Below, one piece after another: positions 1 through 37,742 of a stretch of 37,742 nt of DNA; the first letter of the stretch is position 1, and each line of letters opens with the position of its first letter. The stretch covers positions 1 to 37,742 of the forward strand of contig JACZJK010000033.1 in the NCBI GenBank assembly GCA_014860575.1, given 5' to 3'. Below the pieces are notes generated by a model. That model was not told the DNA's origin, ran no database searches, and was given only the letters and a program-made list of their open reading frames with translations. This DNA comes from Bacteroidales bacterium (GTDB lineage: Bacteria > Bacteroidota > Bacteroidia > Bacteroidales > JAAYJT01). The translations under genes and the position numbers were made by a program.

Positions 1-237
1 AAATGTTCCTATCAGCACTCCACCCAAATCTTTTACTTCGATCTCGGCAACGGTAGGTACAAGCAGGTTGCCTGCTTCATCAGTAGGGCAAAGGATCGTA
101 TCAGCTTTTAACCCGGTTTGGTCAACCTGATCAATGCCAAAACTTACATCCTGAGGCACGATTTGTTTTTCATCTTTCTGGCAGCTAACAACAGCAATGG
201 CCAGGATTACAATTAATGATAAAATTCTTGTTTTCAT
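1..237 (-). CDS. Small exported lipoprotein, C-terminal part outside the window
   Basis: This gene is cut by the left edge; 79 codons are visible. It begins with ATG at 235-237, has a basic start (MKTR), a hydrophobic stretch and a lipobox-like end (VVSC, Cys at residue 19), which suggests export and lipidation. The region after it (FGIDQVDQTGLK, then EAGNLLVPTVAEIEV) closely resembles the same part of the next gene upstream on this strand (FSIGQVDPVLLK, then ASGNLKIPTVAEVII). The two therefore look like tandem paralogues. I do not recognise the family and cannot assign a function. The intact gene is probably similar in length to its neighbour (about 200 residues). The start is supported by the signal sequence. 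Confidence 0.75.
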   Translation of the reverse strand, partial: MKTRILSLIVILAIAVVSCQKDEKQIVPQDVSFGIDQVDQTGLKADTILCPTDEAGNLLVPTVAEIEVKDLGGVLIGTF

Positions 238-338
238 AATTTTCTGTTTTGTTAATTGAATTTTTAATTTGGTTGATATTGGTTTGATTTGTTTGAAATC
301 TCAGCACCTGGCAACCACCCCGGATACTGAGAGTATTC

Positions 339-968
339 TTAATTCGTTAATGAATATTTTCTGGGTTCTAAATCATCATACTCACTTAAGCCAAATGGAA
401 TTATGCCAGATGACTTAGATTTGTGTTGGCTAGTGTTTTGAAATATTATTTTATCATCGGTGTGAAAGCCGAAGAGTATCGAATCCCAGGGTACAAAACA
501 TAGTACATCAATCTTGACTTCAGTCTTTTTGTAGGGCGTAACATCAATATCAAAATCAACGCCAGTGCTTACGTAGGAGGCATAGTATGAACCTTTGGTG
601 GGTGTGGCCATAACAATTTCACCACCTGGTGTTTCGAGAAGGGCAAAACGCGATACATTATACGTAACCTCAGCACCACCAGGAAGATCGAGCTTTATAG
701 ATTGCGTATATAGTTTGCCGTTGAGAAAAAAGATGTCTGGATAATAAGCAACACCATTAATAATCACTTCGGCAACTGTAGGAATTTTAAGATTCCCTGA
801 CGCATCAAAATGGCATTCAACTTCGTCGTTGCTTTTGAGCAAAACAGGATCAACCTGGCCAATGCTGAATACAACGTATTGTTGTGCAAGTACTACTGAG
901 TTCTCATGTTTCTGACAACCAAAAAAAGTGAGTGCTATGAGGCTGAGTGTCAGGTAAAGTAGTCTCAT
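339..968 (-). CDS. Hypothetical exported lipoprotein, paralogue of the gene at the left edge
   Basis: The product is 209 residues with a signal sequence ending in a lipobox-like FFGC (Cys at about residue 18), so a membrane-anchored lipoprotein is likely. The mature part is beta-rich and has no motif I recognise. Residues 34-70 share the pattern of the downstream partial gene (FSIGQVD, then LKSNDEVE, then GNLKIPTVAEV), showing tandem duplication. The later part contains a stretch on the pattern VDFDIDVTPYKKTEVKIDV, followed by a short tail. The 101 bp between this gene and the next are AT-rich, so the two may be co-transcribed. Function is unknown; a surface or cell-envelope role is inferred only from the export signal. 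Confidence 0.75.
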   Translation of the reverse strand: MRLLYLTLSLIALTFFGCQKHENSVVLAQQYVVFSIGQVDPVLLKSNDEVECHFDASGNLKIPTVAEVIINGVAYYPDIFFLNGKLYTQSIKLDLPGGAEVTYNVSRFALLETPGGEIVMATPTKGSYYASYVSTGVDFDIDVTPYKKTEVKIDVLCFVPWDSILFGFHTDDKIIFQNTSQHKSKSSGIIPFGLSEYDDLEPRKYSLTN

Positions 969-2017
969 TGCTTATGCACAATTAAAATATGAACAATACG
1001 CTGTTTGGATCATGTAACATGATTGATATGCGACAGATTTTGCTGATAGCCTGGCTAAAGATGACATTTGAAAAGCAATTTGATTGGATTTAAAAAAAAT
1101 AGATGGTTGATCATTACATTATTCATTTTCGGTAAACGCTTGATATAGCGTTCGTCAATTTTAATTTAGACTTATTCTTAATTATAAATCAGACAAAAAC
1201 TTTAAAATAATTGGGTCACTTAACAACAACAATGTGTATTGATATTAAAGTCAGGCTAATATTAGATATGTTCAGAAATCAACCAAATTCCATGGAGCGC
1301 CCATGGATTCTGGCATTTCAAATGAACAAAATTAATTAAAAATCCGTCCCTTGATTTTCGTGGCAAATATATGGCAACAAAACAGCCACGCAACATGCAT
1401 TTGTGTTTTTAACAAATCTTTAACACATTTAGATCAAATTTTGAAAGAACACAATAATGGATAATGATTATTTTTTTCATTAATCCACTAACTTACAACG
1501 CCTTACATGAAATATACGGTTTGTATTCAGCTAAATATACGCTATCCATTCACAACATGACGATAATTAATAAATACAAATGGTAGTTTCAACTAAGTTC
1601 ACGAAACCTGGAAGGTAAAAATCAGATTACCAGATTTAAATAGCTGATGCTTGAACGTTGATTTCAAAAGTGTCGTAGTTTGTTGCAATTCTGTCTTCAG
1701 AAAACTTACAGAAAATTAAGAAAAAAACGTAAGAATAGCATTTCTGCTATGTATCTCTAAGTTGAAGGTATGAGAGTAAAATCGAGGATCGGCGAGAAAC
1801 ATGAATAAATTCAACGCAGAGCCATCAGAATTGTTGTAAAATCCCTTCATACGATTAGTAATCAAATACTTAGCGTTCTATCCAAAATTATTTTATTTAA
1901 AATGAGTCTTGATAAGAAGTGATAATGTATCTTTGCGTTTAAATTTATAAAGCATATCGGTACATGATTACCTATTTAATCAATCTGAACAGTTTTTAAC
2001 AAAAAAAACAATCAATT
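969..2017. other. Non-coding AT-rich stretch between divergent genes
   Basis: About 1.05 kb without a credible gene on either strand. It separates the minus-strand lipoproteins from the plus-strand DUF438 gene, so it should hold the promoters for both. I see one perfect short inverted repeat (TCCATGG, 5-base loop, CCATGGA at 1289-1307), a weak CGTGGC/GCCACG pair at 1359-1390, and a promoter-like motif near 1928. There is no tRNA-like fold or convincing small ORF. The length is unusual for this otherwise compact window; a small RNA or a decayed gene is possible, but the sequence does not show either. Confidence 0.6.
1909..1935 (+). promoter_or_regulatory. Candidate Bacteroidota-type promoter of the DUF438 gene
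   Basis: TATCTTTG at 1928-1935 is a perfect match to the Bacteroidota -7 element TAnnTTTG. A TTG at 1909-1911 could serve as the -33 element, although the 16-base gap is slightly shorter than the usual 17-23. Transcription would start near 1940, giving a leader of about 75 bases. The match rests on the motif only. Confidence 0.5.
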
Positions 2018-3241
2018 ATGAGCGAACTCATTAACAACTCAAACCGCAAAGCCTTGCTTAAGCATATGATCCTTCAACTGCATGAAGGCGAAGCTCCTGA
2101 TCAGGTTAAGAACCGCCTGGTTGAACTCCTGAAAAAAGTTCCATACAATGAAGTTGTGGAAGTTGAGCAGGAACTTATCAATGAAGGACTGCCAGTTGAA
2201 GACGTGCTGAAACTCTGTGACATACATACTTATGTGCTGGAAAGCAGTGTTGATGCCAGCGGACAGCCTGAAATACCCGCCGGCCATCCGGTTGACACTT
2301 TCAAGAAGGAGAACCTGGCGCTTGACCTGGTGGTGAAATCGCTCAACAAAGCTTATGATGAAGCCTTGGATCTGGAAAATGATTTACCTGCATTTATCAA
2401 TAAACTGCGATCCTTTTTCAACCAACTCATGGATGTGGATAAGCACTATCGCCGTAAGGAAAATCTATTATTCCCATATCTTGAAAAACATGGGATCTCT
2501 GGTCCTCCAAAAGTAATGTGGGGCAAGCATGATGAAACCCGGGCATTTCTAAAAGCAGCCAATGATGCTTTGCGCGAAACTACTATGAACAAAGAAGAAA
2601 TGCTTACAATCATTGAATTATTGCTGAAACCGGCATCAAAGGCGATCACAGATATGATTATGAAGGAAGAAGAAATTCTGCTTCCGATGAGTCTCGAAAC
2701 TATCCGCCTCAGCGAATGGTATGAAATTTACCATCAAACTCCGGAAATTGGATTCTGTCTCTACGATCCCAAAGTTGAATGGCAACCTTTGGGAGAAGAG
2801 GGTGAAAAAATTGAAGCAATGCAGGTAAACGGAAAAATTTCTCTTCCATCAGGAAGTTTTACAACTCAGGAACTTATGGCTGTTCTGAACACTTTGCCTA
2901 TTGATATAACTTTCGTGGATAGAAACGACAAGGTTGCATATTTCTCGCAAGGTAAAGAACGCATTTTCGACCGCAACCGTGCTATCCTGCAGCGCGATGT
3001 AAGAATGTGCCATCCTCCGCATAGTGTTCACACGGTTGAACAGATCATCAACGATTTCAGAAGTGGAAAGGAAAGCCGCGCACCTTTCTGGATCCAAATG
3101 GGTGATAAGTTTGTGCATATAGAGTATTTCGCACTTCGCGACGACAAAGGCGAATACCTCGGAACTGTTGAAGTCAGCCAGGAACTTTCGGGCAAACGCA
3201 AGCTGCAGGGCGAGCAGAGGCTGCTGAGTTATGAGAAGTAG
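2018..3241 (+). CDS. DUF438 / hemerythrin-like / PAS protein, probable O2, NO or redox sensor
   Basis: A cytosolic protein of 407 residues with no signal peptide. Three parts are visible. Residues 1-75 are a helical DUF438 domain. Residues 85-232 are a hemerythrin-like four-helix domain with candidate di-iron ligands H90, H143, E148 (HYRRKE), H158, H171 (WGKHDE) and E218. Residues 280-390 are a PAS_10-type domain carrying a CHPPHS motif (331-336) typical of this family. Proteins of this architecture are common in anaerobes and are thought to sense or buffer O2, NO or iron-redox state, but no reaction is established here. The next gene encodes a DUF1858/DUF2249 protein, a regular companion of hemerythrin-like proteins. 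The ATG at 2018 follows an AT-rich leader without a Shine-Dalgarno sequence, as usual in this phylum. Confidence 0.88.
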   Translation: MSELINNSNRKALLKHMILQLHEGEAPDQVKNRLVELLKKVPYNEVVEVEQELINEGLPVEDVLKLCDIHTYVLESSVDASGQPEIPAGHPVDTFKKENLALDLVVKSLNKAYDEALDLENDLPAFINKLRSFFNQLMDVDKHYRRKENLLFPYLEKHGISGPPKVMWGKHDETRAFLKAANDALRETTMNKEEMLTIIELLLKPASKAITDMIMKEEEILLPMSLETIRLSEWYEIYHQTPEIGFCLYDPKVEWQPLGEEGEKIEAMQVNGKISLPSGSFTTQELMAVLNTLPIDITFVDRNDKVAYFSQGKERIFDRNRAILQRDVRMCHPPHSVHTVEQIINDFRSGKESRAPFWIQMGDKFVHIEYFALRDDKGEYLGTVEVSQELSGKRKLQGEQRLLSYEK

Positions 3242-3243
3242 TT

Positions 3244-3305
3244 GGCAGGTGGCAGTGCCAGTGGAAGTGGAAGTGGCAGTGGCAGTGGCAGTGGCAGTAG
3301 CAGTA
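3244..3305. repeat. GGCAGT-type hexanucleotide tract
   Basis: Directly after the DUF438 stop codon lies a run of 6-base units, GGCAGT with variants GCCAGT, GGAAGT and AGCAGT, about ten units long. Read on the minus strand it gives a false His/Cys-rich peptide. It is non-coding simple-sequence DNA and may vary in copy number between strains. Confidence 0.85.
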
Positions 3306-3313
3306 ATTAAAAT

Positions 3314-3426
3314 CCTTGAACTTTGAACTCGGAACCTGGATCACGGAGTACGGAACGTCGAACGCCAAACGTCAAACCTCAAACGACGAATTTTGAACTT
3401 TGAACCCGGAACCTTGAACAATGAAC
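3314..3426. repeat. GAAC-phrase degenerate direct repeat
   Basis: A tract of short phrases such as TTGAACTTTGAACTCGGAAC, then CGTCGAACGCCAAACG, ending TTTGAACCCGGAACCTTGAA. The period is about 7 bases with GAAC or CAAAC as the core. It lies between two same-strand genes, just after the GGCAGT tract. Such phrase-like tracts are common between genes in Bacteroidota MAGs and isolates; a function is not known to me. Confidence 0.8.
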
Positions 3427-3436
3427 ATAACAAGAC

Positions 3437-3958
3437 ATGTCAAATCGTTTAAAAATTACATCCAAAACCAGGATACGCGAATTGATTGATGCGTATCCTG
3501 AGCTAGAAGAAAAGCTTGTTGTAATGGCACCAGCATTTGGCAAGTTAAAGAACCCTGTGTTGCGCAGTACGATTGCCCGTGTTACATCCATCAGCCAGGC
3601 AGCTTTTATTGGTAATGTTGATGTGAACCAAATGGTAAATCAGTTACGCCAGGCTGTCGGACAGGAACTACTTTTTATTGAACCTAAAACCAAAACGATT
3701 ATGAATCAAATACCCGAATGGCTAAATGAAAGCCATATAAAGAACACGATAGATGCCCGTCCTATGCTTGAGGCTGGTCAGCACCCGATAAGCATTGTAT
3801 TTGAAGAGCTCGGCAAAATAAAATCCGGTGAAATCCTGAAATTGATTACCGGCTTCGTTCCGGCACCTTTACTTGACAAGGCAAAAGACAAAGGGCATCT
3901 GGTTTATACTGTTGAGAACAGCCCAAAAGAGTTTCATAGCTTTTTCTGTAAGACGTAA
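3437..3958 (+). CDS. DUF1858 and DUF2249 domain protein
   Basis: The product is 173 residues and cytosolic. Residues 6-65 match the DUF1858 pattern (TRIRELIDAYPELEEKL, then KNPVLRSTIARV), a small helical domain that in other proteins binds small molecules or pairs with redox domains. Residues 102-172 match DUF2249 (IDARPMLEAGQHPI, FVPAPLL), a TusA/SirA-like alpha-beta fold; the residues DARPM fit the domain start. The same two-domain layout recurs next to hemerythrin-like DUF438 proteins, as here, so a shared role in NO/O2 response or metal-sulfur chemistry is inferred. The catalytic Cys of true TusA proteins is not evident. The start ATG lies just downstream of the repeat tracts and opens the DUF1858 fold directly. 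Confidence 0.85.
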   Translation: MSNRLKITSKTRIRELIDAYPELEEKLVVMAPAFGKLKNPVLRSTIARVTSISQAAFIGNVDVNQMVNQLRQAVGQELLFIEPKTKTIMNQIPEWLNESHIKNTIDARPMLEAGQHPISIVFEELGKIKSGEILKLITGFVPAPLLDKAKDKGHLVYTVENSPKEFHSFFCKT

Positions 3959-3967
3959 TTCATAAGT

Positions 3968-4000
3968 GTTAAGGATTCGAACCTAACGCCCGTATTTTTT
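3968..4000 (+). terminator. Possible intrinsic terminator after the DUF1858 gene
   Basis: GTTA-A-GG at 3968-3974 can pair with CCTAAC at 3982-3987 (one bulged base). A run of six T follows at 3995-4000, a few bases beyond the stem. The stem is short and the gap to the T-run is longer than ideal, so this is tentative. Confidence 0.3.
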
Positions 4001-4033
4001 GTAATGCTGTAATGGAGTGATGCAGTGATGCTG
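4001..4033. repeat. TAATGC/TGATGC phrase repeat
   Basis: A short degenerate tract of 7-8 base units (GTAATGCTGTAATGGAGTGA, then TGCAGTGATGCTG) between convergent genes. It belongs to the same class of simple phrase-like repeats as the tracts at 3244, 3314 and 36565. Confidence 0.65.
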
Positions 4034-4153
4034 TTTTTGCACTGCTTGCCTTAGAGGAATTATTCGGGGTGCGGGACCAATTTTTCCTTGAAGGGCCTTT
4101 CTCTTAAACGGAAAAATATGGATATTGATTAACAAGTTCGTTAGAATACTTTT

Positions 4154-4630
4154 CTAATCAACCGGATTATTTCTGATATACTCAATCAGTCCTTTTGATC
4201 CCTTTTCCAACAGATCAATCACAAGTTTAAAACCGGCATCACCGCCGTAATAAGGATCGGGGATATAATCATATTCATGGTGGTCGAAGAAATCGCTCAT
4301 TCTGAAGATTTTCTTTTCATGTACAATACTTTGCGCCATTGACTTCAAATCGTGATAGTTGTTATCGTCCATGGCGATGATCACGTCGAAATCATCAAAA
4401 TCTGAAACCAAAAACTTCCTTGAAGTGCTTGTAATGTTATAGCCCTCTTCCTTTGCATGGCGCCGCATTCGGGCATCGGCTTTCTCGCCGGCATGCCAGG
4501 CAGAAGTTCCCGCGGAATCAACTTCAACAGGAAGCTGTGTTTTCTCCGCAATTTTTTGAAATATAGCCTCGGCAGCCGGGGATCGGCAGATATTGCCAAG
4601 GCAGACGAAAAGGATGCGGGTAATTTTCAT
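4154..4630 (-). CDS. Low-molecular-weight protein-tyrosine phosphatase
   Basis: The product is 158 residues, the normal length for the family. The P-loop CX5R is at residues 10-16 (CLGNICR), directly after the first beta strand, with S17 following. The general-acid Asp is D125 in DPYYGG. These residues define LMW-PTP, which removes phosphate from tyrosine through a phospho-cysteine intermediate; some members reduce arsenate instead, but the DPYYGG loop favours phosphatase activity. There is no polysaccharide-export or kinase gene beside it to suggest a substrate, so its physiological target is unknown. It is a lone gene, convergent with the DUF1858 gene. The start ATG at 4628-4630 places the P-loop at the expected distance from the N-terminus. 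Confidence 0.93.
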   Translation of the reverse strand: MKITRILFVCLGNICRSPAAEAIFQKIAEKTQLPVEVDSAGTSAWHAGEKADARMRRHAKEEGYNITSTSRKFLVSDFDDFDVIIAMDDNNYHDLKSMAQSIVHEKKIFRMSDFFDHHEYDYIPDPYYGGDAGFKLVIDLLEKGSKGLIEYIRNNPVD

Positions 4631-4903
4631 GAGGCAAAAATATAAAACCTGACAGACTTTATAAGCCTTTCAGGTTTTACGAAAGTTTATGAGGCGCTAT
4701 CGCTGATCAGCTGCGCTCCAGATAAAAAAATGTATTCGTTGTTTGTTCGCTATTGGCAAATGAATATCAGAGACTTAAAAAATATTGAAAAGTTGCACTA
4801 GGAGGAGAAATGGATAATGCCCTCTCAGGTTATACTGATTCTTTTAGATGAAAAGCAATGTTCTCACAGTCTTCGCCTTTTTGATAATTCCGGTAACCGA
4901 TAA

Positions 4904-4995
4904 GGAGATTTCTCACTCTCTCCGCTTCTTTTAGCTTCGCTCTGGTCGTTCGAAATGATTTCTCAGCTCCAGCTGAAAGATGGGGAGAAATCTCC
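4904..4995. repeat. Interspersed-repeat candidate with GGAGATTTCTC inverted ends
   Basis: GGAGATTTCTC (4904-4914) and its exact reverse complement GAGAAATCTCC (4985-4995) flank 70 bases containing TCGTTCGAAATGATTTCTCA and an inner TCAGCT-CC-AGCTGA hairpin. Phrases of the type GAGATTTCTC...TTCGAAATGA are, from general knowledge, frequent between genes in Bacteroidota. The structure suggests a small non-autonomous mobile or REP-like unit. A whole-genome copy count would decide. Confidence 0.55.
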
Positions 4996-5101
4996 TGCAA
5001 CCAGCCATAAACCAACCTGCTTTCTTGCGTTTTTCTGCATTTTGACAGAAAAGTCCTACAATTTGCAAGAAAAGCCCTACCCTCCTGCCACCCACTGGGA
5101 G

Positions 5102-5109
5102 TACTTTTG
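5102..5109 (+). promoter_or_regulatory. Candidate -7 promoter element ahead of the subtilase pair
   Basis: TACTTTTG fits TAnnTTTG and is followed by CCAC, a frequent context for Bacteroidota start sites. No good -33 TTG is visible at the right distance. If real, the subtilase mRNA has a leader of about 320 bases. A weaker one-mismatch match (AATCTTTG, 5242-5249) lies closer to the gene. Confidence 0.35.
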
Positions 5110-5435
5110 CCACAATTCTTTCAGCAGGTAATTATTCTAAGAACCGATTTTACATTCGGAGTAAAAAATCCGGAAAAAATCATTTATCAGCCAAATCCAT
5201 ACAAAATGTGATCAATCAAAAGTGTTTCAAAAAAAATTGAAAATCTTTGTTTAAACCCCTATGTTGAGAACGCACAATACATATAAAATAAAAGTCAGGA
5301 GCTTTTAACAGAACATTAACAACTCATTGTGGTTTATTAGCGAACAATAGCCAACTTAAAAATAATTTAAATAAGTTCAAATAAAAATAAATTAAGACAA
5401 CGATCAATAAACCATTCATTTACAAACACAACAAC

Positions 5436-8400
5436 ATGGAAATTAATTACAAGTATTTCAGCACTTTTTACAAAGTATTCATTATTGCACTGACGCTCAG
5501 TGCAACAACGTTCCTGAATGCTCAGGAACCTGCCACTCAGGGCAAGCCCAATCAGTTAAACAGAACTCTTGCCGGAGGAGACCAAAAACTATCTGAAGAC
5601 TCACAAGTCAGCGATGCTGCCCCCTATGAGCCGCAGGACATTGTTGATGCCTTAGCTCCGAATGCTGTAACATTACAGGATATGGAGTTACGGGCAAAGC
5701 ACCATCCATACATGCCCGGAGAAATCGTAATTGCTATGGAGCTGGGAACTTCCAAAAGTAATGCAGCTTCAGTGCTGGATCAATTTAACTGGCAGGGGCT
5801 TTTTGCGCAGCAGGGAGTTGAGCTTAGTTCAGTTTTAATGAAAGCTGACAGGGGAAGCTTTCGCAGCATAGCGCTGGTGCTTTTATCTTTGCCCGAAGGC
5901 ATTGAGGTGTTTACAGCAATGAAAAAGCTGGAAGGCAAAAGTGGGGTTTTATGGAGCTCGCCCAATTTCTATTTCGAGGGAGATCCCCGCGAATTCAGTC
6001 CCAACGACCCCGACTATGCTGCTCAATATCATCACCCGCTGATGAAGAATGACCTGGCATGGGACATCACCCTTGGGAGCCCATCAATAGTTGTTGGTAT
6101 AACTGACGATGGGGTGGAACTGACTCATAGCGATCTTGCAACCAATATCTGGGTAAATACAGGAGAAATACCAGGTAATGGTATTGATGACGACGGGAAT
6201 GGCTATATTGACGATGTGAATGGCTGGGATTTCAGCTCCGGAAACAATAATCCAAATCCCAACCTATTGAGCGACACGCATGGCACACATGTTGCCGGAA
6301 TTACTGCTGCGCGCACAAACAATTCTATAGGGATTGCAGGGGTTGCAGGTAATTCTGCCATTATGCCACTGCAATTTTATGCCGGAGGTCCATGGACTGC
6401 TGCCATAATTAATGAAACTTTTACCTATGCTGCTGATAATGGAGCCAAAATTGTCAATACCAGCTATAACATTGATGGATGGGTTGGTGATCCGGTATTT
6501 ACGGCAGGTCTTCAATACTTGTATGATGCCGGGGTACTTCACCTTAACTCTGCCGGAAATAACAATCAGCTTAACCCGCCCCGCCAGGCTTTCCAGCAAA
6601 CATTGCTGGTTGCCAGCACCGATGCCGCTGATGTAAGAAGCAGCTTTAGTAACTACGGCACCGGCATTGATATTTCTGCGCCGGGGAGTTCAATTCTCTC
6701 AACAGTTACAGGAAACAGCTATAATTTTCTTTCAGGTACCAGTATGGCTACGCCAAATGCTGCGGGAACAGCAGCGCTGATCTGGTCTGCCAATCCATCC
6801 TGGACACGCGATCAGGTGGCCGCTCAGCTATTAGCAACTGCTGATAATATTGATGCTGCCAACCCTACCTTGGTTGGATTACTTGGTTCGGGCAGGGTGA
6901 ATAGCTATGCTGCACTCACAACTTTACTAGCAGCTCCTCAGGTTAAGTCAACCCCAGGTTTGCCTGACGAGGGAACGATAATATTTGCTAATCATCTTAC
7001 CAGTTTTTCTGTGGCTTTTGACCAGGTGATGAATCCCGCATCAGTCAATAATTTGGCAAATTTTGAGCTACGCAATGCAGGGCCAAATGAAATTTTTGGT
7101 GACGGAGATGACCTGGTTCATCCATTAACAACCACAACGAACTATCAAATAGGTAGTAACCAATTGATATTTCAGATTTCTGACCTGCCCTTGCAATGCG
7201 GACTTCACCGTTTAAAATTGGTTTCGGGCGGACTGGAAAATCCTTTTGGTACTGAACTCGATGGAGATGGAAATGGAACTGGAGGCGATGATTATGTCCG
7301 GAATTTTGCAGTTGTGGACGTCCTTACCTATTTTGATGGAGATGGCGATGGATACGGAGCGGGCAGCCCTTCAACTGCCTGCCCCCCTCCGCCTGGTTAT
7401 GTTTTACTGGATGGGGACTGCGATGACAACGATCCGCTGATTTATCCGGGAGCAACAGAAGTTTGCGATGGTGTGGACAATAACTGCGATGGAATAGTGG
7501 ATTTTCCGCCTGCTGCAAATTATGTCAGTTCTGATGTTCCGGTGGCCATTCCAACTTCCGGAACCCCTACCGTAACCTCCGCATTAACAATCAGTGGTGC
7601 AACAGGTAATATAATTGATTTAAATGTAACGGATCTTAATATTCTGCATACTTATGTGGGAGACCTTAAAGTGACCCTTACTTCGCCGGGAGGAACCGTT
7701 TTGGTTTTATTCGATCGCCCTGGCCACCCCGTATCCACTTATGGGTGTTCACAAAATAACATCTTCACAACCTTCGATGATGAAGCATCGCTTACTGCAG
7801 TTGATTTTGAAAACACCTGCAATTCGTCAGCAACCACAACACCTCCCCACACCTATACCATTTCAGGCATTTATCAGCCAATAGACGCCTTATCTGCTCT
7901 TAATGGAACAAATCCTGACGGTACATGGACACTTACTGTATCTGATTTTTTTGACGGTGATGGTGGATCAATCGAAGGTTGGGGCCTGGAAATCTCAGTG
8001 CCAGATGTCACCAATACTTACTACGCCGATGCAGACGGTGACGGTTACGGTGATCCAAATGTGAGCATCGAATTAGCTTGCACGCCCGATCCGCTACTCG
8101 GCTGGGTACTTGATAATAGCGACTGCGATGATACCAATCCGGACATTAACCCCGCAGCTACAGAGGTTTGCGATGGTATGGACAACAACTGCGACGGAAT
8201 AGTAGATTTTCCCTCTGTTGATACGTATGCCAGTTCCGATGTTCCGGTGGCCATTCCAACTTCCGGAACCCCTACCGTAACCTCCACATTAACAATCAGT
8301 GGAGCGACAGGTAATATAATTGATTTAAATGTGAAGGATCTTAATATTCTGCATACCTGGGTGGGAGACCTTAAAGTGACTCTTACTTCCCCGGGAGGAA

Positions 8401-11400
8401 CCGTTTTGGTTTTGTTCGATCGCCCTGGCTACCCCGCAACCACTTTTGGGTGTGAACAAAATAACATCTTCACAACCTTCGACGATGAAGCATCGCTTAC
8501 TGCAGTTGATTTTGAAAACACCTGCAATTCGTCACCAGGCACAACACCACCCTACACCTATGCCATCTCAGGGATTTATCAGCCAATAGACGCCTTATCT
8601 GCTCTTAATGGAACAAGCCCGGACGGTACATGGACACTTACTGTATCTGATTTCTTTGACGGAGACGGTGGATCAATCGAAGGATGGGGCCTGGAAATAA
8701 TCTCAGTGCCAGGAATTATCTTTGTTGATGCCGGTGCAACGGGATTAAACAATGGCTCCTCCTGGACAGACGCCTTCACCGACCTGCAGGATGCCCTCAA
8801 CAGCACCTGCCCGGGCATCACCGGAATATGGGTAGCCGACGGAACCTACTACCCAACTTCTGTAACAACTGACCGGGAGGCTACATTTCAACTAATAAGC
8901 GGCGTGGCAATATACGGTGGTTTCAATGGTACCGAAAGCATGCTGTCTGAGCGGGATTGGATTACTAACTCCACCATCCTCAGCGGGGATATTGATGGAG
9001 ATGGAACCCTAACCGGCAACTCCTACACCGTAGTCACCGGCTCCGGCACGGAGGCCACGGCCGTGATTGATGGATTTACCATCACCGGGGGGAATAGTAA
9101 TGGTTCCGGAGGTGACACCAGTCACTTCTCAGGCGGCGGAATTTACAGCAGCAACGGCTCTCCCACAGTAACTAACTGCACATTTACATGGAATTCTGTT
9201 AGTAGTACAGGAGGTGCATTTTTTATTGAAAATGGAAACTCCATACTGCGCAATAATACCTTCATAAGCAATCATGCCGATTTTTCAGGTGGGGCAATTC
9301 GATACGAGGGAGGTGAACATATTGCCGTAAACAATCTATTCGCACATAATACTACCAATCTTTTTGGTTCTGTAATTGGAACTGCCACTACTGACTATAC
9401 CCTGATAAACAATACCTTTGTGAATAATGAAGCATCTGACATAGGAACTGTTGTGTATAATTTTAGCAGCAACGTTGACCTAGTCAATAATATCTTTTGG
9501 GGCAACACCAAAGGTGGTGAAACTGATGTGCCTGATGCTGACTTGATAAATGATATTGGTATAGTAAACCGCTTTGAATATTCATTGCTTCAGGCAAACA
9601 GCGCATACAGTGGTAATGCCGGTAACATAACTAATGTTGATCCTTTGTTTATTGATCAGCCCCCTGTGGGGATTTATACAGGTGGAGATTTGCGCCTGCA
9701 AGCCTGCTCACCGGCCATCAATGCAGGCAGCAACGCTGCTGTACCCGCAGGCATTATAACTGACCTGGATGGAACTCCGCGGTTCTATGATAACGGAACT
9801 GTGGACATGGGCGCTTATGAATACCAGGGTGAAAAAAATGTTAATCCGCCTCCCATCGCAATCATATCGGGTATAATTGATGATTTTGAAGCCGCCAGCC
9901 TGCCTAACGGCACGGATCCCTTCGGCAACGGCATTGGCTTCATCACCTTTGGTGATTTCGGGGCGGGTACAACCGTGGACATCGCAACCACCCTGGTTGC
10001 CGATACCGACCCCCTGGCAATGCCCGGACAGTCAGGCGACAATTACCTGCTCAGGTTTGAAGCTAACGTTAATGATTTTGGAGGTCTTACCCACGCCTTT
10101 GAAAATGAGGATGTAAATACCTGGGTAACGCAGGATTGGTCAGGCAATGAAGGTATTGCTTTCTGGCTCTACGGCCAAAACACGGGCAACAGCCTCTATT
10201 TTGAGATACAGGACAACCGCAATCCTGGCTCAACCATATTTGACGTGGAACTCTGGACCTACGCCTTTACAGACGATTTCTCGGGCTGGAAGCTGTTTGT
10301 CCTTAGCTTTGATGACTTCACGCGCAAAGAGATTGGCAACGGCGCACCCAACGATGGCTTTGGCCGTGACGAGGTGCATGGCTGGGTTTTCGGTGCGTTG
10401 AACACCGGAGGCGAAACTGTTACCTACTATCTGGACAATGTGATGGTTTACGGCGACGGTGGCCCTTTCTGCCCATACACCACCATAAATTTTTCAGCGC
10501 CCGCAGGCATGGCAACCTACGCCTGGAGTCTGTCAGTTATCAGTGGAGATGCATCCATAGGAAGCTGGGATAATAATATTTTCACCCCCGAGACCGACAA
10601 CGAGCAGGATGTTCAGGTGGTTGGTGTCTGTGGCACAGTGTTCACACTCACCCTGACTGTAACAGACGCCCAGGGATGCACAGCTTCTGCACAAAACAGC
10701 TTTGTGGTGGAAGAGTCAGGTCTTGAATGGGTCAACGAACCGCAAGATTACAGTCTAGACTTCAACATGGACGATCTTGAGGCAGAAGTACAGAATTGGC
10801 TTAACAGCATGGAGGCATCCAGCAGTTGCTCTACATTAAATGCAAGCTATTTCCTTCCATTGTTGCAAGTGAACAGCCCCGGGGATATTCAAGAAAATTA
10901 CATTAGCGGGAGAGCCAATTTTGGTCCATTGGAATTTAATGTCACAGGCGATCTCGAAATGGCTGATCCGGCCCTGGCCTGTGATCCGTTGCTAAACGAC
11001 CTGACAAACAAGATTGCTATAATTGACAGGGGTATTTGCACTTTTACATCAAAAGTAAAAAATGCACAGGATGCCGGCGCCATAGCAGCGATCGTTATAA
11101 ATAGTAACCCTGAACAGGGGGTGATAACCATGGGCGGAACTGACCCCTCCATCACCATACCTTCCCTATTCATTAGTTATGAGGATGGCCTGGTGCTTAA
11201 AACCGCCATGCAGCAAGGATTGGTAAATGCTACTCTAAGCCACTTTATAGATCTTCAGCCAGGTGATTACCCTGTTTTATTCCGGGCTACAACCCAATGC
11301 CAGTTAATTGAGAAAACTGTTACCCTGCATATTGAAGTTACACCGGTCAACCTTGATCTTAACGGTTTGGTTATTGGCGAAAATGACAGCGAGTGTTTTG

Positions 11401-11867
11401 GCGCTACACAGAATATCACTGTTCAGGATGTTACCGTAAATGCCGGAGGCAGCCTTACGCTGATAGCAGGCAACTCGATCATCATCACTCCCGGGTTTAT
11501 TGTTGCAGCCAATGCTTACTTCCATGCGTATATTTCTGATGAATATTGCCTATTGCCGGCTTCACTGCTTGCCCTGGAAACAGAAGTTGAAAACAACCCG
11601 GCCTTAGATTTTAATGAAAACCTTTCGGATGATCTGAGGATTTTCCCAAATCCGACCACTGGCGGGTTTACTATTGAAATGGGAGAAACCTTTGGTTCAA
11701 ATAAGACTTCTGTAAGCATATACAACCTGATAGGTGAACTTATACTAACGAACGAAAATGTCTTAAATCAGGCAGAGTTTAACCTCTCTGGGCATCCCAA
11801 CGGGATATATGTTGTCCTGATAAGAAATAATGAAAACACAGAAATCAGGAAACTGATCAAGCAATAA
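5436..11867 (+). CDS. Giant T9SS-secreted S8 subtilase with MopE, P, beta-helix and PA domains
   Basis: A secreted or surface serine protease of 2143 residues. In order: signal peptide (1-29); inhibitor-like propeptide (about 92-185); subtilisin S8 domain (about 205-495) with triad D224 (ITDDG), H282 (HGTHVAG) and S436 (GTSMATP); a Big_5/SbsA-like Ig domain (about 505-625); then a MopE-type Asp-rich metal-binding repeat plus proprotein-convertase P domain, twice (632-856 and 862-1092). A right-handed beta-helix follows (about 1095-1464), then a carbohydrate-binding-like jelly roll (about 1480-1674), a PKD-like stretch, a PA domain (about 1827-1935), a 3-coathanger stack domain (1973-2038) and a T9SS type A sorting domain (2067-2143, starting LRIFPNP). 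The triad is complete, so the protease should be active. It likely cleaves and binds extracellular polymers, though the substrate is not evident. It is the larger of two tandem paralogues. Confidence 0.92.
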   Translation: MEINYKYFSTFYKVFIIALTLSATTFLNAQEPATQGKPNQLNRTLAGGDQKLSEDSQVSDAAPYEPQDIVDALAPNAVTLQDMELRAKHHPYMPGEIVIAMELGTSKSNAASVLDQFNWQGLFAQQGVELSSVLMKADRGSFRSIALVLLSLPEGIEVFTAMKKLEGKSGVLWSSPNFYFEGDPREFSPNDPDYAAQYHHPLMKNDLAWDITLGSPSIVVGITDDGVELTHSDLATNIWVNTGEIPGNGIDDDGNGYIDDVNGWDFSSGNNNPNPNLLSDTHGTHVAGITAARTNNSIGIAGVAGNSAIMPLQFYAGGPWTAAIINETFTYAADNGAKIVNTSYNIDGWVGDPVFTAGLQYLYDAGVLHLNSAGNNNQLNPPRQAFQQTLLVASTDAADVRSSFSNYGTGIDISAPGSSILSTVTGNSYNFLSGTSMATPNAAGTAALIWSANPSWTRDQVAAQLLATADNIDAANPTLVGLLGSGRVNSYAALTTLLAAPQVKSTPGLPDEGTIIFANHLTSFSVAFDQVMNPASVNNLANFELRNAGPNEIFGDGDDLVHPLTTTTNYQIGSNQLIFQISDLPLQCGLHRLKLVSGGLENPFGTELDGDGNGTGGDDYVRNFAVVDVLTYFDGDGDGYGAGSPSTACPPPPGYVLLDGDCDDNDPLIYPGATEVCDGVDNNCDGIVDFPPAANYVSSDVPVAIPTSGTPTVTSALTISGATGNIIDLNVTDLNILHTYVGDLKVTLTSPGGTVLVLFDRPGHPVSTYGCSQNNIFTTFDDEASLTAVDFENTCNSSATTTPPHTYTISGIYQPIDALSALNGTNPDGTWTLTVSDFFDGDGGSIEGWGLEISVPDVTNTYYADADGDGYGDPNVSIELACTPDPLLGWVLDNSDCDDTNPDINPAATEVCDGMDNNCDGIVDFPSVDTYASSDVPVAIPTSGTPTVTSTLTISGATGNIIDLNVKDLNILHTWVGDLKVTLTSPGGTVLVLFDRPGYPATTFGCEQNNIFTTFDDEASLTAVDFENTCNSSPGTTPPYTYAISGIYQPIDALSALNGTSPDGTWTLTVSDFFDGDGGSIEGWGLEIISVPGIIFVDAGATGLNNGSSWTDAFTDLQDALNSTCPGITGIWVADGTYYPTSVTTDREATFQLISGVAIYGGFNGTESMLSERDWITNSTILSGDIDGDGTLTGNSYTVVTGSGTEATAVIDGFTITGGNSNGSGGDTSHFSGGGIYSSNGSPTVTNCTFTWNSVSSTGGAFFIENGNSILRNNTFISNHADFSGGAIRYEGGEHIAVNNLFAHNTTNLFGSVIGTATTDYTLINNTFVNNEASDIGTVVYNFSSNVDLVNNIFWGNTKGGETDVPDADLINDIGIVNRFEYSLLQANSAYSGNAGNITNVDPLFIDQPPVGIYTGGDLRLQACSPAINAGSNAAVPAGIITDLDGTPRFYDNGTVDMGAYEYQGEKNVNPPPIAIISGIIDDFEAASLPNGTDPFGNGIGFITFGDFGAGTTVDIATTLVADTDPLAMPGQSGDNYLLRFEANVNDFGGLTHAFENEDVNTWVTQDWSGNEGIAFWLYGQNTGNSLYFEIQDNRNPGSTIFDVELWTYAFTDDFSGWKLFVLSFDDFTRKEIGNGAPNDGFGRDEVHGWVFGALNTGGETVTYYLDNVMVYGDGGPFCPYTTINFSAPAGMATYAWSLSVISGDASIGSWDNNIFTPETDNEQDVQVVGVCGTVFTLTLTVTDAQGCTASAQNSFVVEESGLEWVNEPQDYSLDFNMDDLEAEVQNWLNSMEASSSCSTLNASYFLPLLQVNSPGDIQENYISGRANFGPLEFNVTGDLEMADPALACDPLLNDLTNKIAIIDRGICTFTSKVKNAQDAGAIAAIVINSNPEQGVITMGGTDPSITIPSLFISYEDGLVLKTAMQQGLVNATLSHFIDLQPGDYPVLFRATTQCQLIEKTVTLHIEVTPVNLDLNGLVIGENDSECFGATQNITVQDVTVNAGGSLTLIAGNSIIITPGFIVAANAYFHAYISDEYCLLPASLLALETEVENNPALDFNENLSDDLRIFPNPTTGGFTIEMGETFGSNKTSVSIYNLIGELILTNENVLNQAEFNLSGHPNGIYVVLIRNNENTEIRKLIKQ
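7329..8711 (+). repeat. Internal tandem duplication: MopE plus P-domain module, two copies
   Basis: Within the large subtilase, residues 632-856 (7329-8003) and 862-1092 (8019-8711) are two copies of the same two-domain module. DNA identity is very high in the P-domain halves: the phrase GTTCCGGTGGCCATTCCAAC begins at 7536 and again at 8241, a 705-base offset. The MopE parts (DGDGYG, DGDCDDNDP, then EVCDGVDNNCDGIVDFP) have diverged more. The pattern suggests recent duplication or ongoing conversion. Confidence 0.85.
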
Positions 11868-11878
11868 GTTCTCGGGTG

Positions 11879-11941
11879 AATGCCCTGTCCGGATGATAGA
11901 TTGGTTATCGTAATGACAATCATTATTCCGGACAGGGCATT
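11879..11941 (+). terminator. Strong hairpin terminator after the first subtilase
   Basis: AATGCCCTGTCCGGA (11879-11893) pairs perfectly over 15 bp with TCCGGACAGGGCATT (11927-11941). An inner GATTG/CAATC pair extends the stem, and a T-rich stretch (TTCTTTCT) follows. It lies 12 bases after the stop codon. A near-copy stands after the second subtilase. Confidence 0.85.
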
Positions 11942-12027
11942 TCTTTCTATGATCACAAAAACAGCATTTTATATGAAACAAATTTTATGTATCGATCAGT
12001 AAACCATTCATATACAAACACAACAAC

Positions 12028-15000
12028 ATGGAAATTAATTACAAGTATTTCAGCGCTTTGTGCAAAGTGCTTTTTATTGCATTAACGCTCAGCGCTGCAA
12101 TGTCCCTGAGTGCACAGGTACCTGCCACGCAGGGCAAGCCCAGTCTGGCAACTGCAACTCTTACCGGAAGAGTTCAAAACCCTTCTGAAGACTCACAAGT
12201 CAACGATGTTGCACCCTATGAACCGCAGGACATTGTTGATGCCTTCTCTCCGAATGCTGTAACATTACAGGATATGGAGTTACGGGCAAAGCACCATCCA
12301 TACATGCCCGAAGAAATCGTAGTTGCGATGGAGTTAGGAACTTCCAAAAGTAATGCAGCTTCAGTGCTCGATCAATTTAACTGGCAGGGGCTTTTTGCGC
12401 AGCAGGGAGTTGCGCTTAGTTCAGTGTTGATGAAAGCTGACAGGGGAAGCTTTCGCAGCATAGCGCTGGTGCTTCTATCTTTGCCCGAAGGCACTAAGGT
12501 GTTTGAAGCGATGAAAAAGCTGGAAGGCAAAAGTGGAGTTTTATGGAGTTCTCCCAATTTCTATTTCGATGGAGACCCTCGTGAATTCATTCCCAACGAC
12601 CCCGACTATGCTTATCAATACCATCATCCTCTGATGAAGAATGACCTGGCATGGGACATCACCCTTGGGAGCCCATCAATAATTGTCGCAATAACTGATG
12701 ATGGCGTTGAATTGACCCACAGCGATCTGGCGCCGAATATTTGGGTAAACACAGGCGAAATACCTGGCAACGGGATTGACGACGACGGCAATGGCTACAT
12801 AGACGATGTGAACGGCTGGGATTTTGTAAATGGAAATAACGACCCGAATCCTGACCAGTTATCGTATTACCACGGTACACACGTTGCAGGTATCGCCGCC
12901 GCACGCACCAACAATGCTATAGGCGTAGCAGGTGTTTCGGGACATTCGACGATTATGCCACTTCAGTTTTATGATTATATAACCTGGACAGCGGCCATGA
13001 TTAACGAGACATTTACTTATGCTGCTGATAATGGAGCTAACATTGTCAATACCAGCTACAACATAGACTTCTGGGTAGGCGACCCGGTTTTCACTGCCGG
13101 ACTCCAGTACCTTTGTGATGCAGGGGTATTGCATCTTAATTCAGCAGGTAATAATAGCGAGCTTAACCCTCCCCGCCAGGCTTTCCAACAAACATTGCTG
13201 GTTGCCAGCACCGATGCAGCTGATATAAAGAGCAGCTTTAGTAATTATGGAAATGGTATTGATATTTCTGCGCCGGGTAGTTCGATTGGCTCTACATTTC
13301 CAGGAAACCTCTATGCTTTTCTTTCAGGTACCAGTATGGCCGCGCCAAATGCTGCGGGAGTAGCAGCGCTGATCTGGTCTGCCAACCCAACCTGGACACG
13401 CGATCAGGTGGCAGCTCAACTCCTGGCAACTGCTGATAATATTGATGCTGCCAACCCTACCCTGGTTGGGTTACTTGGTTCGGGAAGGGTGAATAGCTAT
13501 GCTGCACTGACGTCTGTATTATCGGCTCCCCAGGTTAAGTCAACCTTAGGTTTGCCTGACGAGGGAACAACAATATCAAGGCTTGATCTCACCAGCTTTT
13601 CGGTGGCTTTCAATCAGGTGATAGATCCCGCAACAGTCAATAATTTGGCGAATTTTGAGCTACGTAGTGCAGGGCCAAATGAAATTTTTGGCGACGGAGA
13701 TGACTTTGTTCATACATTATTAACCGCATCAATTTACCAAATAGGGACCAACCAAATGACCTTCCAGATTTCTGACCTAACTCCATTGCAATGGGGGCTT
13801 CACCGGTTAACACTGGTTTCGGGCGGGCTGGAAAATCCTTTTGGCACCAGTCTGGATGGTGATGGTGATGGTGTTGGAGGGGATGATTTTGTCCGGACTT
13901 TTTCAGTCGTGAATGGTTGTCCTTCAAGGCCAATTCTCTTAGTTGATGCCGATGCTACGGGATTAAACAGAGGTATATCGTGGACAGATGCCTTCACAGA
14001 CCTGCAAAGCGCACTCAACAGCACCTGTCCCAATATTACCGAAATCTGGGTAGCTGCAGGCACCTATTATCCTACAGCAGGTACCGACCGCAACATTTCA
14101 TTTATTATGAAAAATGGCGTTGCCATATACGGCGGATTCAGTGGAACAGAAACCCTGCTTTCTGAGCGGGATTGGGTGGCTAACCCCACCATCCTCAGCG
14201 GAGATATCAACCAGAGCGGAACTCTGGCCGGAAACTCCTACACTGTAGTTACCGGCTCCGGCACGAACGTCACAGCGGTGATAGATGGATTCACCATCAC
14301 CATGGGTAATGCTGACGTTACGGGTTCCTATTATGACCCAAACGGATTCGGCGGGGGCATGTACAATAACTCCGGCTCCCCCACAGTAACGAACTGCACC
14401 TTTTCGGAGAATTCTGCTTTTTTTGGGGGTGGCGGGATGTTCAATTATGATAATTCTTCCCCCACGATAATCAAATGCAACTTTTCGGGGAATACGGCCA
14501 TTGATTATGGCGGCGCTATGTTAAATGAGAAATTCTCTTCCCCCACGGTAACGAACTGCAGCTTTTCGGGGAATACGGCAGGTATAACTGGCGGCGGTAT
14601 GGACAATTATGAAGATTCCTCACCCACGGTAACGAACTGCAGCTTTTCGGGGAATACGGCAGGTTTAAGTGGCGGCGGGATGTCCAATTTGGAGAATTGT
14701 TCACCCACAGTAACGAACTGCTCCTTTTCGGGGAATCAGGCTGCTAGCAATGGCGGCGGGATGTTCAATGAATCTAATTCCTCCTCCATGATAACAAACA
14801 GCATAATTTGGGGAAACAGCAGCGGGATAGTAAGTACTTCTTCCACACCAACTGTAAATTACTCCATCGTGCAGGGTGGATATGCAGGCACAGCTAATCT
14901 GGATGCAGATCCATTGTTTGTTGATCAGCCGCCGATAGGGCCTAGTACAGTTGGGGATTTGCGCCCCCAAGCCCACTCCCCTGCTATCAATATAGGCAAT

Positions 15001-15630
15001 AACTCCGCAGTTCCCCCGGGCATTACCACCGACCTTGACGGCAACCCTCGTATTTCTGGCAGCACAGTAGATATGGGCGCGTATGAATTGCAGACAGACG
15101 ATACACCGGTTAACCTTGATCTTAACGGTTTGGTTATTGGCGAAAATGACAGCGAGTGTTTTGGCGCCACCCAAAATATCACTGTTCAGGATGTTAGCGT
15201 AGATGCCGGAGGCAGCCTTACGCTGATAGCAGGCAACTCAATAATTATTACTCCCGTGTTTAATGTTGCAGCCAATGCTTACTTCCGTGCGTATATTTCT
15301 GATGAATACTGCACATTGCCAGCTTCACTGCTTGCCCTTGAATCAGAAGTTGAAAACAACCCGGCCTTAGATTTTAATGAAAACCTTTCGGATGATCTGA
15401 GGATTTTCCCAAATCCGACCACTGGCGGGTTTACTATTGAAATGGGAGAAACCTTTGGTTCAAATAAGACTTCAGTAAGCATATATAACCTGATAGGTGA
15501 ACTGATACTAACGAACGAAAATGTTTTAAATCAGGCAGAGTTTAACCTCTCTGGGCATCCCAACGGGATATATGTTGTCCTGATAAGAAATAATGAAAAC
15601 ACAGAAATCAGGAAGCTGATCAAGCAATAA
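12028..15630 (+). CDS. T9SS-secreted S8 subtilase with beta-helix, tandem paralogue of the 2143-residue protease
   Basis: A protein of 1200 residues. The first 500 residues align without gaps to the preceding gene: signal peptide (1-29), propeptide, and S8 domain with D224, H282 (in YYHGTHVAG) and S436. A Big_5-like Ig domain (about 505-625) follows. Next is a right-handed beta-helix (about 635-1015) with six 27-residue repeats on the pattern SPTVTNCSFSGN, then GGGM and N. The last 171 residues (3-coathanger stack 1030-1095, T9SS type A sorting domain 1124-1200) are almost identical to the paralogue, with only a few silent changes in the last 280 bases. It lacks the MopE, P, jelly-roll, PKD and PA modules. 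The complete triad predicts an active secreted protease. It lies 160 bp downstream of the first gene, behind that gene's terminator, with the same 35-base leader. Confidence 0.92.
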   Translation: MEINYKYFSALCKVLFIALTLSAAMSLSAQVPATQGKPSLATATLTGRVQNPSEDSQVNDVAPYEPQDIVDAFSPNAVTLQDMELRAKHHPYMPEEIVVAMELGTSKSNAASVLDQFNWQGLFAQQGVALSSVLMKADRGSFRSIALVLLSLPEGTKVFEAMKKLEGKSGVLWSSPNFYFDGDPREFIPNDPDYAYQYHHPLMKNDLAWDITLGSPSIIVAITDDGVELTHSDLAPNIWVNTGEIPGNGIDDDGNGYIDDVNGWDFVNGNNDPNPDQLSYYHGTHVAGIAAARTNNAIGVAGVSGHSTIMPLQFYDYITWTAAMINETFTYAADNGANIVNTSYNIDFWVGDPVFTAGLQYLCDAGVLHLNSAGNNSELNPPRQAFQQTLLVASTDAADIKSSFSNYGNGIDISAPGSSIGSTFPGNLYAFLSGTSMAAPNAAGVAALIWSANPTWTRDQVAAQLLATADNIDAANPTLVGLLGSGRVNSYAALTSVLSAPQVKSTLGLPDEGTTISRLDLTSFSVAFNQVIDPATVNNLANFELRSAGPNEIFGDGDDFVHTLLTASIYQIGTNQMTFQISDLTPLQWGLHRLTLVSGGLENPFGTSLDGDGDGVGGDDFVRTFSVVNGCPSRPILLVDADATGLNRGISWTDAFTDLQSALNSTCPNITEIWVAAGTYYPTAGTDRNISFIMKNGVAIYGGFSGTETLLSERDWVANPTILSGDINQSGTLAGNSYTVVTGSGTNVTAVIDGFTITMGNADVTGSYYDPNGFGGGMYNNSGSPTVTNCTFSENSAFFGGGGMFNYDNSSPTIIKCNFSGNTAIDYGGAMLNEKFSSPTVTNCSFSGNTAGITGGGMDNYEDSSPTVTNCSFSGNTAGLSGGGMSNLENCSPTVTNCSFSGNQAASNGGGMFNESNSSSMITNSIIWGNSSGIVSTSSTPTVNYSIVQGGYAGTANLDADPLFVDQPPIGPSTVGDLRPQAHSPAINIGNNSAVPPGITTDLDGNPRISGSTVDMGAYELQTDDTPVNLDLNGLVIGENDSECFGATQNITVQDVSVDAGGSLTLIAGNSIIITPVFNVAANAYFRAYISDEYCTLPASLLALESEVENNPALDFNENLSDDLRIFPNPTTGGFTIEMGETFGSNKTSVSIYNLIGELILTNENVLNQAEFNLSGHPNGIYVVLIRNNENTEIRKLIKQ
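14377..14862 (+). repeat. Six tandem 81-bp repeats coding beta-helix rungs
   Basis: Units begin at 14377, 14458, 14539, 14620, 14701 and 14782, each exactly 81 bases (27 residues). The consensus starts SPTVTNCSFSGN and includes a GGGM-x-N turn. Units 3-5 are close to identical in DNA; units 1, 2 and 6 are more diverged. The in-frame period allows copy-number change without a frameshift, so the length of the helix could vary between strains. Confidence 0.9.
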
Positions 15631-15644
15631 GCTCTCGGGTGAAT

Positions 15645-15702
15645 GCCCTGTCTGGATAATAGAATTGGTTATCATAACGACAATCAATGTTCCGGACAGG
15701 GC
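15645..15702 (+). terminator. Hairpin terminator after the second subtilase
   Basis: GCCCTGTCTGGA (15645-15656) pairs with TCCGGACAGGGC (15691-15702), with one T-G wobble, followed by TTATTCTTTCT. It is a diverged copy of the terminator at 11879-11941, including the TTGGTTATC loop text, so the duplication of the subtilase unit included its 3' flank. Confidence 0.8.
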
Positions 15703-15772
15703 TTATTCTTTCTCAGATCACAAGAATAGCATCCTGGCAGTATGCCAATGACAGTGTTTGAAACATGGCCAT

Positions 15773-15880
15773 AACCCCGTCAGAGTTCTGGTTTGCAAGC
15801 ACAAAGAATGAGTAGAAGCTCTCCGGAATTTTGAAAGGCCAACCCTGATGGGGTTGTCCGGCTATTCGTGCATTCGTGGC
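15773..15880. repeat. AACCCCGTCAG inverted repeat and CATTCGTG phrase
   Basis: AACCCCGTCAG (15773-15783) can pair with CTGATGGGGTT (15845-15855) through one wobble. The right arm also forms its own small hairpin, AACCC-TGATG-GGGTT (15841-15855). Directly after it lies a twofold phrase, ATTCGTGCATTCGTGG (15863-15879). Both are types of short repeat often met between genes of this phylum. The element sits between the subtilase terminator and the convergent phosphatase gene, and could act as its terminator. Confidence 0.5.
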
Positions 15881-15886
15881 ATATCC

Positions 15887-17068
15887 TCACAAATACTCCA
15901 CTCCCACTTCCTTCAAAAACTTTTTCTCCAGCAATTCCGCCAGCTTCTTCACAACATTGCGGCGGATGTCGAGTTCAACAGGCATTGTGGGATCCTGATG
16001 GGCTTCGTTGATTTTGGTTCCAACCAGGAGATTTATTTCATCGCTTTCTAAAAGCATTGCGGCTATGCGATCAGCGGGACCCCTCGTGAAAACAGTATTG
16101 CTGTCATACATTTTCAGGATTTGAATTACTTTGCTGATTGTCAACATTCCCTCGGTGATGAGGTCAACACCATCCATATTCGATACCGGCGGCAAATCGG
16201 GATCGTGAAATTCGGTTTCATCCATAATTTCAGATCCGAGTTCACGGGCAATAATATCGGCTGTTGTAGCACCGCAAATAATCTTCTTACTTTCAAACTC
16301 TTTTACTTTCAAAGCCATCTCAGCATCACTGCCTTCATCGAAGGGCGGGCCAGTACAAAGCAGTAAGCGTCTCGGTTCGCGGAAATAAACCACGGCACAG
16401 GAGCAATCGTCCTTAGGATGATAGTTATCGTTGGCAATTGCTTTGGTTACAACCTTGTTAGCTAATTCCGAGGCACTCATTTCCGGATTCTTTTTCAAGG
16501 TTTCTTTAACAAACTCCAGGAGGTTGTCCCTTCCCCAACCTTCAGTATATTTTCCACCCAGGCCCGATTGTGTAATTCCATCGCTGAAAAAAACAACACG
16601 ATCGTGCTGATGGATCTGAAAACGGGCATGGCGCATCACCATTCTTCTGCCCTGCTGGCCTTCGGTAACAAAGTTCTGCCAGGCAATTTCCTTCACTTCT
16701 CCATCGCGGACAATAAAGCATTGAGGATTATCATATTCAAGGATGCCGATGTCTCCGTTGTAAGAGATATCCAGTGCAGTAAAAGTAGAATAGCTTATTT
16801 TTCGTGTGCTGCAAACTGGCAGCGTCTTAGTTATTATCTCTGCAATGCGCTCAAAATCCTTGTGCTCCTTGATAAAATTCAGCATCATGGTAGCAGTAAG
16901 TGTGGCCAGCACATTGGCCTTCACACCATGACCCATGCCATCAGAAAGTACAGCCACTATGCGTTTTTCTTCACGGATGCGGGCCGAGCGGAAAACATCG
17001 CCGCAAATCCGCTCGCCTTCATGGTTCTTTTGCTGGCAATGCACTTCAATATACAGATCCTTGCTCAT
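15887..17068 (-). CDS. SpoIIE/PP2C-type serine phosphatase, partner of the hydrogenase-like sensor
   Basis: The product is 393 residues and cytosolic. Residues 20-228 form a SpoIIE phosphatase domain with metal-binding acids D24 (ICGD), D43 (LSDGMGHG), D163 (FFSDG) and D220/D221 (PKDDCSC), all present. It should dephosphorylate Ser/Thr on a partner protein, in the manner of anti-sigma-antagonist control. A further C-terminal domain (about 235-393, beginning near RRLLLCTGPPFDEG) has no motif I know but appears to belong to this subfamily. Its ATG overlaps the stop codon of the upstream hydrogenase-like gene (ATGA), so the two are translationally coupled and likely work as input and output of one signalling unit. 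No anti-sigma or STAS target is encoded in the window. Confidence 0.88.
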   Translation of the reverse strand: MSKDLYIEVHCQQKNHEGERICGDVFRSARIREEKRIVAVLSDGMGHGVKANVLATLTATMMLNFIKEHKDFERIAEIITKTLPVCSTRKISYSTFTALDISYNGDIGILEYDNPQCFIVRDGEVKEIAWQNFVTEGQQGRRMVMRHARFQIHQHDRVVFFSDGITQSGLGGKYTEGWGRDNLLEFVKETLKKNPEMSASELANKVVTKAIANDNYHPKDDCSCAVVYFREPRRLLLCTGPPFDEGSDAEMALKVKEFESKKIICGATTADIIARELGSEIMDETEFHDPDLPPVSNMDGVDLITEGMLTISKVIQILKMYDSNTVFTRGPADRIAAMLLESDEINLLVGTKINEAHQDPTMPVELDIRRNVVKKLAELLEKKFLKEVGVEYL

Positions 17069-18930
17069 GCTCCGCTTTTTTTCTGCTGTGCGCGGTGGGT
17101 TTCAATCAGCGAATTCAGCATACGCTCGGTGTTGGCGGCACCTTCACCCAGTAGCGATCCTATTTCCTGAACCATTTGCAGGTTCTGATCAATCACTTCG
17201 CTCAGTCGTTTCACCAGTTCTTCTTTCTGAACTTCGGGAAGGTACATATCGCGAATAACAGCACCGGTAATTTTGTTTTCTACAATGCTGTAAATTGAAA
17301 CATTCAGCATCTTATCTTCGAAGTGTATATCTTTTCCAAGCACATCTTCACCATTGCTGAGAACATATTTAAACAGGTTGTAGAAACTGAAAGGCAGCAG
17401 GGTTTTCAGGTCGGCATTTTTAAGTCCGGGAATCACTTCATTAATCATAGCAGCATCCTCGCCAAGCATTTTCACAAAGCTTTGGTTTGATTCCACCACC
17501 CGGAGGTTCTCATTAACGATCACTATTCCAGCTGGAAGTTTCTGGATCAGAACACCAAGGGTTTGCAGCGCTTGTTGCGCCTGAACCGTTTCTTCTCTTG
17601 ATTGCTTTTCGCTTTCCTGTAGTTGCTTTTGCTTTTTCGACAATTGCTCGTTGGTGTTCCGGAGGGTTTTTATATAATCCTGCTTCGTTCTCAGGGAATA
17701 CGTGAGGCAGCTGTCGGTTCTGGCCAGGCCCTGGCTAACCGCAATGGCAAAATCGCGGCAAGACTCAAAACCACATTGCTCGCAGGCATGTTGAGGTTCA
17801 AAATTTTCATTGCCAGTGGTTTTCAGCACTTCATTTATCTGATCCTCCGATGGCATTGGCAGTCGCTGGTCATCGGGTTGGAATTCACGCGAGTAATCAA
17901 GCTTTGCAAATTGCTCAAGGTTCGCAATCCAGTCATTTTCATTAACGGCTTTTATGCGACGAGCAGTGTAATCAGTGACAAGGGCATGGCGGCGGTAATA
18001 ATCATTGCTGAAACTCATGCCCGGCCCCATCATGCAGCCTTTGTTGTAGAAAAGATTAAAATGGCATTTTACGTCTTCAATGTGCGAACCAAACTCGCGG
18101 ATGGCCGTCAGAAAATTCTGTTTGCCTGCAGCCGTCCGGATTTTGGATTCAAGCAAATCGGTATTCAAACCGGCAACCTGCACAAACCCGTTGGCAATCG
18201 GATACAATGAACCGTGCCGGCTATGCGGCGGGTCGAAATCAGAAAACTCCAATGCCGCTTCGCTGATGTCTCTGCCTTTAAATAACGTTCGTAATTCAGT
18301 AAAAGTAATCACCTCATCCACTTTCGATTTTCCATGCGAACGCGAAGCTTCTACTTTGGCCGAAATACAAGGCACAACACTAACCACCTTGATACCATCG
18401 CCATATTTTTCGCGCATGATCAACGCCATAGCACTCATTGGTGAAAGCAGTGGCACAAGATTCCTGACCAACTGAGGCTGGTACTTTTCAATGTGAAGCA
18501 CAAGGGTCGGACAGTTAGAAGTCATGTAATACTTTCCCTTAAAATTCTTCAGCATTGCGCCATATTTTTCCGCTATAATCTCAACTGCAAAAGCAGTTTC
18601 CGAGACCCACTCAAATGCAAGCAATCGCAACATGCCTGCAAACTTGCGGTAATCGGTGATATCAGGAAATTCAGCTGCAATGCTAGGATCGAGGATGGCG
18701 GCAACTTTGTTTTCAGAAGCCAACAAGGCAGCTACGGCAGGTATGGAATCATGGTAAGTAATTGCATCCTCAGGGCAAGCTTTTAAGCAAGAACCGCAAC
18801 CTGTGCAGCGATCATGAACTATTTCAGGAAACTCCTGGTTCCGACCCAGTTTAATAGCCCTTACCGGGCATGCCTGTACACAAAGCATGCATTGCGTACA
18901 TTTTTCCTGGTTCAGATGAATAAGCTCCAT
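17065..18930 (-). CDS. [FeFe]-hydrogenase-like sensory protein with ferredoxin and PAS domains
   Basis: The product is 621 residues. Residues 1-60 hold two [4Fe-4S] motifs: C11, C14, C17, C21 and C42, C45, C48, C52. Residues 70-345 resemble the H-cluster domain: L1 is TSNCP (137-141), with C140 kept but Asn at the proton-relay Cys; L2 is PCISAK (187-192, C188). L3 is NKGCMMGPG, with bridging Cys C299 but Tyr295 where the other cubane ligand normally sits. Residues 383-408 add an Fe-S motif (C383, C386, C391, C408), followed by a coiled coil (about 415-455) and a PAS domain (about 457-560). This layout and the coupled SpoIIE phosphatase fit the sensory group C type ([FeFe] C3-like). Little or no catalysis is expected. 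It probably reads redox state or H2 and controls the phosphatase; the ligand is inferred. No hydrogenase maturation genes are present. Confidence 0.87.
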   Translation of the reverse strand: MELIHLNQEKCTQCMLCVQACPVRAIKLGRNQEFPEIVHDRCTGCGSCLKACPEDAITYHDSIPAVAALLASENKVAAILDPSIAAEFPDITDYRKFAGMLRLLAFEWVSETAFAVEIIAEKYGAMLKNFKGKYYMTSNCPTLVLHIEKYQPQLVRNLVPLLSPMSAMALIMREKYGDGIKVVSVVPCISAKVEASRSHGKSKVDEVITFTELRTLFKGRDISEAALEFSDFDPPHSRHGSLYPIANGFVQVAGLNTDLLESKIRTAAGKQNFLTAIREFGSHIEDVKCHFNLFYNKGCMMGPGMSFSNDYYRRHALVTDYTARRIKAVNENDWIANLEQFAKLDYSREFQPDDQRLPMPSEDQINEVLKTTGNENFEPQHACEQCGFESCRDFAIAVSQGLARTDSCLTYSLRTKQDYIKTLRNTNEQLSKKQKQLQESEKQSREETVQAQQALQTLGVLIQKLPAGIVIVNENLRVVESNQSFVKMLGEDAAMINEVIPGLKNADLKTLLPFSFYNLFKYVLSNGEDVLGKDIHFEDKMLNVSIYSIVENKITGAVIRDMYLPEVQKEELVKRLSEVIDQNLQMVQEIGSLLGEGAANTERMLNSLIETHRAQQKKSGA

Positions 18931-18964
18931 AGGATCGCAACTTGGCTAAAAGCAAATGATTGGT

Positions 18965-18972
18965 CAAAAATA
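18965..18972 (-). promoter_or_regulatory. Candidate -7 element of the hydrogenase/phosphatase operon
   Basis: Read on the minus strand this is TATTTTTG, matching TAnnTTTG, 35 bases upstream of the ATG. No -33 TTG is visible at a usual distance and the region is AT-rich, so a chance match is possible. Confidence 0.35.
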
Positions 18973-19045
18973 ACTAAAACTCAGATATTGGATGAGTATT
19001 GGTCAATATTAACAGCTAAAGTTGAACTTGGCGCTTCAAAACCTG

Positions 19046-19080
19046 CCACTCCGAGTGGTGCTTTGCACCCCATCGGGTGG
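19046..19080. repeat. Cluster of three small palindromes (CCACTCCGAGTGG type)
   Basis: Three hairpins are chained in 35 bases: CCACT-CCG-AGTGG (19046-19058), GGTGC-TTT-GCACC (19057-19069) and an imperfect CCCAT-CGG-GTGG. The middle one shares the GGTGC-NNN-GCACC design with the three copies at 21528-21639. It lies between the divergent hydrogenase and FKBP genes. It is probably a dispersed palindromic element. Confidence 0.6.
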
Positions 19081-19121
19081 TAAGCGCTGACAATTAACTG
19101 TGCTAAATCCATCAGATAAAA

Positions 19122-19138
19122 TAATATTTGCACCTTTG
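19122..19138 (+). promoter_or_regulatory. Candidate promoter of the FKBP gene
   Basis: TAATATTTGCACCTTTG contains two overlapping near-matches (one mismatch each) to TAnnTTTG, 33-41 bases upstream of the ATG at 19171. The TTTGCACC context is typical of Bacteroidota start regions. There is no clear -33 element. Confidence 0.35.
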
Positions 19139-19170
19139 CATCCGCTTATTAACCAATTAAACTTATTATC

Positions 19171-19899
19171 ATGCGTAAAACAGTTTTAGTAATTCTCCTG
19201 TCATGTTTTCTTCCAGTTCTGATAATCCAGGCTCAGACCAAAAGCAAGAAAAAATCAAAATCAGAACCTGTTGAACAGGCATTTCAGCTCAAAACCCTGA
19301 TGGATACTATTAGTTATATCGTTGGAACCGATGTTGCTTTTACTTTAAAAAGCAATGGTATGGATCTTAATGCTGAAACTTTTAATAGGGGATTTTCACA
19401 AGCCTGGTTTGGCAACGACACTATTTTCACTACGGCTCAGGCAGAAACAATCATGGTTAAGTATGGTTCGGAACTGCAAGCCAAACGTGAGAAAGAAAAA
19501 GCTGAGAAAGCAACAGCGGTAATTTCTGAAGGAAAGGCTTTTCTTGAGGAGAATAAATCCAAAGAAGGTGTGATCACCACCGAAAGCGGCTTGCAATACT
19601 CAATTCTCAAAATGGGAGATGGCGATAAACCTACCGCACAAAACGAGGTGAAGGTACATTATAAAGGCATGTTGCTTGATGGTACAGTTTTCGATTCATC
19701 TTACGAGCGCGGGGAGCCGAATACTTTCGATCTGGCAAGATTGATTCCCGGATGGACGGAAGGCATTCAACTAATGCCGGTTGGTAGTATTTTTAAATTC
19801 TTTATTCCATCTGAACTTGGCTATGGTGCCCAGGAAATTGGCGTAATCCCTCCAAACTCAACACTCATATTCGAGGTTGAACTTGTGGGAATTGAATAG
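19171..19899 (+). CDS. Exported FKBP-type peptidyl-prolyl cis-trans isomerase (FkpA/Mip-like)
   Basis: A protein of 242 residues with an N-terminal signal sequence (1-21, ending IIQAQ). An alpha-helical dimerisation part (about 36-135, rich in K and E) is followed by the C-terminal FKBP domain (about 150-242). The domain contains VHYKGMLLDGTVFDSS (161 on), then IPGWTEGIQLM, GYGAQEIGVIPPNSTLIFEV and the final LVGIE, which are the active-site pattern of FKBPs. The layout matches the periplasmic FkpA/Mip family, which speeds proline isomerisation during folding of exported proteins. With five large secreted proteins encoded nearby, a folding role in the envelope is plausible. It is convergent with the TlpA-like gene, with only 18 bp between stops and no terminator visible. 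Confidence 0.93.
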   Translation: MRKTVLVILLSCFLPVLIIQAQTKSKKKSKSEPVEQAFQLKTLMDTISYIVGTDVAFTLKSNGMDLNAETFNRGFSQAWFGNDTIFTTAQAETIMVKYGSELQAKREKEKAEKATAVISEGKAFLEENKSKEGVITTESGLQYSILKMGDGDKPTAQNEVKVHYKGMLLDGTVFDSSYERGEPNTFDLARLIPGWTEGIQLMPVGSIFKFFIPSELGYGAQEIGVIPPNSTLIFEVELVGIE

Positions 19900-19917
19900 A
19901 TCGGGTAGCAGAAATAC

Positions 19918-21363
19918 CTAAATTCCTAGCTGCTTAATTAATTCCTGCACATTTGATGGTTTTCCGATAATCTGCTTGTCTTTATTGAGCAGAATCATAG
20001 TTGGAGTTGCATAAAGATAAAAATCTGTGGCTGCCTGTCCATCCCAGGCTTTATAATCACAAAGGTTTGTCCAGAAAGCCCGCAAGGAAGAGTCGTTCAG
20101 GTTGTTATTTTCAAGGTATGCCTGAAATTCATCTTTATCATGATCAATAGAAATAGAAACTACTTGCAACTTTTGTGAATCCGACTGATCAATACCATCT
20201 GCATTCAACTGTGTTGCCAATGCCTTGATATCCGGCATCATGGCAGTGCAATGCGGACACCAGCTTGCCCAGAAAAATATCAGAATACGCTCCGAATTCA
20301 GTTTGCTGAGTTCGAAAGGATTTTCATAAATGTCGTTTTGTTTGATTTCGGGCGCCGGATTACCAGGGGCAAGCAGTTTATATCCAAGCATCCTGCGTTC
20401 CAACTCACCCGAATCCTGATCAGAAATGCAGGTTTCATCAACCGGGTAGTTTTCCGCTATGTGAAGCAGCACTTCTTCAAGCCCGATCTGCTCGAAGCCG
20501 CTGATGGTATATTCGAGAAGATAGTTATACACTACTGGTTGTATCATGGCAAGCGGTAACAACTGATCGGTTGCCTTAATAAATTCCTCAGCCTGTTGTT
20601 CGCGTTCATACCTTTGATTGCGGAACAACATGATAAATGATAAGGCTTTACCAGGGAAAATATCAGTGCGAAGTAGCAAGGTATCTGAGAAATCAACTTT
20701 GGCAAGAAAGTTTAACCGGATAAATTGCTGGCGCTCTTCGCTGGAAAGGTAAGGATTAATACGGGGCGATTGATCTGACCGGATATAGGCTGCCAGTAAT
20801 TGGTTCGAACTACCGGCTAAAAACTCTTTTATTTTTTGCTCCAGTTCATCCTGCAACAGGTTGAATTCCTTGATGACCTCAGGATAGAACCTTTCATCAA
20901 CAGGGTATATATTCAGCAGATGCTCAAGAATTGATAAACGGGTTTCAAAATCCTCCTTGGCTTTGAAATACGCGTACCACAAGGTATTGACTTCTGAATT
21001 ATCGAACCTCATACTATCCATCAGAAACCCATAATCAGTAGTAAACCGGATCCTATCCTCACCGGCAAAAAGAAATTCAAGAATGTTGTTCCTGCCAGCA
21101 GGGTCAATCCTAAGCCTGTATTGCCCGATTTGAGGCATTTCATCAAGTGTGATCCTGAAAGAACCATCACTTTTAGATTGCACTTCAGAAACATTCGTTT
21201 CCTTGTGACCCAACAAACGGTTCAGGATAATTTTACTTTCAGACATATTCCTGATCTGCCCTTCGAACACAAATTTTGGCGGATTCTGGCAAGAAACCTG
21301 CGAAACGATGGATAAGCCAAGTGCTACCATCACAAGCACTGAGATGAGGTGATTTTTTTTCAT
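19918..21363 (-). CDS. Exported TlpA-like thiol-disulfide oxidoreductase with DUF4369-like N-terminus
   Basis: The product is 481 residues. It has a signal sequence ending near VSCQ (Cys 25), a possible lipidation site though the lipobox is weak. Residues 30-120 are a beta-rich domain resembling DUF4369 (FVFEGQIRNMSESKIILNR), followed by a helical middle. The C-terminal thioredoxin fold (about 335-481) carries WCPHC (W368, C369, C372). It has the usual TlpA surroundings: APEI before it and a cis-Pro in ATPTMILL. It should reduce or exchange disulfides in the periplasm or at the surface, which is a very common architecture in Bacteroidota. The partner substrate is unknown. Its downstream neighbour (FKBP) is convergent. 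Confidence 0.87.
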   Translation of the reverse strand: MKKNHLISVLVMVALGLSIVSQVSCQNPPKFVFEGQIRNMSESKIILNRLLGHKETNVSEVQSKSDGSFRITLDEMPQIGQYRLRIDPAGRNNILEFLFAGEDRIRFTTDYGFLMDSMRFDNSEVNTLWYAYFKAKEDFETRLSILEHLLNIYPVDERFYPEVIKEFNLLQDELEQKIKEFLAGSSNQLLAAYIRSDQSPRINPYLSSEERQQFIRLNFLAKVDFSDTLLLRTDIFPGKALSFIMLFRNQRYEREQQAEEFIKATDQLLPLAMIQPVVYNYLLEYTISGFEQIGLEEVLLHIAENYPVDETCISDQDSGELERRMLGYKLLAPGNPAPEIKQNDIYENPFELSKLNSERILIFFWASWCPHCTAMMPDIKALATQLNADGIDQSDSQKLQVVSISIDHDKDEFQAYLENNNLNDSSLRAFWTNLCDYKAWDGQAATDFYLYATPTMILLNKDKQIIGKPSNVQELIKQLGI

Positions 21364-21527
21364 ACGGCAAAATTACTGAATCAAAACGTATCCGGTACCA
21401 GTATTATTTGAACTACACTTGCACGGAGCATCCTTCACTTTAAATCCATGCTGACAAAGATCAGTTTTATCTATTATTGTTTTACGTTAAAATCTTAACG
21501 AACTGCCTGACGATCAAGAAATACTCA

Positions 21528-21639
21528 GGTGCAGCGCATCGTAATAATTGTTGAGTAGATGACCCAAAAACATCAAAGGTGCAGCGCACCGTTATATTAG
21601 AATAAAAGTTCCAGAAAACACCAGAGGTGCAGCGCACCG
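21528..21639. repeat. Three palindromic repeats GGTGCAGCGCACCG at 48-50 bp spacing
   Basis: Copies lie at 21528-21541 (GGTGCAGCGCATCG), 21578-21591 and 21626-21639 (both GGTGCAGCGCACCG). Each forms GGTGC-AGC-GCACC; the single change in the first copy keeps pairing as a G-U wobble. The text between copies is also related (CATCAAA or CACCAGA just before each), so the real unit is about 48-50 bases. This is not CRISPR: there are too few copies, the repeat is short and no cas genes lie nearby. A REP-like dispersed element fits better. Confidence 0.8.
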
Positions 21640-21724
21640 AAATGCAATATATCAGACAACAGTTCTGATCTGAAATTTGGGTCTGCACCTAAAAGGCTAA
21701 TAAACATCGATAAATTATGTGATC

Positions 21725-21749
21725 TCTATGTGGCTATATGTCTATGTGG
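21725..21749. repeat. TCTATGTGG twofold phrase
   Basis: TCTATGTGG occurs at 21725-21733 and 21741-21749, separated by CTATATG. It is a short phrase-type repeat of the same general class as the other intergenic tracts in the window. Confidence 0.5.
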
Positions 21750-21804
21750 TTCAAAACTTCAAAATTAACCCCTGTCACGGGTTTCAAAATCTAAAAAAAA
21801 GTTG

Positions 21805-21812
21805 TTCCTTTG
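21805..21812 (+). promoter_or_regulatory. Candidate -7 element of the rpsP operon
   Basis: TTCCTTTG differs from TAnnTTTG at one position and is followed by CACCC, as for other Bacteroidota promoters. It lies 41 bases upstream of the rpsP ATG. No convincing -33 TTG is visible. Confidence 0.35.
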
Positions 21813-21852
21813 CACCCTTATTTTCAAAAAATACAATTAACAAGTTTAATTT

Positions 21853-22686
21853 ATGCCAACAAAGATCAGATTACAGCGCCATGGTAGGAAAGCAAAGGCT
21901 TTCTATCATATTGTAATTGCGGATGGTCGAGCACCACGTGACGGAAGATTTATTGAGAAGATTGGCACTTACAATCCTCTAACCAAACCCGCCGACATTG
22001 ACCTTGACTTCGACCGCGCATTACATTGGCTGCAAACCGGGGCCCAGCCCACCGATACGGTTCGCGCCATATTTTCCTACAAAGGACTCCTCTATAAATT
22101 TCATTTATTGAATGGAGTTAAAAAGGGAGCTCTCACCCCAGAGCAAGTTGAAGAAAAATTCACCGCCTGGCTCGAAGAAAAAGAGTCAAAAATCAAGGCC
22201 AAAGTAAGAGAGCAGGAATTGCTGCAAAAGGAGGGGATTAAGAAAGTTAAGGAAGAAGAAAGCAAACTGAATGAAGCCCGTGCAGCCGAATTACTAAAAA
22301 AACAGGCAAAAGAGGCTGAAAGAAAAGCGGCAAAACTTCGCCCGGTAGTTGAAGAACAGGAAGAAGCTGTTGCTGAACCGGAAGTGGCTACTGCCGAAAA
22401 CGAACCCATTGAGGAAACTCCTGTAGCAACAGAACCTGAAGTCATAGCAGAAGAAACCAAAGAACCTGAGGTTATTGCAGAAGAAACTAAAGAACCCGAA
22501 GCAGTTGCTGAAGTTGCAGAACCTGCAGAAGAAACTAAGGTTGCTGAAGTTACCGAACCTAATGAAGCTGCTGAGACTACTGAAGTTGCCGAGCCTGCTG
22601 AAGAAAAAGAAGCGGACGCAGCAACTCCTCAAACCGACGAAGAAGTTGAAGAAATTCAGGAGCCAAAACCTGAAAAACCAGAGTAA
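21853..22686 (+). CDS. rpsP: 30S ribosomal protein S16 with a very long acidic C-terminal tail
   Basis: The product is 277 residues, against about 80-90 for a basic bacterial S16 and somewhat under 200 in many Bacteroidota. Residues 1-80 are the S16 core ([20 protein letters not shown], then [12 protein letters not shown]-like and GTYNPLT), which binds 16S rRNA early in 30S assembly. Residues 95-163 are a K/E-rich, likely helical linker. Residues 164-277 are low-complexity, rich in E, A, P, V and T, with [10 protein letters not shown] repeated twice in a row (194-213). The tail is probably disordered. It lies first in an operon with rimM, whose product matures the same part of the 30S subunit. 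The ATG at 21853 gives the exact conserved N-terminus. Confidence 0.95.
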
Positions 22687-22705
22687 AGCAAACACAACAC
22701 ATCAG

Positions 22706-22736
22706 AGGCTGCCTCCCAAAGGTGGCCTTTTTTTTT
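22706..22736 (+). terminator. Intrinsic terminator after rpsP
   Basis: AGGCTGCC (22706-22713) pairs with GGTGGCCT (22721-22728) through two wobbles, followed by nine T. It lies 20 bases after the rpsP stop. It should at least attenuate read-through into rimM, which has its own promoter candidate just downstream. Confidence 0.8.
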
Positions 22737-22792
22737 GCCAGTTGTTGTGCGAACCAGAAAAACTGCGCTGCATCATTTTGCATATCTTTGAC

Positions 22793-22800
22793 GTTCATTC
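22793..22800 (+). promoter_or_regulatory. Candidate promoter of rimM-trmN6
   Basis: TATCTTTG is a perfect TAnnTTTG match 47 bases upstream of the rimM ATG and directly after the rpsP terminator. A -33 TTG is not clear at the expected spacing. Together with the terminator it suggests that rimM is transcribed separately from rpsP. Confidence 0.5.
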
Positions 22801-22846
22801 GTGGAAAAGGAATTTGCTTTAAATCTTAAAATAATTAACAACTATT

Positions 22847-23374
22847 ATGGAAATTGAGGGCCACTACTATCTTGGCAAAATTCTGAAACCCATTGGATTG
22901 GATGGCCATCTTTTAATGTTTCTGGATGTTGATGATGCCTCCAATTACCAAAACCTTGATGCTATTTTTGCGTCTATTGGTGGAAACCTGATTCCATTCC
23001 TGATCGAAGAAATTAACTTGCGACCGGGCAAACAAGCACAGGTCAAATTTCAGGATATTGACAGTATTGATCAAACCGATCTGCTAACAGGCGCATCTGT
23101 CTACCTTCCCATAGCTGCCTTGCCAGGCTTGGGCGAGAACCAATTTTATTATCACGAAATAATTGGTTTTAATGTCATTGACAAGAACTTCGGGGAATTG
23201 GGCGAAATTGAAAAAGTACTGGATTATCCTTTGCAGGCTCTTTTACAGGTGATGCATGGCGATAAAGAAATACTCATTCCGGTTGCCGACGAAATAATCA
23301 GTAAGGTTGACAAGCAACAGCGGGTCATACACATAGATGCGCCCGAAGGTTTGATTGAAATGTATCTCGAATAA
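22847..23374 (+). CDS. rimM: Ribosome maturation factor RimM
   Basis: A protein of 175 residues, the usual size. The N-terminal RimM beta-barrel begins YYLGKILKPIGLDGHL (4-19), where the G-x-I-x-K-x-x-G-x-x-G pattern is diagnostic. The C-terminal PRC-barrel domain starts at about residue 100 (FYYHEIIGFNVID) and includes VLDYPLQALLQV and EILIPVADEIISKVD. RimM binds S19 and promotes maturation of the 3' domain of the 30S subunit. It sits between rpsP and trmN6; trmD and rplS, which follow in many other phyla, are absent here. The stop codon is 4 bases before the trmN6 start, so the two are co-translated. Confidence 0.95.
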   Translation: MEIEGHYYLGKILKPIGLDGHLLMFLDVDDASNYQNLDAIFASIGGNLIPFLIEEINLRPGKQAQVKFQDIDSIDQTDLLTGASVYLPIAALPGLGENQFYYHEIIGFNVIDKNFGELGEIEKVLDYPLQALLQVMHGDKEILIPVADEIISKVDKQQRVIHIDAPEGLIEMYLE

Positions 23375-23378
23375 ATTC

Positions 23379-24095
23379 ATGAACCAGGCTTTCAGGTTTA
23401 AGCAGTTCCAGGTAAACGACAACCTTAGCACCATGAAGGTTGGAACCGATGCCGTGTTGCTTGGTGCATGGGCCACCCCACCCACGGAAGGAAGAATACT
23501 TGATATCGGAACAGGTTGTGGTGTGATAGCCCTGATGATGGCCCAAAAATCCAACGCCCATATTACAGCCATTGACATCCACGAACCAAGCGTCCAACAA
23601 GCTCAAGATAATTTCGGATTAAGTCCCTGGTCGGAAAGGCTTAATGCCATAAATATCAGCCTCGAAGATTTTACTTCCACTCATAAAAACTGCTTTGATT
23701 TCATCGTTTCGAACCCGCCTTATTTCATAAACTCCCTGAAACCCTGTAAAGACGGCCTGCTGTTAGCAAAACATGCTGATGACAGGTTTATGGATGTGTT
23801 TATCAGCAGCATCGCAACCTTGCTAAAAAATACAGGAAAAGCCGCGTTCATCATCCCGCCAAATTTATTGGAGGCAATGCTGAGAAAAAGCGTTGATAAG
23901 GGATTGTTCATGGTTCGCAAGGCAAACATCTTTAGCAAGCCTGGAACAGCCCAAACAAGGGTAGTGCTTGAATTTGCCATGCAGCAAACCGGTTCAGCAG
24001 AGGAGGAAACAATTTTTATAAGGAATGCTAATCACAGCTATACTGAGGCGTATAAAGCGCTTACCAACGACTTTTACCTCTTTCTAAACGAATAA
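23379..24095 (+). CDS. trmN6: tRNA1(Val) (adenine37-N6)-methyltransferase TrmN6
   Basis: The product is 238 residues from the ATG at 23379. It is an S-adenosylmethionine-dependent methyltransferase of the Rossmann type: the SAM-binding motif is DIGTGCGVIALMMAQ, followed by ITAIDIHE and the catalytic NPPY (VSNPPYFINS) that identifies N6-adenine enzymes. The N-terminal FRFKQFQVNDNLSTMKVGTD pattern is typical of TrmN6/YfiC, which modifies A37 of tRNA-Val. A longer reading starts at 23355 but overlaps rimM by 20 bases and adds MKCISNKF, which is absent from the family pattern, so I use the later ATG, 4 bases after the rimM stop. It converges on the OMP gene with 10 bp between stops. Confidence 0.9.
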   Translation: MNQAFRFKQFQVNDNLSTMKVGTDAVLLGAWATPPTEGRILDIGTGCGVIALMMAQKSNAHITAIDIHEPSVQQAQDNFGLSPWSERLNAINISLEDFTSTHKNCFDFIVSNPPYFINSLKPCKDGLLLAKHADDRFMDVFISSIATLLKNTGKAAFIIPPNLLEAMLRKSVDKGLFMVRKANIFSKPGTAQTRVVLEFAMQQTGSAEEETIFIRNANHSYTEAYKALTNDFYLFLNE

Positions 24096-24105
24096 AATCT
24101 TTGCG

Positions 24106-24879
24106 TTAGTTGAATCTTATTCGGCGCGTCGAAGGTTTGTCCTTGGTTTTATCCCGAACCAGCAGATCGCCGGGAGGAAAAACATAGCGAAGTGTGATCC
24201 CGAAATAATCGCCGATTGGTTTCACATCATGGTTCTGAATATCAACCTGGCCCCTGAAATAAAAAAGCTGAGAGCGGTAAAGCACTGTAAAAAGGCGATA
24301 CGTCGGCCCAATAAAAAAATACCCATCATTCTCAGTGCGGAATTCCAGCCTGATTCCGCCTTTAAAGGCTGGCATCATAAAGTAACGCCGCCGCGAAATC
24401 TGCTCAAGTTTATAAATTGTATTTCCGCTTGCATCCTTTTCATCCACAGCAGTTTTGAGGTTGCTGGGTAAAAACTGAAATGAAAACCCGGCTGAGTGGC
24501 CCATATACAATTTTGGACCAAGCCTGACATAGTAAGTCAGGTTTAATGGCATCTCAAAATTGACAACCTTAAACTGTAATGATTTGGTAAAATCACCATC
24601 AATGACTGACACTTTGTAGTCGCGCGATAAACTGTTGATCCCGGTTTCTATCGTAAAACGCGGCGTTAAATTTGCTGAAATCATTGCTCCGTAAGCAATT
24701 CCAGGCCTGGGTTCAATTGTAAACAACACATCGCCCACCTGGGTTTCAACGGTTGAAATTCTAAAAAGAGCGCTGGGGATTACAGGCTCAATCTGAAGCC
24801 CGAATGCAGCCTTGCGCTCCTGTGCAGATGCGATTGTGAAACTGCTTATAATTAAGAGTAAAGTAAATATCCTGAACAT
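24106..24879 (-). CDS. Outer-membrane beta-barrel protein (porin-like, PorT-type)
   Basis: The product is 257 residues with a clear signal peptide (1-19, ending IASAQ). The mature protein is a series of amphipathic strands with alternating hydrophobic residues (for example FTIETGINSLSRDYKV, FEMPLNLTYYVRLGPKLYMG and FFIGPTYRLFTVLYRS), and a strand near the end (FGITLRYVFPPG) precedes a short basic tail. This fits an eight-stranded outer-membrane barrel of the broad Bacteroidota porin-like family. Function is unknown; such proteins range from structural barrels to T9SS parts. It lies 105 bp downstream of tex on the same strand, so it may be its own unit. Confidence 0.8.
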   Translation of the reverse strand: MFRIFTLLLIISSFTIASAQERKAAFGLQIEPVIPSALFRISTVETQVGDVLFTIEPRPGIAYGAMISANLTPRFTIETGINSLSRDYKVSVIDGDFTKSLQFKVVNFEMPLNLTYYVRLGPKLYMGHSAGFSFQFLPSNLKTAVDEKDASGNTIYKLEQISRRRYFMMPAFKGGIRLEFRTENDGYFFIGPTYRLFTVLYRSQLFYFRGQVDIQNHDVKPIGDYFGITLRYVFPPGDLLVRDKTKDKPSTRRIRFN

Positions 24880-24984
24880 GCTATCAAATTACAATTACTC
24901 AAACGAACTTCCGGTGAAAAGATTATTCTTTATAATACCTGCTCTAAGCTTATTGGCGAACCCATAATGGTTCACACTAAAGAT

Positions 24985-27129
24985 TTACTGCTCCACGCCT
25001 TTCATTGTCAGTTGAATCCTGCGGCGGGCCATATCAACGTCCAATACTTTTACCTGTACTTTCTGATAAATTTTTACGACCAGGGCCGGGTCAGAAATAA
25101 ATTTATCCGCGAGGTTGCTCACATGTACCAACCCATCCTGATGAACGCCCACATCAACAAAAGCGCCGAAAGCAGTGATATTGGTTACAATACCGGGCAG
25201 AATCAATCCGGGTTTCAGGTCATCAATCTCGCGCACATTCGGGTCGAATGAAAAGTAGTCTATTGCTTCACGCGGATCGCGGCCAGGTTTTTCAAGTTCA
25301 GCAAGGATATCATTGATTGTTGGCAATCCGGCCTGTTCAGTCACATAATTCTCTGGCTTTATTTCTTTTCGGAGCGCTTTGTTTTTTATCAGATCCTGTA
25401 CAGTGGCTTTCATGTCATTGGCCATCCTATATACAATTGGATAACTTTCAGGATGCACTGCGCTGGAATCCAGCGGATTTTCTGCATCGCTGATACGGAG
25501 GAAGCCAGCAGCCTGTTCAAAAGCTTTTTCTCCGAACCGGCTCACATTTTTCAACTGTTCGCGCGATTGAAACGGGCCTTTCTTAGCCCTGTGTGCGATT
25601 ATATTTCCGGCAGCCGAAGGTCCCACTCCTGAAACATAGGTGAGCAATTCCATGCTGGCAGTATTCACATCAACGCCTACCAGGTTCACACAACTTTCAA
25701 CCACGCCAACCAGGCTATGTTGCAGTGCGTTCTGATCAACATCATGCTGATATTGACCAACACCGATTGATTTTGGGTCAATCTTCACAAGTTCGGCAAG
25801 CGGATCCATAAGCCGGCGACCAATGGAAACCGCACCGCGCACTGTTACATCGTAATCGGGAAACTCTTTGCGGGCAAGATCAGAAGCCGAGTAAACCGAA
25901 GCGCCTGACTCGTTTACGACCACCACCGTAATATCGCGATCGAAATGTATGCGCCTGATAAAATTCTCTGTTTCACGACTGGCGGTGCCATTGCCGATAG
26001 AAATGGCTTCTATTTGATAAGAATTCACCAACGACAGTATTTTCTTTATAGCTGCGCCAACTTCAACTTGCGGAGGATGTGGATAAATGGTTTCATTATG
26101 AAGCAAATTTCCCTGGGCATCGAGGCAAACAAGCTTGCAACCGCTCCGGAAACCGGGATCTAATGCCAGCACGCGCTTTTGCCCCAAAGGTGGAGCAAGC
26201 AGGAGTTGACGCAGGTTTTCGGCAAATATCCTGATGGCCTCACCATCTGCTTTGGATTTGAGCATTTGCCTTATCTCGGTTTCCATGCCAGGCTGCAGCA
26301 AACGCTTATAGGAATCCTTCACTGCTTCTGCCACCTGATCCGAAGACTCATTGTTTGATTTTATGAAAATTTTATCAAGGGTCATAAGCGCTTTCTCCTC
26401 GGAAGGAGCGATAGATAACCTCAGCAGCTTTTCATTTTCGCCGCGCATAATGGCCAAAATCCTGTGTGATGGAATTCTTGAAACAGGCTCTTCCCAGTCG
26501 AAATAATCACGGTATTTGGCCGCATCATCTTCCATGTTTTTAACAACTTTCGACCGCAAAATGCCTTCTCGTGAAAAGAGCAGCCGCATGCGCTGACGGG
26601 CAATTGCATTCTCATTTACCCATTCCGCGATGATATCCCTGGCACCGGCCAATGCTTCTGATTCATCATTAATTTCTTTTGATGGATCAATAAACCGGCG
26701 TGCGAGCTGGTTGACATCTCCATCGTGCTGCGCCATGATCATCTTTGCCAGCGGTTCTAATCCACGTTCTTTAGCAACGCTGGCGCGGGTTTTTCTTTTG
26801 GGCTTGAACGGAAGGTAAAGGTCTTCAATTTCGGCAAGTGTTTGGGCATTGAGGATGCGGTTTTCCAATTCCGGAGTCAGCATGCCTTGCTCGCGTATGG
26901 TGTTGAGCACGGTTTCACGTCGTTTGTCCATTTCTTCGAACCGCAGTGCCCTGTCCTTAATTGCCGCAATTTTGACCTCATCGAGCCCACCAGTCCACTC
27001 CTTACGGTAACGGGCAATGAATGGGATTGTAGCGCCATCGCTGAGAAGCCGTATTGTGTTTTCGACAGCTTTACTGTCAATACCCAGTTCGCGGGCTATA
27101 AGGCCGGCATATTCAAGCTTCATAATCAT
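24985..27129 (-). CDS. tex: Tex family RNA-binding transcriptional accessory protein
   Basis: A protein of 714 residues, the normal length for Tex. The N-terminal Tex domain begins near residue 1 (ARELGIDSKAVENTIRLL, then ATIPFIARYRKEWTGGLDE). A YqgF-like nuclease fold follows at about 325-455 (RVLALDPGFRSGCKLVCLD). Helix-hairpin-helix parts come next (about 490-560, with YVSGVGPSAAGNIIAHR), then a C-terminal S1 RNA-binding domain (about 640-710, GIVTNITAFGAFVDVGVHQD). Tex binds nucleic acid and affects transcription of some genes; the exact role is unsettled. It is the last of a same-strand series after three surface proteins (31 bp gap). The start could also be the Met two codons later (27123). 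Confidence 0.95.
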   Translation of the reverse strand: MIMKLEYAGLIARELGIDSKAVENTIRLLSDGATIPFIARYRKEWTGGLDEVKIAAIKDRALRFEEMDKRRETVLNTIREQGMLTPELENRILNAQTLAEIEDLYLPFKPKRKTRASVAKERGLEPLAKMIMAQHDGDVNQLARRFIDPSKEINDESEALAGARDIIAEWVNENAIARQRMRLLFSREGILRSKVVKNMEDDAAKYRDYFDWEEPVSRIPSHRILAIMRGENEKLLRLSIAPSEEKALMTLDKIFIKSNNESSDQVAEAVKDSYKRLLQPGMETEIRQMLKSKADGEAIRIFAENLRQLLLAPPLGQKRVLALDPGFRSGCKLVCLDAQGNLLHNETIYPHPPQVEVGAAIKKILSLVNSYQIEAISIGNGTASRETENFIRRIHFDRDITVVVVNESGASVYSASDLARKEFPDYDVTVRGAVSIGRRLMDPLAELVKIDPKSIGVGQYQHDVDQNALQHSLVGVVESCVNLVGVDVNTASMELLTYVSGVGPSAAGNIIAHRAKKGPFQSREQLKNVSRFGEKAFEQAAGFLRISDAENPLDSSAVHPESYPIVYRMANDMKATVQDLIKNKALRKEIKPENYVTEQAGLPTINDILAELEKPGRDPREAIDYFSFDPNVREIDDLKPGLILPGIVTNITAFGAFVDVGVHQDGLVHVSNLADKFISDPALVVKIYQKVQVKVLDVDMARRRIQLTMKGVEQ

Positions 27130-27159
27130 CAGATTTTGATTGGTGAAGTAGCGGAAAGG

Positions 27160-29166
27160 CTAACGCAACAGCATGAACCAACCGTGTTTTGTGGTCTGAA
27201 TTAGCTGGTTTTCATGCTCCACGTCAAAGACAACCACATACACATATACCCCTGAAGTGCCATTATTGTTTTTAAAATTACCATCCCAACCCTGGCCTTT
27301 GTAGCCTTGCTCGCGGGCTTCGGCAATTTCTTCTTCAAATACCAGTTGTCCCCATCTGTTAAAAATGCGGATACTGTAATTGAAAACTGGTCCGCCATAG
27401 GGTCTATACCGTTGATTTTCCAACACAGGACTTGAAGGCCGGAATGCAGTCGGTAGCTTAAGGTCCAACGCACGCACTTCAATGATGCGTTCATTCTCAC
27501 AGCATTCCATATCAACGGCTTCCAGCTTATAGAATCCTTCATCTTCAATAGGTTGAACCCGGAATGTTTCACCTATCCCTCCGGAAAGCAGCTGCCAGGG
27601 TCCATCGGGGCTGGTAGAATAATACCAGTAATATTCATAAAAGCCTTCGCCGCCATCGAGCGGGTAAATTGTATTTGGAAAAATCAACAAAACACTATCA
27701 TTGGGTGGAAGTTCCGGGATTAATTCGGGCAAAGGACGGATGAAAATATCTTCGGCATACGGCCCGAATGTGCCGTTTTCAATGACAGACACATTCAAAT
27801 ATTCCCCGCTGGTATCATACAAGCGTGTTGTTGAAGTCCCGCTTTCATTAACAGGCCCATCGCCAAAGTCCCATCGGGTGGTGGTGGTGTTTGATGTATT
27901 CCAGAGGTTAAACTCAACATCATCGCCTTCGCAGTGCCGGTAATAGGTGAAGTGGGGAATATCGAAGTAGCTTTGGATGAAATTGGGCAAACCATTTTGA
28001 AAAAACTCGTTTGAAAACCCTGGGATTGTTTCAACAAAGTTGCACGCGGTTCCCATTCTTTTCGGGTTCTCAATAACACCGAGAGATGTGTTTATAGCCT
28101 GGCCTCCACGATTGAAGCGGATCACATAAATTTTAGAATCCATTCCGAGTTGCAAGGCAGCAAAGGTGCTGCTTATCGGGGTTGAGGGAACGGATATCAG
28201 GTTCACGTCCAGAGTGACAACATCAACCTGAAAAAGCTCGGAAGACTGGGCATCAATAGTTGTTACAAGAGTTGTGAAATACAAATAACGCGAGTCGGAT
28301 GAAAATTCAACTCCATAAGCCCTGTGATAAGTTTGCGGCAATTCCCGGTGATATGAAACTACGCCTGTTTGGTTATTGAAATCGAAAATTTCAACAATTC
28401 CATCCTCGTGAATCACACTTGCAAGTTTATCACCTTTTGGCGAAACCTTCATATACCCTTTGGAATTCCAGATTACCGGATTATCATTGGAAGTGTGGAT
28501 GGCCCCAATATTGGTAATAGTAGCATTTGAAAGAGCCGGAAGTTCATTTGTAATCGAAAATGCATAAAAACTATCGTTGTTCCAGCCATGAGTAATTACC
28601 CAATAATCCTGATCATTGTCGTCCTTAACTGCAGTAAGTTTTTCAGCGGTACGATCGAGCAAGAGTACATTTTTATAGCCTTCAACGATATCTCCATAAC
28701 CGCCGTTTAGTGCCATATCAATCAAACAATACCTGAAGCCTCTGCTGCCACCTGGTCTTTCAGGGTCGTCAGTGAGAAAAAGGTAATATTGTCCGGGGGC
28801 ATCCGGACGCGGTACTATCAATGCTGCCTGGGTTGGAATATAAAGATAGTTGCTGAGGTTCTGACCATTGGGCATGCGTTGATGTCTCCGATCCCAAACG
28901 TGCTCTCCATTGGTATAAAAAAGCAGGTTGCCCTCAGCATCTGACATGACTGCAGAGCCTGTAGGTGTTGTTAATTGCGATCCTGAGTAAGATTCAACAT
29001 TGTACTGATCATTAAAAACAAGCCCCAAATTTCTTCCAAAAATCCAGTGCCTGGTTTCCAGCGGTGGTTTGTATTCACAGCGGTCTTGTGCAAAAGTTGT
29101 AACTGAGGACAGAATTAATGCCAGAATGCAAAAAGATCGTTGCAGGGCAGCTTTGGTTGTTTTCAT
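27160..29166 (-). CDS. T9SS cargo: beta-propeller, PKD and gliding-motility-type C-terminal domain
   Basis: The product is 668 residues. It has a signal peptide (1-26, ending TTFAQ), then a large beta-propeller-like region (about 40-400) with repeated strands such as GSAVMSDAEGNLLFYTNGEH and YMKVSPKGDKLASVI. A PKD-like domain follows (about 405-470, with RWDFGDG). The C-terminal 95 residues form a gliding-motility-associated or type B sorting domain, starting LPTAFRPSSP and containing FNRWGQLVFE and GWDGNF, then GVYVYVV. It is probably exported by the T9SS and attached to the cell surface. It is third in a run of three cargo genes; spacing to the one upstream is 47 bp, so they may be one operon. 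The substrate or partner is unknown. Confidence 0.88.
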   Translation of the reverse strand: MKTTKAALQRSFCILALILSSVTTFAQDRCEYKPPLETRHWIFGRNLGLVFNDQYNVESYSGSQLTTPTGSAVMSDAEGNLLFYTNGEHVWDRRHQRMPNGQNLSNYLYIPTQAALIVPRPDAPGQYYLFLTDDPERPGGSRGFRYCLIDMALNGGYGDIVEGYKNVLLLDRTAEKLTAVKDDNDQDYWVITHGWNNDSFYAFSITNELPALSNATITNIGAIHTSNDNPVIWNSKGYMKVSPKGDKLASVIHEDGIVEIFDFNNQTGVVSYHRELPQTYHRAYGVEFSSDSRYLYFTTLVTTIDAQSSELFQVDVVTLDVNLISVPSTPISSTFAALQLGMDSKIYVIRFNRGGQAINTSLGVIENPKRMGTACNFVETIPGFSNEFFQNGLPNFIQSYFDIPHFTYYRHCEGDDVEFNLWNTSNTTTTRWDFGDGPVNESGTSTTRLYDTSGEYLNVSVIENGTFGPYAEDIFIRPLPELIPELPPNDSVLLIFPNTIYPLDGGEGFYEYYWYYSTSPDGPWQLLSGGIGETFRVQPIEDEGFYKLEAVDMECCENERIIEVRALDLKLPTAFRPSSPVLENQRYRPYGGPVFNYSIRIFNRWGQLVFEEEIAEAREQGYKGQGWDGNFKNNNGTSGVYVYVVVFDVEHENQLIQTTKHGWFMLLR

Positions 29167-29213
29167 ATTCTAATGGTAATAGCTAGTTCAGGGTCTTTTA
29201 CAGATCGCTGTTT

Positions 29214-32200
29214 TTAATATCTTGAGATAATTAGTTTAACGGTATGGATAAAGTCAAAATTATGAATGCGAACAAAATATACCCCTGGATTTAAGCTGCT
29301 CACATTCAACCTGTGCTGCGGGGCAAATGCTCCACCGAGAGGTTCTGCCCCGACAACAAGCTGCCCATAGGTATTATAAACACTGGCAAACAACCCATCA
29401 AAATCCTCAGTACATTCAATCATGAGATAATCCTGGGCCGGGTTGGGATAAACCCTGATCTTCGTATTGAGATCAATTCCTGGAATGCCAAATTCGCAGG
29501 CCATCATGCTGAATTCGATAAACAACGAAACTGTTTTTTCGCAGCCTGAAACTGTATCTGTAACAGTGACTGTATGAAGCTGCAGTTCATAACCAATCCC
29601 TAAGGCGCCTATTGCAAGCGTATCTGTTTCAGCGCCTACTGACCAGGAAAAAATCTGGTTCGGATTGCCGGGGTCGCCTGCATCAAGTGTGACCGTATTA
29701 AACACACAGACAAATAGGGTATCCTCTGATGCCGATAAGAACCGAAGATCTTCCGGGATTCGTCGCCAGAGTTCAATTTCTGGTAATGGCTTTACAAATA
29801 TACTTTGAGTAATATCCTTGAAGCAAGCTTGATCAGAGATAGCGGTGAGCGTTACCTGGTGCGAACCTTCAGCAGGAAAGGAATAAAGCAGTTCATTTCC
29901 AACTCCAATCTGCGATCCGTTATAGCTCCAGATTAGCATATCAATTGACCCTTCGGAGATAGAGCTTTGATTGATTAAAGTTGTGGGTTCGCCAAAGCAA
30001 ACCTGATCGGATGTAAATGAAGGTAGCGGTTCGGCTGCAATTTCCACTGCAATCTCGCCCGCAATTACGTTGAATCCATCATTGATGCTAACATGATAAA
30101 TAGTATTTGACAGTGGAAATACGATAGGATTTTCCAATGTGGATGTGAAGCCCTGCGGAACGGACGACCACTGGTAAACATAGTTTGCCGAACCCCCTGA
30201 GGCATTGGCAAGAAGTTGTGTGCTGAACCCAGGACATACAATGCTATCAGCTGCCGACGGACCAGCAGCCAATGCTGTACCTGAAATGTTAACAGTAACA
30301 GCATCCTGAAGACTAGTGCATCCATTCTCATCAGTAACTAGGAGGGAGAATGTTTGGGGCTCATACAGGTTGATGGTTTGTGGATTGCTAACAGCAGGAT
30401 TCACAAGAAACTCTGACGGCGTCCAGGAATAGCCGTAAGGTGTCGTTCCACCCGAACCGGATCCATTCAGCGTAGTGCTGGTTCCATGAGGGATAGCGAA
30501 ATCGTTTCCTGCAATGGCAGTTGGCAAACTGAAAACAGTGACGGTAGTTGCTCCGTTGGCCGAATTAAAGCCATCGCTTATTTCTACTGAATAAGTGGTG
30601 GTTTGAGTTGGAATGACCAATGGGTTTTGTTCAGTTGAAGTAAATCCGGGAGGGTTGGAACTCCATAAGTATGTATAGGTTCCGGAGCCGCCGCTTGGAA
30701 ATGCATTCAATTCTGAGGAGCCTCCGGGGCAAACTGCCTCAGGATCCGAACCTACGTCAACACCAAGTGCACCGCCGGTAATGGTTACTGTAACCTGGTC
30801 GCTTCCATCGCAACCGTTGGCAGAAGTAACCGTTAGAGTAAAAACTGTAGTTTGAAAAAGATTATGCGTTTGAGGATTTGCTATAGTTGGATCTTCAAGT
30901 TTGTCGGCAGGACTCCATGAATAAGAATAGGGTGAAACTGCACCTGACGCAGCACCCTGTAATTGGGTAGCTGTTCCGTGAGGAATAGAAACATCTTCAC
31001 CGGCATTGGCTGTTGGTTCTTCACCAACAACCACACTCAGATTATCAGAAGCCAGACCAGGGCCGCACATATTCACACCTAAAACGCTGATGCTTGCATT
31101 TCCGACAAAACCCGGCGCCCAGTTTACGGTCGCAGAAGTTCCTGTTCCGCTGATGTTTCCTGCTTCAGCTGGCAATAAGCTCCAGGTGTAACTCAAGGCA
31201 TTGGATGCTCCGGCAGTTGTGTAAGTCACGCCTGTAGTTCCATCGCAGATGCTTGCAGGGCCAGTGGGCAAAGAAGGTTGACCTGGCAATGGGCTCAAGG
31301 TTACATTCAACGGAAGTGATAACACCGGACTGCAATAAAGAGGAGTTTCAGTAACCCTTACACTCCCTGAACCAGCCGCCTGCCATAATACTGTTGCTGT
31401 GGATGTTCCCTGGCCCTGTGTGATCTCACCTCCTGTGGCTACCCACTGAAAAGTGCTTCCTTGCTGCGGATTCACAGCATGATAGTTTTGCGACGATCCC
31501 TGGCAGGCAGTTTGCGGACCGCTGACTGTAGGGCTTGGGGGGCTAAAAATCTGGACAAAGGTGGTAACCGGATCACTGGTTTGGCCAAAAAGAGTGATGA
31601 TCAATGTGTAGGTTCCTGCATGCGATAAATTCACATTCGGAATTACCGGGTTTTGCTGGGTTGAAGACCAGCCGTTTGGACCGGTCCATGAATAAGTTGA
31701 GCCAGGTATTGCATTTTGTACGGAAAGCTGGAGGTCATCACCAATACATAATGGCCCGTTATTGTTGATGGGTGGCGGAACAATGGTACAATCTGTTGTA
31801 CCCGTACCACCTGTTTGTGAAAAGCTTATATTACACGGTAGGTTTGAGTAGTTTGTAATTAGCAAGATATAGTATTCGTCGGAAACACCATTTGGGATCG
31901 TAACTATCTCAGTTGCTGAAGTTGAGTAACTACACGAAACTACTTTGGCCGCAGTAAGCTGTGCAACACACGGATCGGTAGGATGTGTGAAGGGCCCCCA
32001 GCAGATGAAATCAATATCCCGCAATGGGTTGCTTTGCATAGTTATAATTATATTCCCGCTGGTTCCGATTTTCATGTGATACCATGCAGGATTAGGACGG
32101 GTTGAAAGGCAATCATAATAAGCACCTGCCTGAGCTGTTCCTGAATTTACCCCGGCAGGGAAATTATATGTAGTGCCGGTGCAAAAAGGAAATGATTTAT

Positions 32201-32678
32201 GACAGGAGTCATTGGTTCCATCACGCCCCATCACATAGTTCATGAGGTTGACCTCACGCCGGCCGGAAGCGCCTGCCATATAAATTCCCTGTTCATCCTT
32301 ATCCCAACTGTTGCTGGCAATTTCTACCTGTGTTTTGATCTGCTCAAGATCAAAATCAAGATATTCCTTTGTTATAGTTACAGGCAATTCTATTTTAACT
32401 CCATCCACTCCAATACCTTCATAGGATGGCTCAATATAACTGAGATTAAAAATCAAATCAATAAAATAGATTTTCTCGAAAAGACTGGTATATCCTTCCA
32501 TGCTAATGAAATAGCTGGTATTGATATTTTCAGCGTGGAAAGAAATTTCCTTACCGGAATTGCTTGACTGTAAGATTTGATTTGAGAGATTATGTTGAGC
32601 AGTAGCAAGTTGAACAGTTAAAATCAGAACAGCCCCAATCCGAACCATTGGGTTAAGTAAACGAATCGTCATAGGCAT
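29214..32678 (-). CDS. T9SS cargo: multi Ig/PKD-domain surface protein, type A sorting domain
   Basis: The product is 1154 residues. It has a signal peptide (about 1-27) and an N-terminal region of unknown type. Residues 157-300 match a cysteine-rich jelly-roll-like domain known from Bacteroidota adhesins (CTGTTYNFPAG, PNPAWYHM, IDFICWGPF and ITNYSN). A chain of Ig/PKD-like domains follows (about 300-885), including a two-domain unit repeated at 557-719 and 721-882. The C-terminal 267 residues (888-1154) include a type A sorting domain (IRVYPNP) and closely resemble the same region of the next gene upstream. A role in adhesion or matrix binding is inferred. Alternative start Mets at residue 3 and residue 11 keep most of the signal sequence. 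Confidence 0.87.
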   Translation of the reverse strand: MPMTIRLLNPMVRIGAVLILTVQLATAQHNLSNQILQSSNSGKEISFHAENINTSYFISMEGYTSLFEKIYFIDLIFNLSYIEPSYEGIGVDGVKIELPVTITKEYLDFDLEQIKTQVEIASNSWDKDEQGIYMAGASGRREVNLMNYVMGRDGTNDSCHKSFPFCTGTTYNFPAGVNSGTAQAGAYYDCLSTRPNPAWYHMKIGTSGNIIITMQSNPLRDIDFICWGPFTHPTDPCVAQLTAAKVVSCSYSTSATEIVTIPNGVSDEYYILLITNYSNLPCNISFSQTGGTGTTDCTIVPPPINNNGPLCIGDDLQLSVQNAIPGSTYSWTGPNGWSSTQQNPVIPNVNLSHAGTYTLIITLFGQTSDPVTTFVQIFSPPSPTVSGPQTACQGSSQNYHAVNPQQGSTFQWVATGGEITQGQGTSTATVLWQAAGSGSVRVTETPLYCSPVLSLPLNVTLSPLPGQPSLPTGPASICDGTTGVTYTTAGASNALSYTWSLLPAEAGNISGTGTSATVNWAPGFVGNASISVLGVNMCGPGLASDNLSVVVGEEPTANAGEDVSIPHGTATQLQGAASGAVSPYSYSWSPADKLEDPTIANPQTHNLFQTTVFTLTVTSANGCDGSDQVTVTITGGALGVDVGSDPEAVCPGGSSELNAFPSGGSGTYTYLWSSNPPGFTSTEQNPLVIPTQTTTYSVEISDGFNSANGATTVTVFSLPTAIAGNDFAIPHGTSTTLNGSGSGGTTPYGYSWTPSEFLVNPAVSNPQTINLYEPQTFSLLVTDENGCTSLQDAVTVNISGTALAAGPSAADSIVCPGFSTQLLANASGGSANYVYQWSSVPQGFTSTLENPIVFPLSNTIYHVSINDGFNVIAGEIAVEIAAEPLPSFTSDQVCFGEPTTLINQSSISEGSIDMLIWSYNGSQIGVGNELLYSFPAEGSHQVTLTAISDQACFKDITQSIFVKPLPEIELWRRIPEDLRFLSASEDTLFVCVFNTVTLDAGDPGNPNQIFSWSVGAETDTLAIGALGIGYELQLHTVTVTDTVSGCEKTVSLFIEFSMMACEFGIPGIDLNTKIRVYPNPAQDYLMIECTEDFDGLFASVYNTYGQLVVGAEPLGGAFAPQHRLNVSSLNPGVYFVRIHNFDFIHTVKLIISRY
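30033..31010 (-). repeat. Tandem repeat of a PKD+Ig unit inside the 1154-residue protein
   Basis: Residues 557-719 and 721-882 are two copies of a 164-residue unit, each starting AG-x-D-x-x-IPHGT, containing NPQT-x-NL, then a second Ig part (GFTSTEQNP in one copy, GFTSTLENP in the other). The DNA has diverged, so the duplication is not recent. Confidence 0.75.
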
Positions 32679-32740
32679 AAATAATTATATATTATCATAA
32701 CAAATGATAACGCTTTGTTTATAAAATGTTTAAAAAGTTA

Positions 32741-35641
32741 TCATTCCCCCTTAGAACTCACAATAACTTTATAGGAACCATAAAATCCATTTCCAATGAC
32801 TCTCACCAGATAAACTCCAGGATTAATGTCATGGAGTGAAATATTTATCTCGTATTCTTGTTTTTCACGCGACAGATCGTACGACCTGACTGCCTCGCCC
32901 AGCATGTTAATAAATTGAAGGCTGTTCACATATTCAGCATTATCAATTTCAATGGTCACCTGTTTATCGGCAGGATTAGGGTAAATGCTGATGTTCGCGT
33001 TTATATCAAGTTCAAATATTCCTATCTCGCACGGAACAATACTGAATTCGATAAAAATACTAGCCGTGTTTACACATCCGGTAATTAAATCGGTAACTAT
33101 GACTTCGTGATATTGCAATTCATAGCCAATACCCAGGGCGCCAATCGTAAGTGTGTCGGTCTCTGCGCCTACTGACCACTGGTAACTCCGATCAGGATAA
33201 TCCGGGTCGCCGGCATCAAGTGTAACAGAATTATAAACACAGGCAAAAAGTGTGTCTCCTGACATGACCACTTGCCCCGGAGGTATTCTTCGAACCAAAT
33301 CAATTACAGGCAAATCTTTCACATACACCTGAATAATAGTATCATTGGTACATGCGTTTTCAGATATTGCAGCCAGTTGCACATTATGCTGACCCGCTGC
33401 TGGGAATGCATATTGAAATTCCGTACCCTGCCCGATCATAATGCCATTATAAAACCATTGCACAAGTTGCACCTGTCCTTCAGCAATGGTACTTTGGTCA
33501 ATGAGTGTTGTAGGTTGACCAAAACAAACTGTATCAGCGGTAAAAGCTGGAACCGGCAAATGCCAGAGAATGACCTGTACAGAGTCTATTTCATAAGGAC
33601 AGCCCGCACCTTCTGATAATTCATTATAAACCCAATAAGTACCGGGTTCAGAGCCGGAAGGATTAATTACTCCTGAAAGTGGGTTTAATGAAAGGCCGGG
33701 AGGGGAAGCAGAAAATTCGCCCGGAAATGAAAATTCACCGAAAATAGGGGCCGGGTTTGGATCATTCTGGCAATATCCAGCATTTGAATAACTAAAATTT
33801 GCGAGTACTTCATCCGCAATATTTATCAGCATCGTGCTCGAATTCTGGCAAACCTGGTTTATCGTATAAGTCACATTATAAGAACCTTCGATAGATGATG
33901 TAGGTGTTATCAGGCCTGTTGCAGGATCTAACGCCAATCCTGGACTTGATGAGAATAATCCACCATCGAGATTCACTGTTGGTAAAACCGGGGGGCTATT
34001 TCGACAGAAAGTAGCCGATGGATAAGCAAACCCGGCATCATCCTTAGGCAAAACATGCATGGTAACTGCCTGCCCGATAGCTTCGCCGGAGCAAAGGTTA
34101 TCTGCCACTGAAGAGATTGAATAAGTTGTAGTTGAACCTGGTGAAACGTAAAGATTGAACTGACTTGATGTGATGTCAGTAACTTCGAAGGTTTGCTGCC
34201 CATTGTTATAACTAAAACTAAAGGGTGGCTGATGTCCTGTGAAATGAACTTTTATCAAACCAGACGTTCCATCGCAGATTGTATCGTTTACCAATTCAAA
34301 TTGCGCCGTGGGCAGGTTTACAATGACTTCCTTACAAATATTGTCCTGATCCGGTAAACCTGAATTTACAATCAGTTCAATGTTATAAGTTCCGGGTGAA
34401 TTATAAACAACCGGCTGGGGATTTACATTTGAAGTGTAAGACTGAGCTGGGATTTCATCTTCGCAGGAAGGAAAGAAAACCCTGGAAATATTATCGTTCC
34501 CCACATTGGTAACCAGGGCAAAGGTTTGGTCATCGGCCCTGATAAGATCCGAAATACTGTGTGGAAAATTGAAAGCATTGCCCAATTCAGTCAACTTTTC
34601 GGCGGTGGGAGTAGATTCAAGATTGTCGCCAAAGTCGAGTCGAACCAGAAAGCTGTTGCCATGTTGTTCACCATCAACAACAAAGCCCAATATCTTATCG
34701 CAATATCGCATAAGGGAAATATCCCGGGGACGGGTAAGCATTCCGCTGGTGCTTACATTAACGGCAGTGGGGGAATTGGTTAACGAACCTCCAAAATCAA
34801 GACGGATAAGACCTGCATGCCTGTCGGTTACAAAAACATACCATTTATTATTGTGTTTTATAGGGAAAATTCCAACCGGGTCTTTTAGCTTATTGAAGGA
34901 TCCAAGGTTTTGAACCGCTGGATTTGATTCAATGCCTCCCGGGAATGCAAACCGTGTTACTGACCCATCAATGGAATCCTGGTGGCTGGTGGATCCACTA
35001 TTGACCGTAAGACCCCACCAAAGGCCACCGGGTCCTTCTTCCTTAAAAATATAAAGGTCATGGGGGAAAAAAAGCTGGTTGCTGGTGTTTAAACTGGTGT
35101 ATGAGGGTGCATTCGACAATGAGTTTCCAAAATCAAGCCTACGGAAAAAGGCGTTGTTCACACCAAACTCAATTTTGCCGCCAATCACAAAGGCATACCA
35201 TTTATCATTATCATTAACGATTTGAATACCTTCAGGATATTTCGGCAACATTCCCTGGATATTTGTCACATCAGGCGTAGGGTTCAGAATATCCATACCA
35301 AAATCAATGCGTGTTATATAACCATTGCCAGGTGTCGGAACAGTGTTGTTATGATTCACAACCAAAGCAAAGTAATCATTTTGCTGTTGTGCCAATGCAA
35401 TAAAAACCGGCTGAAAAAATGGGTTCGGATCCAAAGCAACATTTGCGACAGATGGAAGATCGAAAGGACTTGCGGCACAAAAACTCCAGTAATAGTTCTC
35501 ATAGTTTCCGGTAGTTGTATTGGTAATGTTAACCGGTTCCCCAATACAAACTACAGTTGGTACCGTAAAGTTGGGCCCCTTCTGAGCATAAAAAGAGCCA
35601 GAAATAAAAATGAGCAATCCCAGAATCATCAAACGTTTCAT
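32741..35641 (-). CDS. T9SS cargo: beta-propeller/PKD surface protein, type A sorting domain
   Basis: The product is 966 residues with a signal peptide (1-19, ending GSFYAQ). After a short Ig-like start, residues about 50-400 are a propeller-like region in which RLDFG-x-x-L (or RIDFG, TRFAF) returns roughly every 50 residues. Ig/PKD-like domains follow (about 400-700). The last 267 residues (700-966) match the C-terminus of the neighbour at 29214 over their full length: VCFG-x-PTTLI, GDTLF-x-CV, then SVGAETDTL and IGALGIGYELQ, ending in a type A sorting domain (ISIYPNP). It is probably secreted by the T9SS and anchored at the surface. First of the three cargo genes; the gap to lutA upstream is 46 bp. 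Its ligand is unknown. Confidence 0.87.
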   Translation of the reverse strand: MKRLMILGLLIFISGSFYAQKGPNFTVPTVVCIGEPVNITNTTTGNYENYYWSFCAASPFDLPSVANVALDPNPFFQPVFIALAQQQNDYFALVVNHNNTVPTPGNGYITRIDFGMDILNPTPDVTNIQGMLPKYPEGIQIVNDNDKWYAFVIGGKIEFGVNNAFFRRLDFGNSLSNAPSYTSLNTSNQLFFPHDLYIFKEEGPGGLWWGLTVNSGSTSHQDSIDGSVTRFAFPGGIESNPAVQNLGSFNKLKDPVGIFPIKHNNKWYVFVTDRHAGLIRLDFGGSLTNSPTAVNVSTSGMLTRPRDISLMRYCDKILGFVVDGEQHGNSFLVRLDFGDNLESTPTAEKLTELGNAFNFPHSISDLIRADDQTFALVTNVGNDNISRVFFPSCEDEIPAQSYTSNVNPQPVVYNSPGTYNIELIVNSGLPDQDNICKEVIVNLPTAQFELVNDTICDGTSGLIKVHFTGHQPPFSFSYNNGQQTFEVTDITSSQFNLYVSPGSTTTYSISSVADNLCSGEAIGQAVTMHVLPKDDAGFAYPSATFCRNSPPVLPTVNLDGGLFSSSPGLALDPATGLITPTSSIEGSYNVTYTINQVCQNSSTMLINIADEVLANFSYSNAGYCQNDPNPAPIFGEFSFPGEFSASPPGLSLNPLSGVINPSGSEPGTYWVYNELSEGAGCPYEIDSVQVILWHLPVPAFTADTVCFGQPTTLIDQSTIAEGQVQLVQWFYNGIMIGQGTEFQYAFPAAGQHNVQLAAISENACTNDTIIQVYVKDLPVIDLVRRIPPGQVVMSGDTLFACVYNSVTLDAGDPDYPDRSYQWSVGAETDTLTIGALGIGYELQYHEVIVTDLITGCVNTASIFIEFSIVPCEIGIFELDINANISIYPNPADKQVTIEIDNAEYVNSLQFINMLGEAVRSYDLSREKQEYEINISLHDINPGVYLVRVIGNGFYGSYKVIVSSKGE

Positions 35642-35687
35642 ATAGTCTGGTTTATTCTGATCAGTTTAAAAAATCATATCAGCCAAA

Positions 35688-36407
35688 TTACCATCCCGAA
35701 GCAAGTACATCAATCAAGTGTATGGTTTTCAATGGCAAATTGTGCTTTTTAATATATCCCTCCTGGTGCATCAGACATGATGCGTCCGTTGATACAATAT
35801 ATTCAGCCCCGGTAGCAAGTGCATGTTCAACCTTTTGCTCGGCCATAGCTGTTGAAATGGGTTCGTGCTTCACTGCAAAAGTTCCTCCAAAACCGCAGCA
35901 CTCGCTGGTATGTTTCATTTCCCTAATCTCTAATCCTTTTACCTGCCCTAGTAACAGGCGGGGTTCATCTTTAATCCCATACTCCCGCAATGCTGCACAG
36001 GAATCGTGGTAGGTGATCACATGATTGAATTCAGCACCTATCTGAACCACATTCAACTTGTTCACAACAAAATCGCTGAATTCAAAGATGTTTTTCTTCA
36101 GTTGCCTGTATTCATTGTGCAAGGCAGAGTTATAAAACAAAACATCATAATAATTCCGAACCATTCCAACACATGAAGCCGAAGGGCCAACAACAAAACG
36201 GTTGTTTGAGAAATCTTTGATGAACTTCTCACCAATAGCTTTGGCTTCGTCCCAGAACCCGCTGTTAAAGGCAATTTGCCCACAGCATGTCTGCTCTTTG
36301 TTGTAATGAACCTCCACTCCAAATTTTTCTAATATCCTAACCATGTTGATACCTGTTTCAGGGTAAAACTGATCAATGAAGCAGGGAATGAAAACATCAA
36401 CGTGCAT
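35688..36407 (-). CDS. lutA: LutA/YkgE-type CCG-domain Fe-S protein, L-lactate oxidation
   Basis: From the ATG at 36405-36407 the product is 239 residues, the usual LutA length. It shows two cysteine-rich CCG motifs: TCCGQIAFNSG and ECCGFGGTFAVKHE, with HDSCAALREYG between them. These bind Fe-S centres in heterodisulfide-reductase-like and LutABC-type enzymes, where LutA acts with LutB and LutC in L-lactate oxidation to pyruvate. LutB and LutC are not in the window, so the pathway role is by family only. A longer reading from 36437 (MWRTCIRPEF) would start on the -7 promoter element (36435-36442), so the shorter start, which begins MHVDVFIPC like the family, is preferred. Confidence 0.85.
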   Translation of the reverse strand: MHVDVFIPCFIDQFYPETGINMVRILEKFGVEVHYNKEQTCCGQIAFNSGFWDEAKAIGEKFIKDFSNNRFVVGPSASCVGMVRNYYDVLFYNSALHNEYRQLKKNIFEFSDFVVNKLNVVQIGAEFNHVITYHDSCAALREYGIKDEPRLLLGQVKGLEIREMKHTSECCGFGGTFAVKHEPISTAMAEQKVEHALATGAEYIVSTDASCLMHQEGYIKKHNLPLKTIHLIDVLASGW

Positions 36408-36434
36408 AAATTCGGGTCGGATACAAGTTCTCCA

Positions 36435-36442
36435 CAAAAGTA
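36435..36442 (-). promoter_or_regulatory. Candidate -7 promoter element of lutA
   Basis: Read on the minus strand this is TACTTTTG, a TAnnTTTG match followed by TGGAG. Transcription would begin about 20 bases upstream of the ATG at 36407, which excludes the longer start at 36437. No -33 TTG is evident. Confidence 0.45.
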
Positions 36443-36564
36443 TTTAAAAATATTTAAGCGAATGCTTTCACCTTGGATTAAATGTTACCAATTATTAATA
36501 TTGAACCGGTAGTGTATGTATTCAATTCATTTCCAGCCTCACAAAGGTTCTGATAAGCTCTAAA

Positions 36565-36599
36565 CCTTTGGCTGTGCCTTAGCCTTTGCCTCAGCCTTT
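36565..36599. repeat. GCCTTNGCCTT phrase repeat overlapping the aroA stop
   Basis: A degenerate 6-base tract (GTGCCTTAGCCTTTGCCTCA and flanks). On the aroA strand it reads AAAGGCTGAGGCAAAGGCTA. The aroA stop codon TGA (36591-36593) lies inside it, and a second in-frame TAA follows three codons later. It is the same class of phrase repeat as at 3244 and 4001. Confidence 0.7.
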
Positions 36600-37742
36600 C
36601 ACAACAAACCCCAACTTCCTCAAATCATCCCAAAAATCAGGGTACGACTTAGCCACTACCATGGGGTTGTCAATTTCTGCAGTTTCGCAACAGACAACAA
36701 GTGGCGCCAACGCCATGGCCAGGCGATGATCTTGATAGGTTTCAAAGTGGACTAGTTTTCTCAGAACTAAGGCTGATTGCTTCGATATTTGTAGTGTATC
36801 TTTTCCTGAAATCTCTATGTTGCTATTAATCTTTGATAACTCTGTTTGTAAGGCTTGAAGGCGATCGCTTTCCTTGATCCGGAGATTGATTAACCCGCTC
36901 AATGTTGATCCTATGTTAAGAGCTGTGCATGTTGCGGCTATTGCGGGAACCAGATCGGGACAGTTGCTGAAATTGTAAGAAAAAGTGGGCGCTGGTGGTG
37001 CAACATGGCTAACCAACAACCCTTTCCCTGTTTCTTGCGAACCAATACCAAATGATTTAAAAACATCTGATAATATCGCATCGCCCTGGATACTCTTCAT
37101 TGAGAGCCCATTAAACAGAATCTGCGATCCCGGCATGAGCGCCACAGCCTCATAGCCATAAGAAGCCGAAGACCAATCAGGTTCCACCGTAAAAGATTGG
37201 CGACTGTATTCACCTTGCTCAATTGAAATGAGCGAATCTTCATGTCGATATTTGATTCCTGAATTTCCGATCAGGGAAAGTGTCATATCAATGTATGGAC
37301 GCGAAGCGATGCTTCCCTGAAACTCAATCTTCAATCCACCTTCTAAATATGGGGCAATCAGCAACATCGCCGATACAAACTGGCTGCTTTGTGAAGCATC
37401 TATCCGGATTCTGCCTCCACGAAGTTTCGCACCCTGGATTTGAACCGGCGGAAAACCACTCTTTCCTAAGTATTCAATTGATGCGCCCAATTCCTGCAAT
37501 GCAGTGCAAAGTGTTTCCACCGGCCGCTGCAACATACGGTCAGAACCGGTTAAAATCCAATTACCGGGTTGTTGTGCCAGAACTGCAGTAAGAAACCGGA
37601 AAACGGTTCCAGCATTCTGACAATCAATTTCGCAAATCCCGTTTTTGTTTCCTTCCGAAACGTGATGCCCTATTTTTTTCAGCAAATCCATCATCAAGCG
37701 GGTGTCATCTGCTTCCGACAGATTTTCTATTGCAATTCTGTT
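36591..37742 (-). CDS. aroA: 3-phosphoshikimate 1-carboxyvinyltransferase (EPSP synthase), N-terminus outside the window
   Basis: 383 codons are visible and run off the right edge; the reading frame continues through 37742 (IAIENLSEADDTRL before the first in-window Met), so the true start lies outside. The enzyme transfers the enolpyruvyl group of phosphoenolpyruvate to shikimate-3-phosphate in chorismate synthesis. Family motifs are present: NAGTVFRFLTA, DRMLQRPV, SSQFVSAMLL, PDWSSASY, KESDR and DHRLAMALAP. About 40 residues are probably missing at the N-terminus. It lies 184 bp upstream of lutA on the same strand; a separate lutA promoter suggests it is not tightly linked to the surface-protein genes. 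Confidence 0.93.
   Translation of the reverse strand, partial: NRIAIENLSEADDTRLMMDLLKKIGHHVSEGNKNGICEIDCQNAGTVFRFLTAVLAQQPGNWILTGSDRMLQRPVETLCTALQELGASIEYLGKSGFPPVQIQGAKLRGGRIRIDASQSSQFVSAMLLIAPYLEGGLKIEFQGSIASRPYIDMTLSLIGNSGIKYRHEDSLISIEQGEYSRQSFTVEPDWSSASYGYEAVALMPGSQILFNGLSMKSIQGDAILSDVFKSFGIGSQETGKGLLVSHVAPPAPTFSYNFSNCPDLVPAIAATCTALNIGSTLSGLINLRIKESDRLQALQTELSKINSNIEISGKDTLQISKQSALVLRKLVHFETYQDHRLAMALAPLVVCCETAEIDNPMVVAKSYPDFWDDLRKLGFVVKG

Follow-up and report, generated by a model that had tools for sequence, protein, structure and literature searches.

A hydrogenase-like sensor with a shortened and partly lost H-cluster site, encoded together with a SpoIIE-type phosphatase in Bacteroidales

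The window analyzed here, a stretch of 37,742 nucleotides from a Bacteroidales genome, carries two overlapping genes on its minus strand, to which all coordinates below refer. One encodes HydSp, a hydrogenase-like sensor of 621 aa (17065..18930; ORF, Pfam, AlphaFold2, and Foldseek), and the other a SpoIIE-type PP2C phosphatase of 393 aa (15887..17068; Pfam and motifs). The stop codon of the sensor and the start codon of the phosphatase share the four nucleotides ATGA (17065..17068), read directly as ...gga gcATGAgc aag..., just as the first-pass annotation of this DNA had reported.

HydSp begins with two [4Fe-4S] ferredoxin motifs (residues 11-52; 18775..18900) recognized by Pfam (Fer4, E=1.2e-14), with 8/8 cysteines present in the ligand table. 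They are followed by the H-domain (Fe_hyd_lg_C, PF02906; residues 75-283; 18082..18708; E=1.3e-33, 117 bits against a cut-off of 22.1), and the earlier description of the N-terminal half as hydrogenase-like thus stands. The C-terminal half had been credited with an extra Fe-S motif, a coiled coil, and a PAS domain, and all three are found. The Fe-S motif (C383/C386/C391/C408; PF04060 at 380-408; 17707..17793) is exactly the Cx2Cx4Cx16C of sensory hydrogenases with all four cysteines in place, and is followed by a predicted, coiled-coil-like helix of 55 residues (409-463; 17542..17706; alignment and AlphaFold2, block pLDDT 77-88), about 38 residues of which are missing from the aligned ordinary phosphatase-linked relatives, hereafter type II. 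Next comes a PAS-like fold (residues 468-561; 17248..17529) that is weak by Pfam, below its own cut-off (17.7 against 22.6 bits), and five-stranded in the AlphaFold2 model (block pLDDT 86-95). The less certain parts of the model are the L3 loop of the H-domain (pLDDT 66-75) and a C-terminal helix (residues 565-619; 17074..17238; pLDDT 44-69). In Foldseek the HydSp structure matches CbA5H, HydABC, and CpI (best E 2.9e-21).

The partner is recognized as SpoIIE (PF07228, E=1.7e-17, 64.5 bits against a cut-off of 25), and its PP2C domain (16388..16969; Pfam and motifs) holds the motifs GD, SDGMGHG, SDGI, and DD, which we take to be metal-binding. A sporulation SpoIIE proper was considered and rejected (TIGR02865, 52.2 bits against a cut-off of 490.8). 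A PP2C motif pattern is passed by 49 of the 61 phosphatases, ten of the twelve failures being on the third motif, where the pattern was set narrowly, and two on the first. The earlier reading had missed a second, highly conserved domain (residues 226-393; 15890..16393), delimited by structure comparison and conservation and without a Pfam match in the window protein. Its best structural match is to NuoG (VIA Z 10.0; 3.5 A over 120 residues), and the 13 top VIA rows are presumably complex I NuoG/NDUFS1, formate dehydrogenase, and formylmethanofuran dehydrogenase-type chains. A profile search against PDB sequences gave chance-level matches only, and since Foldseek returned no match at E <= 0.001 and the structural matches share only 6-16% identity, we call the domain only Rossmann-like.

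The sensor branch of the window, here called type I, was found only in the window's order, where the phosphatase is encoded in 47 of the 49 sensor-bearing genomes and is the direct neighbor in 43; the two misses lie at contig ends, and in four genomes the phosphatase is on another contig or separated. Such conservation rules out a tandem or chance ORF, and the co-occurrence in related genomes, whose absence the first-pass annotation had set beforehand as a refutation, holds. Outside the window, 27 of 49 type I sensor loci are transcribed divergently from the hydC/B genes of a trimeric hydrogenase operon, with a kinase-fused sensor and Rex beyond hydCBA, and for nine of the other 22 the contig ends within ~2.2 kb; no hydrogenase genes lie beside the window pair. 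Of the 46 regions upstream of type I loci, 7 have a Rex operator with at most two mismatches, against a mean of 0.9 and a maximum of 4 after shuffling, which is a lead; none lies upstream of the window pair, where the best site has four mismatches.

The own genome, 95% complete, encodes one SpoIIE, one STAS match inside a 585-aa frame, and no STAS_2. A classical STAS partner switch (Rsb module) was therefore rejected: with no stand-alone STAS gene and a single SpoIIE, a substrate of this kind is unlikely. The best HATPase_c_2 match of the genome lies at C65 in its hydrogenase cluster, and candidate partners would most naturally be sought in the short RsbW-like HATPase and the DRTGG protein of this cluster. 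The phosphatase target had been placed outside the window, and none was identified in the window or elsewhere.

It is at the H-cluster site that HydSp departs from a sensory hydrogenase. Two ligand cysteines are kept in L1 (C140 in TSNCP, = C300 of CpI; 18511..18513) and L2 (C188 in VPCISAK, = C355 of CpI; 18367..18369). L3 (FNLFYNKGCMMGPG, residues 291-304; 18019..18060) keeps the bridging C299 (= C503) and is one residue shorter than CxxxC, with N296 in place of C499, as also in L057, a congener of the window. The earlier reading had missed both the absent cysteine and the short loop. C289, the only other cysteine of the H-domain, was rejected as a compensating ligand: only one of the 46 type I rows has Cys at this position, and L057 has Ser. 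With three of four ligands and L3 one residue short, the window protein probably does not build a canonical H-cluster.

HydDB already names its group C3 "phosphatase-linked (putative)" (PMC5037454, available text), and thus the idea of a sensor-phosphatase pair is not new. The window protein shares with this group the H-domain, the two N-terminal [4Fe-4S] motifs, Cx2Cx4Cx16C, PAS, and an adjacent phosphatase, but not the complete set of four H-cluster cysteines with CxxxC in L3. The tree consists of rows of the present analysis. Of the 90 type II sensors it includes 35, namely 25 from the 80 named loci and 10 of 10 from the order, and the same 35 stand in the ligand table. In it the type I clade groups with histidine-kinase-fused paralogs, apart from type II (SH-aLRT 94, not starred). 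Of the rows that lie closest to the kinase-fused paralog, 25 in all, the kinase-domain scan covers only the own-genome row; the other 20 rows of its clade are called kinase-fused by length and similarity, and L083, L086, L088, and L094 are shorter and lie outside it. As the earlier reading had it, HydSp is not a catalytic group A enzyme, since its clade is separate from the seven HydA rows (TIGR02512, 98 bits against a cut-off of 405.95), and group B, the best NCBIfam match, was rejected as well (TIGR04105, 149.7 against 450 bits). Of the proposed placement among C-group sensory hydrogenases beside phosphatases, the sensory-type architecture and the phosphatase pairing are supported; in the present tree the clade lies apart from the widespread phosphatase-linked type II.

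The contraction of L3 extends to nearly all of the branch, and ligand loss to part of it. Among 46 full-length type I rows (pieces of <=500 aa, L210, L211, L212, and L213, cut at contig ends, were dropped), the L3 spacing is two or fewer in 44, that is CxxC or less, against an intact CxxxC in all 80 type II loci, which were checked for L3 only. All four H-cluster cysteines are present in 32/46 type I sensors, 30 of which hold them as CxxC, and the set is incomplete in 14, the window among them. It is complete in 35/35 type II rows, 25/25 rows nearest the kinase-fused paralog, and 4/4 group D-like rows. Group A rows score 5/7, the failing two being TSCSP HydA, and a missing ligand position is thus not proof of inactivity on its own. 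When the motif columns are left out of the tree, C499 requires at least six changes and the L3 spacing three; one single L3 contraction was not upheld, as the tree does not tell an early contraction followed by two re-expansions from contractions that arose separately.

Two type I lineages, L055/L098 and L097, lack all four ligands and keep the fold, the accessory cluster motifs, and the phosphatase with its PP2C motifs. PF02906 still scores 96 bits in L055 and 112 bits in L097 (cut-off 22.1), and between L055 and L098 the H-domain shows dN 0.125 against dS 1.76. A canonical group C3 H2 sensor, in which the H-cluster is still built, its [4Fe-4S] part completed by Asn, water, or some other ligand, and H2 controls the phosphatase, is unlikely in our judgment. 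It would accord with the three kept ligands, the bridging cysteine included, and the Lys of motif L2, with three catalytic-type HydA in the own genome, with the wide spread of ordinary C3-like pairs with intact L3, and with an H2-responsive R. albus operon containing such a pair (PMC6776011, available text). Against this stand the short L3, the Asn at C499 without a substitute in C289, the loss of all four ligands in related lineages that keep the pair, and the conserved ligating cysteines of sensory enzymes in the available part of PMC10055695.

Could the sensor simply be drifting to a pseudogene? The repeated changes at ligand positions would fit, but we find this hardly credible, as the window ORF is intact, the flagged stops in G130 and G071 lie outside the translated ORFs (624 and 609 aa), the G116 sensor is merely cut at contig ends, and dN is low with saturated dS while the PP2C motifs and the C-terminal Fe-S cysteines are kept (all four in 46/46). 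The eight N-terminal ferredoxin cysteines are complete in 38/46, eight sensors lacking one. Mean identity within type I is 0.53 for the H-domain, 0.48 for Fd, 0.47 for FeS, 0.52 for PAS, and 0.67, the highest of the parts compared, for the C-terminal helix. Relaxed selection on the whole H-domain is unsupported, and because it is no less conserved than other parts, the domain still does something. One such role would be protein interaction: an H-domain without a working center might dock HydSp on HydABC or the kinase-fused paralog and bring the phosphatase to its substrate. The fold still recognized at low dN after complete ligand loss suits this proposal, as does the divergent arrangement with hydCBA, beyond which come the kinase-fused sensor and Rex; the invariant C-terminal Fe-S cysteines suggest that a cluster still matters, and we regard the docking role as improbable.

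Taken together, the pairing, domain order, motif contraction, ligand loss, PP2C motifs, and differing inputs before homologous phosphatases, all read from sequence, are best explained as a redox-signaling pair with the H-domain as scaffold, the H-cluster probably absent, and the phosphatase as output, an explanation that as a whole has about an even chance of being right. The differing inputs are seen in relatives: PAS-PAS replaces the entire hydrogenase part before SpoIIE near hydABC-type genes in one genome (L217/L239), and in three genomes without detectable [FeFe]-hydrogenase (0 PF02906 matches) SpoIIE has PAS alone before it, the PAS-SpoIIE gene pair or fusion standing behind a small 2Fe-2S-thioredoxin-like gene. 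On the best reading, PAS-SpoIIE is an output module with an exchangeable redox input, which in type I is a pseudo-hydrogenase. The wider proposal of a pseudo-hydrogenase family, whose fold repeatedly gave up the H-cluster to become a sensor of redox state or of a ligand, poor in cofactors, that drives a PP2C-plus-Rossmann-like phosphatase, with the PAS-phosphatase core also occurring without detectable [FeFe]-hydrogenase, falls slightly short of an even chance.

Cluster content, signal direction, and phosphatase regulation are what we infer for the redox-signaling pair. HydSp would use its accessory [4Fe-4S] clusters to sense the supply of low-potential electrons (reduced ferredoxin, fermentation balance), and a conformational signal would pass through the long helix, the PAS domain, and the C-terminal helix to the co-made phosphatase, which would dephosphorylate, on Ser/Thr, a protein tied to hydrogenase metabolism. 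The type I H-domain would be kept as a folded scaffold, and direct H2 sensing would be lost or altered, the window protein probably forming no canonical H-cluster. The idea of the C-terminal cluster as the switch is weakened because that of group D TamHydS was unresponsive to H2 by EPR (PMC13104023, available text). From the sequences, type I looks unfit for canonical H2 sensing, and direct hydrogen sensing probably no longer occurs in it; the 32 four-cysteine sensors may bind an H-cluster or another cluster. Of the redox- or H2-controlled dephosphorylation switch first proposed, the phosphatase coupling remains, and H2 control is put in doubt by the ligand missing from the window protein and by the two related lineages that have none of the four.

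What is new is that in type I a phosphatase-linked sensor has a contracted cofactor site, part or all of which is gone; the literature searched, with subscription journals mostly outside it, gave no description of ligand loss in this group. Surveys count group C matches as putative H2 sensors, and these counts can include proteins very probably unable to bind H2 as usual, because the ligand-free proteins score far above the cut-off. With the natural series that runs from an intact site through contraction, loss of one ligand, and loss of all four to replacement of the domain, the signal-carrying part of a sensory hydrogenase can be sought by direct test; the TmHydS and TamHydS work, as far as its available text goes, leaves this question open.

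Sensor control of phosphatases is familiar from RsbP, RsbU, and SpoIIE, in which PAS or another sensor controls a PP2C-type phosphatase. RsbP figures in PMC3183031. The present pair differs in having no stand-alone STAS substrate in its own genome and an extra Rossmann-like C-terminal domain on the phosphatase. It resembles HydDB C3, as far as described in the available text of PMC5037454, in domain order, in the C-terminal Fe-S motif and PAS, in having a SpoIIE-type phosphatase as neighbor, and in frequent linkage to trimeric hydrogenase operons, but L3 is contracted to CxxC in type I, an extra long helix precedes PAS, the C499 ligand is absent in the window, and the clade groups with kinase-fused paralogs in the present tree. 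TmHydS of Thermotoga maritima (group C) is likewise a PAS-bearing sensory hydrogenase without a conserved C299, yet its ligating cysteines are conserved and it is catalytically active (PMC10055695, in part), whereas one ligand is missing from the window protein. In R. albus, HydS and its Ser/Thr phosphatase form, from the accessible text of PMC6776011, a similar sensor-phosphatase pair tied to hydrogenase genes. A partial precedent for type I is provided by the group C1 hydrogenases of Hydrogenedentota, in which H-cluster motifs were hardly found and the authors doubt H2 sensing; they are of the C1/HATPase type and from another phylum, and the available part of that paper (PMC11406978) describes neither phosphatase pairing nor stepwise ligand loss for them.

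On the minus strand, a 621-aa ORF (17065-18930) encodes the hydrogenase-like sensor, here HydSp, and a 393-aa ORF (15887-17068) encodes its partner, a SpoIIE-type PP2C phosphatase with the PP2C motifs present; the two share an ATGA, as the first-pass annotation had read it. Domain searches identify in HydSp two [4Fe-4S] ferredoxin motifs, a PF04060 match and an [FeFe]-hydrogenase H-domain that scores 117 bits to PF02906 (cut-off 22.1). The PF04060 match is the extra Fe-S motif already claimed for the C-terminal half, and it is exactly Cx2Cx4Cx16C, the form given for groups C and D in the available part of PMC8163306. The PAS domain is weak by Pfam, and an AlphaFold2 model (mean pLDDT 86.7) confidently gives a PAS-like fold at residues 468-561, together with a helix at 409-463 and a low-confidence helix at 565-619. 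Because the loop of L3, the third H-cluster motif region, has a pLDDT of 66-75, no geometry is claimed for it. The best Foldseek matches are the hydrogenases CbA5H, HydABC and CpI. The C-terminal domain of the phosphatase (about 165 residues, window 15890-16393) has no Pfam match, and its motifs GPP, GGTT, DLvTEG and GTxIN.AHQDP.lPveLeiRRn are strongly conserved in 70 relatives (65 in a separate alignment). Structure comparison of its confident model (pLDDT 89) suggests a Rossmann-like alpha/beta domain, with NuoG 371-532 as the best VIA match (Z 10.0), and the domain probably serves in regulation or substrate binding. By eye, the nearby 1200-aa ORF at 12028-15630 resembles a subtilisin-like protease; it carries 'PTVTNCSFSGNTA' repeats, and its C-terminus looks like a sorting signal.

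Sensors of the HydSp branch (type I) occur in 49 of 149 genomes of the order; in three of the 49, contig ends interrupt the sensor and leave fragments only. The earlier reading depended on the two genes co-occurring in relatives, and they do: a matching phosphatase (at least 425 bits) accompanies the sensor in 47 of these 49 genomes, and in none of the 149 is it found without one (nominal Fisher p = 8e-37, which ignores relatedness). Sensor and phosphatase are direct neighbours in 43 genomes (gap -1 to 153 nt between match ends) and lie apart or on separate contigs in 4; in the two phosphatase-less cases the sensor is at a contig end. At 27 of the 49 sensor loci other than that of the window (two being the halves of a single sensor split between contigs), the pair and the hydC/hydB genes of a trimeric operon are divergently arranged, and the pairs of the window and its congener L057 are located elsewhere. 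Kinase-fused sensors and Rex homologs are each present in 22 of 49 type I stretches, which vary in length. Rex-like palindromes near TTGTTAANNNNTTAACAA (or TTGTGAANNNNTTCACAA) were seen upstream of the type I sensor in 7 of 46 regions (L040, L044, L050, L051, L053, L066 and L072; shuffled mean 0.9). Elsewhere in the phylum (389 genomes, three candidates scored per genome), there was no full-length type I sensor, the best match being 37% over residues 8-435.

The widespread phosphatase-linked sensors (type II) were sampled by scanning contigs of named genomes with a mostly type II alignment, and the best 80 loci among the matches listed come from many phyla. All 80 have a sensor of 561-664 aa with CxxxC in L3; the phosphatase is directly behind it in 76 (gap rule), three others have a phosphatase start overlapping further in, and one is at a contig end. 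These loci fit ordinary group C3 of HydDB. In a tree of 117 rows with the three motif regions left out (quick method, no bootstrap), the 46 type I rows fall into a single clade (SH-aLRT 99), nested in a larger group that also holds 21 kinase-fused sensors (SH-aLRT 94, not starred). The 35 type II rows (SH-aLRT 100) stand apart from it, as do 4 group D-like rows and the 7 rows of group A, among which a placement would have spoken against the first-pass annotation.

We name the H-cluster ligand cysteines by what we take to be their CpI numbers and roles, C300, C355, C499 and C503. Equivalences were set by alignment to HydA rows and the numbering in the available parts of PMC8163306 and PMC10055695. 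Across type I, cysteine is kept at C300 in 43/46 rows, C355 in 42/46, C499 in 32/46 and C503 in 43/46, and all four are present in 32/46. The set is complete in all type II (35/35) and group D-like (4/4) rows, in 25/25 rows nearest the kinase-fused paralog and in 5 of 7 group A rows, the remaining two HydA having TSCSP with Ser at C300. The C499 column of type I holds C 32, N 6, H 2, D 2, K 2, R 1 and G 1, and the window and L057 read YNKGC in L3, with Asn at C499. L3 spacing is two residues or fewer in 44/46 type I rows; each of the 21 kinase-fused rows has a spacing of two, and the type II, D-like and A rows have three. Within type I, CxxxC is confined to L071 and L073, which are early-branching, and the tree requires three spacing changes, which fit a single contraction with re-expansions or several contractions alike. 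Under parsimony the minimum number of changes is 6 for C499, 3 for C355 and 2 each for C300 and C503, loss and gain being indistinguishable and inner branches weakly supported.

All four ligands are gone in L055 and L098, of one genus, and in L097. These genomes carry 4, 4 and 5 further PF02906 genes, therefore H2 metabolism as such has not gone. The ligand-free L055 and L097 still score 96 and 112 bits against PF02906, and between the H-domains of L055 and L098 dN is 0.125 and dS 1.76, a ratio of 0.07 that is rough because dS is near saturation. The C-terminal Fe-S cysteines are complete in 46/46 type I rows, and all eight N-terminal ones in 38/46. The likeliest reading, at about even odds, is that the pair responds to low-potential redox state and not to H2: this state would act on the accessory Fe-S clusters of HydSp, and the signal would pass through PAS to the phosphatase. 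It counts notably against the redox reading that the C-terminal cluster of TamHydS is unresponsive to H2 (PMC13104023, available part) and that some catalytic-type HydA also are without a ligand position.

The phosphatase is also found behind other inputs. In G072 (L217/L239) it is preceded by a 308-aa PAS-PAS protein with no Fe-S or hydrogenase domain, whose second half matches the sensors from PAS to C-terminus (up to 46% identity; best scores 155 bits to type I, 154 to type II). This gene is 5-9 kb from hydABC-type genes beside a group D-like gene, and its phosphatase is nearest those of type I by path, without strong support. In G155, G160 and G165 (94-98% complete, zero PF02906 matches), a small 96-99-aa protein and a 168-aa PAS protein precede a homologous phosphatase of 32-34% identity; these sets of genes lie at L236:7512-9455, L238:7751-9694 and L237:8521-10470. 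The small protein appears 2Fe-2S-thioredoxin-like, the G160 match to the 2Fe-2S thioredoxin-like ferredoxin family, of 19.4 bits, lying below the cut-off of 24.8. Since different inputs precede homologous phosphatases, the shared part is PAS-helix plus phosphatase, and the hydrogenase part is one among several inputs.

The window's own genome (4.4 Mb, 66 contigs, 95% complete) has six PF02906 genes. Besides HydSp, these are three catalytic-type HydA in three hydrogenase operons, a sensor on contig C11 fused to a HisKA-HATPase kinase with an adjoining response regulator, and a PAS-less 452-aa gene on contig C65, group D-like by architecture alone. There is one SpoIIE domain, one STAS match (within a 585-aa frame) and, in this 95% complete assembly, no STAS_2. 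A short RsbW-like HATPase adjoins a DRTGG gene within the C65 hydrogenase cluster, and proteins of this cluster are possible kinase partners of the single SpoIIE. The cluster (L007:9127-13014) comprises two HATPase proteins, one of them RsbW-like, PHP, the DRTGG protein, another protein resembling it, and the group D-like sensor. Its catalytic-type HydA_b (L007:13304-15097) and those of L068 and L074 have TSCSP rather than TSCCP in L1, with Ser at the C300 position in 3/3. In HydA_c of operons beside type I pairs (L039-L072), C299, the proton-shuttle cysteine, often gives way to S, D, N, H or A. The copy on C11 of the window's own genome is normal at this position.

The sensor-phosphatase pair itself is known, because HydDB C3 already covers phosphatase-linked sensors (PMC5037454), a HydS-phosphatase pair has been reported in R. 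albus (PMC6776011), and sensory hydrogenases are frequently linked to bifurcating ones (PMC3561251), as stated in the available parts of these papers. New, as far as our literature searches go, are an order-wide phosphatase-linked branch with contracted L3, repeated ligand-position changes up to the loss of all four, and replacement of the hydrogenase input with the output kept. For the Hydrogenedentota C1 proteins, H2 sensing was earlier doubted because of missing motifs, according to the available part of PMC11406978.
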